The notes beneath the pieces are model-generated. The model did no database searches, was not told the DNA's origin, and was given only the letters and a program-made list of their open reading frames with translations. From NCBI GenBank assembly GCA_005883575.1, contig VBFH01000027.1:1-64000 (forward strand): a stretch of 64,000 nucleotides of DNA, in the 5' to 3' direction. Within the stretch, counting starts at the first letter, position 1. Each line of letters opens with the position of its first letter. The position numbers were made by a program, and so were the translations under genes. This DNA comes from Chloroflexota bacterium. GTDB taxonomy: Bacteria; Chloroflexota; Dormibacteria; Dormibacterales; Dormibacteraceae. Below are positions 1 to 64,000 of this stretch, piece after piece.

Positions 1-160
1 TGACGAGGCAGAAAGAGTCCCAGCGGCGCGTGCGCCACGTCTCGGCGACGCGGCCCGCCTCGAGGATCACGTGCTCCACGCCCGCCTGCTTCAGAAACCA
101 GCTGGTGGCGAGCCCGGCCTGGCCAGCGCCGATGATCGCAACCCCGACCGACTCGGTCAT
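1..160 (-). CDS. FAD-dependent monooxygenase, N-terminal fragment (cut by window edge)
   Basis: Read from an ATG at 160 towards the window start, about 53 codons are visible and the gene continues outside. The protein opens with a Rossmann dinucleotide motif, GAGQAG at residues 11-16 (GxGxxG), and then a segment ending in an ETWR-type sequence. This is the usual N-terminus of flavin-containing or Baeyer-Villiger monooxygenases that bind FAD and then NADPH. The substrate cannot be inferred from this fragment. No clear Shine-Dalgarno precedes the ATG, but the start puts the FAD motif at the normal distance from the N-terminus. Confidence 0.75.
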
Positions 161-757
161 CCAGGCGGGAATCTTAGTCGGAAGCTTTCACCTCCCCGGC
201 GTGCAGGGAGGGGGACACGGAGCCAAGCGCCGAACCCAGTGCCGCTCAGCGACGTCCGCGGCCGCATCGTGGAGTACCTCCTTGCGGTCTACGCGATGCT
301 CACCTCCGGCGGCGACCTGGTATTCGACTGGACGAACCCTGTCGCGCCGAGCTCGCAGGACGCCTTGGCCTGCTGTGATGCAAATGCGCTCTTGCCCTTC
401 ACCGCGACGACGAGGTCGCGATGGAGGTCGTCGGCGTCGACCTGAAACGGGACCAGGTGGGCGGTGCCTGCCCCTCGACCGCGATCACGCCTTCGCACCG
501 TTGCGCATCGAGACCATCGCGAACTTGCCGCCGGCGACCAAGCCCGTTCCCGGCGCTCGCCTCGTCATGACGACACGCTAATCGGACTTTGTGCGACCTC
601 CGAGGGAACCAAGGCCGACCTCAGCAATCCCGCCAGTCCATCGGAATTCAGATCGTCGCTCAGTCGAATGATCCAATCAGCGAGGTTTTCCCGCAATGCA
701 GGTAGACCAGGGATTGGTCCGGCAGCTATTCAGTGCCGGTCGTGCTTGGCCACCCTA
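161..757. other. Unassigned stretch of about 600 bp
   Basis: No open frame here looks like a recognisable protein on either strand. On the minus strand a frame at about 690-565 and, after a TGA at 565-567, continuing to 289 has protein-like composition: a segment with a LADWIIRLSDDL-type helix, then a VDADDLHRDLVVAVKGK segment. It lacks a convincing start and is interrupted. It could be a decayed gene or plain intergenic DNA. I see no tRNA, strong terminator or repeat in it. Confidence 0.3.
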
Positions 758-997
758 CTACTCAACCAGGTCACCTTCCGCCGGCTCGACTTTCACGCCC
801 TGGGATTCGAGAAACGCGACACCCTGATCCAGCTCCTCAGGCTCGCCTGAAACCTCGAGAAGCACCCACCCTTGATCTTTGGTCACGTCCGCGCGGCGGA
901 TGTTCGTCACGATCTCGAACTTGCGGCCGAGCTGATAGATCACGGGCTCCTTGACCAGGGCCGGGCCGAAGATCAGCCTGAGCCTTCGTCGCGCCAT
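758..997 (-). CDS. NIL domain protein, 79 aa
   Basis: A small single-domain protein of about 75-80 residues matching the NIL fold, a ferredoxin-like domain. The family is best known as the C-terminal substrate-sensing domain of methionine ABC transporter ATPases and from stand-alone proteins in sulfur amino acid operons. The visible pattern is a basic N-terminus, LIFGPALVKEPVIYQLG, then two beta-alpha-beta units. The ATG at 997 lies 10 bp after the CysO-like gene stop, so it is the last gene of the threonine synthase-sulfur carrier-NIL unit. NIL proteins next to sulfur carriers are proposed to take part in homocysteine formation. That role is inferred from family and context, not from catalytic residues. 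Confidence 0.75.
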   Translation of the reverse strand: MARRRLRLIFGPALVKEPVIYQLGRKFEIVTNIRRADVTKDQGWVLLEVSGEPEELDQGVAFLESQGVKVEPAEGDLVE

Positions 998-1007
998 CGG
1001 CGCGAGT

Positions 1008-1283
1008 TTAAGTGCCGCCGGCTACCGCCGGCACGATCGAGATCTCGTCCATGTCTCCGACCTTCGCCTGCAAGCCAGAGCCCAGGCGCACGTCCTCGTC
1101 GTTCAGGTACACGTTCACGAACTGGCGGAGATCACCGTTCTCGTCGAGCAGTCGGTCGCGAAAGCCCGGATAGCGTGCGTCCAGAGCCTCGATCGCGGAG
1201 GCAAGGTCGTGGGCTTCGACGTCGACCGTGACCTCTCCGTCGGAGAGCCTGCGCAGCGGCCCCGGGATTCGAAACTGGGCCAT
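1008..1283 (-). CDS. CysO/MoaD-type ubiquitin-like sulfur carrier protein, 91 aa
   Basis: A beta-grasp sulfur carrier of normal length. The C-terminal half (FVNVYLNDEDVR, then DEISIVPAVAGG) closely resembles mycobacterial CysO, whose C-terminal Gly-Gly is thiocarboxylated and donates sulfur to an activated amino acid on a PLP enzyme. Here the reading frame adds one residue after the diglycine and ends AVAGGT, so the active tail would have to be exposed by a protease, as JAMM-type peptidases do for some carriers. The gene starts 2 bp after the threonine synthase-like stop, which ties carrier and PLP enzyme together in expression. No MoeB/ThiF activating enzyme is present in the window. Confidence 0.85.
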   Translation of the reverse strand: MAQFRIPGPLRRLSDGEVTVDVEAHDLASAIEALDARYPGFRDRLLDENGDLRQFVNVYLNDEDVRLGSGLQAKVGDMDEISIVPAVAGGT

Positions 1284-1285
1284 AC

Positions 1286-2524
1286 CTAGATAGTCACCTT
1301 TTCGCGAAACGACTTCATGGTCGGTTCTATCTCCACTCGCCGCGCGTGGCCGTTCGCCGAGGCGAGCACGTCCGCGGTCTTCAGGCCATGCCCCGTCACG
1401 TAGGCGACCACCACCTCGTCGCCCCTCCAGCGTCCGGCTCGTGCGAGCTTGGCGAGGACACCGATCGTGACCCCGCCCGCGGTCTCGGTGAAGATACCCT
1501 CGGTCCGAGCGAGCAGGCGCATCGCGTCCACGATCTCGTCTTCGGTCACAGCCTCTACCACGCCGCCCGTATCACGCGCGATCCGGTTGACGTACACCCC
1601 GTCCGACGGATTCCCGATCGCGATCGAGCGCGCGATGGTGTCCGGTTTGACGGGCAGGACGCGGTCTGGCGTATCGGAGTGAAACGCGTTGTAGACCGGC
1701 GCGCAACCCAGGGCCTGTGCTCCCGTGAAAGCTGGGACGCGGTCGCCGCGAACCAGCCCGAACTCGAGGAGCTCACCCGCGGCCTGCCGGTGGCGGACGA
1801 ACTGGCAACCGCTCGCGATCGGGATGATGATCTCGTCGGGTAGCTCCCAGCCCAGCTGTTCGGCGGTCTCGAACGTGAGCGTCTTCGAGCCCTCTGCGTA
1901 GAAGGGCCTGATGTTGATGTTGCAAAACGCCCACGGCGTCGACTCGATCAGCTGGCTGCACAAACGGTTGACGTCGTCGTAGTTCCCACGCACCGCGACG
2001 ACGTTGGGGTCGAACACGCTGATGCTTGCCACCTTGGCTGGTTCGAGGTCGACAGGGATGAAGACAAAGCACTCGAGACCGGCACGAGCCGCGTATGCCG
2101 CGACCGCGTTCGCGAGGTTGCCCGTGGACGCGCATGCGATCGTCTCGAAACCGTGGGCCCGCGCCCAGCTGATCGCCACCGACACGACCCGATCTTTGAA
2201 CGAGTTGGTCGGGTTCATGCTGTCGTTCTTCAGGTAGAGGTTGCGCAGTCCGAGCTCGGCGCCCAAACGATCTGCCTTGACCAGCGGGGTCAAACCTTCA
2301 CCGAGGGTGACGACGTTGACCGAGTCCTCGATGGGCAGCAGATCGCGATACCGCCACATGGACTTCGGTCCCTGCTCGATGCGCTCGCGGCTGACCACCT
2401 TCTTGAGCGCGGCCCGGTCGTAGACCGCATCGAGCGGGCCGAAGCACATCTCGCAGACGTGAGTCGCCTGGAGCTCGTACTCCGCGCCGCACTCGCGACA
2501 GCGCAGCCCGATGACCTTGGGCAC
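1286..2524 (-). CDS. thrC: Threonine synthase family PLP enzyme with N-terminal zinc ribbon, 412 aa
   Basis: Threonine synthase converts O-phosphohomoserine to threonine with PLP. The protein starts with a rubredoxin-like zinc ribbon (Cys9, Cys12, Cys24, Cys27). The PLP fold follows, with the Schiff-base lysine in NSFKDR at about residue 110 and the phosphate-binding segment ASTGNLANAVAA. The start is a GTG at 2524 and the length is normal for the class with a zinc ribbon. It is followed after 2 bp by a CysO-like carrier and then a NIL protein. Because CysM in mycobacteria uses O-phosphoserine plus CysO thiocarboxylate, this copy could equally act as an O-phosphohomoserine-dependent homocysteine synthase. 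The family assignment is firm; the exact reaction is open. Confidence 0.88.
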   Translation of the reverse strand: MPKVIGLRCRECGAEYELQATHVCEMCFGPLDAVYDRAALKKVVSRERIEQGPKSMWRYRDLLPIEDSVNVVTLGEGLTPLVKADRLGAELGLRNLYLKNDSMNPTNSFKDRVVSVAISWARAHGFETIACASTGNLANAVAAYAARAGLECFVFIPVDLEPAKVASISVFDPNVVAVRGNYDDVNRLCSQLIESTPWAFCNINIRPFYAEGSKTLTFETAEQLGWELPDEIIIPIASGCQFVRHRQAAGELLEFGLVRGDRVPAFTGAQALGCAPVYNAFHSDTPDRVLPVKPDTIARSIAIGNPSDGVYVNRIARDTGGVVEAVTEDEIVDAMRLLARTEGIFTETAGGVTIGVLAKLARAGRWRGDEVVVAYVTGHGLKTADVLASANGHARRVEIEPTMKSFREKVTI

Positions 2525-2534
2525 GCGGCTCAGT

Positions 2535-3245
2535 TTAGAGAGCCGCTATGTGCAGCCACCATTCGAACGTCTCACCGGGCGCGAGCAGCGGCGGGGGCAC
2601 CGACGCATCTGGCCGATCGCCGCCGCCTGTCGCGGGTTCGATCGCGAGCTGCCGGTAGCCGCCTAGGTCGCCGTTGCACACCCAGATCGCCACGTATGGC
2701 GTGAGCCCGGCGTCCCAGCTCATCTCGACGTTCGCACCGGAGGTCCATCGCATACGGACCCGGTCGACCGAGGCTTTGGGGAGGAAGAACTTCGCGCTCG
2801 CACCTTCCGCAGGGTGCCGCACGGGCGCGTCGATCTCCATACCCGGCTCGAATCGAAAGAGCGGGTGCGCGCACCAGTACGCGAGCTGCGGCTCGAGGCC
2901 GGCGTTCCTGTAGCGATACGTCACCCTGACCGCGTCGCCGAGACGGATCCGGCGCTCCAGCTCCCAGGGCAGCAGCCTGCCTCGACAGCTCATCAGCCCG
3001 GCGTCATGCACGTCCCACGGCAGCCGCCACGCCTCGCCGTGGTCGGGAAGAGTGTCGGTCGCCTCGACGTTCGGCACCATCTCATCCCAGCCCCACGCAC
3101 CGCTCTCGACAAAGCTTTTCGCGGTAGGCTGGTCGACTCCGATGCCCTGGTCCAGGATCTCCTCGCCGTCGAGGCGGAGCGACGTGATGCGGCCTCCGCG
3201 CTCGGGTCGGATATCCATCTCCCAGCGCTTCGAAACCAGCTTCAT
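2535..3245 (-). CDS. Aldose 1-epimerase (galactose mutarotase-like) family protein, 236 aa
   Basis: A beta-sandwich aldose epimerase-like protein, with DIRPERGGRITSLRLDGEE near the N-terminus, GAWGWDEMVPN around residue 55 and a C-terminal FEWWLHIAAL. Such proteins interconvert sugar anomers or bind modified hexoses. Many short members have unknown substrates, and the classical catalytic His pair is not obvious here. The frame stays open upstream to 3410, but the ATG at 3245 fits the family N-terminus and leaves a 10 bp gap to the divergent phosphoesterase gene. It ends 10 bp before the threonine synthase-like GTG, so it probably heads that operon. Confidence 0.7.
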   Translation of the reverse strand: MKLVSKRWEMDIRPERGGRITSLRLDGEEILDQGIGVDQPTAKSFVESGAWGWDEMVPNVEATDTLPDHGEAWRLPWDVHDAGLMSCRGRLLPWELERRIRLGDAVRVTYRYRNAGLEPQLAYWCAHPLFRFEPGMEIDAPVRHPAEGASAKFFLPKASVDRVRMRWTSGANVEMSWDAGLTPYVAIWVCNGDLGGYRQLAIEPATGGGDRPDASVPPPLLAPGETFEWWLHIAAL

Positions 3246-3255
3246 CGCCGCGCCG

Positions 3256-4119
3256 ATGCTAGCGGTCGTGATCGCGGCTGCTTGCGGGCCCGCGTCGGCG
3301 GTCCGGATGCACCGGAGCCCCACCCCGCTCGCCGCGATCCAGACCTCGCCCGCACCCAGCGCCGAACCCTCGCCAACTCCGGCGCCGTCGCATGTGTTCG
3401 TGATCGTCATGGAAAACCGCTCGTACAGCCAGGCGCTGGCCGGGCGCTACACATCGCAGCTGGCCAGGCGGTACGGCCTCGCCACCAACTACCACGGCAT
3501 CACGCATCCGAGCCTGCCGAACTACCTGGCGATGACGTCCGGCAGCACGTGGGGGGTCACCGACGACGGATTTCACGATTTGCCCGCGGGCGGACTGGGT
3601 GCGGAGCTCACCAAGGCAAGCGTTTCCTGGCGCGCCTACATGGAGGGCATGAGCAACGGCTGCTTTCGCAGCGGATACCCGTACGCCCTCAAGCACAACC
3701 CTTTCGCCTATTACGGGAGCGCCTGCCCACCAGAGGTCGTTCCCTTCACCAAGTTTGCGGGCGACCTGACGGGTGATATCCCGCGCTTCGTGTGGATCAC
3801 GCCCGGCCTTTGCAACGACGGCCACGACTGTTCGACGTCAGTCGCCGACGGATGGCTGGCGAAGACGGTGCCGACGATCCTGGCCACCACGGCATGGAAG
3901 GATGGCGGCGTGCTGTTCGTCACCTGGGACGAGGGAGAGGACAGCACCAACTCGGTGCTGACGCTGGTCATCCAACCCGACGCATTGGCGCGCACGAGCA
4001 AAGTGGCATACAACCACTACTCGCTGCTCGCCGCGATCGAGGACCGGCTCGGCGTGCCGCGCCTGGGCGAGGCCGCAAATGCGCAGCCCATGACGGACCT
4101 GATGCCCGCGCCTAGCTGA
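3256..4119 (+). CDS. Exported phosphoesterase (AcpA/phospholipase C family), 287 aa
   Basis: A phosphoesterase-family (PF04185-type) protein that cleaves phosphate mono- or diesters outside the membrane. The core begins HVFVIVMENRSYSQ, the usual family motif with the metal-binding Glu-Asn. ITHPSLPNYLAMTSG and FVTWDEGEDS follow with further metal ligands. The chosen ATG gives a hydrophobic N-terminus, MLAVVIAAACGPASA, which could be a weak lipobox, and then a Pro/Ser-rich linker before the catalytic domain. The frame is open further upstream, but that would overlap the divergent epimerase. The 3' end overlaps the convergent menC-like gene by 8 bp. Confidence 0.82.
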   Translation: MLAVVIAAACGPASAVRMHRSPTPLAAIQTSPAPSAEPSPTPAPSHVFVIVMENRSYSQALAGRYTSQLARRYGLATNYHGITHPSLPNYLAMTSGSTWGVTDDGFHDLPAGGLGAELTKASVSWRAYMEGMSNGCFRSGYPYALKHNPFAYYGSACPPEVVPFTKFAGDLTGDIPRFVWITPGLCNDGHDCSTSVADGWLAKTVPTILATTAWKDGGVLFVTWDEGEDSTNSVLTLVIQPDALARTSKVAYNHYSLLAAIEDRLGVPRLGEAANAQPMTDLMPAPS

Positions 4120-5233
4120 CGGTCCGAATCCCGGCGCGGCCCACCGTGCCCTGCCAGTGCGTGATCGAATCGACGAATTCCTCATCGACGTTCACCCCGA
4201 GGCCAGGGCCGGCCGGTACCTTCAATCGGCCATCGCGAAGCACGAAGGGCTCCGTGATGTCGCGGTGGAAGTAGCGGTTTGACGCGGAAGTGTCACCAGG
4301 CAGTGTGAAGTTCGGCATCGCCGCCATGGCCACGTTGCCCGCCCGCCCGATGCCGGTCTCGAGCATCCCGCCCATCCACACCGGCAGGCCGCGTGCTGCG
4401 CACAGGTCGTGGATCCTGCGCGCCTCCAGATAGCCGCCGACGCGCCCTGGCTTGAGGTTGATGATCCGGCACGCGCCCAGCTCGATCGCGTCGCTGGCCG
4501 CCTGCAAGGAATGGATCGACTCGTCGAGGCAGATCGGCGTGCGAACGGTCTTCGCCAGCTCTGCGTGGGCGAGCACCTGCTCCTCGGGCATGGGCTGCTC
4601 GATGAGCAGCAAGGCGAAGGGATCGAGCTTCGCCAGGTGCGTGGCGTCGGCCAGCGTGTAGGCGGTGTTGGCGTCGACCTGCAGCGGGATGTCGCCAAAA
4701 CGCTCGCGCACCGCGCGCACGGGCTCGACATCCCATCCCGGTTTGATCTTGAGCTTGATCCGGCGATAGCCCTGGTCGAGGTACCCGCCCACGGTGCTCA
4801 ACAGCGCGGCGATCGACGGCTGGATCCCGACCGACACCCCACAGTCGACCTCGTCTCGCACGGCGCCGAAGAAGCGCGCGAACGACTGGCCCTGGTCGCG
4901 GAGCTCCGCGTCCAGCACCGCCATCTCGACCGCCGCCTTCGCCATCTGGTGCCCGTGCACCGGGCGCAGGAGCTTGGAGACTTCGCCGGTCGTGAGCGCA
5001 CGGTCCAGCAGCCTCGGGATCAGGTGATGGATCAACACGTGCTGCGCGCCGTTCACGTACTCGGGCGAGTACGTCGGCTCTTCGCCGACGACGCATTCTC
5101 CCCAGCCGTCGCCTGCGTCCGTGACCGCCTTGAGCAGGAGGACGTCGCGCTCGGTCTGCACACCGAACGACGTCTCAAAAGGCGCGACCAGCGGAAGTCT
5201 GATCCGCCGCAGCTCGACCGCCTGCAACTTCAT
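4112..5233 (-). CDS. menC: o-Succinylbenzoate synthase / N-acylamino acid racemase family (enolase superfamily), 373 aa
   Basis: An enolase-superfamily enzyme of the MenC/N-acylamino acid racemase group. It has the capping N-terminal domain and a barrel with the catalytic lysine cluster KLKIK at about 160-164. Metal ligands are Asp187 (VDANTAY), Glu212 (IEQP) and Asp237 (CLDES), and the second catalytic Lys is about 261 (NLKPGRVGG). Family members make o-succinylbenzoate for menaquinone or racemise N-succinyl amino acids, and sequence alone does not separate these well. The ATG at 5233 overlaps the aldo/keto reductase stop by 4 bp, so this is the last gene of the aromatic supraoperon. Other men genes are not in the window. 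Confidence 0.82.
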   Translation of the reverse strand: MKLQAVELRRIRLPLVAPFETSFGVQTERDVLLLKAVTDAGDGWGECVVGEEPTYSPEYVNGAQHVLIHHLIPRLLDRALTTGEVSKLLRPVHGHQMAKAAVEMAVLDAELRDQGQSFARFFGAVRDEVDCGVSVGIQPSIAALLSTVGGYLDQGYRRIKLKIKPGWDVEPVRAVRERFGDIPLQVDANTAYTLADATHLAKLDPFALLLIEQPMPEEQVLAHAELAKTVRTPICLDESIHSLQAASDAIELGACRIINLKPGRVGGYLEARRIHDLCAARGLPVWMGGMLETGIGRAGNVAMAAMPNFTLPGDTSASNRYFHRDITEPFVLRDGRLKVPAGPGLGVNVDEEFVDSITHWQGTVGRAGIRTVS

Positions 5234-6126
5234 CCTGCCAGCGTATCCAGTCGCCTCACGTCGTCGGCGGTCAGATCGATGTCGGCGGCGGCGGCATTTT
5301 CCTCCACCTGCTTGACGTGTGACGCACCGGGTATCGCGACCACGTTCGGCTTCTGGACCAGCCACGCGAGCGCGATCTGCGCCGCCGTCGCCTGGTGCGC
5401 TGATGCGATCTCACGCAGCGCCGCCACGAGCGGTTCGCGGCCCGCACGCGCCTCGGCGCTGAAATCTCCTCGGAAGCGCCGGAAGTTGGTTGGCGACGAA
5501 GACTGATAATTGCCCGAGAGCGCGCCCTGTCCAAGCGGGCTGTAGGCGATGACGATTCGGCCCTCCCGCTGGGCCCACGGCAGGAGCTCGCGCTCCGGCT
5601 CGCGATGGGCCAGGCTGAACCGCACCTGGTTGGAGAGAACCCGTCCGCCGTACGCGCGCTCGCACTTCTGCCAGGCCGCGAGGCTGTGATTGCTCACGCC
5701 CACGTGCCGCACGAGGCCTTCCTCGACCAGTTTGCGGAAACGTGGCATCGTCGCGTTGGGCGGAAAGAGCGGGCTCGGCCAGTGCTGCTGGTAGAGATCG
5801 ATCTGCTCGACGTCCAGCCTGCGCGCGCTCGCCCGCGCCCGGCGCCGGGTCATGAATGGCAGCCCGACCGGAAATAGTTTGGTGGCGAGAAATACACTTT
5901 CCCGCCGGCCCCGAATCGATCCGCCGACGATTCGTTCCGAGCGGCCCAAGCCATAGACCTCGGCGGTGTCGATCAGGTTGATGCCGAGCTCGAGGGCGCG
6001 GCGCACGATCTCGCCCGCGACCCTTGTGCTGTATTCGCGCCCATAGCCCCACTCGGTCGAGCCGAACTGCCAGGTGCCGAGCCCGATCACGGACAAGCGC
6101 GCGCCGCCGACCTCGGCGTACCTCAC
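5230..6126 (-). CDS. Aldo/keto reductase, 298 aa
   Basis: An NADPH-dependent (alpha/beta)8 aldo/keto reductase. The catalytic tetrad is visible as Asp53 and Tyr58 (LIDTAEVYG), Lys83 (ATKLFP) and His115 (QQHWPS). IPGASHVKQVEEN near the C-terminus is the usual NADP-binding end. The substrate is unknown. I chose the GTG at 6126 because it gives a normal N-terminus (VRYAEVGG) and makes a GTGA overlap with the NUDIX gene stop, the junction type used throughout this operon. The frame also stays open upstream inside the neighbour. Confidence 0.88.
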   Translation of the reverse strand: MRYAEVGGARLSVIGLGTWQFGSTEWGYGREYSTRVAGEIVRRALELGINLIDTAEVYGLGRSERIVGGSIRGRRESVFLATKLFPVGLPFMTRRRARASARRLDVEQIDLYQQHWPSPLFPPNATMPRFRKLVEEGLVRHVGVSNHSLAAWQKCERAYGGRVLSNQVRFSLAHREPERELLPWAQREGRIVIAYSPLGQGALSGNYQSSSPTNFRRFRGDFSAEARAGREPLVAALREIASAHQATAAQIALAWLVQKPNVVAIPGASHVKQVEENAAAADIDLTADDVRRLDTLAG

Positions 6127-6722
6127 GATTCGCCCGATGCGAGGCGCTCGTACACGATCTGCGACCACGACTCCATGGCCAGGAAGTACATGCGCATCTC
6201 TTCCAGCGTGAGGAGCTCACCGGCGAGCTTGTCGGTTTCGCGGATGCGGATGTTCGGCGTGTCGCCCTCGACGAGAAAAACGACGCCCAGGTGCACCTTC
6301 GACACCGGGGACGAGTCTTCGTTGAGGAAGCCCAGCAGCGTGGCCTCGAACCGGCCGTCGTACACAACCTCTTCCTGCCACTCTCTCTTCAGGCCGTCGA
6401 GGATCGGATCGCCGGCGTCCAGGTCGCCCGGGTTGATGTGGCCGCCCACTCCCAGGGAGTACTGCTTGCGCAGCCGTCTCTCCGACGACGCACGCAGGCG
6501 ATGCGTCAGCAAGTAGCGTCCGCCGTGCCGGAAAACGACGTAGGGGATGATTTGCTGGAAGCTGGGGTCGTTCTCAACCTCGGCCCGCGGCTTGAAGAAG
6601 TGACGCTCGCGGATCACCGACTGATGGCGGTCGAGATTCTCCGTAACAAAACCGTGCCACGCGCCGTCGGGAAACATGTCCTCGCTGCGGACGCAGAGCA
6701 CTTCCTCGGCGGCGGCTCTCAT
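6123..6722 (-). CDS. NUDIX-domain protein, 199 aa
   Basis: A NUDIX fold protein, probably hydrolysing a nucleoside-diphosphate-linked compound. The box is recognisable around residues 93-118 (GGHINPGD, an insertion, then REWQEEV) with the catalytic REx2EE glutamates at 113-118. An unusual stretch of about nine residues separates the glycine and the RE motif. A domain of about 60 residues rich in charged residues precedes it. The gene overlaps the B3/B4 gene by 4 bp (ATGA) and the aldo/keto reductase by 4 bp. The substrate is unknown, and its place inside an aromatic operon may only reflect co-expression. Confidence 0.8.
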   Translation of the reverse strand: MRAAAEEVLCVRSEDMFPDGAWHGFVTENLDRHQSVIRERHFFKPRAEVENDPSFQQIIPYVVFRHGGRYLLTHRLRASSERRLRKQYSLGVGGHINPGDLDAGDPILDGLKREWQEEVVYDGRFEATLLGFLNEDSSPVSKVHLGVVFLVEGDTPNIRIRETDKLAGELLTLEEMRMYFLAMESWSQIVYERLASGES

Positions 6723-7324
6723 GTCGGAAGCATGCGGACGAGGCCGCGGCCGAACACCGCGATCAACTCCGCGGTGCGATCGATCTCATCGTCGCCGATG
6801 GGCAGGAAGTAGATCCATCCCGCGCGTTCGGTGGATGTGGTGATCATGGTTCGGGCCGAGTCGGCGCTTGGGTTGCCACACGGACCATCGCCATCGGCGA
6901 CGCAGATCCGGCCCTCGATGTTGACCCGCTCCTTGCCGATGCCATCGTAACCCTCGCCTTTCTTGCCGAGCCGGACGACGAGCTCCTCGCCCTTCACCTT
7001 GTCCAGGTCGTAGAGACCTACCGGCACCTGTAGCTGCACCGAGAGGGTGTTGGCCACATCGACCAGCGAGTTTATGCGCGGCAGCGGCTCGCCCTTTTTC
7101 ATGCGCCGCAAGAGCGCTTCAGAAGACGGACGCATGCGCGTCGGGTCGGTGCCGAAACGCCGGTACAGCTCGCGCGCACGGTCGATCGGCCCGACCTCAC
7201 CCGACCGCACAGCCTGCATCGCGCGCTTGACCTCGAGTGCGAAGTCCTCACGCGGTGGCGTGACCTCCAGCTCGTACAGCTCGAGCGCGATGAGCTCGAC
7301 CGGAATCTCGCAGCGGACCTTCAC
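6719..7324 (-). CDS. Free-standing B3/B4 tRNA-binding/editing domain protein, 201 aa
   Basis: It resembles the stand-alone B3/B4 domain family (COG3382 type), related to the editing domain of the phenylalanyl-tRNA synthetase beta chain, which hydrolyses Tyr-tRNA(Phe). Visible segments are INSLVDVANTLSVQLQVPVG, GLYDLDKVKGE and a C-terminal MITTSTERAGWIYFLP, which match the B3/B4 core. I start it at the GTG at 7324, which gives a GTGA overlap with the aroA stop; the longer frame would run into aroA. Sitting between aroA and the NUDIX gene in an operon that makes Tyr, Phe and Trp, it may act as a trans-editing factor. That function is inference. Confidence 0.75.
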   Translation of the reverse strand: MKVRCEIPVELIALELYELEVTPPREDFALEVKRAMQAVRSGEVGPIDRARELYRRFGTDPTRMRPSSEALLRRMKKGEPLPRINSLVDVANTLSVQLQVPVGLYDLDKVKGEELVVRLGKKGEGYDGIGKERVNIEGRICVADGDGPCGNPSADSARTMITTSTERAGWIYFLPIGDDEIDRTAELIAVFGRGLVRMLPT

Positions 7325-8607
7325 GCGAGATATTCCAGGTGGTCGAAGAAATCCGGGTACGAGATGTTTACGCACTCCGCGCCCTCGATCTCGGTCTTGC
7401 CGTCGGCGATCAAGGCCGCGACCGCCAGGGCCATCGCGATTCGATGATCGCCACGCGAATCCACCCGCGCGCCTTCGAGCCTTCGTGGCCCCGTGATAAG
7501 CCAACCGTCGTCGTCGAGCTCGATGTCGGCGCCCATCGCGCTCAGCCCGTCCGCCATCGCAGCCAGGCGGTCCGACTCCTTGACTCGCAGCTCGTCCGCG
7601 CCCGCGATCACGCTCCTGCCTGCAAGCTGGGTGGCGAGCACCGCCAGCACGGGCAGCTCATCGATCATCGCGGCAGCGGCTCCGCCGTTCAACTGGAGCG
7701 GGCGTCCCAGGTCGCTGCCCCCGACCTCGAGATCCGCGACTGGTTCGCCGGCTTCGAGGCGAGGCTTCGACCGCTTGATGGCGAACCCCAACGACGTCAG
7801 CGTCTCCGCGAAGGCCGTCCTGGTCGGGTTGACACCCACGCCCAGCAGACGAACGCGGCTGCCGTCGACCAGCCCGGCCGCGACCAGCCAGAACGCGGCC
7901 GCGCTGAAGTCTCCCGGTATGTCGATGTCCACCGGGTCGAGGGACTCGGTACGTCCCACCTCGACGCGCAGGCCGGCCACCTTCACGTCGGCGCCCATCG
8001 CGGCGAGCATGACCTCGGTGTGGTCTCTGGTCTTGATCGGCTCGACGACCGCGGTCTTTCCTTCTGCGTACAGCCCGGCCAGGAGGATGGCGGACTTGAC
8101 CTGCGCGCTTGGGACCGGCGATCGGAATTCGACGCCGGTCAGTCGATTCCTCCCGCCGACTCGGAATTGCGGGGCCCGAGCAGCGCCTACTTCATCGAAG
8201 TCCCACGCGGCTGCCGCGCCCATCTCGCGCAGGGGCTCGACGACACGGTCCATCGGCCGTCGGGACAGCGAGTCGTCGCCGACCAGCCTGCTCTTGAAGG
8301 GCTGGGCGGCGAGCAGGCCCGCCAGCAGCCGCATCGTGGTGCCGGAGTTGCCGCAGTCGAGCGCCCCGGCTGCCCGTCGAAGTCCGGCCATCCCGCCTCC
8401 GACGACCCTCGAGCCTTCTATCTCCACGCCCAGAGCTCGCATGCAGGCGGCGGTCGATTCGACGTCGGCGCCGCCAGACAGGCCACGAACGTGACTTTCC
8501 CCGGACGCCACCGAACCCAGAATCAGAGCCCTGTGGGAGATCGATTTGTCTCCCGGAACCTTGATCTCGCCGGTGAGTCGCCGCGTGCCTCGGACGGTGG
8601 CGATCAT
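7321..8607 (-). CDS. aroA: 3-Phosphoshikimate 1-carboxyvinyltransferase (EPSP synthase), 428 aa
   Basis: EPSP synthase transfers the enolpyruvyl group of PEP to shikimate 3-phosphate in the cytosol, the step before chorismate. The protein has the substrate-binding PGDKSISHRAL near residue 20 and the PEP-binding LDCGNSGTTMRLLAG at about 90-104. RVKESDRL and the C-terminal DHRIAMALAVAAL complete the set of motifs. The ATG at 8607 overlaps the tyrA stop as ATGA, and the stop overlaps the next gene as GTGA. The length is typical. Confidence 0.96.
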   Translation of the reverse strand: MIATVRGTRRLTGEIKVPGDKSISHRALILGSVASGESHVRGLSGGADVESTAACMRALGVEIEGSRVVGGGMAGLRRAAGALDCGNSGTTMRLLAGLLAAQPFKSRLVGDDSLSRRPMDRVVEPLREMGAAAAWDFDEVGAARAPQFRVGGRNRLTGVEFRSPVPSAQVKSAILLAGLYAEGKTAVVEPIKTRDHTEVMLAAMGADVKVAGLRVEVGRTESLDPVDIDIPGDFSAAAFWLVAAGLVDGSRVRLLGVGVNPTRTAFAETLTSLGFAIKRSKPRLEAGEPVADLEVGGSDLGRPLQLNGGAAAAMIDELPVLAVLATQLAGRSVIAGADELRVKESDRLAAMADGLSAMGADIELDDDGWLITGPRRLEGARVDSRGDHRIAMALAVAALIADGKTEIEGAECVNISYPDFFDHLEYLA

Positions 8608-9419
8608 TCCTGGGCCCAACGCCGGCGGACGGAGCGGGCCTCCTCGAATAGCTCGACCAGCCTCGGGTCATCCGCCTCCAGGTGGCGGCGGAGCCGCGCG
8701 AGCTCCTTGCTCACGGCCTCGAGCATGTCCAAGAGGTTCTGGCGGTTCGTGCGGGCAACGCCGGCGTAGAGGTCTGGGTCGCCACCGGCGAGCCGGCTCA
8801 AGTCCCGAAACCCGCCGGCGGCAAGCCGTGAGGCTTCGGGCCAGTCCTTGCGCCGCGACAGCGCAAGCACGTAACCGACCGAGAGCAGAAACGCCGCGTG
8901 GCTCACGCCGGCGACGAGGCGGTCGTGAGCCTCGGCGTCAAGCACGACCGGGTGTGCGCCGACCGCCTCCACCAGATCGACGATCCGCGGGTCGTCGCGC
9001 GTCAACACCCAGGGCGCGCCCTCGAACATGGTGGGGTCAGCGGCGTCGATGCCCGAGCTCTCCTTGCCGCACATCGGATGGCCGCCGACCAGGTCGAGCC
9101 CCGCCGCAGCCGCCCACTCCATCACGCTCGCCTTGGTGCTGGCCATGTCGGTGACGGCCTTGCCTTTCACCTTGCCGGCCAGCTGCGCGAACAGCTCGCG
9201 CATGGCACTGATCGGCGCCCCGATCACGACTACGTCCGCCATGTCGACCATGCCGAGGTCGGTGTTCGCCGTCGCGACGACGTCGCGGTCGAGCGCCTTG
9301 CGCGCCACGGCCGGATCGCGATCGCTGCCGACGACGACGGTCTCCGGGCGGGTCTTCCTCAGCGCAAGCGCGAATGATGAGCCCATGAGGCCGAGGCCCA
9401 CGACGGCAACTGTCGCCAC
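8604..9419 (-). CDS. tyrA: Prephenate dehydrogenase, 271 aa
   Basis: This enzyme oxidatively decarboxylates prephenate (or dehydrogenates arogenate) to make the tyrosine precursor. It begins with a Rossmann motif, VAVVGLGLMGSSFALAL, followed by TDMASTKASVM and GGHPMCGKESSGIDAA, the catalytic region typical of TyrA. The remaining helical domain is of standard length, and there is no chorismate mutase or ACT fusion. The start is a GTG at 9419, six bases after the DAHP synthase stop. Chorismate mutase is the separate aroH gene upstream. Confidence 0.95.
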   Translation of the reverse strand: MATVAVVGLGLMGSSFALALRKTRPETVVVGSDRDPAVARKALDRDVVATANTDLGMVDMADVVVIGAPISAMRELFAQLAGKVKGKAVTDMASTKASVMEWAAAAGLDLVGGHPMCGKESSGIDAADPTMFEGAPWVLTRDDPRIVDLVEAVGAHPVVLDAEAHDRLVAGVSHAAFLLSVGYVLALSRRKDWPEASRLAAGGFRDLSRLAGGDPDLYAGVARTNRQNLLDMLEAVSKELARLRRHLEADDPRLVELFEEARSVRRRWAQE

Positions 9420-9425
9420 GGCGTT

Positions 9426-10442
9426 CTACGCCAGCTGCTTCTGCATCGCGCCCAGCAACCGCTTCACGTCCGCCATCAGATGGTCGAACGCATCGAAGTC
9501 GAGCGACTGCGCGCCGTCCGAGAGCGCCTGGTTGGGCGTCGGATGGACCTCGATGATCAGGCCGTTGGCTCCGGCGGCCACTGCGGCCAGCGACATCGGT
9601 CCGACAAGAGACCAGCGCCCCGTCGCCTGCGACGGATCGACGATGACAGGCAGATGCGACAGCTCGCGCACCAACGGCACCGCGTTGAGGTCCAGCGTGA
9701 ATCGCGTCGCCGTCTCGAAGGTGCGGATGCCGCGCTCGCACAGGATGACGTCGCGGTTGCCCTGGGACAGGATGTACTCGGCGGCCAGCAACCATTCTTC
9801 GATGGTCGAGGACATTCCCCGCTTCAGCAGCACGGGCTTACCGGAGCGGCCTGCCTCTTGCAGCAGCGCGTAGTTCTGCATGTTGCGGGTGCCCAGCTGC
9901 AAGATGTCGGCGTACTTTGCGACCAGCGCCACGTCCCCGGGTGATACGACCTCCGTCACGACCTTGAGCCCGGTCTCGGCTCGCGCGGCGGCCATCATCT
10001 TCAGCGCCGACTCTCCCAGACCCTGGAACGAGTACGGCGATGTGCGCGGCTTGAACGCTCCCCCGCGCAGCACCCGAGCGCCCTGCGCGGCGACGTGCCG
10101 CGCCGTCTCGAGCAGCATCTCCTCACCTTCGACCGAGCATGGGCCGGCCATGACCACGACCTCGTCGTTCCCGATCTTCACGCCGTCGACGTCGACGACT
10201 GTGTCGTGGCGCCGGAACTCGCGGCTTGCGAGCTTGAAAGGCTTGGTGATCGGGATGATCTCGTGGATGCCGCCGAGATGCGAGAACGCGTCCTTGTAGG
10301 CGTAGGCGTTGCCGCCGATCACGCCGACGAGGGTCCGCTCCTCTCCGCGTGACAGCTCGGCCTTGAGGCCGATCTCCTCGATCCGGTCGACGACGGCGTC
10401 GATCTCGGCTTTGGTCGCGGTATGCGACATGACGATGATCAC
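9426..10442 (-). CDS. aroF: 3-Deoxy-7-phosphoheptulonate synthase (DAHP synthase, ferredoxin-like N-terminal type), 338 aa
   Basis: The first enzyme of the shikimate pathway, condensing PEP and erythrose 4-phosphate. A ferredoxin-like regulatory domain (VIIVMSHTATKAEIDAVV onward, about 75 residues) precedes the barrel, which carries AGPCSVE, KPRTSPYSFQG, LLKRGM and the C-terminal EVHPTPNQALSDG. This is the Thermotoga-type class, in which the N-terminal domain mediates tyrosine or phenylalanine feedback. The GTG at 10442 gives the standard N-terminus; the frame remains open to 10571 but that extension is Pro/Ser-rich and unlike the family. The 166 bp between it and aroH show no gene. Confidence 0.94.
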   Translation of the reverse strand: MIIVMSHTATKAEIDAVVDRIEEIGLKAELSRGEERTLVGVIGGNAYAYKDAFSHLGGIHEIIPITKPFKLASREFRRHDTVVDVDGVKIGNDEVVVMAGPCSVEGEEMLLETARHVAAQGARVLRGGAFKPRTSPYSFQGLGESALKMMAAARAETGLKVVTEVVSPGDVALVAKYADILQLGTRNMQNYALLQEAGRSGKPVLLKRGMSSTIEEWLLAAEYILSQGNRDVILCERGIRTFETATRFTLDLNAVPLVRELSHLPVIVDPSQATGRWSLVGPMSLAAVAAGANGLIIEVHPTPNQALSDGAQSLDFDAFDHLMADVKRLLGAMQKQLA

Positions 10443-10608
10443 GGTCTGCGGAGGACCCGCACGATAGCTCGACGAGAGATTCGGATGCACAGGTGACCGA
10501 GTCGAAGGCGCCGCGAGCACCGGACCGGAGTGCATCCCGTCGATGCGCGAGGACCGGAGCGCAAGCGGCACCGCACCCGGACGCCTGGGCGCCGAAGATC
10601 CGGCGATC
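10443..10608. other. 166 bp spacer between aroH and aroF
   Basis: The only sizeable gap in the aromatic supraoperon. It has no start-to-stop frame of its own that looks coding. It contains a CCGGACCGG inverted repeat near 10520, and its minus strand is readable in frame with aroF. It might hold an internal promoter or leader for aroF, but I see no clear -35/-10 pair or terminator. Confidence 0.3.
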
Positions 10609-11010
10609 TCATCGGGTGATTCCTCCTATGCCTCGCATGTAGTCCAGGTCGGCTTTGATCGCCTCCGCCCCGCGAAGGTAGGCGAAGCGAATCGTGGACT
10701 GTGGTCGCGGCGTGTTGTAGAGCAGCAGGATCCGCACGCACATCGGAACGCCACGAGGGTTCGGCTGCTGGACGTTCATGTCGTGACCGCAGAGCAGGGG
10801 GACGTCGAGCCAGCCCAGCCTGCGTGCGGCAAGCGCCGGAAATTCAGCCGTAAGGTCCGGCGTCGTGGTGAAGTACGCGAACGCGATCTCGGACGGATCC
10901 AGGTCGTTGAGGTGGACGAGCTCGCGCAGCAGTTCCTCGGTGGCTTCCGTGATCGCCTCCGCCGTGTTTGCGCTCGCCGTCGTCGCTCCACGGATACCCC
11001 TTACCGGCAA
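10609..11010 (-). CDS. aroH: Chorismate mutase, AroH class, 133 aa
   Basis: A monofunctional AroH-type chorismate mutase (trimeric beta-barrel fold) that converts chorismate to prephenate. The family N-terminus [18 protein letters not shown] is clear, followed by DPSEIAFAYFTTTPDL. The later CVRILLLYNT and the C-terminal YLRGAEAIKADL supply active-site Arg and Tyr residues. The TTG at 11010 overlaps trpA by 10 bp. It supplies the substrate of TyrA encoded two genes downstream. Confidence 0.94.
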   Translation of the reverse strand: MPVRGIRGATTASANTAEAITEATEELLRELVHLNDLDPSEIAFAYFTTTPDLTAEFPALAARRLGWLDVPLLCGHDMNVQQPNPRGVPMCVRILLLYNTPRPQSTIRFAYLRGAEAIKADLDYMRGIGGITR

Positions 11011-11777
11011 GCCTTGAGGAGCTCCCTGACCAGCGCCGTGCCGTCGCCCGCGCGGTTGATCTCGTCGACGATCGCACTCCCGACCACCGCCGCATCAAGC
11101 TTTCCTCGCAGCGCCTTGAGGTGGTCTTGCCGCGAGATGCCGAAACCGGCAGCGACGGGCAGCGTTGTCTGTTTCTTGACCTCGGCGAGCAGCTCGACAA
11201 TTCCCTCCGGCAGCTCTTTCCGCGCTCCCGTGATTCCAGTCACAGTGACGCAGTAGATAAACCCGCTCGAATGGGAGCAAATGTCGCCGATGCGATCCGG
11301 AGGCGTGGTCGGCGCAACCATGAAGACTGTGTCGAGCGAAGCCGCGCGCAGCCAAGCGGCAACCGGTTCCGCCTCCTCGATCGGCAGGTCGGGCACGATC
11401 ACACCCGCCACGCCCGCCTGCGCCGCCTCGGCCGCAAACTTGCGCGGGTCGTAGGCCAGGACCGGGTTGATGTAGGTCATAAGCACGACCGGTACGCCCT
11501 CGACCGCGACCTGCTGTGCGACTTCGAGCGCGCCCTCGACCGTCATCCCGTGCTGAAGCGCCACCTGGCCCGCGTGCTGGATGACCGGGCCATCGGCAAG
11601 CGGATCGGAATGAGGGATCCCGATCTCGAGCGCGGCGATGCCCGAGCCGGCGAGCCTCTTCCCCACCTCGATCGAACGTTTCTTGGACGGGTGCCCCGCC
11701 ATGATGTAGGCGACCAGCTTCAGGTCGCCCTTGGCCTTGAGCGCGGTTTCGAGCCGCGATGTGGTGTCAGCCAGCAT
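11001..11777 (-). CDS. trpA: Tryptophan synthase alpha chain, 258 aa
   Basis: It cleaves indole-3-glycerol phosphate to indole and glyceraldehyde 3-phosphate and forms the alpha2beta2 complex with TrpB. Catalytic residues are visible in [16 protein letters not shown] (Glu about 48) and [12 protein letters not shown] (Asp about 59 in the enteric numbering). [11 protein letters not shown] phosphate-binding loop is near the end. I chose the ATG at 11777, which overlaps the trpB stop by 11 bp. The frame stays open to 11843, but that would sit entirely inside trpB. Confidence 0.96.
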
Positions 11778-12957
11778 CCACCGAGTCCATGTCTTTGTCC
11801 CCGCGCCCCGAGAGGCAGACGAGGATCCGGCCGCCCGGTCCAAGGTCGCGCGCGATCAGGCCGGCCTGGTGGATGGCGTGCGACGGCTCGAGCGCGGGCA
11901 TGATCCCTTCGAGTCGCGTGCACAGCCTGAACGCCGCAAGGGCGTCCTTGTCCGCGACCGCGACATATTCGACGCGCTCGATGTCGCGCAGGAACGCGTG
12001 CTCCGGGCCGACGCCTGGGTAGTCGAGTCCCGCGGAGATCGAGTGCGTGGTCAAGATCTGCCCGTCGCCGTCCTGGAGCAAGTAGGAGTAGGTGCCGTGG
12101 AGCACGCCTGGGCGCCCGGCAACCAGCGAGGCGGCGTGCTCACCGGTCCGGATTCCCTTCCCCGCCGCCTCGACGCCGACGAGCGTCACGTCGTGGTCAT
12201 CCAGGAACGCCGTGAAGATGCCGATTGCATTCGACCCTCCCCCCACGCACGCGACAACCACGTCCGGCAGCTTGCCGTCGAGGGACAGATACTGCTCGCG
12301 CGCCTCGTCTCCGATGACCCGCTGCAGGTCACGGACCATCTCCGGATACGGATGGGGCCCCACGACCGAACCGATTATGTAGTGAGTCGTGCGGACGTTC
12401 GTCACCCAATCGCGGATGGCTTCGGTCGTTGCGTCCTTGAGCGTCTTGGTGCCGCTCGTGACCTCGACCACCTCGGCGCCGAGAAGCTTCATCCGGCGCA
12501 CGTTCATCGACTGGCGGTGCATGTCCTCGGTGCCCATGTAGACCGTGCAATCCAGACCGAAGCGCGCGCACACGGTGGCGGTCGCGACCCCGTGCTGGCC
12601 GGCCCCGGTCTCGGCGATGACCCGCTTCTTGCCCATGCGGAGCGCGAGCAGCGCCTGGCCGACGGCGTTGTTGAGCTTGTGCGCGCCGGTGTGGCAGAGG
12701 TCCTCGCGCTTGAAGTGGATGTGCGTGCCGCCGAAATGCTCGCTGAGACGGGTCGCGGCGTACAGAGGAGTCGGCCGCCCGATGAAGGCACGCCGGTGGC
12801 CGGCCAGCTCGAGCTGGAACTGGGGGTCGGCCTTGGCCTCGTGCCACATGTCCTCCAGCTCCCTCAGCGCGCTCATCAGCGTCTCCGGGACGTACTGGCC
12901 TCCGAATGCCCCAAACCGGCCGTCGACCGGATGGGTCAGAGCCGCGCGCGACGTCAC
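11767..12957 (-). CDS. trpB: Tryptophan synthase beta chain, 396 aa
   Basis: The PLP-dependent subunit that condenses indole with serine. It begins [16 protein letters not shown], carries the Schiff-base lysine in [13 protein letters not shown] and the catalytic Glu in [12 protein letters not shown], and binds PLP phosphate through VGGGSNAIG. This is the standard TrpB1 form that pairs with TrpA. The GTG start at 12957 overlaps the trpF stop as GTGA. Confidence 0.97.
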
Positions 12958-13562
12958 GCCATTCCCTCCGCCCTCCGGACCGCGTAGACGAACTCGCGCA
13001 CCTTGACCGGGTCCTTGACGCGCACACGCGCCTCGACCCCGCTCGACACGTCCACGCCGTAGGGCTTGAACCTGCTCACGACCTTGCCCACGTTACCCGG
13101 TTGGAGACCGCCGGCGACGAACACGCGCCGAGTGGCGAGCAGCGAGCGGGCGGCCTCCCAGTCCCATGCGCGGCCCGTGCCTCCGCGCTGGTCGGCCGAC
13201 CAGGAGTCGAGCATGATCGGGTCGGGCCAATCGCCGGCTGCCGGCACCCTCCCATCTCTCACCTTCAGGACTTTCATCACCGGCCGGCCGGCTTCAAACC
13301 CAGGTGCCTCGGAGCCGTGGAGCTGGACCATGTCGAGGTCGAGGTAGTCCGCGATCCGGCGTACCCCGGCTGCCGATTCATCGATGAACACACCGACGAT
13401 CTTCGGCCGCACCGACAGCTCGTCGATGATGGCCTTCGCCTCGTCAGGCGAGACGCTCCGGTCACTGCGGCAGAAGTGAAATCCGATCAGGTCCGCGCCC
13501 GCCTCCACCGCGGTCCGGGCGGCCTCGAGATCGCAGATGCCACAAATTTTCACCCTGACCAT
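12954..13562 (-). CDS. trpF: Phosphoribosylanthranilate isomerase, 202 aa
   Basis: It performs the Amadori rearrangement of N-(5-phosphoribosyl)anthranilate. The N-terminus [15 protein letters not shown] holds the catalytic Cys7. The general-acid Asp and the phosphate loops appear in [18 protein letters not shown] and GVDVSSGVE. The ATG at 13562 overlaps the trpC stop by 13 bp. Length and motif order are normal for a separate trpF. Confidence 0.95.
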
Positions 13563-14353
13563 GAATTCAGCTCCCGGATCTGCGCCGCGGGGTCGGCTGA
13601 CCGCATCAAGAGCTCGCCGACCAGGATCGCGTCGGCGCCGGCCTCCCGCATCCGCTTCGCGTCTTCCCGCCCGTGGATGCCGCTCTCGGCTACGAGCACG
13701 ACGTCGCGCGGAACCAATCCGCGCAGCTTTTCGGTCAGGCCAAGGTCGACGGCGAAGGTGCGCAGGTCGCGATGGTTCACCCCGATCGCCTGAGCGCCTG
13801 CCTCGAGCGCGGCTGCGGTCTGGTGCTCGTCGTGGACCTCGACCAGGGCCGCGATCCCCCGGCTCTTCGCCACCGCCACCAGGTCCTTGAGCTGCTGCGC
13901 CTCGAGCGCCGCGACGATGAGCAGCACCGCGTCGGCGCCGCAAGCGCGGGCCTCCGCCACCTCGTATGGATCCGTGATGAAGTCCTTGCGCAGGATCGGC
14001 AGCGTGGTGGCCGCGCGAACCATCCTGATGTGCTCCGCGCGCCCGCCGAACCCGGCCATGTGCGTCAGCACCGAGATCGCGGCCGCGCCGCCCTCCGTGT
14101 ACGCGTGCGCCAGGTCGGCCGGCCTGTAGTCCTGGGCCAGCACGCCCATGCTCGGCGTGCGCTGCTTCATCTCTGCTACGACGGCAAGCTTCGGGCCGCG
14201 AAGGGCAATCAGGAAGTCTTTGGGCGCGTAGGCCGCCACCGCTTGCTCGAACTGGTCGGAGGCCATCAGGTACCGGCGGCGTTGAAGGTCTTGCCTCGCT
14301 TCGAGGACCAGACGGGAGATCACGTCTTCGTTTTCCCGTTCGGCTTCGGGCAT
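13550..14353 (-). CDS. trpC: Indole-3-glycerol phosphate synthase, 267 aa
   Basis: It cyclises carboxyphenylaminodeoxyribulose phosphate to indole-3-glycerol phosphate. The barrel motifs are in order: LAVVAEMKQRTPS (catalytic Lys), ISVLTHMAGFGG, LPILRKDFI, ALVEVHDE, GVNHRDLRTF and LVAESGIHGREDA. In place of the common CEIKKASPS it has EMKQRTPSMG, a frequent variant. The ATG at 14353 shares one base with the trpD stop (TGATG). Confidence 0.96.
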   Translation of the reverse strand: MPEAERENEDVISRLVLEARQDLQRRRYLMASDQFEQAVAAYAPKDFLIALRGPKLAVVAEMKQRTPSMGVLAQDYRPADLAHAYTEGGAAAISVLTHMAGFGGRAEHIRMVRAATTLPILRKDFITDPYEVAEARACGADAVLLIVAALEAQQLKDLVAVAKSRGIAALVEVHDEHQTAAALEAGAQAIGVNHRDLRTFAVDLGLTEKLRGLVPRDVVLVAESGIHGREDAKRMREAGADAILVGELLMRSADPAAQIRELNSWSG

Positions 14354-15350
14354 CACTCCTGCGAGATTCCGGCCCACCGCTGCAGCACGTCGCCGGCCCT
14401 TCCCGCATCGATCGCCTCCGCCGCCAGGCCGAGGCCCTCCTTCCAGTCGCCCGCCAGGCCGGCGGCTCGCAGCGCAGCGGCCGCGTTCAGGAGCACGACG
14501 TCTCGGCGCGCACCTTTCGCGCCGTCGAGCACCTCGTGGGCGATCCGCGCGTTGTCGTCGGGCCCGCCGCCACGCATCGCTTCCACCGGCGCCCTCTGAA
14601 GTCCGAGCTCGGCCGGGTCCAGCTGATATTCCTTTCGGTGGCCGTCGATCTCGATCACAAAGGAAGGCGAGGCCACCGAGAGCTCATCCATGCCGTCGCT
14701 CGCGTGGAACACGATCGCCCGCTCGACCCCGAGCCGAAGGAGCACATCGGCCATCTTGGCCGCGAGCTTCTGGTCCGCGACTCCGAGGGCCTGGTACTTG
14801 GCCCCCGCCGGGTTGCACAGGGGGCCGAGGATGTTGAACACCGAGCGCACCGCGAGCTCGCGACGCGGAACCGCCGCGAAACGGAACGAAGGGTGGAACA
14901 CCGGAGCGAATAGGAAGCCGATGCCCGCCTGATCGATGCATCGCGCTACCCCTTCGGGGGCAAGGTCGATCTTCACGCCCAGCTTCTCCAGCACGTCGGC
15001 AGACCCGCACAGCGAGGAGGCGGCTCGGTTGCCGTGCTTCGCGACGCGCGCCCCGCACGCGGCGGCAACGATCGCCGCGAGAGTCGAGATGTTGAAGGTG
15101 GCCAGGCCGTCGCCGCCGGTTCCGCACGTATCGAGCAGCGCGCCATCGACTTCGATGGGGGTCGCGACCGCACGAGCGGTGCGCGCAAAGCCGGTCAGCT
15201 CCTCTGGCGTCTCGCCCTTCATCCGCAGCGCGACCATGAAGCCGGCGATCTGCGAGGGCGTTGCGTCGCCGCGCATGATCACCTCGAAGGCCGACGCCGC
15301 CTCCTCCTCGGTCAGGTTCTCGCATTTGACGAGCTTCCCCAGTGCTTCGA

Positions 15351-15354
<4 letters not shown>
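14353..15354 (-). CDS. trpD: Anthranilate phosphoribosyltransferase, 333 aa
   Basis: It transfers phosphoribosyl from PRPP to anthranilate. LLDTCGTGGDGLATFNIST binds PRPP, KHGNRAASSLCGSADVLE is the anthranilate site, and DGMDELS supplies the metal-binding acidic residues. The start is the GTG at 15354, which gives a GTGA overlap with trpG; the longer open frame lies inside trpG. It is a stand-alone trpD, not fused to trpG. Confidence 0.96.
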
Positions 15355-15925
<571 letters not shown>

Positions 15926-15929
<4 letters not shown>

Positions 15930-17335
15930 ATCGCCTCGGCCATCTCGATGGCCTTGAACATGGCGCCGGCCTTCTCGAACGTCTCTTCATACTCGCGCTC
16001 CGGTTTCGAGTCCGCGACCACGCCGCAGCCGGCCTGCACGTAGGCGGTGCCTTCGGCGGCCACGACCGTGCGCAGTGTGATCGCCATGTCCAGGTTGCCG
16101 CCGAAGCTCACATAGCCGAGCGATCCGGCATACACGCCGCGCTGATCGGGCTCGAGCTCGGCGATCACCTCCATCGCGCGGATCTTTGGTGCGCCGGAAA
16201 CCGTACCCGCCGGGAACGCAGCGCGAAGTGCGTCCAGCGATGTCTTGCCGTCACGCAGCTGCCCGGTCACCGTCGAGGAGATGTGCATCACGTGCGAGTA
16301 GCGCTCGATCTCCATCAGACGATCGACCGCGACCGTGCCGGGCTGGGCGACCCTGCCGACGTCGTTGCGCCCGAGGTCGACAAGCATCACGTGCTCCGCG
16401 CGCTCCTTGAGGTCGCTCAGCAGCTCTTTCTCGAGGCGCTTGTCCTCCGCGGGGTCGGCGCCGCGGCGGCGCGTGCCGGCAAGCGGCCGTGTCTCCACAC
16501 GCCGGCCCTCGACCTGGACGAGCTTCTCGGGCGACGTGCCCACGACGTGCCTGTCGCCACCAAGCGCCAGGAAGAACATGTAGGGCGACGGGTTGATCGC
16601 CCGCAGGCAGCGGTAGACGTCGAACGGGCTTGCCGCGAGCGGCTTGTGGAATCTTTGCGAAGGAACGATCTGGAATGCGTCGCCGTCGATGATGTACTCG
16701 CGGGCGGCGTCGACCATGGCGTGGAATTGGCCTTTGGTCACGTTCGGCTCCCACCGCGCACCATCGACCCCGCGCGGGAAAGCTGAAGGCGGGTCCCCCG
16801 CGAGGCGCTTCTCCATCGCGTCGATGCGCGCGAGCGCGGCGTCGTAGTCCTCGCGGTCCGGGCGGTGAATCGTCAGCAGCTGGAGCCGGCGGGTGACGTG
16901 GTCGAACACCGCGAGGTCCTCGGCGCGCAGGAAGGCGCTCTCAGGCATCGGAGGAGGAGCGCCCTTGGCCACGGGCAGCCGCTCGAAATGGCGCGCAACC
17001 TCGTACCCGAGATAGCCGACCGCGCCGCCGTGAAACCGAGGGATGCCCGGAACCGGAGCGGTCTCTTCGCCGGCGACCGATGCCAGCGCGTCGAGCGGGT
17101 TGCCGCCGCCGAGCTCGAGCGGCCGAGGCTGGAATCCGATGAACGAGTAGCGGGCGAGACGCTCGCCGCCCTCGACGCTCTCGAGCAGGAAGCCCGGCTC
17201 GCCGGGCGGGCAGAGCAAGGTGTACGCGCGGACGGGAGTCAGCATGTCGGCGAGGACTTCTCCGTAGACCGGGATCAGGGCGTGATCCGCGGCAAGCGCC
17301 CGAGCATCCTGTCGGGAGGGGGTGCACTCTCTCAT
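15926..17335 (-). CDS. trpE: Anthranilate synthase component I, 469 aa
   Basis: It converts chorismate plus ammonia to anthranilate and heads the trp operon. The N-terminal segment contains GFLLESVEGGERLARYSFIG, whose LLES motif forms the allosteric tryptophan pocket in known TrpE proteins. Feedback inhibition by Trp is therefore expected. The chorismate-binding half has DAFQIVPSQRF, ETRPLAGTRRRG, HVMLVDLGRNDVGRV and FPAGTVSGAPKIRAME. The ATG at 17335 follows a leader that contains a small hairpin. A chain of overlaps follows from here through trpA. Confidence 0.96.
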
Positions 17336-17358
17336 CTCGTTCTTGTTTCCTCTGTTCC

Positions 17359-17380
17359 GCCTCGCTCTCTATGGCGAGGC
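17359..17380 (-). promoter_or_regulatory. Hairpin in the trpE leader
   Basis: A perfect 7 bp stem (GCCTCGC/GCGAGGC) with an 8-nt loop lies 24-45 bases before the trpE ATG. It is not followed by a T run, and no short Trp-rich leader peptide is seen between the upstream gene stop and trpE, so classical attenuation is not supported. It may affect translation start or bind a regulator. Confidence 0.35.
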
Positions 17381-17415
17381 CGGATGGCAAACCTTATCAG
17401 ATAGCCCGCCGGCGT

Positions 17416-17961
17416 CTAGTGCTTGGCCTTTGCCTTCATCTCCCGCTTTACGTCGCGGGCTTGAGCCATCGACTCCGGCGAATCGACGTCCGCCACGGAG
17501 TGCCAGGTCGCAGCATGCTTCTCCCATCCAGGGGGCTTGACGCCGAACTTCTTCGCCAGCACCGCGATGAGGATTCGAGTCTTCATCTCGCCAAATCCAG
17601 GCAGCCGGGAGATCCGCGCCGCCATCTCATCCCCGTCGCGCGCATCGCGCCACACCGATTCGGCGTCGCCGCCGTAATCGTTCACGACCGCCGCACACAT
17701 CGCCTGCACGCGCCGTGCCATGTTGCCCGGGAAACGGTGGAGCGCCGGTCGCTCGCGAAACACCTGGTCCAAGCGCTCCGGGTCCATGCTCGCGATCTCG
17801 CGCGCGCCGAGATGACCGAGCCGCCGCTTCAGCTCGTAGGGCCCAGCGAACGCCTTCTCCATCTTTACCTGCTGATCGAGCACCATGCCGATCAACAGCG
17901 CGAGCGGATCGGTCTCGAGGAGCTCGTTGGCGGCGGGATCCTGCGTCCACACGATCGGCAT
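17416..17961 (-). CDS. HhH-GPD family base-excision DNA repair protein, 181 aa
   Basis: A small HhH-GPD-type protein of the actinobacterial uncharacterised glycosylase family. The helix-hairpin-helix is ISRLPGFGEMKTRILIAVLAKKFG at about residues 125-148. The N-terminal helical segment includes ALLIGMVLDQQVKMEKAF, which resembles the core of endonuclease III and AlkA glycosylases. The iron-sulfur cluster loop of Nth is absent. The ATG at 17961 gives the family start MPIVWTQDPAAN; the much longer frame upstream runs into the divergent sigma factor gene. It is not obviously part of the trp operon. Confidence 0.8.
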   Translation of the reverse strand: MPIVWTQDPAANELLETDPLALLIGMVLDQQVKMEKAFAGPYELKRRLGHLGAREIASMDPERLDQVFRERPALHRFPGNMARRVQAMCAAVVNDYGGDAESVWRDARDGDEMAARISRLPGFGEMKTRILIAVLAKKFGVKPPGWEKHAATWHSVADVDSPESMAQARDVKREMKAKAKH

Positions 17962-18055
17962 GATTGGAAACTGTAGGCGCTTACGCGGCCGCTCGCCCCC
18001 TCCGGCGGCTCCTACGCCACGTCCCTGTGTATGGGGAGGTGAAACCCTTCCCGAT

Positions 18056-18081
18056 GAACCACCCGCGTTGCCTGGCCCGTT
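18056..18081 (+). promoter_or_regulatory. Candidate ECF-type promoter before the sigma factor gene
   Basis: GAACC at 18056-18060 and CGTT at 18078-18081 are 17 bases apart, the layout of many ECF promoters. Transcription would begin only a few bases before the GTG at 18091, giving a nearly leaderless message and autoregulation. This is a pattern match only. Confidence 0.35.
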
Positions 18082-18090
18082 ATACCTTTC

Positions 18091-18657
18091 GTGTCCGAGG
18101 CCTACCGACCCGGCTCGCGAGAGGACTTCGATCGTCTCTACCGCACCGCGTACCCGCGCGTGTTCCGCACCCTGTCGGCCATCCTCGCCGATCCCCAAGC
18201 TGCCGAGGACTGCGCCCAGGATGCTTTCGTGCAGGCGTTCCAGGCATGGAGCCGCTGGCGCCCCGACGGCCCTGCTGAAGCCTGGATCCATCGCATCGCG
18301 GTCAACCGCGCGATCTCTTACCGGCGGAGCGCCAGGTTGCGCGGCGTCGGCGAGCTGCTTCGCCGCCTCGGCCGCCCAGCCGCCGCGACCAATCCTGCCG
18401 AAGCGGCAACACGTCCCGACCTGCTGACCGCGCTGCGCGGGATCCCGCCGAAGCTGGCGGCTGCGATCGTCCTGCGCCACTACCACGGCTACACCAACCG
18501 CGAGATCGCGGCAGCGCTGGGAGTCTCGGAGCGCACGGTCGGCACGCGCCTGCGCCAGGCGGCCGAGCTGCTGCGCAAGTCGCTCGAGCCAGCCTTCTCA
18601 CTTGAAGCCGCTGAGGCGTTTCCTTCAGATCAGCAGGAGTCATATGCCAAACGCTGA
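18091..18657 (+). CDS. ECF RNA polymerase sigma factor (sigma-70 family), 188 aa
   Basis: A two-domain ECF sigma factor. Region 2 lies at about residues 10-80, with DFDRLYRTAYPRVFRTL, EDCAQDAFVQAFQAW and AWIHRIAVNRAISY. Region 4 lies at about 108-165, with the helix-turn-helix TNREIAAALGVSERTVGTRL. The start is a GTG at 18091. A gene for a one-span membrane protein overlaps its 3' end by 14 bp, the usual position of a cognate anti-sigma factor. A candidate ECF promoter directly upstream suggests autoregulation. Confidence 0.93.
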   Translation: MSEAYRPGSREDFDRLYRTAYPRVFRTLSAILADPQAAEDCAQDAFVQAFQAWSRWRPDGPAEAWIHRIAVNRAISYRRSARLRGVGELLRRLGRPAAATNPAEAATRPDLLTALRGIPPKLAAAIVLRHYHGYTNREIAAALGVSERTVGTRLRQAAELLRKSLEPAFSLEAAEAFPSDQQESYAKR

Positions 18658-19177
18658 CGACGACCAGCTCGGCCCCGAGCTCGAAGAGCGCCTGCGAGGC
18701 GAGCTAGATCGCGTCCAGCCTCGCTACTCTTCGCCCCGCTACGTCGCCGCGAGCAGACGCCCCATCATCTGGCGCGTGGCGCCGGCGGCGCTCGTGGTCG
18801 GCGTCCTAGGCATCCTCGGGCTGAGCGGCTATGTCAAAACCGGGAGCCCAAACCCGGTCGTCTGGACGGAGCGCGTCGTCACCGTGGTGCATCCGAACAC
18901 TGCGTCGCCGGCCCCCGGACGGTCGCCGGGCGAGCATGAGAGTGGTCCCGCGACGACACCCGCTCATAACCCCGAGCACAAGGCCTCTCCCGCGCCAACG
19001 GAGAAGCCGGAATCGGGGCAATCGCCGGAACCATCGGGGTCACCAGAGGCCCACGAATCGCCCGAGCCGTCGAATGATCACTCGGGCACGGGCACGGGCT
19101 CAGGCTCCAGCGATTCCGGATCGGGTTCCTCGGCCGACTCGTCCCCAACTTCTGCCACCCCGTCCGACGACGACTGA
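18644..19177 (+). CDS. Single-span membrane protein with disordered extracytoplasmic tail, possible anti-sigma factor, 177 aa
   Basis: An AGGAG ribosome site at 18635-18639 supports the ATG at 18644. The protein has a short charged cytoplasmic N-terminus of about 40 residues and one membrane helix (VAPAALVVGVLGILGLSGYV, about residues 45-64). A Pro/Ser/Glu/Gly-rich tail of about 110 residues follows, with repeats of SPEP type. No zinc-binding anti-sigma motif (HxxxCxxC) is visible. Coupling to the sigma gene makes an anti-sigma or sensor role likely, but sequence gives no direct proof. Confidence 0.7.
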   Translation: MPNADDDQLGPELEERLRGELDRVQPRYSSPRYVAASRRPIIWRVAPAALVVGVLGILGLSGYVKTGSPNPVVWTERVVTVVHPNTASPAPGRSPGEHESGPATTPAHNPEHKASPAPTEKPESGQSPEPSGSPEAHESPEPSNDHSGTGTGSGSSDSGSGSSADSSPTSATPSDDD

Positions 19178-19213
19178 CTTCCGACTCGGAGGACAGTCAG
19201 CGTTAGTAGGGGC

Positions 19214-19585
19214 ATGAAAAGACCAGTCGTGATGATCGTCGGCGCTGCAGCGGGAGCCCTTCTGGTCGCCGGGGTAGGCGCTTCCGCTCACACCGCGATC
19301 AACCTGGCGACGAGCGTGGGGACGCGTTCGGACTTGTTCGGCGACGAGGCCACAGCTGCACGTGTCCAGTCGCCAGAGCCAGAGGCAAGCCCAGAGGCCA
19401 CGCCGACGGCCGAGCCGGCTGAACGCCCGGAACCCGCGGCGACGGCTGAGCCGGCCGAGAACGAGCCTGCTGAGAACGAGAACGACAATGACAACGACGA
19501 CAACGATGCGGTCGAGCACGCCGGCTCAGGCAACCACGACGACGGTGGCGACAACGGCGGTGGCGGTGGGGGCGGCGACGACTAG
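19214..19585 (+). CDS. Exported low-complexity acidic protein, 123 aa
   Basis: The third gene of the sigma factor unit. It has an N-terminal signal or anchor (MKRPVVMIVGAAAGALLVAG). A stretch rich in Pro, Glu and Ala repeats follows, then an Asp/Asn-rich run and a Gly/Asp-rich end. No globular domain is visible. The composition suggests a surface or cell-envelope protein that could bind cations. The 3' end overlaps the convergent formate dehydrogenase gene by 4 bp. Confidence 0.65.
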   Translation: MKRPVVMIVGAAAGALLVAGVGASAHTAINLATSVGTRSDLFGDEATAARVQSPEPEASPEATPTAEPAERPEPAATAEPAENEPAENENDNDNDDNDAVEHAGSGNHDDGGDNGGGGGGGDD

Positions 19586-20457
19586 CGCTTAGCTTCCCGG
19601 CGCTGCACGAACTCAAAACCGAATCGCCCCTTGACGCACAGGTGACCCGAGGTCACGCTGTGATCAAGGGGCGACGTCACTTTTACGATCGAGTTGTCCT
19701 GGACATGCAGCTCGAGCATGCAGCCCACGCCGCAGTAGGGGCACACGGTTTCCGTCACTTTCTGACGAGACTCATCCCACGTGCCGGCGGCGCGCATTTC
19801 GTGCTCGCTCTTGAACATCAACGCTCCAGTCGGGCACACGCCGATGCAGTTGCCACAGTAGACGCAGGCCGAATCTGGAAGCGGCGTATCGAACTCGGTC
19901 GAGATATGCGCGTCGAAGCCTCGACCCACGACCCCGATGGCAAAGGTGTTCTGCGCGTCAACGCCACAAGCTTCCACGCACTTGTAGCAGAGGATGCAGC
20001 GCGAGTAGTCGCGCACGTAGAGGTCATTGTCGATCTTTACCGGCTGTGCCGCGGTCGCGACCTGATCGCCGAAGCGCGACGGTGTTGCGCCATATCGACC
20101 CATCCATGCATGGACCTGGGGCGAGCAGAGCGACATGTCGACCGACGACGCAAGCAGCTCGAGGACGAGACGGCGGCTGTGCCGGACACGATCGGAGTCG
20201 GTCTGGACCTTCATCCCGGCTTCGACCTTGCGCGAGCACGCGGGGACGAGGACGCGCGATCCCTCGACCTCGACCACGCAGACCCTGCACACGTTGACAG
20301 GCGTCAGGTTGTCCAGCTGGCACAGGGTTGGTGTGTCGATCTGCATCCGGCGGCACGCGTCGAGGATGGTCGAACCTTCGGCGACCTCGAATTCGCGGCC
20401 GTCGATCGTCAGCTTGACTAGGCGTCGTGGCAGGCCGACGAAAACCGCCTCAGACAT
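19582..20457 (-). CDS. Split formate dehydrogenase iron-sulfur subunit (N-terminal domains of FdhA), 291 aa
   Basis: In order it carries a [2Fe-2S] plant-type ferredoxin domain (CQLDNLTPVNVCRVCVVE, with a fourth Cys in VPACSRKV) and two [4Fe-4S] sites (CILCYKCVEACGV and CVYCGNCIGVCPTGA). It ends with the CPYCGVGC plus GHLCVKGR motif, the [4Fe-4S] domain that normally begins the molybdopterin catalytic part of FdhA. The protein stops shortly after it, so the domain that usually continues into the Mo-binding region is severed here. The NADH-dehydrogenase-type His/Cys cluster is not conserved. The ATG at 20457 overlaps the stop of the flavoprotein gene by 8 bp. Electrons should pass from the catalytic subunit through this protein to the NAD-binding subunit. 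Confidence 0.85.
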   Translation of the reverse strand: MSEAVFVGLPRRLVKLTIDGREFEVAEGSTILDACRRMQIDTPTLCQLDNLTPVNVCRVCVVEVEGSRVLVPACSRKVEAGMKVQTDSDRVRHSRRLVLELLASSVDMSLCSPQVHAWMGRYGATPSRFGDQVATAAQPVKIDNDLYVRDYSRCILCYKCVEACGVDAQNTFAIGVVGRGFDAHISTEFDTPLPDSACVYCGNCIGVCPTGALMFKSEHEMRAAGTWDESRQKVTETVCPYCGVGCMLELHVQDNSIVKVTSPLDHSVTSGHLCVKGRFGFEFVQRREAKR

Positions 20458-22228
20458 TGAGCACCTTCAGCTGCGTCAGGCCTGACGCGATCGCATTGGC
20501 CGCCGTCTGGCCGAGACCGCAGATCGACGCATCTCGCATCGCCTGTGCGATGTCGCTCAGCAGCAGAACATCGGAGCGACCGTCGCCGTCGCGTCCACCC
20601 AACATCCGCTCGAGGATCTCCTCCTGGCGCTTGGTGCCGACGCGGCAAGGCACGCATTGGCCGCACGATTCGTCGCGGAAGAAGCGGGCGATGCGAAGCA
20701 GAACCTGCTTCATGTCCGCGGTGTCGTCGAAGACGAGGACCGCACCGGAGCCGAGCGTAGCACCGATGGCGCGCGTCCCCTCGAAGCTCAGCGGGACGTC
20801 GATCTGGTCCGGAGTGAGAAAGGATCCGGCCGCCCCACCAAGAAGGACCGCCTGGACTTTGCGCGCCCCGGCCGTGTCGAGCAGCGCGCGCAGAGGAGTC
20901 CCCATCGCGACTTCGTAGATCCCCGGGCGCGTGACATGTCCCGACGCGCAGAAAAGGCGCGTCCCCGTGGAGTCCTTTGTCCCTGTCGCCGCGAATGACG
21001 CGCCTCCTTCGACAACGATGTCGACCACGTTCAGAAGCGTCTCGACGTTGTTGACCAGCGTCGGCTTGCCGAAGAGGCCCACATCGACCGGAAAAGGCGG
21101 CTTGTTGCGCGGCTCTCCCCTCTTCCCTTCGATCGAGTTGAAGAGAGCCGTTTCCTCGCCGCAGATGTAAGCGCCCGCCCCGCGCCGCACCTCGATCTCC
21201 AACTTGAGGATTCCTTGCGCGCGGGCCTGGGCAATGGCGTTCTCGATCCGCCTTCGCGCGAGCGGATACTCGGTGCGGACGTAGAGGAACCCCTTCTCGC
21301 AGCCGGTCGCAAGCGCGGCGATGGCCATCCCTTCGACGATCGCGAAGGGATCGTTCTCCATCAAGACGCGATCCTTGAACGTGCCCGGCTCCGACTCGTC
21401 GGCGTTGCACACGAGGTAGTGGGGACGGGCCGCCGCCTTCGCCACCGACTCCCACTTGCGGCCGGTTGGAAACGCGGCTCCGCCCCTGCCCAGCAGTCGG
21501 GATTCGGTGATCTCGCGGATGACCGCATCCGATCCGATCACCTCAGCGCGACCAAGGGCGGTGAAGCCGCCATGCAGGCGGTAGCTTTCGAGGCTCTCGG
21601 GGTCGACCGCGCCGATCCGGCGCAGCAGCTTCGGCTGGGCCTGCCGAGGCATCGAGTACGTCGCCGGCTCGGGCCAGGCGCCTCCGCCGAGGATCGACTC
21701 CGCCTGTGCCAGCGTGAACGGCGCGATCTGTCGGTCTTTGTGCTGCATGCCGGCTCGCTCGACAAGCGCCGCGGGCGCGCGGTCGCACAGGCCGAGACAG
21801 GGGCTGCGGTGCCACACCACCCCCGACGGCCCATGTGCGTTTTCGAGTGCCGCGCACAGCTCTTCCGCACCGGAGCATTTGCAAGCGATGTCGTCACAAA
21901 CGTGAAGCGACAGAGCGCCGCGCGGCTGGAGCCCGAAGCGGGCGTAGAAGCTGACCACTCCGTACGCCTCGGCCGGCGGGATGGACAGCCGCCTGCACGC
22001 ATACTCGAGCGCGCCGCGGCTCACCCAGCCGGAGCGGTCCTGGATCGCGTGGAGCACGGGCAGAAGAAGGTGGCGCCGCGACCGCGTCGCGCGCCCGCCA
22101 TACGCGAGGTGGTCGTCAGACGCGCGCCGCTCGCCCCCCTCCCAAAGCGACTCCGGCTCGCCAAGCAGACCGTCGACCGCCGCCATCTCCTCGGCGGTCG
22201 CGGGCCCCCCTGTGGTGCGTATGTCCAA
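20450..22228 (-). CDS. NuoE-NuoF fusion, NAD-binding flavoprotein subunit of formate dehydrogenase, 592 aa
   Basis: The N-terminal 170 residues are a NuoE-like thioredoxin-fold [2Fe-2S] domain with the cysteines in HVCDDIACKCSG and CLGLCDRAP. The rest is NuoF-like: GRGGAAFPTGRKW binds NADH, YLVCNADESEPGTFKDR and GAGAYICGEETAL bind FMN, and ESCGQCVPCRVGT plus a later Cys bind a [4Fe-4S] cluster. It reduces NAD(P)+ with electrons from formate. The TTG start at 22228 follows the catalytic subunit stop directly with no spacer, and its stop overlaps the iron-sulfur subunit gene. Confidence 0.9.
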   Translation of the reverse strand: MDIRTTGGPATAEEMAAVDGLLGEPESLWEGGERRASDDHLAYGGRATRSRRHLLLPVLHAIQDRSGWVSRGALEYACRRLSIPPAEAYGVVSFYARFGLQPRGALSLHVCDDIACKCSGAEELCAALENAHGPSGVVWHRSPCLGLCDRAPAALVERAGMQHKDRQIAPFTLAQAESILGGGAWPEPATYSMPRQAQPKLLRRIGAVDPESLESYRLHGGFTALGRAEVIGSDAVIREITESRLLGRGGAAFPTGRKWESVAKAAARPHYLVCNADESEPGTFKDRVLMENDPFAIVEGMAIAALATGCEKGFLYVRTEYPLARRRIENAIAQARAQGILKLEIEVRRGAGAYICGEETALFNSIEGKRGEPRNKPPFPVDVGLFGKPTLVNNVETLLNVVDIVVEGGASFAATGTKDSTGTRLFCASGHVTRPGIYEVAMGTPLRALLDTAGARKVQAVLLGGAAGSFLTPDQIDVPLSFEGTRAIGATLGSGAVLVFDDTADMKQVLLRIARFFRDESCGQCVPCRVGTKRQEEILERMLGGRDGDGRSDVLLLSDIAQAMRDASICGLGQTAANAIASGLTQLKVLNV

Positions 22229-24139
22229 CTAAGAGGCGGGGACCTGAGCGGGGATCTTGTCAATCCGGATCGCGCTTGCCTTGAACTCGGCCGTGCCGGA
22301 CTTTGGGTCCGTGGCGTCAATGGTCAGGATGTTTGTCGAGACCTGGTCGGGAAAGTGAAGCGTCATGAACGCGAGACCAGGTCGCAGGGTGGGCTCGATT
22401 CGCACGTTCACATCCACGGAGCCGCGGCGCGAGCTGACGCGGACGCACTCGCCGTCCTCCACACCGATGCGCTGACCATCCTCGGGGGAGATGAGCAGCG
22501 CCTCGCCCTTGCGGAGCGGCGACGTGTACTCGTTGGTCTGAACACCCGTGTTGAAGGAGTCGAGCCTGCGACCGGTGGTCAGTCGGATCGGAAACTCTTC
22601 GCTCAGGCGATCGACAGGCGGATCGTGCTCCACGGCGTGGAACGGAGCGCGGGGGCCCTCGACGGGATGCTTCCAGAGCCGAGCGTGCAGGAACTGCGTG
22701 CCCCGATGCGATTCGTCCGGACAGGGCCACTGGATCCCACCGAGCTCCTCGAGCCGGCGATACGCCATACCCGCATGCATCGGGGACAGGCTGCGGCACT
22801 CATCCCAGACTTGCTCGGCGGTCGGATGGCCCCAGTCTGAGCCGAGACGGCGAGCGAGTTCGCAGATGATGTCGATGTCGTCCCTCGCGCCCGCGGGCGG
22901 CTCGAGCGCGCGACGGACGCGCTGGACGCGCCGCTCGCTGTTGGTCACCGTGCCTTCCGACTCCGCCCAACCGGCAGCCGCCGGCAGCACGACGTGCGCC
23001 ATCTGCGCGGTGTGGGTGAGGAAGATGTCCTGCACCACCAGGTGATCGAGGCCGCTCAAAAGACGGACAGCGCGACCCTGGTCCGCCTCGCTGCGCGCCG
23101 GGTTCTCGCCGACGATGTAGAGCGAGCTGAGGTCGCCGCGATCCATCGCCTCGAACATCTCGCTCAGATGCCACCCCTTCCTGCCTGGAAAGGTCGCGCC
23201 ACCCCAGGCGCGCGCGAACTTGTCGTGGATCTCCGGGTCTTCGAGGTCTTGGAAACCGGGCAGGCGCGCCGGAATCGCGCCCATGTCGCCGCCGCCCTGG
23301 ACGTTGTTCTGCCCGCGCAGCGGATTGAGCCCGCTCCCATACCTGCCGACTTTGCCGGTGAGCAGACCCAGGTTGATCAGCGCGAGCACGTTGTCGGTTG
23401 CGTTGTGGTGCTCGGTGATGCCTAGCGTCCAGCAGATCATTCCCTTCTCGGCCCGCGCATACGCGAGCGCGACCTCTTTGATCGCCGCGGCCGGCACGCC
23501 GGTCTCCGCCTCGGCACGTTCGAGCGTGTACGCCTCGACGCAGCGCGCGAACTCCTCGTAACCGGTGGTCGCCCGCGAGATGAACTCCGTGTGCGCAAGC
23601 CCGGCGTGGATGATCTCGCGCGCCATCGCGTTGGCGAGCGCGATGTCGCTCCCCACATCGATGCCGAGCCATATGTCGGCCCACTCGGCCGAGCTTGTGC
23701 GCCGGGGATCGACCGCGATGAGCTTCGCTCCGCCGCGCACCCCGCGCAGGAGGTGGTGGAAGAAGATCGGGTGAGTCTCCCGCGCGTTGGAGCCCCACAA
23801 GATGATCAGGTCCGTTTCCTCAGCCTCCTGGTAGGAAGACGTCCCTCCCCCGGCTCCGAACACTGTCGCCAGACCGGCGACGCTCGGCGCGTGTCAAGTC
23901 CGGTTGCAGCTGTCGATGTTGTTGCTGTGCATGACCGCACGAGTGAACTTCTGCGCCATGAAGTTCATCTCGTTGGTCGTCTTCGAGCAGCTGAACATGC
24001 CGAATGCATGCGGTCCTTGCCGGCGGGCCGCCTCGAATCCCGCGGCGGCCCTCGTCAGGGCCTCTTCCCAGGACGCGGGGCGCAGGTCTCCGCCCTCCCT
24101 GACCAGCGGCTCGGACAGACGGCGAAGCCCGTCGTGCAT
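22229..24139 (-). CDS. fdhA: Selenocysteine-containing formate dehydrogenase catalytic subunit (molybdopterin oxidoreductase), 636 aa with Sec82
   Basis: The frame runs from the ATG at 24139 through an in-frame TGA at 23894-23896 to a TAG at 22229. The TGA lies in DSCNRT-Sec-HAPSVAGL, the position of the active-site selenocysteine followed by His in formate dehydrogenases, so it should be read as Sec at codon 82. A hairpin with a GGUCU loop follows. Further motifs are WGSNARETHP, NPLRGQNNVQGGGDMG, and a C-terminal dinucleotide-binding domain with FPIRLTTGRRL and SSRRGSVDV. The usual N-terminal [4Fe-4S] domain is missing and is encoded by the separate gene at 19582-20457. The enzyme oxidises formate to CO2 or the reverse, and requires a selenocysteine system elsewhere in the genome. 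Confidence 0.9.
23865..23881 (-). promoter_or_regulatory. Bacterial SECIS hairpin after the Sec codon
   Basis: In the mRNA sense, GTCGCC, the loop GGTCT, and GGCGAC form a perfect 6 bp stem starting 12 bases after the UGA. The GGUCU apical loop is known to be required for SelB binding in Escherichia coli fdhF, and the 18-base distance from UGA to loop also fits. Flanking CCGA/TCGG can extend the stem. Confidence 0.85.
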
Positions 24140-24161
24140 GGCACCACTATATGTATCGCGC

Positions 24162-25352
24162 CTACGACTTGTGGGCGGCGACGAACTCCTTGATCCGCCC
24201 CAGGCCGAGCTTCAGCTCGTCCTCCGACTGCGTGTAGGCGAGGCGGATGAATCCCTTGCCCGCGAGGCCGAACGCCGTCCCGGGCAGAACCGCGACGCCG
24301 GCTTCGTTGAGCAAGCGGCTTGCCAGCTCGTGCTCGTCGAATCCCGTGCCCTCGATGTTCGGGAACACGTAGAAGGAACCCTGCGGGCGCGCGCAGCGGA
24401 TGCCTGGAATCTCGTTCATGCCGTCGACCACCAGGTCGCGCCGGCGCTCGAAGACCTTGACCATCCGGCGCACCGCGTGCTCCGATTCCGGAGACCCCAG
24501 CGCCTCGATGGCCGCGATCTGCGTGAACGCCGCGGCGCACGACGACGAGTTGATCATCAACGTGTCGAGCTTGGCGGCCAGCGCGCGCGGAGCGACCGCG
24601 TAACCAAGGCGCCACCCAGTCATCGCGTAGGACTTCGACAGCCCATCCATCAAGACCGTGCGCTCGCGCATGCCGGGCCTGGACAACGGCGAGACGTGGT
24701 GAAACCCGTACACGAGCTGGCTGTAGATCTCGTCCGACACGACCAGGAGGTCGTGCTTGTGCGCGAGTTCGCATACGAATTCGATGTCCTCGGCGGTGAG
24801 CACGCCGCCGGTCGGGTTTTGCGGAGTGTTGATGATGAGCATCCGCGTCTTCGGAGTGACCAAGGAGGCCAGCTCGTCGAGGTCCATACGGAATCCGGAT
24901 TCCTCGCGCAGAGTGACCATCTTCGGCACCGCGCCGATGAAGCTCACCTGCGACGCATAGGCGGGATAGCCGGGGTCGGGCAGGATCACCTCATCGCCAG
25001 GCTCGACGCAGGCGAGCAGCGTGAACAGCAAGACGTTCTTCGAACCGGGAACGAGCACGACGTCGGCCGGGTCGACCTCGGTGGAAAGCATCCGGCTCAC
25101 GAAACTTGCGACTGCTTCACGCGCTTCGAAGATCCCGCTCGCCGGTGTGTAGTGCGTGTAGCCATTCTGCATCGCACCGATCGCCGCTTCGACGATGTTG
25201 TCCGGCGTCGCGAAGTCGGGCTCGCCGATCTCGAGGTGGACGATGCGCTTGCCCTCGGCCTCGAGGTTGCGCGCGCGGGCGAGCACCTCGAACGCCCCTT
25301 CCGTGCCGAGACGTGACATGCGTTCGGCAAAACGAACCGCGGTGCTGCTCAT
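24162..25352 (-). CDS. Class I/II pyridoxal-phosphate aminotransferase (aspartate aminotransferase-like), 396 aa
   Basis: A fold-type I aminotransferase of the AspB/LL-DAP class. N-terminal residues EIGEPDFATPDNI, the NPTGG motif, the PLP-binding Asp/Tyr in VVSDEIYSQLVY and the Schiff-base lysine in DGLSKSYAMTGWRLG are visible, as is the substrate Arg near the end (FIRLAYT). It probably moves amino groups between glutamate and an oxo acid. The exact substrate (oxaloacetate, phenylpyruvate, prephenate) is open. The ATG at 25352 is preferred over the longer frame, which would overlap the SDR gene. It lies 22 bp upstream of the formate dehydrogenase start. Confidence 0.9.
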   Translation of the reverse strand: MSSTAVRFAERMSRLGTEGAFEVLARARNLEAEGKRIVHLEIGEPDFATPDNIVEAAIGAMQNGYTHYTPASGIFEAREAVASFVSRMLSTEVDPADVVLVPGSKNVLLFTLLACVEPGDEVILPDPGYPAYASQVSFIGAVPKMVTLREESGFRMDLDELASLVTPKTRMLIINTPQNPTGGVLTAEDIEFVCELAHKHDLLVVSDEIYSQLVYGFHHVSPLSRPGMRERTVLMDGLSKSYAMTGWRLGYAVAPRALAAKLDTLMINSSSCAAAFTQIAAIEALGSPESEHAVRRMVKVFERRRDLVVDGMNEIPGIRCARPQGSFYVFPNIEGTGFDEHELASRLLNEAGVAVLPGTAFGLAGKGFIRLAYTQSEDELKLGLGRIKEFVAAHKS

Positions 25353-25371
25353 CTCAACCGAATCGTAGTTG

Positions 25372-26136
25372 CTAGTGAACGCCGATGAGGGAGCCGCCGT
25401 CGACGCCAAGTGTCTGGCCCGTTATATACGCGGCCTGGCTCGAGCAAAGGAACGCGCAGGCCGCCGCAAACTCGATAGGTTCGCCCAGTCGCTTCATCGG
25501 CGCAGCCTCGGCCGCCTGCTTGATCTGCTCTTCTGGATCGACGCCTCGCGACCGGGCGATTTCCCGCAACCGGTCGGTGAGGATCGCGTCAGGGGCAAGG
25601 CAGTTGACCGTGATGCTGTCCGGCGCCAGCTCGCGCGCGAGGGTCTTGGCCAGGCCGGTCACGCCGGCACGAAGAGCGTTGGAGATGACGATGTTCGGAA
25701 TCGGCTGGCGGACTGAGATCGACGTGATAAAGACGATGCGCCCATGGTCCGACTGCTTCAGCTGTGGCAGGGCCGCCTTCACCAGACGGACCGCACTCAT
25801 TAGCGTCAACTGGAACCCCGCCTCCCATGCGGCGATCGTGGTGCTCTGAAAAGTCCCGGGCGGCGGGCCTCCGGCGTTGGCGACCAGGATGTCGAGCCCA
25901 TCAAGAGTCCTGGCCGCGGTCTCGACCAGCTTCTCCGGGTCGCCTTCCCTGGACATGTCGGCGGCGAAGGAACCCGCAGCTCGGATTTCATGAGCGGTCA
26001 TTTGGATCGCTTTCGGATCGCGCGAGGAGATGAAGACCCGTGCGCCTTCGTCGGCCAACGTTTCGGCGCACGCCCGGCCGAGACCCTTGCTCGCGGCTGT
26101 CACTAGCGCGCGGCGCCCGCTCAGGCCGAGATCCAT
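25372..26136 (-). CDS. SDR family protein lacking the catalytic YxxxK, 254 aa
   Basis: A Rossmann-fold short-chain dehydrogenase/reductase resembling FabG, with TAASKGLGRA for cofactor binding, VANAGGPPPG and the active-site Ser region FITSISV. Where a catalytic Tyr and Lys four residues apart should stand, the sequence reads NIVISNALRAGVTGLAK, so both are absent. The same substitution occurs in a recognised SDR subgroup of unknown function. The C-terminal GQTLGVDGG is normal. The start ATG at 26136 is clear. It probably shares an operon with the aminotransferase. Confidence 0.85.
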   Translation of the reverse strand: MDLGLSGRRALVTAASKGLGRACAETLADEGARVFISSRDPKAIQMTAHEIRAAGSFAADMSREGDPEKLVETAARTLDGLDILVANAGGPPPGTFQSTTIAAWEAGFQLTLMSAVRLVKAALPQLKQSDHGRIVFITSISVRQPIPNIVISNALRAGVTGLAKTLARELAPDSITVNCLAPDAILTDRLREIARSRGVDPEEQIKQAAEAAPMKRLGEPIEFAAACAFLCSSQAAYITGQTLGVDGGSLIGVH

Positions 26137-26271
26137 CTACGCCATTCTCGCGCTGCTTTGGGGCCCGGGTTTGCCCGGCGGCGACGTCAACCGAAAACTC
26201 CTATTGCCATCCGCTCGAAACGAGAGTATTCAGGTCCTCATCCCAGAGTCCGGCTGTATCGAGGTGGGGAC
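26137..26271 (+). other. 135 bp upstream of the repeat protein gene
   Basis: This spacer between two divergently read genes holds two small perfect hairpins: CCGGG-TTTG-CCCGG at 26165-26178 and CTCG-AAA-CGAG at 26214-26224. GAGGTGGGG at 26261-26269 is a probable ribosome site for the ATG at 26272. I see no convincing -35/-10 pair. Confidence 0.4.
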
Positions 26272-27369
26272 ATGCATCAATTGCGACTACGGGCAGTCGG
26301 CGTTGCGGCAGGGCTCGCTTTGTCTGCTGGAGCGTTGTTCTTTGGCCAGGCACAAGCAGTTGCCTCTAGCTGGTCCGTTGTTTCCAGCCCCAACAGCGGG
26401 ACGAGCAACAATTACCTCTCCGGAATCGCCTGCGTCTCGTCCAGCTTCTGCATCGCGGTGGGTGCGTACGACTACGGGGCCCTGATCGAGTCCTGGAACG
26501 GCACCAGTTGGTCGATCGTGCCAGCGCCCGACAGCGGCATCAGCGGCCTCAGTAGCGTCGCCTGTCCCTCGTCCAGCTTCTGCACCGCCGTGGGTGGGAT
26601 TGACAACAGCGGCATCGGCCAGACCCTGATCGAGTCCTAGGATGGCACCGGCTGGTCTATCGCGCCCAGCCCCAACACGCTAGGCAACGATTACCTCGAT
26701 AGCGTTTCTTGCGCCTCGTCCAGCTTCTGCACCGCCGTGGGTTCTGTAAACAATGGCGCCCAGACCCTGATCGAGACGTGGAACGGCACCAGCTGGTCGA
26801 TCGTTCCCAGCCCCAATCGCGGAACGAGCCCCGACTTTCTCCATGGTGTGGCCTGTGTCTCGTCCAGCTCCTGTACCGCCGTAGGTGGGTACCACAACGG
26901 CGTTGTCTCCCAAACCCTGATTGAGTCCTGGAACGGCACCAGCTGGTCGATCGTGGCCAGCCCCAACAGGGGACTGGGCGACAACAACCTCTTTGGCGCG
27001 TCCTGCCTCTTGCCCAAGACCTGCACAGCTGTGGGCATTGGAACGGGGCAGACCTTGATCGAGTCCCTGAACGGCAGCCGATGGTCGATCGCGCCCAGCC
27101 CCAGCAGCGGGACGAGCTACAACTCGCTCTATGGCGTGGCTTGCCCCTCGTTCAAGTCTTGCACCGCCGTGGGCGGTGTTGGGAATGGAACGCAGTTCCT
27201 GATCGAGTCTGGAAAACACAACAGATGGTCGATCGAGTCCACCCCAAACACTGGCAACTACAACGCGCTCACCAGCGTAGCCTGCGTCTCATCCGGCTCC
27301 TGCACCGCCGTGGGCTATTACGTCAACAGCAGCAGCGGCGTCTTCCAGACCCTGATCGTGTCTGAGTGA
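26272..27369 (+). pseudogene. Exported seven-repeat protein interrupted by an in-frame amber codon
   Basis: The ATG at 26272 starts a signal peptide (hydrophobic core GVAAGLALSAGALFF, cleavage near AQA-VASS). Seven repeats of about 45-50 residues follow, each with the pattern SWSIVPSPN, GVACVSSSSCTAVG and QTLIESWNGT. A TAG at 26638-26640 (codon 123) stands exactly where the repeat has Trp (IES-stop-DGT versus IESWNGT), and the frame is then open to a TGA at 27367-27369. This looks like one TGG to TAG mutation in an otherwise intact gene of 365 codons. Each repeat has a conserved pair of cysteines. The function is unknown; similar repeats are common in secreted actinobacterial and chloroflexal proteins of unknown role. 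Confidence 0.75.
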
Positions 27370-27390
27370 GGCCGGCGAGAGAGCACGGCC
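27370..27390. terminator. Hairpin between convergent genes
   Basis: GGCCG at 27370-27374 pairs with CGGCC at 27386-27390 across an 11-nt loop, in the 22 bp between two convergent genes. There is no T run, so terminator function is only suggested by position. Confidence 0.3.
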
Positions 27391-27391
27391 G

Positions 27392-28936
27392 CTAGCCCGT
27401 GGTGTTGACGTACCAGTCGGTCACGTACTGGAACCGGTCGTAGGGCTCGATCGCCTTGTTGAAATGGACGCCATGGACCCGCTGCGAGACGGCGTACTCA
27501 TACCGGCCCGCGTAAAGAAAGATCGCAGGCGCGGCGTCGGCCATCAGCATCTGAAAGTCGATATACGCGGCCAGCCGCGACGGCGGGTCGACCGAGGCGC
27601 GCCCGTCCTCGAGGTCTTTGTCGATGAGACCCCAGCCGCGTGAGTAGGCGAAGTTCAGTGCGCCGGGATCGACCCCCGAATGCCACAGCGAGTATTGGTC
27701 TGGGTCAGGACCGACGTCGATCGAGACCAGCGCCATCTGGTAGTTGTGCGTCAGCAGGTAGTCCTGCAGCAGCTTGGACGCCGGCAACGGCTTGACGTCG
27801 ACCTCGACGCCGATGTTGGCTAGCTGGCCGGCGATCGCCTGCGCCACCTGCTGGTTGGGGTAGGAGTCAGCCGCGACCAGGGTGACCTTGAACTCGACGC
27901 CGTTCTTGGCGCGGAGCTTGGACGAGGGATCGAGCACCCAGCCCGCGGCATCCAGGGCTCGCGCGGCCGAAACCGCGTCGAAGGGGTGCATGTTGCCTGC
28001 AGCCGCGGAGTAAGCCCAGTCGGCGGTGGGGATAGGGTTGGGATCGGCGTCGGCCCTTCCCGCCAGCACGTCCGTGACTATGCGCTCGCGATCGATGCCC
28101 TGGACGAGCGCAAGGCGGACCTTGGGGTCGCTGAAGAACGGCCTACCCTCGCCTTCCGAGTCAAAGGTGACGAAGGAGTCCGTGAACATCCGCGCTTCCT
28201 GGACCGTCAGGTCGGTGCGCCCCTGCAGCGTGTCGACCTCCTGAGGCTGGATCCCGCCCACCAGGTCGGCGGCGCCCGATAGCACCGCGCGGATGGCCAC
28301 CTGCGGGTCCGTCGCGGGATACGTGCGAAGAACCAGGTGGTCCAGGTAGGGCTGGGGGTCCGCGTATGGGTTGCGGTCGAGGGTGATCGCGAGCTGGTTG
28401 ATGGAGCCGACCTTGAAGGGCCCGGTGCCGAAGGCGCGGATGCCGCTGTACGGGCTCGCCTCGATCTGGTCTGGCGCCATGCCGGCAAAGATGTGCTTGG
28501 GGATGATGCCGACGCGAAGCGAGAGCGGGAATGACGCATCGGGGGCGCGCAACGTGAAGACGACCTGGCCAGTGGCCCCGGCCGCGACGCCGACCTGGCG
28601 CCAATTGTCGGCCCCCGGCTGCTGGTACTCGAGATCCTGCAGCACCTTGTACGTGAAGAGCACGTCATCGGCGCCGAACGGCTGGCCGTCGGCCCATTTA
28701 ACGCCAGCTCGAATGTCGAACGTGTACGAGAGGTGGTCCGGGGAGACGCTCCAACCGCTGGCGAGCACCCCAACCACGTTTTGCTGCGAGTCGACCGCGG
28801 TCAGGCCCTGGTAGATCACGCTGTTGACATCGCGTGTGCTCTCGTTCGTCTCGAAGAGCGGGTTGAGCACGGTAGCTTGCCCGACGAGAGCCTCGACCGC
28901 GGTGCCGCCACGCGCCGGCTTCGGCACCGTGGCCAC
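27392..28936 (-). CDS. ABC transporter substrate-binding lipoprotein, family 5 (peptide/nickel type), 514 aa or longer
   Basis: A periplasmic-type family 5 solute-binding protein that captures oligopeptides or similar ligands. GGTAVEALVGQATVLNPLFE opens the mature domain; LTYTFDIR-like and IRAGVKWADGQPFGADDV segments, then KVRLALVQGIDRERIV, are standard for the family. The first canonical start is the GTG at 28936, but the frame upstream encodes SLIAAAFAAALALAGC, a clear lipoprotein signal with its Cys at 28943-28945. That extension runs to about 28987 with no ATG, GTG or TTG before a TGA, so initiation at CTG 28985-28987 or another unusual codon is likely. No permease genes are adjacent. Confidence 0.88.
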   Translation of the reverse strand: MATVPKPARGGTAVEALVGQATVLNPLFETNESTRDVNSVIYQGLTAVDSQQNVVGVLASGWSVSPDHLSYTFDIRAGVKWADGQPFGADDVLFTYKVLQDLEYQQPGADNWRQVGVAAGATGQVVFTLRAPDASFPLSLRVGIIPKHIFAGMAPDQIEASPYSGIRAFGTGPFKVGSINQLAITLDRNPYADPQPYLDHLVLRTYPATDPQVAIRAVLSGAADLVGGIQPQEVDTLQGRTDLTVQEARMFTDSFVTFDSEGEGRPFFSDPKVRLALVQGIDRERIVTDVLAGRADADPNPIPTADWAYSAAAGNMHPFDAVSAARALDAAGWVLDPSSKLRAKNGVEFKVTLVAADSYPNQQVAQAIAGQLANIGVEVDVKPLPASKLLQDYLLTHNYQMALVSIDVGPDPDQYSLWHSGVDPGALNFAYSRGWGLIDKDLEDGRASVDPPSRLAAYIDFQMLMADAAPAIFLYAGRYEYAVSQRVHGVHFNKAIEPYDRFQYVTDWYVNTTG

Positions 28937-28991
28937 CGGCTGGCACCCCGCGAGTGCCAGGGCCGCCGCAAACGCGGCGGCGATCAGCGAT

Positions 28992-29246
28992 CTACTTGAG
29001 ATGAGTCGTCACCCAGACATTGGCGACCGAGCAGACGAGAAAGGCGCCGACCAGGACCCACGTCGTCCAGTAGATCTGGCGTTCGAGACCGCGTCTCGTG
29101 CGGTATCCGCCGCCCAGTCCCGAGTCCCCGCCGCCAATCGTCCCGCCGAGGCCGGACGCTTTCGGCGTCTGGATCAGAACCCCCGCCATCAGCAGCACCG
29201 CAAGCACTGCCTCCGCGACGACTAAAGCGTTCTGGAGCTTGGCCAT
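28992..29246 (-). CDS. secG: Preprotein translocase subunit SecG, 84 aa
   Basis: A small two-helix membrane protein of the Sec translocon. It shows the first membrane helix (ALVVAEAVLAVLLMAGVLIQ), the conserved cytoplasmic loop with GGTIGGGDS and the second helix (TWVLVGAFLVCSVANVWV). Length and arrangement are typical. It sits between the superoxide dismutase gene and the lipoprotein gene, and its stop is 5-7 bases before the probable lipoprotein start. Placement downstream of glycolytic genes is common for secG. Confidence 0.9.
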   Translation of the reverse strand: MAKLQNALVVAEAVLAVLLMAGVLIQTPKASGLGGTIGGGDSGLGGGYRTRRGLERQIYWTTWVLVGAFLVCSVANVWVTTHLK

Positions 29247-29280
29247 GGCCCCGGATTTTACCGAGAGAGCTCGGCCGTGC

Positions 29281-29895
29281 CTAAGCCCAGACCGACCCGA
29301 AGCGGGAGTTGATGGCGTCCCAGTTCAAGGTGTTGAACCACGCGGTGACATAGTCGGCGCGCCGGTTCTGGTACTTGAGGTAGTACGCGTGCTCCCATAC
29401 GTCCACTCCGAACAAGGGCGTCAGCTCATCCATGTAAGGGCTGTCCTGGTTCGGGTACCCCTTGACCGCAAGCTTCCCCTGCCGGTCGGCAACAAGCCAC
29501 GCCCAGCCGCTGCCAAACTGGCCGACCGCCGCCTTCTGCAGCTGCTCCTTGAATTGGTCGTAGCCGCCGAACGTGTTCTTGATCGCGTCGGCGATGCGAC
29601 CGTTAGGGTTTCCGCCGCCGCCTGGACCCATGATCGTCCAGAAGATCGAGTGGTTGGCGTGGCCGCCGGCGTTGTTGCGGATCACTGTCCGGATGTCCTC
29701 GGGCACGCTGTTGATCCCCCACAGCAGGTCTTCCACGGTCTTCTTCGCGAGCTCGGGATGCTTCTCGAGCGCGGCGTTGGCGTTCGCCACGTAGGTCGCG
29801 TGGTGCTTGCCGTGATGGATCTCCATGGTCTTGGCGTCGATGTGGGGCTCCAGCGCGTCGAACGCGTATGGAAGCTTGGGAAGCTCGAAAGGCAT
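29281..29895 (-). CDS. sodA: Superoxide dismutase, Fe/Mn family, 204 aa
   Basis: It disproportionates superoxide in the cytosol. Metal ligands appear in [13 protein letters not shown] (His27), [11 protein letters not shown] (the second His) and [15 protein letters not shown] (Asp and His), all in normal places. [10 protein letters not shown] leans towards the Mn or cambialistic form, but metal choice cannot be settled here. The ATG at 29895 follows a good ribosome site (AAGGGGGAT). It lies 49 bp after the phosphoglycerate mutase stop. Confidence 0.96.
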
Positions 29896-29944
29896 GACAC
29901 GATCCCCCTTGCTCTTGAATTAGCTGTTGATTACCGAAACCAGT

Positions 29945-30724
29945 CTAAGGTCTGGTTGATTTCGTGCCCGACGCCTGCGCCTTCACGGCCGCAGCGCGCT
30001 TTTCGATCTCCGCCGGATCCCCGAGGTACCGCCACGATCGGGGACGAAGCTCCGGGTCGAGCTCGTACACGCGGGGGACGCCGGTGGGGATGTTCAGCTC
30101 CACCACCTCCTGGTCGCCCAGCCGGTCGAGGTGCTTGACCAGCGCGCGCAGGCTGTTGCCATGAGCCGAGACGAGGACGCATGGATGCAGGAGGAGGTCT
30201 GGGACGATCGCGTCGTACCAGTAAGGAAGCATGCGTTCGACAACGTCTTTCAGGCACTCCGCGCTCGGCAAGAGCTCGGCCGGCAGCCCCGCGTAACGCG
30301 GATCGTGCGACGGATGCCGGGGGTCGGCAGGGTCGAGGTCGGGCGGCCGCAGGTCATAGCTGCGCCGCCAGAGCTTTACCTTCTCCTCGCCGTACTTCTC
30401 TGACGTCTGCCGCTTGTTCAGCCCCTGCAGCCCGCCGTAGTGCCGCTCGTTAAGGCGCCAGCTTCGCCTCACGGGGACCCAAGACATCTCCATCTCCGCG
30501 AGCGCAAGCTGCGTGGTCTGAATGGCGCGGATCAAGACCGACTCGTGAACCACTGCCGGCCGCAGTCCCGCTTCCTTCATGAGCCGGCCGGCCGCGACCG
30601 CCTCCTTGACGCCGCGCTCGCTCAGCGGAACGTCGGTCCAGCCCGTGAACAGGTTCTCGAGATTCCAGGTGCTCTCCCCATGGCGAAGAAGGACGAGGGT
30701 GCCTGCGCCTCTAGCGGTGGCCAT
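29945..30724 (-). CDS. gpmA: 2,3-Bisphosphoglycerate-dependent phosphoglycerate mutase, 259 aa
   Basis: It interconverts 3- and 2-phosphoglycerate in glycolysis. The phosphohistidine motif [12 protein letters not shown] and the later [15 protein letters not shown] and [16 protein letters not shown] give the catalytic His, Glu and second His. The ATG at 30724 overlaps the tpiA stop by 14 bp. The length is typical of the cofactor-dependent class. Confidence 0.95.
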
Positions 30725-31502
30725 AGACCTCGGCCGTGGTCTTGACGATGTGAGCGAACTCCTCGGCGTCGAGACTCGCTCCGCCGACGAGAACGCCGTC
30801 GCACAGCGGCAGCTCGACGTACGACTGCACGTTGTCTGCTTTCACGCTGCCTCCGTAAAGGATCCTGACCTTGCGCGCCGCACCCGCTCCGATCATCTCG
30901 CCCACGATCTTGCGGATGAGCCGCATCGTCTTGTAGGCGTGCTCGGGATCGGCGTTGCGGCCGCTGCCGATCGCCCACACCGGCTCGTACGCGATCACGA
31001 GGCGGGCCGAGTCGTCGGCGGAGCATTTGGCGAGCCCGGCCCGGACCTGGGCCGAGACGACCTGGTCCGAGGTGCCGGCGTCGTAATGGTCGGCGAGCTC
31101 GCCCACGCACATGATCACGCCGAGCTCGCATGACAGCGAGGCTGCGGTTTTCTTGGCCACCATCTCATCGGTCTCACCCAGGTGGAGGCGCCGCTCGGAG
31201 TGGCCCACGATCACCCACTGGCACAGCGTCTTGACCATCGCAGGTGAAACCTCGCCGGTGTAAGGGCCGGACATCTCCCAGAAGACGTTCTGCGCGCCGA
31301 GCTTGACCCCCGAATCGACCAGCAGGTCCGAAACGCCGGACAGCCACGGGAACGGCGGAAAGATCGCGACCTCGACGCGGTCGGCGTGCCCGCGGGCCAC
31401 CGACATCACGCCGCGCACGATGTCGAGCGCGTCGTCGATGTTGTTGGGATTCATCTTCCAGTTCGCCGCCACGAGCGGCATCCCCGGCGGCCGGGAGGAC
31501 AT
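30711..31502 (-). CDS. tpiA: Triosephosphate isomerase, 263 aa
   Basis: It interconverts dihydroxyacetone phosphate and glyceraldehyde 3-phosphate. Catalytic residues are seen in AANWKMN (Asn, Lys), VIVGHSERR (His) and [11 protein letters not shown] (Glu), and the phosphate loop is [11 protein letters not shown]. It starts directly after the pgk stop and overlaps gpmA, forming part of a gap-pgk-tpiA-gpmA chain. Confidence 0.96.
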
Positions 31503-32669
31503 CTAGACCTCCTTGAGGATGGCGACGCCTGGCAGATCCTTGCCTTCCAGGTATTCGAGCGTCGCGCCCCCGCCGGTCGAGACGTGGGAGAACCGGCCGG
31601 CAAGCCCCAACGATTCGATCGCGGCCACGGTGTCACCGCCGCCGACGAGCGTATAGCCGCCGGATCCCGCGATCGCCTCCCCCACCGCCCTCGTACCGTC
31701 GCTGAAGTCTTTGATCTCGGCGACACCGACGGGGCCATTCCAGATCACCGTGCCGGCGCCCCGCAGCTTCTCCCTGAACAGGGCGATCGATTGCGGTCCG
31801 AGGTCGAGGCCCATCCACTCCGGCTCGACCCTGTCGGCCTCCATCACACGGAGCGGCTGTCCAGCCTCGACCTTGCGCGCGCACACGACATCGACCGGGA
31901 GCACCAGCTTGTCGCCTGCCAGCTTGGCGACCTCCTCGGCCTCGTGGAGAGCGCTGTCCTCGACGAGCCCCGCGCCGGTCGGCCAGCCACGCGCCTTGAA
32001 GAATGTGTTCGCCATCGCCCCGCCGATGAGCAGCGCGTCGACTTTCTGCAAGAGGTTGCGCAGCACACCCACCTTGGTCGACACCTTCGCGCCGCCGACG
32101 ACGGCGACCATCGGCCGCCGCGGGTTGTCGAGCGCCTGGTGGAGTGCGGCCAGCTCCGCCTGCATCAGCTCGCCTGCATACGCGGGCAGATAGGCGGCGA
32201 CGCCGACGACCGAAGCATGCGCGCGGTGGGAGGCGGCAAACGCATCGTTGACGAAGACGTCGCCCAGCGAGGCCAGGCGGCGCGCAAAACCGGAATCGTT
32301 GGATTCGTCTTCCTTGTGAAAGCGAACATTCTCGAGCAGCAGCACCTGGCCGGATTGGAGCCGATCAACGGCAGAGATTGCACTCTCGCCGATGCAGTCT
32401 TCCGCGAACTGCACGGCGCGGCCAACGCGGCGGCCGAGGTCGGCCACGACCGGCTTCAAGGAGAGATCCGGCTCGCGGTCTTTCGGCCTGCCGAGGTGGG
32501 ACATCACGACCACCCGGGCGCCGCGCTGCGCGAGGTGCTGCAGCGTCGGTGCCGCCGCGCGTACGCGAGAGTCGTCGGAGATGTGACCGTCCTTCATCGG
32601 GACGTTCAGGTCCTCACGCACGAGGACCCGCTTGCCCGCCACGTCGACGGCCGTGATCGATGCTTTCAG
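31503..32669 (-). CDS. pgk: Phosphoglycerate kinase, probably from a CTG start, 388 aa
   Basis: It makes ATP from 1,3-bisphosphoglycerate. Motifs include GKRVLVREDLNVPM, VVVMSHLGRPKDR, LLLENVRFHKEDE, VVGGAKVSTK and the C-terminal VGGGDTVAA and STGGGATLEYL. The family N-terminus would begin about 10 residues before GKRVLV, and the only candidate there is CTG at 32667-32669. It makes a CTGA overlap with the gap stop and has GGAG five bases upstream. The first conventional start is at 32723, inside gap, and would add an unfamiliar tail of 18 residues. Confidence 0.93.
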   Translation of the reverse strand: MKASITAVDVAGKRVLVREDLNVPMKDGHISDDSRVRAAAPTLQHLAQRGARVVVMSHLGRPKDREPDLSLKPVVADLGRRVGRAVQFAEDCIGESAISAVDRLQSGQVLLLENVRFHKEDESNDSGFARRLASLGDVFVNDAFAASHRAHASVVGVAAYLPAYAGELMQAELAALHQALDNPRRPMVAVVGGAKVSTKVGVLRNLLQKVDALLIGGAMANTFFKARGWPTGAGLVEDSALHEAEEVAKLAGDKLVLPVDVVCARKVEAGQPLRVMEADRVEPEWMGLDLGPQSIALFREKLRGAGTVIWNGPVGVAEIKDFSDGTRAVGEAIAGSGGYTLVGGGDTVAAIESLGLAGRFSHVSTGGGATLEYLEGKDLPGVAILKEV

Positions 32670-33676
32670 AGCCGCTCCGCCATGTAGGTGATCAGATCCA
32701 CCATCCGGCAGCTGAAGCCCCACTCGTTGTCGTACCAGCTCACGACCTTCGCCCAGTCGTCGGCGAGCATCAGTGTCGCCGGCGCGTCGACGATCGACGA
32801 GTGCGGGTCGCTCTTGAAGTCCGAAGAGACAAGCTCCTCGTGGCTCACGGCCAGGATGCCGCGCAGCTCACCACTGGCGGCCTCGTCAAAAGCGGCGTTG
32901 ATGTCCTGAGCGCTGGACTTCTTGCTCAGCTGTACGGTCAGGTCGACGACCGATACGTCGAGGATCGGAACCCGGAAGGCCATGCCGGCGAACTTCCCCG
33001 ACAGCTCCGGCAAGACTTCGGCCACCGCCCGGTTCGCGCCCGTCGAGGTCGGAATGATGTTGTCCGCCGCGGCACGCGCACGCCGCAGGTCCTTGTGCGG
33101 AAGGTCCTGCAGCCGCTGGTCGGCGGTGTAGGCGTGGATCGTGGTCATCATGCCCCGCTCGATGCCATACGAGTCGTGCAGCACCTTGGCCAGCGGCACG
33201 AAGCAGTTGGTCGTGCAGCTCGCGTTTGAGATGACGTTGTGCTTGCCGTTGTCGTAACCCTTGTGGTTCACCCCCATGACTACCGTGTAGTCCTGGTTCG
33301 TCGCAGGGGCGGAGATGATGACCTTCTTCGCGCCACCTTTGTCGATGTGGACGCGCGCCTTGTTGGCGTCAGTAAAAAGGCCCGTCGATTCGACCACGAT
33401 GTCGACGCCAAGCTCCTTCCACGGCAGCTCGGCCGGGTCCTTGTGGCTCAGGAACTTGATGGCATGCCCGTCGACATGAATCGACTCGCCTTCGACCTTC
33501 ACCGCCGGAGCGAAGGTGCCGAGCGCGGTGTCGTGCTTCAGCAGGTGGCCGAACGTCTTGGCGTCACCGATGTCGTTGACGGCGACGATCTCGAACTCGG
33601 GCTTCAAATCCCATGCGGCGCGATAGATGTTGCGGCCGATGCGGCCGAAGCCGTTGATTCCAATTTTCATTGCCAT
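32666..33676 (-). CDS. gap: Glyceraldehyde-3-phosphate dehydrogenase, type I, 336 aa
   Basis: It oxidises glyceraldehyde 3-phosphate with NAD(P)+ and phosphate. INGFGRIGRNIYRA is the Rossmann motif, SNASCTTNCFVP holds the catalytic Cys, HAYTADQRLQD the phosphate-binding region and SWYDNEWGFSCRM the C-terminal signature. The ATG at 33676 gives MAMKIGINGF. It lies 43 bp downstream of whiA, leading the glycolytic chain. Confidence 0.97.
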   Translation of the reverse strand: MAMKIGINGFGRIGRNIYRAAWDLKPEFEIVAVNDIGDAKTFGHLLKHDTALGTFAPAVKVEGESIHVDGHAIKFLSHKDPAELPWKELGVDIVVESTGLFTDANKARVHIDKGGAKKVIISAPATNQDYTVVMGVNHKGYDNGKHNVISNASCTTNCFVPLAKVLHDSYGIERGMMTTIHAYTADQRLQDLPHKDLRRARAAADNIIPTSTGANRAVAEVLPELSGKFAGMAFRVPILDVSVVDLTVQLSKKSSAQDINAAFDEAASGELRGILAVSHEELVSSDFKSDPHSSIVDAPATLMLADDWAKVVSWYDNEWGFSCRMVDLITYMAERL

Positions 33677-33719
33677 GCGGCAAATGTTAGCCAGCGCCGC
33701 ATTGGCAGCCGGGTCGCGT

Positions 33720-34637
33720 TCAAGCCGTCCGGCGTTCGTCCTTAGGAGTCTTGCCGTGGCCGTTGGGTCCGGCCAGCTCCTGGAGCCTGCGCAGCCGGTG
33801 GTTGACCGCGGACTTGGAGAGATTCATGCGTCCGGCGAGCTCGCCGAGGTTCAGGTCCGGGTTCTGGAGCCGCCACCTCGCCATCTCGCGCAGCGCGGGC
33901 GGCAGGCCGGCGAGTTTCCCGCCGGCCTCCAGGGCTTCGATTGCCGCTGCCTGGCGCATGCCCGAACCGATCGTCTTGCCGATGTTGGCGGTCTCGAAGT
34001 TGAGCCTGCGGTTCACGTCACCGCTGACCTCCCGAACAACACGCACGTTCTCGAACTCCATGACCGCGCGGTTGGCCCCCATCGTCGAAAGCAGCCGGAC
34101 GATGCCGTCGCCGTCCTTGACGTAGACGACCGATTGCCCGGCGCGCTCGGTGATGCCGGCTTTGACGCCGGAACCTTCGAGCAGGCCGGCGATCGCGGAC
34201 GCCCACGAACGGGTCGGCGCTACCAGCTCGAGGTGGTAGCGAGCGTTCGGTGCGTTCACCGAACCGCAGCCGAGGAACAACCCCCGCAGCATCGCCTTGC
34301 GATCACACGCGGCGTCGGGCATCGCCCCCAATGGCGGTTGCGAGAAGGCCGGCACCAGCTCGGCCGGCAGAACCAGCTCGATGAAGAAAGACATCCGCTT
34401 GCGCGTTTTGAGCGCCTGGTACTTCGCGTCCATGCGGGCGACCGCACGACCCAGTCGAACCACCTTGCGCGCGACCGCGTTGCGAAGCAGTGAGAAGTAC
34501 GCGGACCGTCCGCGCTGGTTGCCCAGGAGGCGCCCACGTGAGCCGAAGTAGATGCCGAGCAGCTCGCTCAGCTGACAGCAGGGCCTTGCTGGCAGAAGCC
34601 CCGCCATCTCGTTCTTGACCTCAGCCGAGAACGAAAT
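33720..34637 (-). CDS. whiA: DNA-binding protein WhiA, probable ATT start, 305 aa
   Basis: WhiA is a conserved Gram-positive regulator combining a degenerate LAGLIDADG homing-endonuclease fold with a C-terminal HTH. Visible parts are SFSAEVKNEMAGL, the two LAGLIDADG-like repeats (CDRKAMLRGLFLGCGSV and the SVVYVKDGDGIVRLLS region), and the terminal HTH LGELAGRMNLSKSAVNHRLRRL. The family N-terminus is MSFxxEVK. Here the Met position is ATT at 34635-34637, preceded by GGAGGT at 34645-34650 with a 7-base gap. The only nearby ATG would cut off nine or ten conserved residues. The usual neighbour yvcK is absent. Confidence 0.92.
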   Translation of the reverse strand: MSFSAEVKNEMAGLLPARPCCQLSELLGIYFGSRGRLLGNQRGRSAYFSLLRNAVARKVVRLGRAVARMDAKYQALKTRKRMSFFIELVLPAELVPAFSQPPLGAMPDAACDRKAMLRGLFLGCGSVNAPNARYHLELVAPTRSWASAIAGLLEGSGVKAGITERAGQSVVYVKDGDGIVRLLSTMGANRAVMEFENVRVVREVSGDVNRRLNFETANIGKTIGSGMRQAAAIEALEAGGKLAGLPPALREMARWRLQNPDLNLGELAGRMNLSKSAVNHRLRRLQELAGPNGHGKTPKDERRTA

Positions 34638-34737
34638 CGCGTGTACCTCCAGAAAGGTTATCGACCTCCGCCCCTCTCCGACCGAGTCTAACGCGCCACC
34701 AAGCCGCGGCAGTCGAGAGACCTCACGCCGCGCGACA

Positions 34738-35730
34738 ATGCATCTGATGCCGGAGATGCGGATGATCGAGGCGGTGCGCGCCGCCATCACCGAAGAGATG
34801 GAGCGCGACGACCGCGTCCTGGTGCTGGGCGAGGACGTGGGCCGCAAGGGGGGCGTTTTCGGCGCCACCGATGGGCTTTACGCGCGCTTTGGCGAGTCGC
34901 GCGTGCTCGACACGCCCCTGGCCGAGTCCGCCATCGTCGGCGTGGCCATCGGCGCAGCGCTGAACGGGCTCATCCCCATCGCCGAGATCCAGTTCGCGGA
35001 CTTCATCCACCCGGCTTTCGACCAGATCGTCAGCGAGGCCGCACGGACCAGGTACCGATCCAATGGCGACTGGTCGGTGCCGATCGTGATCCGCGCCCCC
35101 TTCGGCGGCGGTGTCCACGGCGGCCTCTATCACTCGCAGTCGATCGAGGCGTTCTACACGCACGTGCCGGGCGTCAAGGTGGTCGTGCCGAGCATGCCGG
35201 CCGACGCGCATGGACTGCTCAAGTCCGCGGTTCGCGACCCCGACCCGGTCCTTTTCCTCGAGCACAAAAAGGTCTACCGACTCGTCACTGAAGAGGTGCC
35301 CGACGGCGATCACCTCGTCGACATCGGGCCTGCCGTCGTGCGCAGGTCGGGGACCAACATGAGCTGTTTCGCCTGGGGCCTGATGACTCACTTCTGTGTG
35401 GAGGCGGCGCTGCAGCTGGATGCTGAAGGCGTGAGCGTGGAGGTCGTCGACCTCCGGACCCTCGCGCCGCTAGATCGAGAGACCATCCTCGGGTCGGTGC
35501 GCAAAACGGGAAAGGCGATGGTCGTACACGAAGACAATCTGACAGGCGGTTTTGGAGCGGAGGTCTCGGCCATCATCTCGGAGCACGCGTTCGAGGACCT
35601 GGACGGGCCTGTGGTCCGTGTCGCCGCACCGGACATCCCGGCGATGCCCTTCAATGGGCCGCAGGAGGAGTTCTTCATGCCCAGCCCGCAGAAGATCGCG
35701 GACGCGATGAGGAAGCTTGCAGCCTACTAG
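34738..35730 (+). CDS. Alpha-ketoacid dehydrogenase E1 component, beta subunit, 330 aa
   Basis: The thiamine diphosphate-dependent E1-beta subunit of pyruvate or branched-chain ketoacid dehydrogenase. It has RMIEAVRAAITEEMERDDRV, LGEDVGRKGGVFGAT, LDTPLAESAIVGVAIGAAL, IQFADFIHPAFDQIVSEAA and VVVPSMPADAHGLL. The ATG at 34738 lacks a strong ribosome site, and one at 34747 is nearly as good. The alpha subunit and E2 are not adjacent, which is unusual; the flanking genes are whiA (opposite strand) and an M24 protein. Confidence 0.93.
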   Translation: MHLMPEMRMIEAVRAAITEEMERDDRVLVLGEDVGRKGGVFGATDGLYARFGESRVLDTPLAESAIVGVAIGAALNGLIPIAEIQFADFIHPAFDQIVSEAARTRYRSNGDWSVPIVIRAPFGGGVHGGLYHSQSIEAFYTHVPGVKVVVPSMPADAHGLLKSAVRDPDPVLFLEHKKVYRLVTEEVPDGDHLVDIGPAVVRRSGTNMSCFAWGLMTHFCVEAALQLDAEGVSVEVVDLRTLAPLDRETILGSVRKTGKAMVVHEDNLTGGFGAEVSAIISEHAFEDLDGPVVRVAAPDIPAMPFNGPQEEFFMPSPQKIADAMRKLAAY

Positions 35731-35761
35731 GCGGCGAACACGAAAAGCGCCCCAACTCACC

Positions 35762-36943
35762 GTGTTTCCGCAGATCTCGGCTGCCGAGTACCAGGCGCGC
35801 CGGGAGAGCGTGACCGCGGGCATGCAGGCTGCAGGCCTCGACGCGCTGTGCATCTTCTACCCAGCCCGTGTCGCCTATCTGACCGGCTTCCACCACATCC
35901 CGACCGAGCGCCCCATCGGGCTGGTCATCGGTTCGAGCGGCCAGTCATCGATGGTCGTCCCTGCGGTGGAGAAGGAGCACGCCGAGTCGGCGACGACGGT
36001 CGACCAGGTCCGGGTGTACTTCGAGTACCCAGGGGCCGAGCATCCGATGGAGACGGTGGCCGAGGTGCTCGCAGAGATGAGTGCCCGCCCGCATCGCACG
36101 GGCGCAGACCATGACGGCTACGTGCCTTACTGGGGCTACCGCGGGCCGCGGCTCAGCGAGCTGACCGGCGCTGATCCCATCGACTCCGAGCTGATCGTCG
36201 AGTCGCTGCGCCGCGTGAAGTCGAAAGCCGAGCTCGAATGCATCCAGCTGAGCTGCGACTGGGCCGTCCGTGGTCACCGCCGCATGCAGGCCGCGATACA
36301 GGTGGGCAAGACCGAGATGGAGTGCTACACGCCCCCGGCCACCGAGACCCTTTTCGAGATGGTGCGCGAGATGCCCGGCTGGCGGCCTCGCGGCAACGAC
36401 GACAGCGGCTTCATCGCCATGTTTGTCGCGGGCAGGTCGACCGCCATGCCGCATGGATTCGTGAAGGGCCACGGCATCCAGGCCGGTGACGTGCTGGTCA
36501 GCGGAGCCGGCGCGAACATCGACGGCTACCGCAGCGAGCTGGAGCGGACGATGATCGTCGGCCCGCCGACGCCCGAGCAGGAACGCGCCTTTGCCGCGAT
36601 GCTCGCGCTGCAGACGCGCGCGATCGAGGTCATGGCGCCCGGCGTCCCCGCGGGCGAGGTCGAGCTGGCGACCGTGCGCCTGGCCGAGGAGCTGCGCGTG
36701 GCGGACAACCTCCGGCATCACGTCGGCCACTCCATCGGGCTCGAAGGCCATGAGGCGCCGTTCCTGGATCGCGGCGACGAGGCGGTCCTCGAGCCCGGGA
36801 TGGTCTTCACGGTCGAGCCCGGGGTGTACATCAAAGAGCTGGGTGGGTTCCGCCACTCCGACACAGTGGTGATCACGGAAGACGGACGGCGGGTGATGAC
36901 CGACTACCCGCGCGAGCTGAAAGACCTGATCGTCACCGGCTAG
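35762..36943 (+). CDS. M24 (Xaa-Pro peptidase/creatinase) family protein with altered metal ligands, 393 aa
   Basis: A two-domain pita-bread fold protein: a creatinase-like N-terminal domain (about 1-160) and an M24 domain. In metallopeptidases the ligands are Asp, Asp, His, Glu and Glu. Here the first two positions read SGAG and RSELERT (Ser and Glu instead of Asp), while His in HVGHSIGLEGHE and Glu in TVEPGVYI and VITEDG remain. It may therefore work like creatinase or ectoine hydrolase, without two metals. The GTG at 35762 gives a standard start; a TTG at 35717 overlapping the E1-beta stop is an alternative. Confidence 0.82.
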   Translation: MFPQISAAEYQARRESVTAGMQAAGLDALCIFYPARVAYLTGFHHIPTERPIGLVIGSSGQSSMVVPAVEKEHAESATTVDQVRVYFEYPGAEHPMETVAEVLAEMSARPHRTGADHDGYVPYWGYRGPRLSELTGADPIDSELIVESLRRVKSKAELECIQLSCDWAVRGHRRMQAAIQVGKTEMECYTPPATETLFEMVREMPGWRPRGNDDSGFIAMFVAGRSTAMPHGFVKGHGIQAGDVLVSGAGANIDGYRSELERTMIVGPPTPEQERAFAAMLALQTRAIEVMAPGVPAGEVELATVRLAEELRVADNLRHHVGHSIGLEGHEAPFLDRGDEAVLEPGMVFTVEPGVYIKELGGFRHSDTVVITEDGRRVMTDYPRELKDLIVTG

Positions 36944-36975
36944 CGCGTTTCGCTGATGGATTAACCTCGGCTCCG

Positions 36976-38823
36976 ATGGGCTTTGACCACGTCGCCAGGC
37001 GCGGCAGCCGCCCCGGCGATCTGCGAGTGGTCGTTCGCCGCCCAGCCAAGCTACCGCGGACCCTCGGAGCTTCCGCCCTCTTCGCGGCGTGTTACGGCAA
37101 CGTCGGCTCGAGCATCTATTACGCGCTCGGGGTCACCGCGGCCTTCGCGCTGGGCCTGACTCCGGTTGCCTTGATCCTCGCGGGATTCATCTTTGTCACG
37201 ACCGCTTTGAACTACGCGGAAGGGACGGCGGCGCTCCCCCACGCAGGCGGCAGCTCGAGCTTTGCGCGCCGGGCCTTCAATCCCCAGGTCGGCTACATCG
37301 TCGGCTGGGTGCAGCTCCTGAACTACACCGCGACGGTGTCTATCTCCGCCTATTTCGCAACGAGCTACCTCGGCTTTCTCGGAAAGTACGTCCCCCTTCT
37401 GGATCCGCTGCGCAGCAACCAGACCACGCATGTCGTGGCGACGGTCGTCCTGATTGCGCTCCTTGTTGCGGTCAACGTCATCGGCATCCAGGAATCCAGC
37501 GTTCTCAACCTCGTGCTCGCGTTCACCGACTTGATCACACAGTTCGTGCTGGTCATCCTCGGCCTGATATTGCTGCTCGAGATCGACAAGGTCATCCACA
37601 GCATCCACCTCGGCGTGGCGCCGACGTGGGGTAATTTCCTCGCCAGCATCTCGATCGCCATGGTGACCTACACCGGGATAGAGACCATCTCCAACCTCTC
37701 GGAGGAGGCCAAGGATCCAGGCCGCAATGTGCCCAAGGCGACCTGGTGGGTGATCATCGCGGTCTTGTTCGTCTCCGCCTTCCTGCCGACGATCGGCGTG
37801 AGCGTGTTTCCGGTTGAGCTTCACAACGGCGTCTACACGACGCCGCTCGCTACCACGTGGAAAGCAGATCCGGTGGCCGGCATCGTGACCGGCTTCCATG
37901 AGCCGTTGCGAATCTGGGCACAAGCATGGGTCGGCATCCTGGCCTTCACGATCCTGGTGATCGCGACCAACGCGGGGCTGATCGGCATCTCACGCCTCAG
38001 CTACTCGATGGCCGGAGTGGATCTATTGCCTCATCGGCTCGCTCGACTGCACCCCAAGTTCAAGACCCCGTACGTGTCGATCATCGTGTTTGGCATCGCT
38101 GCCAGTCTTCTCGTCCTGCCCGGAATCGTTGCAGGTGGCAAGGAGATCGACCTCATGAGTGCCGTCTACTCGCTGGCGGCGACCTTCGCGTTCTGTTCCG
38201 CTCACCTGTCGGTGATGAGGCTGCGATTCATCGAGCCCGCGCTGCACCGGCCTTACCGGATGCCGTGGAACATCAAGTTCGGCCGGGACAGCATCCCCGT
38301 CCTTTCTATTGTGGGTGCGCTTTTCATCGGCACCGTGTTCACCCAGCTCGTGTTCCAGAACATCTCCAACTCAACACTCATCTTCATGGGCTGGCTCGTC
38401 CTCGGCGTGCTCACCTTTGTCGCCTACCGGCGCTACCGCAAGGAGCCGCTCTGGGAGCCCCTCGAGGTACCTCCGCCGCATGCACGTGAGATCGAGCACG
38501 TGCCTTTCGAAAGCCAGCCACGGAGCGCCCGCTACCGGATGGGCCGACGCGAGCGCATCACGGCCCACGCCGCGCGGGCGACCCACGTCCACGAGCGCCA
38601 CCGGCCGGGCTGGCAGCTGGAGCTCGAGCTGTTCTTTGCGCGTCACGGCGCGATCCGCGGAGTGCTGATCGTGCTCGTGTTTGCCGCGGTTAGCGGCCTG
38701 GCGGTCTTCGTCGACCTCTCCGTGTACGACCCCTTCGGGCCCGGCCTCGGCTGGTCGCCGGGTCTGGTCATCGTGGCCTTTCTGGCGGCCTACGTTCTCA
38801 ACAGGAGCCACGCGGAGCAGTAG
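36976..38823 (+). CDS. APC family amino acid permease with C-terminal extension, 615 aa
   Basis: An amino acid/polyamine/organocation transporter with about 12 predicted membrane helices. The helix 1 region ASALFAACYGNVGSSIYYALGV has the unwound GxxG-type substrate site, and AEGTAALPHAGGSSSFARRAF and TYTGIETISNLSEEAKDPGRNVP are typical family loops. About 140 residues after the core carry a basic, Arg/His-rich linker. Two further hydrophobic segments follow (GVLIVLVFAAVSGLAVFVDL and LVIVAFLAAYVLN). The substrate is unknown. It starts at an ATG 32 bp after the M24 gene and probably shares its transcript. Confidence 0.88.
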   Translation: MGFDHVARRGSRPGDLRVVVRRPAKLPRTLGASALFAACYGNVGSSIYYALGVTAAFALGLTPVALILAGFIFVTTALNYAEGTAALPHAGGSSSFARRAFNPQVGYIVGWVQLLNYTATVSISAYFATSYLGFLGKYVPLLDPLRSNQTTHVVATVVLIALLVAVNVIGIQESSVLNLVLAFTDLITQFVLVILGLILLLEIDKVIHSIHLGVAPTWGNFLASISIAMVTYTGIETISNLSEEAKDPGRNVPKATWWVIIAVLFVSAFLPTIGVSVFPVELHNGVYTTPLATTWKADPVAGIVTGFHEPLRIWAQAWVGILAFTILVIATNAGLIGISRLSYSMAGVDLLPHRLARLHPKFKTPYVSIIVFGIAASLLVLPGIVAGGKEIDLMSAVYSLAATFAFCSAHLSVMRLRFIEPALHRPYRMPWNIKFGRDSIPVLSIVGALFIGTVFTQLVFQNISNSTLIFMGWLVLGVLTFVAYRRYRKEPLWEPLEVPPPHAREIEHVPFESQPRSARYRMGRRERITAHAARATHVHERHRPGWQLELELFFARHGAIRGVLIVLVFAAVSGLAVFVDLSVYDPFGPGLGWSPGLVIVAFLAAYVLNRSHAEQ

Positions 38824-39831
38824 CTACTGCTCGTTCACGACCCAGCGCACGTGCGTCCCGTGTGCGTGGCATGTTCCCAGCAGCTCGCCGTCGAGACGGA
38901 TCTCGAACGTGTCCGCCGGCTCCATGCGGAGATAGAAGACACGCGCTTCTTCTATCGCGGTCGCGATGCGCTGCCGGCTTGACTCGTCGACGTACTGCAT
39001 GAACACCGAGTGGAAGACGACGGTCGCCACGCCACGGCGGGGCCGAGCGAGCTCGCGCTCGAGGAAACTTGCCGCGTCGATCTCCTCCACCTCCAGTGGA
39101 TCATCGCGAGCGATCTCGAGCGCGCCGTCGAGCTGGGCCATGCGCCCGAGCTGGTCAGCCCAGATCAGCGAACGAAGCGTGAGCGCGCCATCCTCCGAGT
39201 TTGGGTCGATCGGATGCAGGTCGCATCCTTTGCGCTCGATCACCTCCGCGGGCCGGTTCATGGGCGGAGGGATGTCATAGGAGTGCGTGAAGCGCACTCG
39301 CGAAGACGGATCACCCCACGATCCCTCCGCGGACTCGTAGCGGTATCTGTCCCACCTCAGATTCAGCCCGGCGCTGGCGCCGATCTCCAGGATGCGAAGC
39401 GGAAGACCGGTTCGGTGCGCGACCTCGAGGAAACCGCCGAGCAGCGCCGCGCTGCGGCCGACTTCATTCGTCTGGCAGCCGCCGGCGAGAAGATCGCGGA
39501 TCCTGGAGGGGTAATCGATGAGGGCCTGGCGGAACAGCCGCCAGGCGGCGGCGTCGTCGCCGTCGCCGCCGGTGGATGGGTAGTGTCGCGCCAGATCGGG
39601 CAATGTGTCGTCGAGCACCAGACGGTGCACGGAGCCCATCAGCCGCAGTGCCAGAGCGGCTGAGCCGGGTTCCTCGCCAAAACCTTCGATGATGGTCGCC
39701 ACGGGGCCCCCGGACTCGAGGTCGTCGGCCGCGGATTCGAGCAGCGACGCGTAAAGGGGTGACTCGAGCGCGGCGCACCAGGCGGCCTGCAGTCTGAGAC
39801 CCCGCGCCAGACCGTTAGTTGTTTCCGGCAA
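38824..39831 (-). CDS. DUF2332 family protein, 335 aa
   Basis: It matches the DUF2332 family of uncharacterised bacterial proteins, with LEIGASAGLNLRWDRYRY (a Gly-rich loop like the SAM-binding motif of methyltransferases) and TVVFHSVFMQYVD. The end reads FEIRLDGELLGTCHAHGTHVRW. A methyltransferase-like fold is plausible but unproven. No ATG or GTG fits the N-terminus; TTG codons at 39831 and 39837 overlap the epimerase stop, and I use 39831. The frame continues upstream inside the epimerase gene. Confidence 0.78.
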   Translation of the reverse strand: MPETTNGLARGLRLQAAWCAALESPLYASLLESAADDLESGGPVATIIEGFGEEPGSAALALRLMGSVHRLVLDDTLPDLARHYPSTGGDGDDAAAWRLFRQALIDYPSRIRDLLAGGCQTNEVGRSAALLGGFLEVAHRTGLPLRILEIGASAGLNLRWDRYRYESAEGSWGDPSSRVRFTHSYDIPPPMNRPAEVIERKGCDLHPIDPNSEDGALTLRSLIWADQLGRMAQLDGALEIARDDPLEVEEIDAASFLERELARPRRGVATVVFHSVFMQYVDESSRQRIATAIEEARVFYLRMEPADTFEIRLDGELLGTCHAHGTHVRWVVNEQ

Positions 39832-40756
39832 GCGCAAGCTCCACGTCGCGGTTCGCGTATCCCGGGTGTGACGGTTTGGCGACCCGATACCACGCCAGTG
39901 TTTCCGCCAGCGCGTCTTCCAGCGCCGAGGGTTCAAAGCCCAGGTCGCGCCTGGCGCGCTCGATGACATAGCCGGCCCCGCGCCGCGGATCGGGTCCGTA
40001 GGGGCTGGCGCCGTCCGGCAGCTCGGCGAACGGGATCGGATGCAGCCGGGCCGGCACGCCGAGCGCGCGCGCGATGCCCTCGATCAGGTCACGCAGGCTT
40101 ACGCCTTCGAAAGACGTGTTGTACGCGTTGCGGGCTGTGTCCTTGCGCGGGTCGCAGGCCAAAGCGCACGCGAATCCGATGTCTTTCACCCACGCGACGC
40201 CTGCCTGCCATTCGTACGTTTCGGCCGGAACAAGGACCGGGCCACCGTCGGCGACGCGCTGGATGTAGGCCGCGATCCTGAGGGTGTGGTCGGCCGGGCC
40301 GAAGACGGCGGGCGGCCGGATGACAGTCCAAGGGAAGTTGGCGAGTCGCGAGAGCTTGGTCTCGCACCATCGCTTGCCTTCGCGATAGTCGAGGGACCCA
40401 GGGGGCTCGCCGCTGAGGGGAACGAAATCCTCCTCGCGCGCCGGCTTTCCGTGCAGGTCCGGGTATACGCCCGTCGAAACGAAGACGTAGCGCTGGCCTT
40501 CGAAGTGCCGGGCAACCATCTCCACCTCGTCCGGCTGGTAGCAAGCCAGGTCGAGCAGCACGTCGGGTTGCGTCTGCGCCAGTGCGCGCTCCAGCTGCGC
40601 TTCATCCGTGCGGTCGAAGGCGACATAGCTCGTGAAGGTGCCGTACGGTCGGTCCTTGCGGCCGGCCGCGATCGTCTCCACTCCGCGACGCATCAGCTCC
40701 TTGCAGGCGGCGACCCCGATGAAACCCGCTCCGCCCACGACAAGCGCTCGTGTCAA
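39815..40756 (-). CDS. NAD-dependent epimerase/dehydratase family protein (extended SDR), 313 aa
   Basis: The N-terminal ALVVGGAGFIGVAA binds NAD(P). A region with SLDYREGKRWCE holds the catalytic Tyr and Lys four residues apart (YREGK). WTVIRPPAVFGPADHTLRIA and a substrate-binding C-terminal half follow, as in isoflavone reductase-like or sugar nucleotide epimerases. The substrate is unknown. The TTG at 40756 overlaps the RapZ-like gene stop as TTGA. Confidence 0.85.
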   Translation of the reverse strand: MTRALVVGGAGFIGVAACKELMRRGVETIAAGRKDRPYGTFTSYVAFDRTDEAQLERALAQTQPDVLLDLACYQPDEVEMVARHFEGQRYVFVSTGVYPDLHGKPAREEDFVPLSGEPPGSLDYREGKRWCETKLSRLANFPWTVIRPPAVFGPADHTLRIAAYIQRVADGGPVLVPAETYEWQAGVAWVKDIGFACALACDPRKDTARNAYNTSFEGVSLRDLIEGIARALGVPARLHPIPFAELPDGASPYGPDPRRGAGYVIERARRDLGFEPSALEDALAETLAWYRVAKPSHPGYANRDVELALAGNN

Positions 40757-41430
40757 TCGATGTCGCGGGTGACGAAGTCGACGTCGGCGCCTTGCGTTTC
40801 GCGCAGCCGGCGCGCGAGCTCGGCCGCCAGGACGACGGATCTGTGGCGGCCCCCGGTGCAGCCGAACGCCACCACGACATGCATCATTCGCTTTTGCTGA
40901 TATAGCGGCAGGAGATCGACGACGATCCTCTCCACGTCCTCGAGCAGGCGGCCGGCTGCCGGCTGCTTCATCACGTACTCGGCGACCGAGGAGTCGCGAC
41001 CCGAAAGGTCGCGCAGCTCAGGCACCCAGTACGGGTTGTCCAGAAATCTGGCGTCGAAGACGAGCGCGGCGTCCGCGGGCGCGCCGTTCTTGTAGCCAAA
41101 GGCAAGGCAGGTGATCAGCGGCCGGTCGCGGCTTCGCAGGTACTGAGCAAGCTCTTTGCGCCGCCGCTCGGTTTCGATCCTGTGGTGCGCGCGCTGGAAT
41201 GTGCCCCCATCGTGGCCATCGTCGTCGCCGTCGTGTATCAGCCAGTAGTTGATCCCGCGACGGTCGGCCTCGCGTAGAAGCTCCGCGCCTCCGTCGCTGA
41301 CGCCGAGCACGAGGTCCCCCTCGCGCGCCCCGTCCAGCTCATGGATGCGGGTGAAGCCGGCCGCCTCGAACGCTGCCACCGCGCTTTCCATGTGCTCCGG
41401 ATTGGAAGCGCCGACGATGACGAGAGTCAT
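40753..41430 (-). CDS. RapZ-like protein lacking the Walker A motif, 225 aa
   Basis: The C-terminal half (LITCLAFGYKNGAPADAALV, FDARFLDNPYWVPELRDLSG, GCTGGRHRSVVLAAELA) is a clear RapZ/YvcJ C-terminal domain, the part that binds RNA in Escherichia coli. The N-terminal kinase-like domain normally carries GxSGAGKS; here the same position reads VGASNPEHMESAV, so ATP binding is unlikely. At 225 residues it is about 60 shorter than usual. It follows uvrC with a 1-base stop/start overlap (TGATG), the conserved uvrC-rapZ order, but yvcK and whiA are not next to it. Confidence 0.85.
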   Translation of the reverse strand: MTLVIVGASNPEHMESAVAAFEAAGFTRIHELDGAREGDLVLGVSDGGAELLREADRRGINYWLIHDGDDDGHDGGTFQRAHHRIETERRRKELAQYLRSRDRPLITCLAFGYKNGAPADAALVFDARFLDNPYWVPELRDLSGRDSSVAEYVMKQPAAGRLLEDVERIVVDLLPLYQQKRMMHVVVAFGCTGGRHRSVVLAAELARRLRETQGADVDFVTRDID

Positions 41431-43280
41431 CAGAGGGTTTCCTTCAGCCGGGTCGCCAGGCGTTCTGGAATCCCGAGCTTGACGATCTCGTCGACCGGCG
41501 CCTCGCGGATCGCCTGCACCGAACCGAAGTGTCGCAGGAGCGCTCGCTTGCGCGCGGGCCCGATTCCCTCCACCGAGTCGAGGGGCGACGTCAGCGCCTT
41601 GCGCGAACGCACCTTGCGGTGATGGGTGATGGCGAAGCGGTGCGCCTCATCGCGGATGCGCTGGACCAGGAACATGCCAGGAGAGTTGTGCTCCTGCACG
41701 ATCGGCTCCGCCCGCCCCGGAGCAAAGATCTCCTCGCGCTCCTTCGCCAGCGCGAAGGTCGGGATGTCCGCGTACCCCGCCGACTCCATCACCTCCAGCG
41801 CGGCGCTCAGCTGGCCACGCCCGCCGTCGATCAGGATCAGGTCGGGTCTGCTGGTGAAGGAACGATCGCCGACGATGTCGGCTTCCTCACGCCGCTGCGC
41901 GGACTCAAGCCTCTCCAGCCGCCGCCGCAGCACCTCCTGGAGCATGGCGAAGTCATTCGGACCCGGCGTGAACTTGATCCGGAAGTGGCGGTAGTGATCG
42001 TTGCGCGGCCGGCCGTCTTCGAACACGACCATCGAGCCCACCGCCGAATCGCCCTGGATGTTCGAGATGTCGTAGCACTCGATGCGCTTGGGCGTGCTCT
42101 CGAGGTCGAGCGCCTCGGCGAGCGCAGCGAGCATCGGCTCGGTTCGGCTGCGGTCGTAATCCGCCTGGATGCGGAGCTGCTCCAGCTCCTGCTTCGCCGT
42201 CTCCGCGAGCTGCGTGACCAGCGCGCGCTTGCGCCCGCGCCGCGGAACCTCGATGGTCACCGGACGGGCGCGCTTGTCGCTCAGCCAGCCTGTGATCAGC
42301 TCCGGCTCATCAACAGGTCCGGGCAGGATGACCGACCTCGGGACGTGGGTCGCGCTCGAGTAGTACTGAAGCATGAAGCCGCGGAGAAGCTCGGGCTCGC
42401 TGACGTCCCCGGCGCCGTCGAGGGCGTGGCCGTCATGCCCCACCATCTTGCCCTGCCGGATGTACGCGACTTCGACGTACACGTCGTTGCCGCTGCGCGC
42501 GTAGGCGACGATGTCCTGATCGTCGCGCCCCCGCGTTAGCACCTTCTGCCGATCCGCGATGCGCTCGATCGAGTGCAGCTGGTCGCGATAGCGCGCCGCG
42601 TTCTCGAAGTCGAGACGGCCGGCCGCCGACTCCATGCGCTCGTGGAGCTCTTGGACGAGGATGTCCGAGCGCCCTTCCATGAAGAGCGCCACCTCGTTGA
42701 TGCGCGCCTTGTAGTCCACGGAGCTGATCCGCCGCTCGCATGGCCCTGGGCATCGCTTGATGTGGAAGTCGAGGCAGACCTTGCCCTGCTTGAAGATCTC
42801 GTCGCTGCAGGTGCGGAACGGGAGCAGCTGCCGAATCGATTTCACAGTGGAACGGAGAGATTGGGCTGAAGTGTAGGGTCCGAAATAGAGGGCCCCGTCA
42901 TTCTGGACCCGGCGTGAGTAGTGGACGCGCGGGAACTCTTCAGTTACCGGCAGCTTCAGGTAGAGGTAGTTCTTGTCGTCCTTGAGGCGGATGTTGAAAC
43001 GAGGCCGGTAATTCTTGATGAGGTTGTTCTCGAGGACAAGCGCCTCGACCTCGTTCGCGGTGGTGACGAACTCGAAGTCCGTCGCCCGCCGGACGAGCTC
43101 CGAGACACGGGCCGTCTCCGCGTAGCCCGGCGTGAAGTACGAGCGCAAGCGGTCGCGCAGGCGCAGCGCCTTGCCGACGTATATCACCTGCGTCTTGCTG
43201 TCGCGGAACAGGTAGACGCCGGGGCTGTCGGGTACGGCCTGGAGCCGTCGCTTGATCGCGTCTTCGAGTGATGCCGCCAT
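41430..43280 (-). CDS. uvrC: Excinuclease ABC subunit C, 616 aa
   Basis: It makes both incisions in nucleotide excision repair. The GIY-YIG domain is at residues 18-60 (GVYLFRD, VIYVGKALRLRDRLRSYF) and the UVR motif binding UvrB at about 200-235 (ESAAGRLDFENAARYRDQL). The UvrC endonuclease domain has IECYDISNIQGDSAVGSMVVF and LILIDGGRGQLSAALEV, with helix-hairpin-helix motifs at the C-terminus (VEGIGPARKRALLRHFGSV). The start ATG is at 43280. Length is standard. Confidence 0.97.
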   Translation of the reverse strand: MAASLEDAIKRRLQAVPDSPGVYLFRDSKTQVIYVGKALRLRDRLRSYFTPGYAETARVSELVRRATDFEFVTTANEVEALVLENNLIKNYRPRFNIRLKDDKNYLYLKLPVTEEFPRVHYSRRVQNDGALYFGPYTSAQSLRSTVKSIRQLLPFRTCSDEIFKQGKVCLDFHIKRCPGPCERRISSVDYKARINEVALFMEGRSDILVQELHERMESAAGRLDFENAARYRDQLHSIERIADRQKVLTRGRDDQDIVAYARSGNDVYVEVAYIRQGKMVGHDGHALDGAGDVSEPELLRGFMLQYYSSATHVPRSVILPGPVDEPELITGWLSDKRARPVTIEVPRRGRKRALVTQLAETAKQELEQLRIQADYDRSRTEPMLAALAEALDLESTPKRIECYDISNIQGDSAVGSMVVFEDGRPRNDHYRHFRIKFTPGPNDFAMLQEVLRRRLERLESAQRREEADIVGDRSFTSRPDLILIDGGRGQLSAALEVMESAGYADIPTFALAKEREEIFAPGRAEPIVQEHNSPGMFLVQRIRDEAHRFAITHHRKVRSRKALTSPLDSVEGIGPARKRALLRHFGSVQAIREAPVDEIVKLGIPERLATRLKETL

Positions 43281-43316
43281 TCCCTAGCGATTCTAGGAAC
43301 CCATAAACTCGGCGCC

Positions 43317-43403
43317 GTGAGCTCGACTCCGGAAGACGTGCCGCCGCTGCCGCCGCCTCGACACTCACTCCTGCGCCCACCCCGGGCTAGACTCCTCACG
43401 TGA
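43317..43403 (+). CDS. Short upstream ORF duplicating the start of the following gene, 28 aa
   Basis: A GTG at 43317 opens a 28-codon frame whose TGA overlaps the GTG of the next gene as GTGA. Its first 15 bases are identical to the start of that gene (MSSTPEDVPPLPPP versus MSSTPHEVPPPP), so it looks like a copied 5' end. It could couple translation, or be the relic of a tandem paralogue. No evidence for expression is visible. Confidence 0.35.
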   Translation: MSSTPEDVPPLPPPRHSLLRPPRARLLT

Positions 43404-43798
43404 GCTCGACTCCGCACGAGGTTCCACCACCGCCTTCGGGCGGAGGTCCGCCTCAGCTAGCCGGCTCGGCCTATGCGTCGAGTCAGACGAACAACCTCGC
43501 GGTGGTCAGCTTCGTCGCGAGCCTTGCCGCGTTTTTCGCGCATGTCATCCCGGTGATCGGCGGATTCACGGTCGCGGTGGTCGCCATCATCACGGGTTTC
43601 GTCGCGCGGGGCCAGATCAAGCGGACAGGCGAGCAGGGCATATGGATGGCGAACGCCGGCATCATCATCGGCTTCATCCACATCGCACTTGGTCTACTTG
43701 TGCTGTTTTTCGTGATCTTCGTCCTTGGCATCGCGTTGTTCGGCATCTGGGCATCAGTCAGCAGTGGCGGCAGCCCCAGTCCGGTCCCGAGCGGCTAG
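43400..43798 (+). CDS. DUF4190-type membrane protein, 132 aa
   Basis: The Pro/Gly-rich N-terminus of about 30 residues is followed by two membrane helices (LAVVSFVASLAAFFAHVIPVIGG and ALGLLVLFFVIFVLGIALFGI). A conserved middle loop with ARGQIKRTGEQGIWMANAGIIIG is typical of DUF4190 proteins. The function is unknown. The GTG at 43400 has no strong ribosome site but overlaps a short upstream ORF. The gene is convergent with the fatty acyl-CoA reductase gene. Confidence 0.8.
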   Translation: MSSTPHEVPPPPSGGGPPQLAGSAYASSQTNNLAVVSFVASLAAFFAHVIPVIGGFTVAVVAIITGFVARGQIKRTGEQGIWMANAGIIIGFIHIALGLLVLFFVIFVLGIALFGIWASVSSGGSPSPVPSG

Positions 43799-43805
43799 AA
43801 GCACG

Positions 43806-43831
43806 GTAGGAGGCCAGAAGGTTCTTCCTAC
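43806..43831. terminator. Hairpin between convergent genes
   Basis: GTAGGA pairs with TCCTAC, and inside it AGAA pairs with TTCT, with a GGCC bulge. It lies in the 38 bp between the DUF4190 gene and the reductase gene, so it could terminate both. There is no clear T run on either side. Confidence 0.4.
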
Positions 43832-43836
43832 AACTG

Positions 43837-45816
43837 CTAAAAATGAATCCCGCGCATCAGATAGGCCATCGTAGCCGCCTCGACTGAGATCTCCTCATCA
43901 GGCGTCGCCTCCGCGCGCGGACCGTCCTTCGGGGCGCTTTCCGGGAAGAGGTGGTAGGCGCCGGTCATGACGAACTGGAGCAGTCCTGGCCCCACCGTGT
44001 TGACCGTTTCGCCGAGCTTGCCCAACCGCGTTGACACCTCGGGCGGCCTGCTCAAGATGGCCGCCGCGACCATCTCAGCGGCATCCTCCGGCGAGCTGGT
44101 CGGAAAGTTCTTGTAGATGCCGGTCGGCGCGATCATCGGCGTGCGGACAAGGGGCATGTGGATGTTCGTGATCGCCACACCGTCGTCCAGGACCTCGGGC
44201 GCGATGCATCGGCTGAGCGCGGCCAGCGCCGACTTGGACGCGACATAGGCGCCGAAACGCGGCGGATATGCCTGCACCCCGATGCTCGAGATGTTGATGA
44301 CGTGGCCGCGGCGCCGGCTGCGCATCCCCGGCAGCACTGCGAGCAAGAGCTTGACGGCGCCGAAGTAGTTGAGCTGCATCGTGCGCTGGTAGTCGTGAAA
44401 GCGGTCGTACGAAGCTTCGATGGACCGCCTGATCGACCGGCCGGCGTTGTTGATCAGGATGTCGACCTGGCCATGGTCCTGGAGAACCTGGGCGATCATC
44501 GCATCGCACGCGTCGAGGTCGGAGAGGTCAGCCGGATACACGTAAGCCCTGCCGCCATCCAGTTCGATCTCCTGCTGCAGCGCTTCGAGCTTTGCCTTGG
44601 TTCGCGACACGAGCATCACCTCAGCGCCGTGGCGCGCGAGCAGCTGGGCGGTGGCGCGGCCGATTCCGCTCGATGCGCCTGTCACCACGACGACGCTGTC
44701 CTGCAGCGCGTTGCGCAGGTTGCGCTCGGTAGGAACCTCGGGATCCATATGTCGCTCCCAGTAGTCCCAGATCTTCCATGCGTAGGTGTGCAGCGGCGGG
44801 CATGAGACACCGGAGCCTTCGAGGGCTGCCTGCGCCCGCTCGCAGGTGAAGCGTGCGCGGCTGGAGGCGAATCGCAGCGCCTCCTCAGGAATGCGAACGC
44901 CCTCGAACAGCCGGCGCTTCAACGTCTGCGCGACCTTCCAGTGCTCGAGCATCGAGGCTGCCTCTTTCGGCAGCATGGCTTTCGCCCGGCTGTCGACGCG
45001 AAGCGTGAACTGCGGCGCGTGGGCGGCGCGGCAGAACTCGTTCGTGACGTCGCCGAGGCTGCGCACTGCGGGGTCTGTGAGGTGGAAGGTCATCCCGTCG
45101 AGGCCTTCGCGGTGCGCGATCGCGTCCAGCGCGCGGGCGGCGAAGTCGATGGGGACGACGTTGAGCTCCCCGCCTTCGAATCCTATGAGTGGAACCCACG
45201 GCGGGATCGCGTTGCGCAGGCGCTGGATGAGCTTGAAGCCGTAGTAGGGCCCGTCGATCCTGTCCGCGACACCCGTCTCCGACGACCCGATCACGAGCCC
45301 GGGGCGGTAGATCCGGAAGGGCAACCCGGACTCGCGGACGATCTTTTCCGCGTCGAACTTGGTTCGGTAGTACGGATGATCGAGGACCTGGCCTTCGTCG
45401 AACATGTCCTCGGTGAACTTGCCTTTCCAGCGGCTTCCCGCGACCGCGATCGAGCTCATATGGTGGAGGCGGGCGCCGAGCGTGCGGGCCAGCTCGACGA
45501 CCTGCCTGGTGCCGTCGACGTTCGCGCGCTGGTTGTCGGCCTCCGAGGCCTCGAGGCTGTAGACCGCTGCCAGATGGAAGATGTCCGCCCCTTTGAGGCG
45601 GGCCTGGTCGGCCGAGCCGAGGTCCAAGCCATGCTGGGTGATGTCGCCGTGGACGGGCTCGAGTCGCGCGCTCGCGCCGATGGACTCAATGAACGCTTCC
45701 AGGCGTTCGCGGGAGGCCGGCCGGACCAGGACGAGCGTCGTGCCGTCACGCCGCGCAAGCTGGCGGAGCAGGTGCCGGCCGATGAACCCCGTGCCGCCGG
45801 TGACGAGCCGCACCAT
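43837..45816 (-). CDS. Two-domain fatty acyl-CoA reductase (extended SDR fused to classical SDR), 659 aa
   Basis: Residues 1-365 are an extended SDR/NAD-binding-4 type domain (VTGGTGFIGRHLLRQLARRD, Tyr-Lys in HPYYRTKFDAEK). Residues 370-659 are a classical SDR (VVVTGASSGIGRATAQLLARHG, NNAGRSI, Ser-Tyr-Lys in NISSIGV and YVASKSAL). This order and length match mycobacterial AcrA1-type acyl-CoA reductases that convert fatty acyl-CoA to aldehyde or alcohol for wax or ether lipids. It would be cytosolic or membrane-associated. No lipid genes are next to it. The function is inferred from the fusion. Confidence 0.85.
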   Translation of the reverse strand: MVRLVTGGTGFIGRHLLRQLARRDGTTLVLVRPASRERLEAFIESIGASARLEPVHGDITQHGLDLGSADQARLKGADIFHLAAVYSLEASEADNQRANVDGTRQVVELARTLGARLHHMSSIAVAGSRWKGKFTEDMFDEGQVLDHPYYRTKFDAEKIVRESGLPFRIYRPGLVIGSSETGVADRIDGPYYGFKLIQRLRNAIPPWVPLIGFEGGELNVVPIDFAARALDAIAHREGLDGMTFHLTDPAVRSLGDVTNEFCRAAHAPQFTLRVDSRAKAMLPKEAASMLEHWKVAQTLKRRLFEGVRIPEEALRFASSRARFTCERAQAALEGSGVSCPPLHTYAWKIWDYWERHMDPEVPTERNLRNALQDSVVVVTGASSGIGRATAQLLARHGAEVMLVSRTKAKLEALQQEIELDGGRAYVYPADLSDLDACDAMIAQVLQDHGQVDILINNAGRSIRRSIEASYDRFHDYQRTMQLNYFGAVKLLLAVLPGMRSRRRGHVINISSIGVQAYPPRFGAYVASKSALAALSRCIAPEVLDDGVAITNIHMPLVRTPMIAPTGIYKNFPTSSPEDAAEMVAAAILSRPPEVSTRLGKLGETVNTVGPGLLQFVMTGAYHLFPESAPKDGPRAEATPDEEISVEAATMAYLMRGIHF

Positions 45817-45880
45817 CGACCGAACTTTACGTCCTGGAGGTTTGGCTTATCCGGATCAGAACAGCGTTGACGCGGCTACC

Positions 45881-46306
45881 ATGCCGCGCATGTCTGACAC
45901 GTCCTCCGCCTACCCGCCGCCTCCTCCGCCGAACGCGCCGCCACCCCAGGTGCAGCCGGCCTACCAGGCACCGCCGGCCGTGTATCAAGGCCCGGCCGCC
46001 CCGGATTACGTCCAGCCCTACCTGCAGCAGCCGCCGTTCCCCACGGCCGGGGTTGTCGCCGGAGGCACCGGCGCGATCGTTTACCAACTGGGTGGACCGG
46101 CCGCCTGGTCGATCGGATTCGGCCTGGTTTCGATCGTCGTCCCTTTCGTGACCGACTATTACTTTCCGATTCTGCCGATCGCAGGCGGGATCAGCGCCAT
46201 TCGGGCCATCCAGCGCGGCCGCCTGATCGGTGGCGTGATCGGGATCGTCGTGAACCTGATCGGGGGCCTGATGAGCTTGCTCGCGAGCGGGGTGATCGGC
46301 GGCTAA
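45881..46306 (+). CDS. Proline-rich small membrane protein, 141 aa
   Basis: About 60 residues of Pro/Tyr/Gln-rich low-complexity sequence precede hydrophobic segments at about 78-98 (AAWSIGFGLVSIVVPFV) and 115-140 (GRLIGGVIGIVVNLIGGLMSLLASGVIGG). It resembles other Pro-rich DUF4190/DUF4870-like membrane proteins, but I cannot assign a family. ATG codons at 45881 and 45890 are both possible starts. It is divergent from the reductase gene by 64 bp. Confidence 0.7.
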   Translation: MPRMSDTSSAYPPPPPPNAPPPQVQPAYQAPPAVYQGPAAPDYVQPYLQQPPFPTAGVVAGGTGAIVYQLGGPAAWSIGFGLVSIVVPFVTDYYFPILPIAGGISAIRAIQRGRLIGGVIGIVVNLIGGLMSLLASGVIGG

Positions 46307-46421
46307 TCGCCGCCAGGCCTGAGGAAGAGCCGGCTCACCTCGCCGCCGGCGGAAAGAAATCCGCCAAGCGCCACCACCAGGATCGGAAAGCCGCATTGTT
46401 CAAGCCCGCCACGTGGGAAGC
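46307..46421. other. 115 bp between convergent genes
   Basis: No gene is assigned. On the minus strand a run of about 35 codons, hydrophobic then basic (GFPILVVALGGFLSAGG), ends at 46303 without a start of its own. It could be a remnant or chance. Confidence 0.3.
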
Positions 46422-47603
46422 CTAGGTCACGGAACCGTCCTTCGCCGGGATCGCAACGATGGGAAAGATGGCCGCGAGCAAAGTGATCGCCACTGCCGCC
46501 CACAACGCCGCGTCGAGCGACCAGGCGATGAGCGGTCCGGCGGCGGCGGAGCCGATTGGGCCTCCGACCATGTTCAGCGCCATCGAGACCGCGAACACAC
46601 GGCCGAACCTCGCCGGGTCCGTCCTTCGCTGCCGGAGCGTGAACAGCGCGACGTCGAACGGGCCGTTGACGAATCCGATCGCGAACATCGCAAGCGCAAC
46701 CACGATCACCGAGCTCGCGAGCGGTAAGAAAGCCATCGACATCGCGCAGCCGAGCACCGAGACGACCATCAGCTGCCTCTCCCGACCCGCCATCCGGATC
46801 CGGCCCGTGAGCAACGCCGAGACGATCCCGGCGGCGCCCATCAATCCTTCCAGGTAGCCGACGGTGGCAGGACCCTGGTGAAAGCGTCCGAGAAGTAAGA
46901 CTGGCACCGCGATCAGGAGGCATCCCCATCCGGCGCTGGAGCTGGAAAGGGTGAGCGCAATTCCCCTGATCGTCGGATTACGCACGACATAGACCAGGCC
47001 GGCCCACGCGTCCCGCAGCACATCGCCATCGGTGCGCCTGAGGCCTGGGTCGTGAACGCTCAACATCGCGATCACAGCGGACGCGAACACGACGCCTGTC
47101 GCGGCCAGCGCCCACTCGCCACCCGCGATCGCGACGAGCACTCCCCCCAGCGGCGCCCCGATCAGTGACGCAACCACGTGCGTCGTGCTGTCCAGCGCGT
47201 TGGCGCGCTCCCACAGGCGGGTTGGCACGAGGGTCGGAAACAGCGAACGCCCTCCCGCGGCGCTGAGAGGTCCGGTGAGCGACGCGACGCCACAGATGGT
47301 GAGGAGAAGGGCCCCTGGCAACGCGTGGGCCAGAGACAGGCCGGCCAGCAGCAAGAGCGCGGCCGATGCGATCGCGTAATCGACTGTCACCAGCCGGGCG
47401 CGCCCGTAACGGTCGAGGAGAGCGCCCGCGATCGGGGAAAGGCACAGCCCGGGAAAGGTCAGCAGAAACGCCGCCGCACCGGCCAGCTGCGGCGAGTGAT
47501 ATCCGGAGAGCACGAAGAGCACCAGGCTGACTGTGAGCATCTGCCCGGCGATTCGACCGAGCAGGAGGCTCACGACGAGGCGGGGAAATCCCTGAACGCG
47601 CAT
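46422..47603 (-). CDS. MFS transporter, 393 aa
   Basis: A major facilitator superfamily permease with 12 hydrophobic segments. It has SPIAGALLDRYGRARLVTVD, the loop 2-3 signature with the conserved Asp-Arg, and a matching loop in the second half. Proteins of this MFS_3/enterobactin-exporter-like type often export drugs or siderophores; the substrate is unknown. The ATG at 47603 gives MRVQGFPRLVVSLLLG, a normal beginning. The long frame upstream runs into uvrA. Confidence 0.85.
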   Translation of the reverse strand: MRVQGFPRLVVSLLLGRIAGQMLTVSLVLFVLSGYHSPQLAGAAAFLLTFPGLCLSPIAGALLDRYGRARLVTVDYAIASAALLLLAGLSLAHALPGALLLTICGVASLTGPLSAAGGRSLFPTLVPTRLWERANALDSTTHVVASLIGAPLGGVLVAIAGGEWALAATGVVFASAVIAMLSVHDPGLRRTDGDVLRDAWAGLVYVVRNPTIRGIALTLSSSSAGWGCLLIAVPVLLLGRFHQGPATVGYLEGLMGAAGIVSALLTGRIRMAGRERQLMVVSVLGCAMSMAFLPLASSVIVVALAMFAIGFVNGPFDVALFTLRQRRTDPARFGRVFAVSMALNMVGGPIGSAAAGPLIAWSLDAALWAAVAITLLAAIFPIVAIPAKDGSVT

Positions 47604-47655
47604 CAGCGCGCTGTAGGCGGCGGGGACCTGGGTTTCGAGCTCGGTGGTCGTGTTT

Positions 47656-50604
47656 CTAGCCGACCGCCACGCGGGCGCGCTTGGAGCGCCCGGCGCCGTT
47701 GGCCGACATCGAGCTCTTGCGCGCCCTGGCGAGCGGCTCACGCAGATACTGTCCTGTGGCCGAATCACGATTGGCGGAAAGCCGCTCGGGCGTGCCCTCG
47801 GCGATGATGTAGCCGCCTTTTTCGCCGCCCTCCGGTCCAAGGTCGATGAGCCAGTCCGCGGTCTTCAACACGTCGAGGTTGTGCTCGATCACGACCACGG
47901 TGTTGCCGTGGTCGACGAGGCGGTGGAGGACTGCGAGCAGCCGCTCGACGTCGGCGTAGTGAAGGCCGGTGGTCGGCTCGTCGAGCAGGTAAAGCGTGCT
48001 GCCTGTATCGCGTCGCGAGAGCTCCGCCGACAGCTTCACCCGCTGCGCCTCACCCCCGGACAGCTGGGTCGCGGGCTGGCCAAGCCGGATGTAGCCAAGG
48101 CCGACATCGTGGAGAGTCCTGAGCTTGGTCTTGATCGCCGGCACGTTCTCGAAAACGTCCAGCGCCTCGTCCACCGTCATCTCCAGCACCTCGGAGATCG
48201 AGTGGCCGCGAAACTTGACCTCCTGCACCTCGCGCGAGTAGCGCGTGCCGTGGCAGACCTCGCACGGCACGTAAACGTCGGGCAGGAACTGCATCTCGAT
48301 CTGGATGATGCCGTCGCCCTGGCAAGCCTCACACCGGCCGCCTTTGACGTTGAAGCTGAATCGCCCGGGCTTGTACCCCCGCATCTTCGCCTCGGGCAGG
48401 CTCGCGAAGAGGTCGCGGATGTAGGTGAACATACCGGTGTAGGTCGCGGGATTGCTCCGAGGGGTGCGGCCAATCGGCGACTGATCGATGTCTATCGCCT
48501 TGTCCAGATGTTCGAGCCCCTCGACCGCGCGATGCGGTCCCGGCCGGTCCTTGGCTCGATAGAAGTGCTGCGCGACCTTGCGGCTGAGGATGTCGGTGAT
48601 CAGCGACGACTTGCCTGAGCCGCTCACACCGGACACCGCGACGAAGGTCCCCAGCGGAATCGAAACGTCGATGTTCTTCAGGTTGTTCGCCTGTGCGCCG
48701 CGAATCACGAGCTGCTTGCCGCTTCCCCTCCGGCGCCGCGGCGGGACCGGGATCATGCGGTCGCCGCGAAGGTAGGCGGCGGTGATCGAGTGCGGATCCC
48801 GAAGCACTTTCTCGACCGGTCCGGCCGCGACGATCTCCCCGCCGTGCTCGCCCGCGGCAGGTCCGATGTCAACCATGTAGTCGGCCGAGCGGATCGTCTC
48901 TTCGTCATGCTCGACCACGATCAGTGTGTTCCCCAGGTCGCGAAGGCTGATGAGGGTGTTGATGAGCCGGCGATTGTCGCGCTGGTGGAGACCGATCGAA
49001 GGCTCGTCCAGGATGTAGAGGACCCCCATCAACTTGGAACCGATTTGGGTCGCCAGCCTGATCCGCTGGGACTCACCACCGCTGAGTGTGTTCGCGCCGC
49101 GGTCGATTGTGAGGTAGTCGAGACCGACATCGATCATGAACCGCAGGCGCTCGCGGATCTCTTTCAAGATGCCGCGGGCGATCAGCTGCTCGCGCTCAGT
49201 CATGTCGGACTTGTCGAAGAAGCTGATCGCCTTGCTCACCGACAGCTGGCACACGTCGGCGATGTTGTGGCCGCTGACGGTCACCGCCAGGGATTCAGGC
49301 TTGAGCCGGGTTCCCTTGCAGGCCGGGCAGGGCTTGTCCGACATGTAGCGCTCGAGCTCCGCCTTCAGATACTCCGACTGCGTCTCCTCGTAGCGCCTCT
49401 GCAGGTTCGCGACCACGCCCTCGAACGGAGCCTCGTACCAGCGTGAGTGGCCGTACTGGTTCTTGTAACCGAAGCGGATCTTCTTCTCGCCGGTGCCGTT
49501 GAGCAGCACGTTCTGATGCTGCTTGGTCAGCTTCGACCAGGGCTTGTCCATGTCGATGCCGAAGTACTTGCTGACCGATTCGAGCAGCTCTGGATAGAAG
49601 AACTGCGAGCGGCTCCAGGCGGCTATCGCGCCCTGGCGAAGCGTCAGCGACGGGTCCGGCACCACGAGGTCCGCGTCCACGACCAGCTGCGAGCCCAAAC
49701 CGGTGCACACTGGGCACGCTCCGTGCGGGTTGTTGAAGGAGAAGTTGCGCGGCTCCGGCTCGGGCACGTTCGTCCCGTCGTACGGGCACGCGTAGTCCTG
49801 TGACATGTTGATCTCTTCGTCGAACCGCTGAGGGGGGAGTCCCCCCTTTGGGCCGGTCGCGCTTCGCGCTTGCTCTGGCGCACCCCCCTGTGGGACGATG
49901 ATCACCGCGCCTCCGCCCAGCCTGGCCGCGGTCTCGATCGAGTCGACCAGCCGCGTGCGCTGCTCCGGGCCCACAACGATCCGGTCGACCACGACCTGGA
50001 TGTCGTGCTTCTTGTTTTTGTCCATCGGGATCGACTCGCCGATCTCGTAAAGGCTGCCGTCGACGCGCACCCGGACGAAACCGGACTTCCTCACGTCGTC
50101 GATGAGCGAGCGGTACTCGCCCTTCCGGCCCTTCACCACCGGGCCCAGGACCATGATCCGCGTGCCCTGCGGCAGCTTTTCCACGTGGTCGGCCATCTGC
50201 TCCACGGTCTGGCGCCGGACCTCGCGCCCGCACACCGGACAGTGCGGGTGGCCGACGCGCGCGTAGAGCAGCCGCAGGTAGTCGTAGACCTCGGTCACCG
50301 TGCCTACGGTCGAGCGCGGGTTCTTCGACGTGCCCTTCTGGTCGATCGAGATCGCAGGCGAGAGTCCCTCGATGATGTCGACGTCCGGCTTTTCCATCTG
50401 GCCAAGGAACTGCCGCGCGTACGCGGAAAGCGACTCGACGTAGCGGCGTTGGCCTTCCGCGTAGATGGTGTCGAACGCGAGCGACGACTTGCCGGACCCC
50501 GACAGTCCGGTGAAGACGATAAGCCTGTCCCGCGGGATGGACAGGGTGACGTTCTTGAGGTTGTGCTCGCGCGCCCCGCGGATGGTGATCTGGTCTGTGG
50601 GCAT
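47656..50604 (-). CDS. uvrA: Excinuclease ABC subunit A, 982 aa
   Basis: The DNA damage recognition ATPase. Walker A motifs are at about residue 30 ([16 protein letters not shown]) and about 645 ([13 protein letters not shown]), ABC signatures are [13 protein letters not shown] and [13 protein letters not shown], and zinc-binding cysteines are in ACPVCTGLG and [14 protein letters not shown]. Residues about 238-259 contain a Gly/Pro-rich insert encoded by a palindromic DNA segment that other UvrA proteins lack. The start ATG is 12 bp after the thioesterase gene stop. Confidence 0.97.
49829..49893. repeat. Palindromic in-frame insert within uvrA
   Basis: About 65 bases that keep the uvrA frame contain a 7 bp arm inverted repeat with a 3-base loop (AGGGGGG-AGT-CCCCCCT at 49831-49847). 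A GCGCTTCGCGC segment follows at about 49860. The encoded residues (about 238-259) are Gly/Pro-rich and stand in a loop where UvrA proteins normally have only a few residues. Confidence 0.5.
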
Positions 50605-50616
50605 CCGGACCTTCGG

Positions 50617-51015
50617 TTATTCCTTATTCCGTGTGATGGCAAACGTGCCGCTCGCGGTGGCGACCAGGCGCCCGCCTGGACCCTCGACCCGGCACTCGGT
50701 GACCGCTGTCCGCCTCCCGGCATGGACCACGCGGCCGGTCGCGCGCAGCGTCTCGCCCACCTTCGCCGCGGAGATGAAGCTGAGCTTCAGGTCGAAGCTC
50801 ATCGAGCGCACGACGCTGGGACTGATGGTACGCAAGGAGCGGCCCATGGCGGAGTCGGCCAGCGCACTGATCACGCCCCCATGAACGAAACCGGCGGTGT
50901 TGGCCATGTCTTCGGTCGGGGTCATCTTCACGATCGCCGCGCCCTCTACGGTCGCGACGTCTTTGATCCCGATCCATCGCCACGCCGGCGACAGCTCGTG
51001 GACCTTGCTACTCAC
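50617..51015 (-). CDS. PaaI family hotdog thioesterase, 132 aa
   Basis: A hotdog-fold acyl-CoA thioesterase of the PaaI/YbgC group. [21 protein letters not shown] carries the HGG motif and the catalytic Asp region, and [22 protein letters not shown] is the usual core beta strand. The substrate acyl-CoA is unknown. The GTG at 51015 overlaps the end of a second thioesterase gene by 8 bp; the two are about 30% alike by eye and probably arose by duplication. Confidence 0.85.
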
Positions 51016-51454
51016 GGCCCTGGCCCTCGGGCACCGGCATACACGTAGAGGACGCGCGCGCGATCAGCCGCTCCTGATCGTCGAACACGTCCGCCTCGCT
51101 GAAGAGCAGCGTCTGGCGCATCTCGACCACCCGGCCGACGGCGCGAAGGCGACCCTCGATGGCGGGCCGCAGGAAGTTGATCTTCAGCTCGATCGTGGTG
51201 TTCCACATCCCGTCTTCCTGGAGGGTCGCCAGCGACATCCCCATGGCGGCGTCTGCGATCTGGGTGATCACGCCACCCTGGACGACCCCTCCCCCATGTC
51301 GGTGCTGGGGTCCGGCGATTAGCTCGAGCACCACGCGGCCGGGCTCCGCCTCGGTGATGCGGGCGCCGAGCGTCTCCATCCATCCCGCCGGCTCGGCGAC
51401 CAGCAGCGTCTCGGCGCGGCTGATATTTTGAACACGTTCTAATTGTCTTGACAT
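51008..51454 (-). CDS. PaaI family hotdog thioesterase, 148 aa
   Basis: The second hotdog thioesterase, with GGGVVQGGVITQIADAAMGMSL in the place of the HGG/Asp catalytic helix, and ELKINFLRPAIEGRLRAVGRVV. Preceding residues HRHGGG may supply the His. Two ATGs open the frame, at 51469 and 51454. The first lies inside a -10 element of the promoter that would serve this strand, so I use 51454. It is divergent from a small membrane protein gene through a shared palindromic operator region and is probably TetR-controlled. Confidence 0.83.
   Translation of the reverse strand: MSRQLERVQNISRAETLLVAEPAGWMETLGARITEAEPGRVVLELIAGPQHRHGGGVVQGGVITQIADAAMGMSLATLQEDGMWNTTIELKINFLRPAIEGRLRAVGRVVEMRQTLLFSEADVFDDQERLIARASSTCMPVPEGQGRE
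51428..51442. promoter_or_regulatory. Candidate TetR operator 1
   Basis: TTGAACACGTTCTAA is a near-perfect copy of the palindrome found 40 bases away. It overlaps the first codons of the thioesterase gene, downstream of that gene's own promoter, and ends 5 bases upstream of the plus-strand -35 box. Confidence 0.6.
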
Positions 51455-51476
51455 TCGGCGGCCGGTCATTTAGGCT
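51448..51476 (+). promoter_or_regulatory. Sigma-70-type promoter for the membrane protein-tetR unit
   Basis: TTGACA at 51448-51453, a 17-base spacer and TAGGCT at 51471-51476. The expected start, near 51483, falls in the perfect palindrome, so bound repressor would block it. Confidence 0.6.
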
Positions 51477-51495
51477 CTAACTTGAACATGTTCAA
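51467..51495 (-). promoter_or_regulatory. Sigma-70-type promoter for the thioesterase-uvrA unit
   Basis: On the minus strand TTGAAC (51495-51490), a 17-base spacer and TAAATG (51472-51467). Its -35 lies inside the perfect palindrome, and the expected start, near 51460, fits a short leader before the ATG at 51454. Confidence 0.5.
51482..51495. promoter_or_regulatory. Candidate TetR operator 2 (perfect 14 bp palindrome)
   Basis: TTGAACATGTTCAA is a perfect palindrome. It covers the plus-strand start point and the minus-strand -35 box. With operator 1 it flanks the overlapping divergent promoters, and a TetR gene lies 0.4 kb downstream. Confidence 0.65.
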
Positions 51496-51519
51496 ATTCA
51501 GCGAAATGGGGTGATGACA

Positions 51520-51909
51520 ATGGATCTCCGCCTGATCGACTACGTGATCTATATCCTGGCAAGCGTGCTCCTGACGGTCTGGGTGGGCGACACCCTGTAC
51601 CGCAACGGCCGCCCGTTCCTCGTCTCCGTGTTCAAAGAGGACGGCCTTGCCGACTCCGTGAACCGCCTCCTCGTGGTCGGCTTCTACCTCGTCAACTTCG
51701 GCTCCGCGGCGATTCTGATCAACACGGGTGGGGTGCCTCCGACCGTGGCCGACATGCTCAAGCAGACAGTGACGCGGGTCGGCGTCGTGCTTCTCGTCCT
51801 CGGCTTCATGCACTTCAACAACCTGTTGATCCTGCGCACGATCCGCAGGCGCGACAAGCCCATGCCTCCGATCAACTACAACCCGTACCAACCCGCGCCG
51901 GGAGCCTAG
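51520..51909 (+). CDS. Small membrane protein under TetR control, 129 aa
   Basis: Three membrane helices are apparent: YVIYILASVLLTVWVG, VNRLLVVGFYLVNFGSAAILIN and VGVVLLVLGFMHFNNLLIL. The basic C-terminal tail ends in PMPPINYNPYQPAPGA. I do not recognise the family. Three in-frame starts (GTG 51511, ATG 51514, ATG 51520) follow GGGGTGA at 51508-51514; ATG 51520 has the best spacing. It is followed by tetR after 9 bp, so the regulator and its probable target are co-transcribed. Confidence 0.75.
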   Translation: MDLRLIDYVIYILASVLLTVWVGDTLYRNGRPFLVSVFKEDGLADSVNRLLVVGFYLVNFGSAAILINTGGVPPTVADMLKQTVTRVGVVLLVLGFMHFNNLLILRTIRRRDKPMPPINYNPYQPAPGA

Positions 51910-51918
51910 GAGAGCGAC

Positions 51919-52605
51919 TTGGCCATCGTCTTGCCGAAGACGAGAAAGGGTGAAAACTCGAGGGCGGCAATCCTGAACGCCGCCCTCGACCTCTTCCGGG
52001 AACGTGGCTACGAGGCGACCACCATGCGCGCGATTGCCGATCTGGCCGGCGTCTCGCTCGGAGGCTCGTACCACTACTTTCCCTCCAAGGAGCACCTCGT
52101 CCTGGAGTTCTACCGCCACACCCACGAGCTGCACCTGGTCGCGATTGCGCCGCTGCTCGCCCGCGAGAAGGACCTGGGGTCGCGCCTGCGTGGCACGGTC
52201 CGTGCGGTCGTCATCACGTGCGAGCCGTTCCACGCAGTCGCGGGTTCGATCTTCAGCACCGTCGCGAATCCATCCAGCCCGCTCAACCCGTTCGGCGGCG
52301 CGGCCAGGCCGCTGCGGGAAGAGGTCGTCGCCCTGTACGCCGAGGTCGTCAAAGGTTCGGACGCCCGAATCCCGGCGGACATCGCCGAGATGCTGCCATT
52401 GACGCTCTGGCTTTACCAGATGGCGATCCTCTACTTCTGGATCTTTGATAGATCGCCTGGGCGGCTGCGGACCCTCGAGGTGATCGACGAGACGACCGAG
52501 CTGATCGTCAGGCTGCTCGGCCTTGCCAACCTTCCGGTGCTCCGCAGCTCGCGCAAGCGCATCCTCGGCCTGGTCAGAAGCGTCGCGGGAGGATCGATCG
52601 CCTAA
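51919..52605 (+). CDS. TetR/AcrR family transcriptional regulator, 228 aa
   Basis: The N-terminal HTH (AAILNAALDLFRERGYEATTMRAIADLAGVSLGGSYHYFPSKEHLV, about residues 15-60) is the TetR signature, with GSYHYFPSKEHL as the recognition helix. The remainder is a helical ligand-binding domain. The TTG start at 51919 is preceded by AGGAGAG. It likely binds the TTGAACATGTTCAA palindromes 430 bases upstream and represses itself, the membrane protein and the thioesterase pair. By context the ligand could be an acyl-CoA or a fatty acid. Confidence 0.9.
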   Translation: MAIVLPKTRKGENSRAAILNAALDLFRERGYEATTMRAIADLAGVSLGGSYHYFPSKEHLVLEFYRHTHELHLVAIAPLLAREKDLGSRLRGTVRAVVITCEPFHAVAGSIFSTVANPSSPLNPFGGAARPLREEVVALYAEVVKGSDARIPADIAEMLPLTLWLYQMAILYFWIFDRSPGRLRTLEVIDETTELIVRLLGLANLPVLRSSRKRILGLVRSVAGGSIA

Positions 52606-54683
52606 GGACCGCGACGTGTCTTTCTCCAGTTGCGGATGGTCGTCTTCTGCTTGGGCGCCGCGGCGATCGCCATCGCAACGTCCGCGTCATCCTCTTTGGC
52701 GTCGAGCTCTCCGGAGAGCCGCCGGCGCAGAAGGATGATTCGATCGCGAACCCTCGCCGCGTCCTCGAACTGCAGCTCCTTGGAGAGCCGGCGCATCTCC
52801 TTCTCCAGGTCGCGGACGATCGCGAGCAGGTCTTCCCGCGGCACCCCCGCACCGGCCATGATCTCGATCGCATCCGCCTGGATGTCGTTCTCGTTGATCT
52901 CGAGCGCGTAGATCGCCTTCTTCACCGTCTCCGGCGTGATGCCGTGCTCGGCGTTGTAGACGGTCTGCTTGTTGCGCCGGCGCTCGGTTTCATCCAGGGC
53001 CTGCCGCATCGAGTCGGTGATCGAGTCTGCGTACATGACCACGTGGCCTTCTACGTTCCTGGCCGCACGGCCGATGATCTGGATGAAGGAGCGGTACGCG
53101 CGCAGGTAGCCCTCCTTGTCGGCGTCGAGGATGCCGATGAAAGCGACCTCAGGCAAGTCCAGGCCTTCGCGCAGCAGGTTGATGCCGACCACGACATCAA
53201 CCTCGCCGGTGCGAAGGGCGGTCAGGACCTCGATGCGCTGCATCGCGTCGAGCTCCGAGTGGAGGTAACGGACCTTGACGCCGTACTCCCGCAGGTAGTC
53301 GGCGAGGTCCTCGGCGAAGCGCTTGGTCAACGTGGTGACGAGCGAGCGCTGCCCCATCTCGGTGCGCTTCTTCACCTCGGCCAGGAGGTCGTCGATCTGG
53401 CCTTCGGTCGGCCGCACCTCGACGGTCGGGTCGACCAGGCCCGTCGGCCGCACGACCATCTCGGCGGTCCGCTGCGAGCGGCGCGTCTCATAAGGCCCCG
53501 GCGTCGCCGAGACGTAGATCACGTTGCGCGCCCGCTCCTCCCACTCTTCGAAGCTCAACGGCCTGTTGTCGAACGCGCTCGGCAGGCGAAAGCCGTACTC
53601 GACGAGCGCGGCCTTGCGCGAGCGATCGCCGCCGAGCATGCCTCCGATCTGCGGCACCGCGACGTGCGATTCGTCGACGAAGATAAGGGCGTCGTCGGGC
53701 AGGAAGTCCATCAGCGTGTACGGCGCCTCGCCCGGCTTGCGCCGGGTCAGGTGCAGCGAGTAGTTCTCAATCCCCGCGCAGGTTCCGGTCTCGCGCATCA
53801 TCTCGAGGTCGAAGTTCGTGCGCTGCCGGAGACGCTGCGCTTCGAGCAGGCGGCCGTGGTCTTCGAACCACTTGCAGCGCTCTTCCAGCTCAGCCTCGAT
53901 GTCGACCATCGCCAGGCGCAGCTTGTCGGCGGGCGTGACGTAGTGCGAGGCCGGGAAAACGGTGAACTCCCGCTTCGCGCCCAGGATCTCACCGGTGATG
54001 GCGTCCAGCTCCTGGATGCGCTCCACCTCGTCGCCGAAGAACTCGACCCTGTAAACCTTCTCCTCGTTGGCGGGCACGAGGTCGACCACGTCGCCACGCA
54101 CCCGGAACCGTAGGCGGGCAAGGTCGTAATCGTTGCGCTCGTAGAGCATCTCGGTGAGCTTGCGCAGAAAGACTTCGCGGCGAATCGACTGGCCCTTTTC
54201 GATGCGCAGCGACTCGCCCATGTAGTCCTCGACCGAACCGATGCCGTAGATGCAGCTGACGCTCGCCACCACCAGCACGTCGCGACGTGTGAGCAGCGAC
54301 TGCGTCGCCGAGTGACGCATGCGGTCGATGTCGTCGTTCCGGCTCGAGTCCTTCTCGATGTAGGTGTCGCTGCGCGCGATGTACGCCTCGGGCTGGTAGT
54401 AGTCGTAGTAGCTGACGAAGTACTCGACGGCGTTGTCCGGCAGAAGACGCCGGAACTCCGCGCACAGCTGCGCCGCGAGCGTCTTGTTTGGGCTCAGGAC
54501 CAGCACCGGCCGCTGCAGCTCCTCGACGACCCAGGACATGACGTTGGTCTTGCCGCTGCCGGTGACACCGGCAAGGACCTGCTGGATCAGGCCCGAGCGC
54601 ACGCCTTCGACGAGCTCGGCGATCGCCTGCGGCTGGTCGCCCGCCGGCCTGAAGGGTGCGTCGACGCGAAAACGGTTGGGCAT
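52602..54683 (-). CDS. uvrB: Excinuclease ABC subunit B, 693 aa
   Basis: The helicase-like damage-verification subunit. AGVTGSGKTNVMSW is Walker A, YYDYYQPEAYI is the beta-hairpin wedge, FVDESHVAVPQIGGM is motif II, and NLLREGLDLPEVAFIGILDAD and SFIQIIGRAARNVEGHV are motifs V-VI. The UVR domain that binds UvrC is near residues 625-660 (IVRDLEKEMRRLSKELQFEDAARVRDRI). The start is an ATG at 54683. It is divergent from csbD and faces a palindrome in its promoter region. Confidence 0.97.
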   Translation of the reverse strand: MPNRFRVDAPFRPAGDQPQAIAELVEGVRSGLIQQVLAGVTGSGKTNVMSWVVEELQRPVLVLSPNKTLAAQLCAEFRRLLPDNAVEYFVSYYDYYQPEAYIARSDTYIEKDSSRNDDIDRMRHSATQSLLTRRDVLVVASVSCIYGIGSVEDYMGESLRIEKGQSIRREVFLRKLTEMLYERNDYDLARLRFRVRGDVVDLVPANEEKVYRVEFFGDEVERIQELDAITGEILGAKREFTVFPASHYVTPADKLRLAMVDIEAELEERCKWFEDHGRLLEAQRLRQRTNFDLEMMRETGTCAGIENYSLHLTRRKPGEAPYTLMDFLPDDALIFVDESHVAVPQIGGMLGGDRSRKAALVEYGFRLPSAFDNRPLSFEEWEERARNVIYVSATPGPYETRRSQRTAEMVVRPTGLVDPTVEVRPTEGQIDDLLAEVKKRTEMGQRSLVTTLTKRFAEDLADYLREYGVKVRYLHSELDAMQRIEVLTALRTGEVDVVVGINLLREGLDLPEVAFIGILDADKEGYLRAYRSFIQIIGRAARNVEGHVVMYADSITDSMRQALDETERRRNKQTVYNAEHGITPETVKKAIYALEINENDIQADAIEIMAGAGVPREDLLAIVRDLEKEMRRLSKELQFEDAARVRDRIILLRRRLSGELDAKEDDADVAMAIAAAPKQKTTIRNWRKTRRGP

Positions 54684-54712
54684 CGGTGTCGCCTAATTCT
54701 AAGGCGCACAAA

Positions 54713-54724
54713 CGTTCGGGAACG
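54713..54724. promoter_or_regulatory. Palindrome in the uvrB promoter region
   Basis: CGTTCGGGAACG has 5 bp arms (CGTTC/GAACG) and a 2 bp centre, 30 bases upstream of the uvrB ATG. It resembles a damage-response operator in size but not in the LexA consensus I know (GAAC-N4-GTTC). No other copy was noticed in the window. Confidence 0.35.
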
Positions 54725-54797
54725 GTCGGGCAACCAGCCGACGCGTTACCGAGGTGGGAGCCATTTTGGTGGGGACCATTTTCACCAGGAGGTACGG

Positions 54798-55019
54798 ATG
54801 AAGGACGAGGTCACGGGGAAGGCGGACGAGCTCAAGGGCAAGGTGACCGGCGACAAGTCCGAGGAGTTGAAGGGGAAGGCAGAGCAGGAAGCGGACAAGA
54901 TGCGACGCACCGGCCGCGACATCCGCGACGACATCAAGGACAACGCCGACGACATGGATGCTGAGGCCCGCGCGCGAGAGCGCGAAGCGGAGACCGTTCG
55001 CCAAAAGAGGTCATGGTAA
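54798..55019 (+). CDS. CsbD family stress protein, 73 aa
   Basis: A short, highly charged, disordered protein of the CsbD family. KDEVTGKADELKGKVTGDKSEELKGKAEQEADKM contains two copies of the GKxxELKGK repeat. The family is induced by general stress in several phyla. A strong ribosome site, AGGAGG at 54788-54793, precedes the ATG at 54798. The direct repeats CCATTTT at 54761-54767 and 54776-54782 precede it. The 3' end overlaps the convergent moeA gene by 9 bp. Confidence 0.88.
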   Translation: MKDEVTGKADELKGKVTGDKSEELKGKAEQEADKMRRTGRDIRDDIKDNADDMDAEARAREREAETVRQKRSW

Positions 55020-56225
55020 GGAGAGGATCATCGCCTCCACCACCGATCCAGCGCTGAGCCCCTGATCGCCCGAGGGAACGCGGACCAGGGCGTGGGCGCC
55101 CGCAAGTGACATCAAACGCGAGGAGGATTGAGAGCCGGTCGTCTCGGCGACCAGCTCTCGTCCCTCGCGACGAAGCGTGACCCTCTGGTACTCAGTGCGT
55201 TCGGCCGTCGGTTTCGCGTCGTAGGCCAGACGCACCGGAAGCACCGGCCGCTGCAGCTGCGCGAAACCCTGCATCTTGCGCAGGGCCGGCCGGACGAACA
55301 CCTCGAAGGTCACAAGTGACGAGACAGGAAAGCCAGGCAGCCCAAACGCCACTCGACCCCGCTCCAGGGTCGCGAACGTGAAGGGCTTGCCGGGCTTCAG
55401 CTTCACCCTCCCCACGTGGACCGTGCCGAGGGACTCGAGCAGTGGCTTCACCAGGTCGTGCGTACCGACGGACACTCCACCTGACGTCACCAACGCATCG
55501 GCACGCGCAAGGGCCTCGGTGACGAAGCCGCGCAGGGCATTCGCCTCGTCTGGCGCGATGCCGAGGACGCGAACATCCGCCCCCGCCTCCCGGAGCGCGG
55601 CGAGGAGCGCCCACCGATTGGAGTCCGGGATCTGGCCGCGGCCCGGCGTCTTCCCTACCTCGACCAGCTCGTCGCCGGTCGACATCAAGGCAACCCCAGG
55701 CCGGCGATGCACGGGCACCTCGGCTCGCCCGGTCGCGGCGGCGATGCCGATCTCCGCAGCGCCCAGCTGCGTTCCCGCGCGAAGGATTAGGTCGCCGGGC
55801 TGCAGGTCGGCTCCGACCTTGTGGAAGTTGGAGCCCGCGGCCAGCCCGCGCGGGACGGTGACGTGATGGATGGACAGCTGAACGTCCTCGACCATGACGA
55901 CACTGTCCGCGCCCTCGGGCACCACCCCGCCGGTCAAGATGCGAGCGGCGGTTCCCGGTGTCACGCGGCCCTCGAACGGCCGGCCCGCCGCGGACTCGCC
56001 CAGCACTCGCAGCGGCTTGCCCGCATCGGCGGCACGCACCGCATAGCCATCGACGGCGCTGGATGGAAAGGGTGGCAGAGGGGCCTGCGCGACCAGGTCT
56101 TCGGCCAGCACCCGACCCGTCGCGTCGGCCAGCACGACCCGCTCCACGCCCAGCACCGGGGTGCGCTCGAGGACGAGCGCGGCCGCTACATCGGCGTCGA
56201 TCAGCGGATACGCGGAGGCTCGCAC
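55011..56225 (-). CDS. moeA: Molybdopterin molybdenumtransferase MoeA, 404 aa
   Basis: It inserts molybdate into adenylylated molybdopterin. It begins with the family segment AAALVLERTPVLGVERVVLADATGRVLAEDLVA. It then has PLPPFPSSAVDGYAVRA, ILTGGVVPEGADSVVMVED, the MoeA-type STGDELVE and the MPT-binding TSGGVSVGTHD and LKPGKPFTFA. The start is a GTG at 56225. It supports the molybdenum-dependent formate dehydrogenase encoded at 22229-24139. It is 3 bp downstream of an ABC protein gene. Confidence 0.93.
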   Translation of the reverse strand: MRASAYPLIDADVAAALVLERTPVLGVERVVLADATGRVLAEDLVAQAPLPPFPSSAVDGYAVRAADAGKPLRVLGESAAGRPFEGRVTPGTAARILTGGVVPEGADSVVMVEDVQLSIHHVTVPRGLAAGSNFHKVGADLQPGDLILRAGTQLGAAEIGIAAATGRAEVPVHRRPGVALMSTGDELVEVGKTPGRGQIPDSNRWALLAALREAGADVRVLGIAPDEANALRGFVTEALARADALVTSGGVSVGTHDLVKPLLESLGTVHVGRVKLKPGKPFTFATLERGRVAFGLPGFPVSSLVTFEVFVRPALRKMQGFAQLQRPVLPVRLAYDAKPTAERTEYQRVTLRREGRELVAETTGSQSSSRLMSLAGAHALVRVPSGDQGLSAGSVVEAMILSLP

Positions 56226-56228
56226 TCC

Positions 56229-58463
56229 CTATTCGTAGCGCAGGGCGCGCGCGGGATCCTGGCGGGCGGCGCGCAGGGCGGGCAGCAGTCCGCTCACCGT
56301 GCTCAACGCCGCGGCGAGCAACACCGCGACCAGGACAACCGGCACGTCGGTGCGGAACACGTCAAAGCCGGTGCCGGTCACGGACTGGGTCAGGCGGTCG
56401 ACAGCGGCGTTGCCCAGGCGGCCGAGACCGACCGCGACGAGAGCACCGACGGCGCCTCCTGCAAGACCGATGCCCAAAGCCTCGGCGAGGAAAAGCAGCA
56501 GCACGTCCCGCGAACGCGCACCGAGCGCCTTGAGCACACCGATTTCTTTCGTTCGCTCGAGCACGGCGGTGTACATGGTGTTGGCGATCCCGAGGCACGC
56601 GAGCAGCAGCGCGACGATCGCAAGGCCCATCAGGGCGACGCGCAGCTTGCCGAGAAGGTCTTCGAAGTGGCGGAATTGGTCGCCGAAAGTCTGCGACTGG
56701 AAGCCAAGGGACTCCACGCGTTGACGCAGCTTCTCCACGGAGAGACCGGAGTCGGCAAGCAGCGTGATGCTTGTGTACTCGCCTCCCTTCCATGCATTCG
56801 CCCGCGCGAGGTTGCTCCAATAGCCGCGCATCGCCTCGTACGGCACTAGCGCACCAGGCGCGCCGGCGGGCATGTAGTTGCCCGACATGATGCCAACCAC
56901 CAGCAGGCTGAGCACGACCGGCTTGGAAACCTGATTGCGGACGAGCGTCGGCACCAGGCTGCCGAAAGTCGCGCTGAAGCTTACCTGGGTTCCGATCGCA
57001 CCGGGCGGTGATCGATAGCCGAGTGCGACAGCCTCGCTGTCCGTAAGCAGAATCTCGGACGAGGAGTCGGAGCGCGGCAGCCGGCCGGCGATCAAGGAAG
57101 GAAGAGTGCTCGAGCCCTTCAACAGCGGGAGCGAGACCAGGGCGCCTGCCGGGTTCGGAGACACCTTGTTGCCGCCCAGTGGCGGGCCGGTCACAGCGAA
57201 GGTGCCGGTCATGCCGATCTGACCCCACGCGGCCTTCACATGAGGCAGCCGGGTGAGGGTGGCCAGCGTCGCCTCGTTGAAAGCGGGCGTGCGGGCGTCC
57301 GCCACCGGATACACCGCGACCTGATGGACCTGGCTCGTGGCCAGGGCCGGCGCGTTCAAGGCATCCTGCAGGCCCCCCGCCAGGGCCACGATCAGGCTCA
57401 GTGCCGCGATTCCGATCGCGACGCCGCTGGTCGTCAAGGCTGTGCGCAGCGGGCGGCGGCCTGCGCTCCCGAGCCCGACCTTGAGCGTGTCGCGCCAATC
57501 CATCCGCGCCGCGGGATCCACCGGCTCCTGGCTCCGCACCGTGGGCTTGCCGGCGTCGAGCTCGACCGCGCGGCCGTCGATCATGCGCACAACGCGGTGG
57601 GCGTGGCGCGCAACCTCCGGGTCATGCGTGACCAGCACCACGGTCGCGCCTCGTCGGTTGAGATCCTCGAGCAGCCTGAGTACTCCCTCACCGGCGACCG
57701 AGTCCAGGCTGCCTGTCGGCTCATCGGCGAGGAGAAGCCCCGGCCGGTTTGCCAACGCGCGGGCGACGGCGACCTTTTGCTGCTCGCCGCCGGATAGGCG
57801 GCTCGCCCGCGCGCCGGCGCGCTCCTCCAGTCCGACAAGCGCCAGCAGGTGCCTCGCGCGCTTGCGGCGCTCCTCCAGCTCGACGCCCGCAAGGGTCAGG
57901 GGAAGCGCCACGTTGTCCTCGACGGACATCGACGGGATCAGGTTGAAGGCCTGGAAGATCGTGCTGACACGCTGCAGGCGGTAGTCGGAGAGATCGCGGT
58001 CGGGCAGCTCGCCGAGCGGCAGGCCCGCACCATAGACGTGGCCGGAGGTTGGGCGGTCGAGCCCACCCATCAGCGAGAGCAACGTGCTCTTGCCGCATCC
58101 GGAGGGGCCGACGATCGCCACGAACTCGCCAGGGCCGACGTCGAGAGTCACGTTCCGCAGCGCCGTCACTTGCATCTCGTCGCGGCCGCCGAACTCGCGA
58201 GAGACGGTATCCAGGCGCAGCCCCACCGCCTGGCCGAGCAGGTCGCGGAACTCGTCGGTTTGGGGTTGGGCCCTGAGCGGCGCAATGACAGCCGGCTCGG
58301 CGATCATCTCCGGCGAGTCGAACACGGCGGCGCCCGCCTCTCCGTTCCCGTTCGAAGCTGCGTGCTCTCCTTTGACGACCGCTGCGGCGGCCTCCCGACG
58401 CGCGCGGCGGCGGTGGCGCTTGGCGCCGCTCGGCTCACCTGGCGTCGTCACGACTGAAGCCAC
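56229..58463 (-). CDS. MacB-type ABC protein: ATPase fused to FtsX-like permease, 744 aa
   Basis: Residues 85-300 form an ABC ATPase with Walker [10 protein letters not shown], signature [15 protein letters not shown], Walker [14 protein letters not shown] and His in [12 protein letters not shown]. Residues about 330-744 hold an N-terminal membrane helix ([20 protein letters not shown]) and a large periplasmic-type domain of about 250 residues. Three C-terminal helices end in [21 protein letters not shown], the MacB/FtsX pattern. The N-terminus is a basic, disordered extension of about 75 residues. The export substrate is unknown. It is the only such gene in the window, so it is probably self-sufficient. 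Confidence 0.87.
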
Positions 58464-58516
58464 CCCTGCCCTCCTTTGCCCGCAGTCTAAGTGTTCGGCC
58501 CCGCGTTACTTAACGG

Positions 58517-58849
58517 TCAGCAGCCCGGATTCGCTACCTGCTTCTCAAGCCAGTTCATGTAGGTGGAAGAGCCGCCTTCGATCGGGATCTGGAAGATCTC
58601 CGGAAGCTGGTAGTCGTGGCGGCTGCGAACGAAATCCTGAACCGCCGCCGCCCGAGATTCGAGTGTCTTCACCAGCAGGAGGGCCTCGTGCTCGCGCTGC
58701 AGCTGGCCGTCCCAGTAATAGATGGAATGCACGCCGGGCACGACGGAACAGCAGGCTGCCAGGCGCTCGACGACGAGTGCCTCGCCCAGACGCTCCGCGT
58801 CGTCGCGAGCCCCCGTCGTGACCATGATCAGGACCGCTCTCTCCCCCAC
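58517..58849 (-). CDS. cutA: Divalent-cation tolerance protein CutA, 110 aa
   Basis: A trimeric PII-like signalling protein often linked to copper tolerance, though its real role is unclear. LIMVTTGARDDAERLGEALVVERLAACCSVVPGVHSIYYWDGQLQREHEALLL matches the family, including the ACCSVVPG and YYWDG motifs. I choose the GTG at 58849 five bases after the PAP2 stop. An ATG at 58882 would overlap that gene and add an unfamiliar N-terminus. Confidence 0.9.
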   Translation of the reverse strand: MGERAVLIMVTTGARDDAERLGEALVVERLAACCSVVPGVHSIYYWDGQLQREHEALLLVKTLESRAAAVQDFVRSRHDYQLPEIFQIPIEGGSSTYMNWLEKQVANPGC

Positions 58850-58853
58850 GGGG

Positions 58854-59513
58854 TTAATTCTCCGGTTTTCGGGGCCGGTCAAGCCAAACTGTGCCCGCCA
58901 GTAGAGCGATGGCCCCGAGGATCAGGCCTCCGATGACGTCGGATTCCCAGTGCACGTCGAGGTACAGCCGGTCGAATGCGATCAGCACGACCACGACGAT
59001 CGCCCCGACGACCGCTGCCCCACGGACGACCGGCGAGATCGAGAGCCGCCTGATCACGAACGCGAGGAGTCCGTAGGCGATCACGGTACGCAGCATGTGA
59101 CCGCTGGGAAAGCTGTTCCCCACGCCCGAACCGGAGAAGGCCTCGGTGATGCTCGGGCCGTCCGACTCGGCCAGCCCGGCCGGTGGCCGCGGGTGATGCA
59201 GGTTGAATTTATAGAAGAGCTCGAACGCCTGGGCGGCGATGAAGGCGATGAAAACCAGCGCGTCCGACCCGAAGCCGCTTCGCCAGAGGTAGTAGCTCAG
59301 CGCGAGCATGAGGACGGTCGTCAGCTCGAATCCTCCGAGCTCTGCGATGACCTGGAACAGACCGTGCAGCGAAGGCTGCCATGCGTCGTGCATGCCCTGG
59401 GCGACCTCGAGGTCGAGGCTCGTGAAAGCACCCGCCGCGATGGCAATGGTCAGGGCGACGAAGATGACACTGAGAACCGCGATACCGACCAGACGCGGGA
59501 TTATCGCTGGCAA
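58854..59513 (-). CDS. PAP2 family phosphatase, membrane-bound, 219 aa
   Basis: A six-helix phosphatidic acid phosphatase-type protein. The signature motifs KFNLHHPRPP (Lys-Arg), NSFPSGHMLRTV (Ser-Gly-His) and DRLYLDVHWESDV (Arg-His-Asp) are complete, so it should hydrolyse lipid phosphates such as phosphatidic acid or undecaprenyl pyrophosphate at the outer leaflet. The TTG at 59513 is the shortest good start and overlaps mutM by 13 bp. ATGs at 59573 and 59582 lie deeper within mutM and add a polar tail. Confidence 0.85.
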   Translation of the reverse strand: MPAIIPRLVGIAVLSVIFVALTIAIAAGAFTSLDLEVAQGMHDAWQPSLHGLFQVIAELGGFELTTVLMLALSYYLWRSGFGSDALVFIAFIAAQAFELFYKFNLHHPRPPAGLAESDGPSITEAFSGSGVGNSFPSGHMLRTVIAYGLLAFVIRRLSISPVVRGAAVVGAIVVVVLIAFDRLYLDVHWESDVIGGLILGAIALLAGTVWLDRPRKPEN

Positions 59514-60325
59514 CGGCGGCAGAAGACCGTCGTCCGGCCGGCGACCCGCATCGAGCTGAGCGGGCGCCCGCATGTGAAGCATGGCTCGCCGGCACGGCCG
59601 TAAACGAGAAGCTTCTCCTGCTGGCCGCCAACCTCGCCCCACGCGTCGCGGTACGTGTCCACGGAGCTGCCGCGGTTGGCGATCGCGAGCTCGAGCGATT
59701 CGCGCAGCGATTCATGCAGCCTTTGTGCTGATCGTTTGCTGACCGTGCTCGCGATCCTGGCGGGCCGCAGCTTCGCCCGGTGGAGCGATTCGTCAGCGTA
59801 GATGTTGCCCACGCCGGCGATCGCCTTCTGGTCGAGCAGAACCGCCTTCAGCGGAGCGCGCCTCCGCCGCAGCTCCCGATACAGCTCCTCGAAGGCGAAG
59901 GCCGGATCCATCGGCTCGGGCCCAAGGCGTGGCATCTTCTTCGCGGAAAGCAGCGCCTCCTCGGTCCCGATCAGCAGCCGGCCAAATCGTCGGGGATCGC
60001 GGTAGCGAAGCTGGCGGCCATCTTCGAGGAAGAACACTGCATGGGTATGCTTCTCGAGCGGTTTGACCTCATCGACGAGACGGAGCTGTCCTGTCATGCC
60101 CAGGTGGACGACCAGGACGATGTCTCCGGAGAGATGAATAAGGATGTATTTGCCACGCCGGCCCATCGACTCGATGCGCATACTCGCCACTGCGTCGACG
60201 AACTCTTCCGGTTCCGGGTGGCGGACGATCGTCGGAAAAGCGAGCTCGCATCGGGTGATCGTGCGGCCAACGAGATGCGGTCGGAGGTCGGCGACGATCG
60301 TCTCGACCTCCGGAAGCTCAGGCAC
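59501..60325 (-). CDS. mutM: Formamidopyrimidine-DNA glycosylase, 274 aa
   Basis: It removes oxidised purines such as 8-oxoguanine. The N-terminus MPELPEVETIVADLRPHLVG exposes Pro2 and Glu3 after processing (start GTG at 60325). The C-terminal zinc finger is FTCGRPLSSMRVAGRTTVFCRRCQR, with four cysteines. IAGVGNIYADESLHRAKL is the helix-two-turn-helix. It lies 2 bp downstream of polA. Confidence 0.95.
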   Translation of the reverse strand: MPELPEVETIVADLRPHLVGRTITRCELAFPTIVRHPEPEEFVDAVASMRIESMGRRGKYILIHLSGDIVLVVHLGMTGQLRLVDEVKPLEKHTHAVFFLEDGRQLRYRDPRRFGRLLIGTEEALLSAKKMPRLGPEPMDPAFAFEELYRELRRRRAPLKAVLLDQKAIAGVGNIYADESLHRAKLRPARIASTVSKRSAQRLHESLRESLELAIANRGSSVDTYRDAWGEVGGQQEKLLVYGRAGEPCFTCGRPLSSMRVAGRTTVFCRRCQR

Positions 60326-60327
60326 GG

Positions 60328-63015
60328 TTAAGCGCGGACGACCGCGAGCTTCTTCATGTCGGCCCAGTTGGGACCGACCTTCATCTCGACCTCGATCCCA
60401 GTCTCGAGCTCATACGCGCCCGTCATGATTCGCGGCACCTTCTCGGCGAACTGATCCACTTCCGCGCGGGGCACCTCGAAGAGCAGCTCGTCATGGACCT
60501 GCAGCAGCATCCGACCCTCGATCTGGTCCGCCTCGATCTCGCGATGCAGCCGCACCATCGCGATCTTGATGATGTCCGCCGCGAGCGACTGCATGGGGAA
60601 GTTGATCGCCATCCGCTCGGCCGCGCTGCGCAGCTGATAGTTTGGCGAACGCAGGTCGGGAATCGCCCGCCGCCGCCCCGTCGCGCTGACGACAAACCCT
60701 TCCTCGCGCGCCTTGCGGCGAACGTCATCGAGGTACTCCCTCAGGTGCGCATAGGTGGACCAGTACTGGCCGAGGAATTCCCGCGCCACATCGCCAGTGA
60801 TGCCCAGCTGCTGGGCAAGCCCATACTCGCCCTGACCGTAGATCGAGCCGAAGTTCGCGACCTTTGCCAGGCGACGTTGATCCGGGGTGACGGCCTCGAT
60901 AGCGATCTTGAACACGGCCGCGGCCGTCGCGGAGTGGATGTCCTGGCCCGCGGCAAACGCCTCGAGCAGCTTGGGGTCGCCGCTCAAGTGCGCCGCGATG
61001 CGCAGCTCGATCTGCGAGTAGTCGGCCGAGACCATTACGTGGTCGGGGCGGCCCGCCTTGAACGCGCGCCGGATCCGCTGCCCCAGCTCGGTGCGGATGG
61101 GGATGTTCATCAGGTTGGGGTTTGACGACGCGAGGCGGCCCGTGGCCGTGCTCGCCTGCCCGAACGACGTATGCACCCGCCCGCTCATCGGATCCACGAG
61201 CTGCGGTAGCGCGTCTACATAGGTCGATTTCAGCTTCGAAAGCTGGCGGTGCTCGAGGATGAGCCCGACGATCGGATGCTTCTCGCGCAGCGTCTCCAGA
61301 GTGTCGGCGTCGGTCGAGTAGCCGGTCTTCGTCCTCTTGCCGACCGGAAGGCGAAGGTCTTCGAACAGCACCTTCGCGAGCTGCTGCGGGGCGTTGAGGT
61401 TGAACTTCTGGCCCGCGACCTCCTCGACCTCCGCCTCGATCGCCGCCAGCTGCGCCCCGAGCTCGTCCTGCATCTGCTTGAGATACGGGACGTCGATGGC
61501 GACCCCCTCGGTCTCCATGTCCGCGAGTACACCGGCGAGCGGAAGTTCGATCTCGTGGAAGAGATAGTCGACGCCCAGATTTCGCATCTCGGCCTCGAGC
61601 CGCGGCCGGAGGTTGAGGATCGCCTCAGCTCGCCGGGCGGCGAACTCCGCGGCGTCGCCGTCGGCGATGGCGGAGGGCTTCCGCGCCGAGCGACCTGTGC
61701 CCAGCAGCTGCTCGGTGCTGACGAGCTCCATACCCAGAAAGTCGTGCGCCAGGTCCTCGAGGCGCGGATCCCGCGAGCCCGCCCCCAGGAGGTAGGCGGC
61801 CAGAAACGTGCTGAACGCCCAGTCACGCTTGCCTCCGCCCAGGGAGCGGAGCGCGAGCTCTGTCTCCTTGGCATCGTGGCCGGAGATCGGACGGCCGGAC
61901 AGCGTGCTGGCCACAGCGTCCATCGCCTCCGGTCGCGCGACATAAAACGTGTTGCCTCCGGTCGAGACGCCGAGGCCGCAGATCCGGCAGGCGCGACCTG
62001 ATCCTTCGGTGAAGGTGAAGACACCCACGTCGTGCGAACCGTCGAGCAGCGATGCCGCCTCGGTCGGGTCTTCGACGATGTGCAGGCCCGCCGCCTGCGG
62101 CGCCGGCTCGAAGGTGAGGCTCGGCTGAACCGGCACCTGGTCCGGCGGCGGGAAGCGGCTCAGAAGCTGGCGGAACTCGAGGTGGTCGAAGACGCGCCGC
62201 GCGCGGTCGTAGTCGTAGCGGGTCCAGCGCGCCTTCTCGAGCTCGAGCTCCACAGGCACGTCGCGCACGATGGTGACCATCCGCTTGCCCAGGCGCACCC
62301 GGTCGGCGTTGGCTTTCAGCGAAGTCTTCAGCCGGCCCTCTGGTAGCTCGTCCACACGTTCGAGCAGCCCCTCGACGCTGACGAAGTCCTGGACCAGCTT
62401 GGCCGCGGTCTTGTCCCCGACCCCGGGGACGCCCGGGATGTTGTCCGAGGTGTCGCCCCTCAGGGCCTTGAAGTCGACCAGCTGCGCCGGCTCGAAGCCG
62501 TAGCGCTGCCGGACCTGATCCGGACCGTAGACGAACGTGTCGGTGATGCCGCGTCGCGGCACCAGGGCTTCGACCGATTCGGTCACGAGCTGCAGGCAGT
62601 CGAGGTCACCCGACACGATGGTCACGGCGTGGCCGCGCTCTTCCGCGATGCGCGCCAGGGTGCCGATCACATCGTCGGCCTCGAAGCCTTCGACGCCGTG
62701 GATGGGTATCGAGAACGCCTGGAGGACCTCGCGGACCATGTCCATCTGAGGGCGAAGATCATCGGGCATGGCCCGGCGACCAGCCTTGTACTCCTCGTAT
62801 TCCTGAGAGCGAAATGTGGGTTTGCCGAGATCGAATGCGGCGATCGCGTACTCGGGGCGCGACGCCAGCACGATGGCCAGCATCGACGTGAAGCCGTAGA
62901 CCGCGTTGGTGACCCGACCATCCGACGTGCTCATTGGCGGCAGAGCAAAAAAAGCTCGATAGATGAGGCTGTGGGCGTCGATCAAAATCAGCCGCCCCCG
63001 CCGTCCCTTCGCCAC
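60328..63015 (-). CDS. polA: DNA polymerase I, 895 aa
   Basis: The 5' nuclease domain (residues 1-290) contains LIDAHSLIYRAFFALP, GFEADDVIGTLARIAEE and LRGDTSDNIPGVPGVGDKTAAKL. Polymerase motifs A (VSADYSQIELRIAAHLSGD), B (RRLAKVANFGSIYGQG) and C (LLQVHDELLFEVP) are intact. The middle 3'-5' exonuclease domain is present in size but lacks the DxE and DxxD catalytic acids, as in Taq polymerase. The start is a GTG at 63015. Confidence 0.96.
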   Translation of the reverse strand: MAKGRRGRLILIDAHSLIYRAFFALPPMSTSDGRVTNAVYGFTSMLAIVLASRPEYAIAAFDLGKPTFRSQEYEEYKAGRRAMPDDLRPQMDMVREVLQAFSIPIHGVEGFEADDVIGTLARIAEERGHAVTIVSGDLDCLQLVTESVEALVPRRGITDTFVYGPDQVRQRYGFEPAQLVDFKALRGDTSDNIPGVPGVGDKTAAKLVQDFVSVEGLLERVDELPEGRLKTSLKANADRVRLGKRMVTIVRDVPVELELEKARWTRYDYDRARRVFDHLEFRQLLSRFPPPDQVPVQPSLTFEPAPQAAGLHIVEDPTEAASLLDGSHDVGVFTFTEGSGRACRICGLGVSTGGNTFYVARPEAMDAVASTLSGRPISGHDAKETELALRSLGGGKRDWAFSTFLAAYLLGAGSRDPRLEDLAHDFLGMELVSTEQLLGTGRSARKPSAIADGDAAEFAARRAEAILNLRPRLEAEMRNLGVDYLFHEIELPLAGVLADMETEGVAIDVPYLKQMQDELGAQLAAIEAEVEEVAGQKFNLNAPQQLAKVLFEDLRLPVGKRTKTGYSTDADTLETLREKHPIVGLILEHRQLSKLKSTYVDALPQLVDPMSGRVHTSFGQASTATGRLASSNPNLMNIPIRTELGQRIRRAFKAGRPDHVMVSADYSQIELRIAAHLSGDPKLLEAFAAGQDIHSATAAAVFKIAIEAVTPDQRRLAKVANFGSIYGQGEYGLAQQLGITGDVAREFLGQYWSTYAHLREYLDDVRRKAREEGFVVSATGRRRAIPDLRSPNYQLRSAAERMAINFPMQSLAADIIKIAMVRLHREIEADQIEGRMLLQVHDELLFEVPRAEVDQFAEKVPRIMTGAYELETGIEVEMKVGPNWADMKKLAVVRA

Positions 63016-63101
63016 GTTCGAAGTTTACGTAGGGCCGGTTCGTCACCCTGCGGGGGGCTGGCGCGTTCAAATAGAAGGGATGGCGAGGACCGAAGGCTAG
63101 A

Positions 63102-63698
63102 ATGGACCCGAGGATGAAAAACCTCATCGAGGTCTCCGTGGACAGTATCCGCATCCATATGCCGACTGCCCAACACCTGGTGATCCTCAAAGAGAAGGAA
63201 GCGGACCGCTACCTGCCGATCTGGATCGGCTCGTTCGAGGCGCAGGCGATCGCGACCAAGATCTCAGGCAACGCTCTGGGGCGCCCGCTGACCCACGACC
63301 TGATGGCCACCGCTTTCGGGGACCTGGGCATCAGCGTCAAGCGCATAGTGGTCACGCGCCTTGCCGACCAGGTCTTTTACGCGCGACTTTATGTGAAGCA
63401 GAACGGCCGCGACCTCGATTTCGACGCGCGGCCTTCCGACGCGATCGCGCTTGCCGTCCGCGTCGAGTGTCCGATCTTCGTCGCCTCCGAGGTGATGGAG
63501 ACTGCCGGCATCATCCCCGAGGCAGACGAGCTGGAGGGCGACAAGGACAAGGCTGAGACCGTCGTCGACGAGGAACGTCTGGCCGTCTTCCGCGACTTCG
63601 TCAACAGCCTGGACCTCCCCGAGCTTCCCGACGAACCGGGCGCCAAGGACGAGCCCGGCGCTCAGGACAGGCCCGGAGGGCGCCCCGGCCGGGGCTGA
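63102..63698 (+). CDS. Bifunctional nuclease (BFN/DUF151) family protein, 198 aa
   Basis: The BFN domain spans about residues 5-135. HLVILKEKEADRYLPIWIGSFEAQAIA and FYARLYVKQNGRDLDFDARPSDAIALAVR are the family motifs. Plant and bacterial members have DNase and RNase activity; some are linked to stress response. The C-terminal 60 residues are acidic and Pro/Gly-rich. An ATG at 63102 starts the frame; 63114 (MKNLIEV) is possible. A divergent gap of 86 bp separates it from polA. Confidence 0.85.
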   Translation: MDPRMKNLIEVSVDSIRIHMPTAQHLVILKEKEADRYLPIWIGSFEAQAIATKISGNALGRPLTHDLMATAFGDLGISVKRIVVTRLADQVFYARLYVKQNGRDLDFDARPSDAIALAVRVECPIFVASEVMETAGIIPEADELEGDKDKAETVVDEERLAVFRDFVNSLDLPELPDEPGAKDEPGAQDRPGGRPGRG

Positions 63699-63738
63699 CA
63701 GCACGCACCTGAACGGCGAGTTCGACCTCGCCTTGCGC

Positions 63739-64000
63739 GTGATGGTCGCCCTCGCACTCGGACTCGTCATCGGCGCGGAGCGTGAGTTCCGCGGGCATCC
63801 CGCGGGTTTGCGCACCATGGCGCTCATCAGCGCAGGCTCGTGCATGTTCACGGGCCTGGGACTGATTCCGGAATTCGCACGCACGGTGGACCCGACGCGC
63901 ATCGCAGCGCAGATCGTGACCGGGGTCGGATTTCTCGGCGCCGGCAGCATCCTCCGCCAGGGCGAGGAGGTGCGCGGTCTGACGACAGCTGCATCGATCT
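63739..64000 (+). CDS. MgtC/SapB family membrane protein, N-terminal part (runs off the window)
   Basis: The frame encodes MVALALGLVIGAEREFRG, then PAGLRTMALISAGSCMFTG and VTGVGFLGAGSILRQGEEVRGLTTAAS. These are the first helices and conserved loops of MgtC/SapB proteins that affect magnesium homeostasis or virulence. GTG at 63739 or ATG at 63742 is the first conventional start. About 10 residues upstream also fit the family and would need CTG at 63709. It continues beyond 64000. Confidence 0.82.
   Translation, partial: MMVALALGLVIGAEREFRGHPAGLRTMALISAGSCMFTGLGLIPEFARTVDPTRIAAQIVTGVGFLGAGSILRQGEEVRGLTTAASI

Follow-up and report, generated by a model that had tools for sequence, protein, structure and literature searches.

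Gene layout and domain content

In the accessible part of a 2025 study (PMC12176258) a [4Fe-4S] cluster next to the molybdenum cofactor is described as ubiquitous across molybdenum-dependent formate dehydrogenases and as residing in the catalytic subunit. In the locus analysed here, which is part of a stretch of 64,000 nucleotides (the window), the catalytic chain lacks the corresponding domain. The features concerned are, by position in the window:

22229..24139, minus strand: CAT, catalytic molybdopterin subunit of 636 aa with a putative selenocysteine (Sec) at residue 82 and without N-terminal [4Fe-4S] domain (Pfam, TIGR01591, structure model)
20450..22228, minus strand: NUO, NuoE-NuoF fusion (FMN/NAD diaphorase) of 592 aa with a TTG start (Pfam domains, junction sequence)
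19582..20457, minus strand: FES, iron-sulfur subunit of 291 aa (Pfam domains, FdsA match, junction sequence)
19603..19761, minus strand: severed Molybdop_Fe4S4 domain (PF04879), residues 233-285 of FES (E 1.5e-19)
23894..23896, minus strand: in-frame UGA, codon 82 of CAT, read here as selenocysteine (motif CNRT-U-HAPSV; TGA in 75 of 75 split CATs)
23865..23881, minus strand: SECIS-type hairpin GTCGCC-GGTCT-GGCGAC (pair count over 75 sequences)

According to the junction sequences the TTG start codon of NUO directly follows the stop codon of CAT, while the start of FES overlaps the end of NUO by 8 nt. The minus-strand coordinates confirm the gene order of the original prediction, i.e. catalytic, NAD and iron-sulfur subunit, as well as the distance of about 1.8 kb which it had given for the two separated parts and which corresponds to the interval between the CAT stop and the FES start. 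In the Pfam analysis CAT was found to contain PF00384 (Molybdopterin) and PF01568 (Molydop_binding) and to lack an Fe4S4 domain, while NUO comprises PF01257, PF01512, SLBB and NADH_4Fe-4S. FES consists of a [2Fe-2S] domain, a double [4Fe-4S] domain and a C-terminal Molybdop_Fe4S4 domain of the A1 type, with the motif CPYCGVGC...GHLCVKGR near its C-terminal end.

The two chains complement each other. FES matches positions 1-52 and CAT positions 52-672 of TIGR01591 (formate dehydrogenase alpha), so that no part is missing between them; in FdsA (6tg9 chain A) they cover residues 24-305 and 308-931, respectively, which places the cut in a short linker, without loss. It had been predicted that the [4Fe-4S] domain ends a separate ferredoxin-type protein of 291 aa and that the catalytic subunit begins just past this domain, and both statements hold. 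CAT reaches 646.1 bits with TIGR01591, which is below the curated equivalog cut-off of 666.25 for one chain. A complete FdhA was not found next door, and the sole other full formate dehydrogenase-like match in the genome, located on contig C38, is of the FDH-N type.

Among the traits of Fds/Fdh1 enzymes, CAT possesses the molybdopterin domains with the Sec/Cys-His pair and the conserved Arg, and a HoxU-like iron-sulfur module and a NuoEF-type diaphorase are encoded in the same operon, whereas the A1 domain and the iron-sulfur module, which Fds/Fdh1 enzymes carry on the catalytic chain, are both found in FES. The similarity of FES to HoxU and to the [FeFe] hydrogenase A6 remains below the cut-offs of the respective NCBIfam models (147 vs 333 and 175 vs 765 bits).

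CAT also scores 415 bits with the NasC model, as might be expected if it were a different molybdenum enzyme such as an assimilatory nitrate reductase. This assignment seems very unlikely given the 646 bits with TIGR01591, the Sec/Cys-His pair and the stretch RGQNNVQGG-DMG, which are invariant in 27 aligned CAT sequences, and the best sequence and structure matches of CAT, all of which are formate dehydrogenases. The structure model of CAT (pLDDT 79.5) matches best the E. coli FdhF (TM 0.88), with Fdh1 and FdsA close.

The putative selenocysteine codon of the catalytic subunit

The TGA at 23896-23894 divides CAT into two mechanical open reading frames (24139-23894 and 23863-22229). Readthrough yields NNIDSCNRT-U-HAPSVAGL, which we take to be the active-site motif of formate dehydrogenases; this identity is backed by the CAT alignment and by E. 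coli fdhF. The codon at this site is TGA in all 75 split CATs in which the site is readable.

The apical loop of the predicted SECIS hairpin lies 18 nt after the UGA, and both loop and spacing are as in E. coli fdhF. Across the 75 split CATs the six-pair stem, which keeps a fixed distance from the UGA, shows standard pairing in 449 of 450 pairs, compared with 69-150 of 450 after shifting the pairing partner by one or two bases. In one stem pair, both bases of which occupy third codon positions, C-G is replaced by G-C in three sequences. The loop reads GGTCT in 74 of the 75 split CATs, while at the remaining Gly positions in these genes GGT has a share of 10.8%; among fused relatives the same loop occurs in 8/8 sequences with Sec and in 1/8 with Cys. 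Since Rfam at gathering scores gave no match in the window, the SECIS call rests on our own pair count.

The genome encodes candidates for SelA, for SelB directly behind SelA, and for SelD, the gene of which itself contains a TGA, together with a tRNA-Sec candidate of 71.4 bits. CAT thus shows what is found in bacterial selenoproteins, namely a UGA at the catalytic site followed by a SECIS-type hairpin, in a genome with SelA, SelB, SelD and tRNA-Sec. The tRNA-Sec search also returned a second match just above the cut-off and further weak ones, which were taken as other tRNAs.

An in-frame TGA could likewise mean that CAT is a pseudogene or ends at codon 82, leaving a dead enzyme or a product of 81 aa. 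This has a negligible probability in view of the conserved TGA at the catalytic site in 75 of 75 relatives, the SECIS pairing, the Sec machinery in the genome and the identity of 65-91% to relatives, which extends along the chain through and beyond the TGA. A pseudogene or a frameshift was rejected on account of the TGA and of the gene order, which is the same in 79/79 complete loci (see below). We therefore read the UGA here as a selenocysteine codon, as judged from the sequence. The original prediction mentioned neither the selenocysteine codon and its link with the split nor the distribution over several phyla.

Recurrence, phylogeny and possible origin of the split

Relatives were sampled by FES similarity, taking the 80 best of 517 related sites on named genome contigs, so that more distant Cys or fused relatives could be missed. 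Together with 16 further loci from the phylum of the window and the window itself they form the locus set. Including the window, 98 split loci were counted, 79 with all three modules well matched and 19 incomplete; a few of these were counted twice, once per collection (e.g. L024 = L147, L070 = L143). All 79 complete loci have the order CAT-NUO-FES on one strand, and the severed domain is thus encoded by the third gene elsewhere as well. The estimated gap is below 60 nt between CAT and NUO in 68 and between NUO and FES in 59 of these 79 loci. Genes located between CAT and NUO in the long-gap loci gave no functional clue in Pfam, with the exception of a GmrSD_N protein in L156.

FES was readable in 97 loci and ends 9-31 residues past the C-K-G-R motif in 96 of them, the remaining one being cut by the end of the locus; no frameshift that would rejoin the chains was found. 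With the recurrence in 79 complete loci excluding chance, the split is confirmed as real and conserved. As single deviations, the FES of L082, which lies outside the 53-row alignment, has a Ser at the fourth cluster Cys, and the CAT of G027 contains an extra TAA.

A scan with TIGR01591 of 251 genomes from the phylum of the window, in which mostly four candidates were scored per genome, gave at least 27 matches starting at profile positions 43-53; an in-frame TGA is present in 27 of the 27 such matches listed, one of which also has an extra TAA. Matches starting at positions 54-64 are mostly without TGA among those listed, and in three opened regions of this type (L139, L140, L142) the A1 domain was detected in the same frame. 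Furthermore, in 11 of 11 genomes accessed via loci labelled as Acidobacteriota, Bacillota, Spirochaetota, Planctomycetota, Actinomycetota, Vulcanimicrobiota, Armatimonadota or Chloroflexota we found a single CAT-type match (start 31-53) containing one TGA, plus a separate match that covers TIGR01591 positions 1-50 or slightly more. As nearly all split members stem from metagenome bins, this phylum range may be inflated by misbinning. Plasmid matches all remained below 60% identity and no named isolate with the split on a plasmid was found; three of four opened plasmid regions carry A1 upstream in the catalytic frame. Occallatibacter riparius, an isolate of the Acidobacteriota for which a table in PMC12013277 gives three selenoprotein genes, is a candidate for a cultured carrier. 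No description of a split formate dehydrogenase or of its clade was recognised among the open-licence papers searched.

The split arrangement defines a single clade. A tree of 114 catalytic modules, obtained by a quick search without bootstrap and leaving 25 of 108 inner branches open, unites all 75 split CATs (SH-aLRT 100), with G204 (L141) as the deepest branch among them. The split FES likewise form one group (support 99) in a tree of 58 iron-sulfur modules, which includes 27 of the 97 split FES picked to span their range. The NUO tree does not place L141 firmly with the remaining split members, so that two label changes were counted there where one is possible. Operons of family f8 are among the closest non-split relatives in the trees of FES and NUO. 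Since most of the non-split rows were top scorers of the phylum scan with TIGR01591, they represent a biased sample.

The A1 motif lies upstream in the CAT frame in none of the 75 split rows, as opposed to 37 of the 39 other rows. The string NUO-FES-A1-CAT occurs with three kinds of cut: with FES-A1-CAT fused, with FES separate from A1-CAT, or, as in the window, with FES-A1 separate from CAT. CAT-NUO-FES corresponds to the usual order NUO-(FES-A1-CAT) rotated cyclically and cut inside the large subunit, and fused operons with the unrotated order were observed, e.g. the plasmid operon L183. A tandem duplication followed by the loss of the outer parts would give the rotated order; no intermediate of this route was found among the loci examined, and the direction of the evolutionary change between the fused and the split forms is one that we infer.

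The same split enzyme may be a neutral relic, i.e. the outcome of a single gene fission fixed by drift with no regulatory or biochemical benefit, and we give this possibility slightly less than even odds. The single groups formed by the split CATs and by the 27 sampled split FES are what a single event predicts, and gene borders do move in this family, for instance in L139 and L140, where NUO and FES are followed by A1-CAT. However, the same cut, order and Sec have been kept in 79 complete loci of several phyla, and neither re-fusion nor a replacement by Cys was seen among the sampled split loci. The retained Sec counts against a neutral relic because the change from Sec to Cys is reported as frequent in FdhA in the accessible part of PMC1794560.

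A split CAT with Cys was in fact not seen in any of the overlapping sets (75/75, 27/27 listed and 11/11 with TGA). The idea that Sec requires the split was rejected, since 19 of 39 non-split rows also have a TGA. In fused chains with a long N-terminus the Sec codon is located at about codon 340-430 from the nearest upstream stop, compared with codon 82 in the CAT of the window. Through split and rotation the UGA comes to lie near the beginning of the first gene and precedes all other parts. It is conceivable, if rather doubtful, that the split serves as a selenium-gating device which restricts synthesis of the entire enzyme to conditions with available selenium. As CAT, NUO and FES abut or overlap, a halt of the ribosomes at the UGA would deprive NUO and FES of translation too, and the free fragment with loaded clusters that results when a fused chain halts at its UGA would be avoided. 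If true, such gating would account for the fact that the split CATs observed are all selenoproteins. The coupling of Sec and split may reflect selenium gating, the sparing of a cluster-loaded fragment or an accident of one founding event.

Predicted assembly and comparison with known systems

The best explanation of the locus, to which we assign a probability of roughly 0.85, is a soluble, NAD-dependent Fds/Fdh1-type formate dehydrogenase with a large subunit split in the linker past the first [4Fe-4S] domain, so that A1 and a conserved lysine would be supplied in trans. In 53 aligned FES sequences the A1 cysteines C239, C242, C246 and C274 as well as K276 are invariant, and so are the cysteines of the two central [4Fe-4S] clusters and of the [2Fe-2S] cluster, the clusters being assigned by motif. 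By motif position K276 corresponds to Lys44 of the E. coli FDH-H, which the accessible part of PMC12176258 describes as strictly conserved and as required for cluster occupancy and activity. For the R. capsulatus enzyme the accessible part of PMC7171172 gives an electron path from Mo to FMN through A1, A2, A3, A5 and B6, with the His-ligated A4 off-path at the dimer interface. The split FES keep the motifs of A1, A2, A3 and A5. The A4 motif is absent in 96/96 split FES and in 14 of 29 other rows, family f8 included, so that its loss probably predates the split.

In the proposed mechanism CAT would bind bis-MGD, with Sec82-His83 oxidising formate or reducing CO2. The C-terminal [4Fe-4S] domain of FES would dock at the site of the missing N-terminus of CAT and provide it with cluster A1 and the conserved lysine. 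Electrons would then pass from Mo via A1, A2, A3 and A5, all of which are predicted to reside in FES, to the NuoF-type cluster and the FMN of NUO and finally to NAD+. Conservation and complementarity lead us to infer this supply in trans. The presumed reassembly of FES with CAT is backed by the invariant cysteines and lysine, the complementary coverage of FdsA and the motifs for every on-path cluster of the known enzyme; the electron path and the activity are predicted.

The structure model of FES is weak (mean pLDDT 64, with residues 264-291 at the A1 end below 50) and does not suffice for docking, although its best structural matches are the expected ones. The low confidence of the C-terminus is compatible with a domain that needs a partner, but is not evidence for this. 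FdhD, the formate dehydrogenase sulfurtransferase, is present in the genome and also occurs in the retrieved DNA of 22 of 80 loci.

Alternatively, FES and NUO could form a general diaphorase that plugs with its C-terminal cluster domain into several molybdenum catalytic subunits, CAT being just one of the partners. In favour of this, FES is encoded as a chain of its own with similarity to HoxU and to the N-terminal part of the [FeFe] hydrogenase A6, and additional full-length TIGR01591 relatives occur in several of the 11 genomes. This appears unlikely: other molybdopterin proteins keep their own [4Fe-4S] domain (37 of 39 rows), so that the docking site for FES would already be filled there, and in 79/79 complete loci FES and CAT lie close together within a single operon.

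With A1 supplied in trans as the preferred reading, a conserved group of selenoproteins from bins of several soil phyla appears to supply the cluster and the lysine from another chain. The split would offer a natural two-piece system in which the first electron relay in a CO2/formate catalyst could be loaded, swapped or tuned. Furthermore, standard gene calling breaks CAT at the UGA. The catalytic gene is therefore easily missed or filed as two fragments, which may lead to an underestimate of formate metabolism among these lineages from soil.

FdsABG(D) of Rhodobacter capsulatus (6tg9) resembles the enzyme of the window in its modules and in the on-path clusters A1, A2, A3 and A5 and the NuoF-type cluster. 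It differs in that FdsA is a single chain with a Cys active site, whereas the window encodes two chains and, as predicted, Sec; the window differs further in the fusion of NuoE and NuoF, the lack of the His-ligated A4 motif and the rotated gene order. Fdh1 of Methylorubrum extorquens (7vw6, 7e5z) is a high-ranking match for both FES and CAT but has a fused alpha subunit of 989 aa. Its partner is presumably a NuoEF fusion, and the plasmid operon L183 carries a single Nqo1-type gene of NuoEF-fusion size ahead of the fused gene. The E. coli FdhF (FDH-H), the best structural match of CAT, is a selenocysteine enzyme with the same SECIS loop and spacing; however, its [4Fe-4S] domain lies within the catalytic chain and it lacks a diaphorase.

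The f8 operons of Chloroflexota (L139, L140) group with the split clade by their FES and NUO (98 and 97) and share the FES without A4 motif. In these operons, however, FES ends before A1 and A1 is located on the catalytic chain, i.e. the cut is at the opposite border of A1. A divided molybdopterin chain is also found in Methanothermobacter wolfeii, in an enzyme which we take to be the formylmethanofuran dehydrogenase; its separate part is a C-terminal cap and not the N-terminal cluster domain. The accessible part of PMC7171172 describes the molybdopterin chain of this organism as distributed over two subunits, with the C-terminal part as an additional subunit. While the kind of enzyme itself is already known, the A1 domain apparently supplied in trans, the rotated operon and the seemingly constant selenocysteine appear to be new.

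Sequences preceding the catalytic subunit gene

The formate dehydrogenase operon begins with the gene of the catalytic subunit, a predicted selenoprotein, upstream of which two features of the window are located:

24146-24151, minus strand: TATAGT element ending only a few bases 5' of the start codon
24162-25409, minus strand: aminotransferase-like gene, immediately 5' of the catalytic subunit gene

Comparable TATA elements directly precede the catalytic subunit gene in several close relatives (loci L017, L019, L024, L025, L027 and L029), and this position suggests a leaderless transcript or one with a very short leader. Furthermore, a resembling coding sequence lies a short distance 5' of the gene in L019, L020, L021, L023, L026 and L030, and the aminotransferase-like gene may thus be co-transcribed with it.

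Neighbouring and intervening open reading frames

Further open reading frames (ORFs) were detected near the operon in the window:

19214-19585, plus strand: small low-complexity ORF, convergent with the iron-sulfur subunit gene and overlapping its end by 4 bases
26158-27369, plus strand: ORFs in which a motif of the SWNGTSWSIVPSPN type recurs; they may be parts of one secreted repeat protein split by a frame change

Among relatives, the catalytic subunit and NuoE-NuoF fusion genes are separated by a GmrSD-type restriction protein gene in L156 (4806-6302, plus strand) and by 0.8-2.7 kb containing ORFs in L067, L070, L143, L153 and L155; those ORFs tested matched no Pfam family.

Selenium machinery and other formate dehydrogenases

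Two further genes of the window's genome (G000) carry an in-frame TGA:

C86:204596-205507, minus strand (L135): SelD, probably a selenoprotein itself
C38:44786-46429, minus strand (L014): second formate dehydrogenase, FDH-N type (TIGR01553)

The non-split Chloroflexota operon L139 (G055:C31, 2501-10067) is ordered NuoE-NuoF fusion, iron-sulfur subunit and two tandem formate dehydrogenase alpha-like genes, the first with a TGA and the second with none.

Follow-up and report, generated by a model that had tools for sequence, protein, structure and literature searches.

A predicted selenocysteine-containing formate dehydrogenase with a divided alpha subunit in a soil bacterium of Ca. Dormibacterota

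On the sequence evidence, the in-frame UGA of the fdhA gene described here is almost certainly decoded as selenocysteine (Sec), and the product, FdhA, would serve as catalytic subunit in FdhABC, a soluble Mo/W formate dehydrogenase linked to NAD+. The host is a soil bacterium of Ca. Dormibacterota, represented by a draft genome (95.5% complete, 2.9% contamination). Sec in formate dehydrogenase is a textbook case of UGA recoding; the mechanism is well known, and its occurrence here changes no concept. The observations that carry the reading, each taken directly from the DNA, are the frame, a hairpin and its covariation, the Sec machinery, domain content and gene order. The feature lies on the minus strand of the window, by which we mean the whole 64-kb stretch analysed (Table 1); the original prediction had given no strand.

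Table 1. Features of the fdhABC locus, in window coordinates.
Feature	Position	Strand	Evidence
fdhA, predicted Sec-containing formate dehydrogenase catalytic (bis-MGD) subunit	22229..24139	minus	frame, TIGR01591, PDB FdhF/FDH-H homologues
In-frame UGA, predicted Sec codon at Mo/W-ligand position	23894..23896	minus	frame; TGA in 80 of the best 80 homologous loci
Predicted bacterial SECIS hairpin, lower and upper stem	23853..23890	minus	fold; covariation
Upper stem-loop GUCGCC-GGUCU-GGCGAC; loop 23871-23875	23865..23881	minus	conservation, covariation
fdhB, NuoE-NuoF fusion (diaphorase, FMN/NAD and Fe-S)	20450..22228	minus	Pfam 2Fe-2S_thioredx, Complex1_51K, SLBB, NADH_4Fe-4S
fdhC, HoxU/NuoG-like ferredoxin subunit with FDH [4Fe-4S] domain at its end	19582..20457	minus	domain profiles
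Molybdop_Fe4S4 domain (CxxCxxxC...CVK) of fdhC	19603..19761	minus	PF04879 E=1.5e-19; TIGR01591 positions 1-52

Translated with TGA as an amino acid, the fdhA frame begins at an ATG at 24139, ends at 22229 and gives 636 residues. Its sole internal stop is the TGA at 23894-23896, which corresponds to Sec82 and, as originally proposed, interrupts one continuous frame at the active-site position. The surrounding residues read ...NIDSCNRT-U-HAPSVAGLATVFG, with the motif CNRT-U-HAPSVAGL, and the U/C-H-x-P motif that supplies the Sec or Cys metal ligand is present as UHAP. FdhA matches TIGR01591 (formate dehydrogenase alpha) on both sides of the TGA (positions 52-672, 646 bits) and also matches the Pfam families Molybdopterin and Molydop_binding. 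Annotation had been expected to split the gene in two, and plain ORF calling without recoding does so, into pieces of 81 and 544 residues; the expectation does not hold in every case, because FdhA3 of Actinomycetospora chiangmaiensis appears at 640 aa under a RefSeq accession in the passages of PMC7176365 that list it.

A GGUCU loop of 5 nt starts exactly 18 nt after the TGA, at the distance first proposed, on a continuous upper stem of 6 bp (GUCGCC/GGCGAC) in which 23881-23876 pairs with 23870-23865; the lower stem beneath it is partly paired. These properties agree with the bacterial SECIS consensus of PMC13188914 in apical loop size (3-9 nt; here 5), upper stem length (4-16 bp; here 6), G in the first two loop positions (here GGUCU), UGA-to-loop distance (16-37 nt; here 18) and minimum free energy (-7.5 kcal/mol or lower; here -22.1). 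The energy comes from the folding check that the original prediction had recommended: a 42-nt hairpin folds at -22.1 kcal/mol with z = -2.70, and 1 of 200 shuffles is equally good. The z value ranges from -0.3 to -2.7 with the stretch chosen and is modest unless the stretch is trimmed, so that folding energy alone is weak evidence. Of all TGAs in the window, that of fdhA alone has GGTCT 16-20 nt downstream on a stem of 6 bp or longer; 60 Markov-simulated windows yielded no such arrangement. Rfam model SECIS_3 aligns at the correct place in fdhA with an insignificant score (12.7 bits against a cut-off of 63); RF00031 has no matches in the host genome and none in any control genome, and is thus uninformative.

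The comparison originally drawn with E. coli fdhF also stands, the reference sequence of its UGA and GGUCU hairpin being present in 5,368 of the 5,426 E. coli genomes searched. Loop sequence and 18-nt spacing are identical in the two genes, whereas the upper stem of E. coli contains an unpaired U. The E. coli protein (FdhF, FDH-H) has Sec at the Mo ligand and the motif UHxPSVAGL in common with host FdhA; unlike host FdhA, it is a single chain that includes the [4Fe-4S] domain, and it belongs to formate hydrogenlyase.

The codon and the hairpin were also compared across homologues. The set consisted of the best 80 homologous loci in public genomes, drawn from Dormibacterota/'Chloroflexi' MAGs, Acidobacteria, Actinomycetota, Planctomycetota, Gemmatimonadetes, Rokubacteria and others; because most are MAGs, some of these phylum labels may be wrong. 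TGA occupies the Sec codon in all 80 loci, and the hairpins align without gaps. Over 75 sequences, 99.6% of the cells for the six upper-stem pairs are paired, and three pairs are changed on both sides; on either measure the real alignment exceeds all 500 shuffles and all slid registers. The lower stem is conserved less well, with 79% of cells paired. At hairpin columns 18:30 and 21:27 both partners fall on third codon positions, and the only pairs present are C-G and the swapped G-C; protein constraint does not explain these swaps. The loop reads GGTCT in 72 of the 74 distinct homologous sequences, and its glycine codon is GGT in 78 of the 80 loci, as against 10.8% of the other 4,071 downstream glycine codons in the same genes.

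Two Rokubacteria homologues (L051:3846-3893 and L074:6238-6285) keep the TGA and the stem and have a GGGCU loop rather than GGUCU. The SelB proteins of their hosts would need to accept that loop.

The original prediction had named cysteine-containing homologues without the hairpin as contrary evidence. None occurs among the best 80 loci, which all retain both TGA and hairpin, and Cys at the Sec position is confined to homologues of about 44% identity or less. In 301 genomes of the phylum, homologues fall by identity into two groups: those at about 60% or more always have TGA where the site is covered, and those at about 45% or less mostly lack it. In 12 loci that were fetched, GGTCT stands at the same spacing in 8 of 8 with TGA and is absent in 4 of 4 with TGC or TGT. 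Homologues in plasmid records were all below 60% identity. These data bear directly on a rival reading in which translation really stops at the TGA, or a Cys codon was missequenced, and fdhA is a pseudogene or an artefact. The assembly is a draft and TGA lies one base from both TGC and TGT; against this, 80 independent loci belonging to many phyla share the TGA and the hairpin, the fdhA frame has no other interruption, and conservation of loop and stem extends to synonymous positions. Because homologues keep the TGA and the hairpin, we rejected the pseudogene and sequencing-error readings, to which we assign next to no probability.

Decoding of the UGA as Sec presupposes a Sec pathway, and the original prediction had supposed that the organism makes Sec. 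A search of the same genome recovered all four components of a Sec-utilising organism: tRNA-Sec (anticodon UCA, 71.4 bits against a cut-off of 47, with a 6-bp D stem and a 9-bp variable arm), adjacent selA and selB genes, and selD (337 bits). Absence of SelB or tRNA-Sec, the other finding named beforehand as contrary evidence, is therefore not the case. The SelB protein has winged-helix domains, which in E. coli bind the SECIS. The genome also encodes FdhD, which is needed for formate dehydrogenase maturation in E. coli. In principle, UGA might be read as Trp or another residue through an altered genetic code or by a suppressor tRNA, and UGA reassignment is known in some bacteria. Such reassignment would be expected to leave in-frame UGAs elsewhere, but there are none in the neighbouring conserved operon genes; moreover, the codon falls at the Sec/Cys metal-ligand position with a conserved SECIS loop after it, and the genome holds tRNA-Sec and the full Sec pathway. 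The chance that this explanation is correct seems to us negligible, and Sec is the preferred reading.

The host selD gene has an in-frame TGA of its own, at its usual Sec position, residue 18 (GAG-U-ACK; L019:1429-2433, minus strand, contig C86), and SelD itself is predicted to be a selenoprotein. The hairpin after the selD TGA is weak, being no better than shuffles.

Among 101 relatives, selA is present in 35 of 39 genomes with fdhA and in 42 of 62 without it (odds ratio 4.2, p = 0.015), a co-occurrence that is only supportive because the test ignores relatedness; the four exceptions are draft genomes. Since selA is found in 77 of the 101 relatives and fdhA in only 39, many such soil bacteria probably retain the Sec pathway for the sake of other selenoproteins.

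The organization of the operon reveals a second property, which was absent from the original prediction: the alpha subunit is split at the boundary of its Fe-S domain. The FdhA chain lacks the [4Fe-4S] domain, which FdhC carries instead. By itself FdhA scores 646.1 bits, over TIGR01591 positions 52-672, against the curated cut-off of 666.25, while positions 1-52 of the model match FdhC with 56.7 bits, and the two proteins together exceed the cut-off. The end of FdhC (CPYCGVGC...CVKG) corresponds to the 52 model positions missing from the FdhA N-terminus. The three genes abut or overlap by 8 nt and for this reason probably form one transcript, and fdhB and fdhC are the second and third genes in those related loci that extend far enough. 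Among 79 homologous loci whose frame is bounded, none has a CxxCxxxC motif upstream of the Sec codon, and the [4Fe-4S] motif of fdhC is present in 59 of the 60 loci with a complete third gene, the exception (L044) having a frame break at that point. Because FdhA without the domain and fdhC with the motif recur across related loci, the split is conserved and is not an assembly fault.

In the fetched homologues at about 40-45% identity, by comparison, the [4Fe-4S] domain is contiguous with the catalytic part. Contiguous NAD-linked alpha subunits, such as FdsA (6tg9) and homologues of about 900 aa in the same phylum, have the same domains and partners at about 37-45% identity. In this FdsA type, a NuoG-like N-terminus is fused to the MGD domains in one polypeptide, and the ligand is Sec or Cys; in the host type the chain is divided between two polypeptides, the MGD part coming first, NuoEF second and the ferredoxin part last, and all members seen have Sec. 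We think it likely that the host type represents a discrete formate dehydrogenase clade spanning multiple phyla, in which alpha is divided between its [4Fe-4S] and MGD parts, a downstream ferredoxin gene ends with the cluster domain, and all members seen use Sec as metal ligand.

Also among the closest known systems is FDH3 of A. chiangmaiensis DSM 45062, which the relevant passages of PMC7176365 describe as a cytoplasmic NAD+-dependent Sec formate dehydrogenase detected by proteomics, with a SECIS assigned by bSECISearch; formate removal in this strain is stated there to need selenium. Its subunits FdhA3, FdhB3 and FdhC3 (640, 614 and 316 aa) match host FdhABC (636, 592 and 291) closely in size, the comparison covering sizes and annotation, and the organism belongs to a different phylum. 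Those same passages do not mention a divided alpha subunit. A literature search likewise found no paper naming a split formate dehydrogenase alpha, although such absence is weak evidence and FDH3 fits by size; nor did it find one on Dormibacterota together with selenocysteine or formate dehydrogenase. PMC13188914 describes FdhA as the selenoprotein family with the widest distribution in bacteria.

From the protein families involved we infer how decoding, subunit assembly and electron transfer might proceed, and likewise the direction of the reaction. SelA would make Sec-tRNA(Sec) using selenophosphate from SelD, and SelB carrying Sec-tRNA(Sec) would bind the GGUCU hairpin 18 nt downstream, allowing Sec to be inserted at the ribosome. 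Formate would be oxidised at the Sec-ligated bis-MGD centre of FdhA; electrons would then pass to the [4Fe-4S] cluster on a separate protein, FdhC, from there to the ferredoxin clusters of FdhC, and finally to the FMN/NAD site on FdhB, where NAD+ would be reduced. It is conceivable, though improbable, that CO2 reduction is the main function of the operon, or that NAD+ is not the acceptor it uses. Metal-dependent formate dehydrogenases are reversible, and the PDB sequence closest to FdhA is FdhF of a hydrogen-dependent CO2 reductase (7qv7). The neighbours of fdhA, however, encode a NuoE/NuoF diaphorase and a HoxU-like ferredoxin, the operon has no hydrogenase or F420 subunit, and the passages of PMC7176365 that deal with FDH3, which has the same size, give it the role of oxidising formate with NAD+. 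NAD+-linked oxidation of formate is the favoured role for FdhABC.

Elsewhere in the window, positions 26158-27372 of the plus strand encode a repeat-rich protein with repeats of SWNGTSWSIV...CTAVGG and an in-frame TAG at 26638-26640. Frame and repeats continue for more than 200 codons beyond the TAG, and this is probably a decaying gene or a sequence error.

Finally, we note that with the fdhA locus a well-known mechanism gains a phylum of uncultured soil bacteria, together with a comparative set of SECIS sequences that is very clean. The conserved split of the alpha subunit is the more useful point, because double misannotation is easy, once at the UGA and again at the Fe-S domain. If the split is as we describe, electrons leaving the metal centre would cross a subunit interface to reach the proximal cluster, and the role of the metal-to-cluster contact would become testable across that interface.
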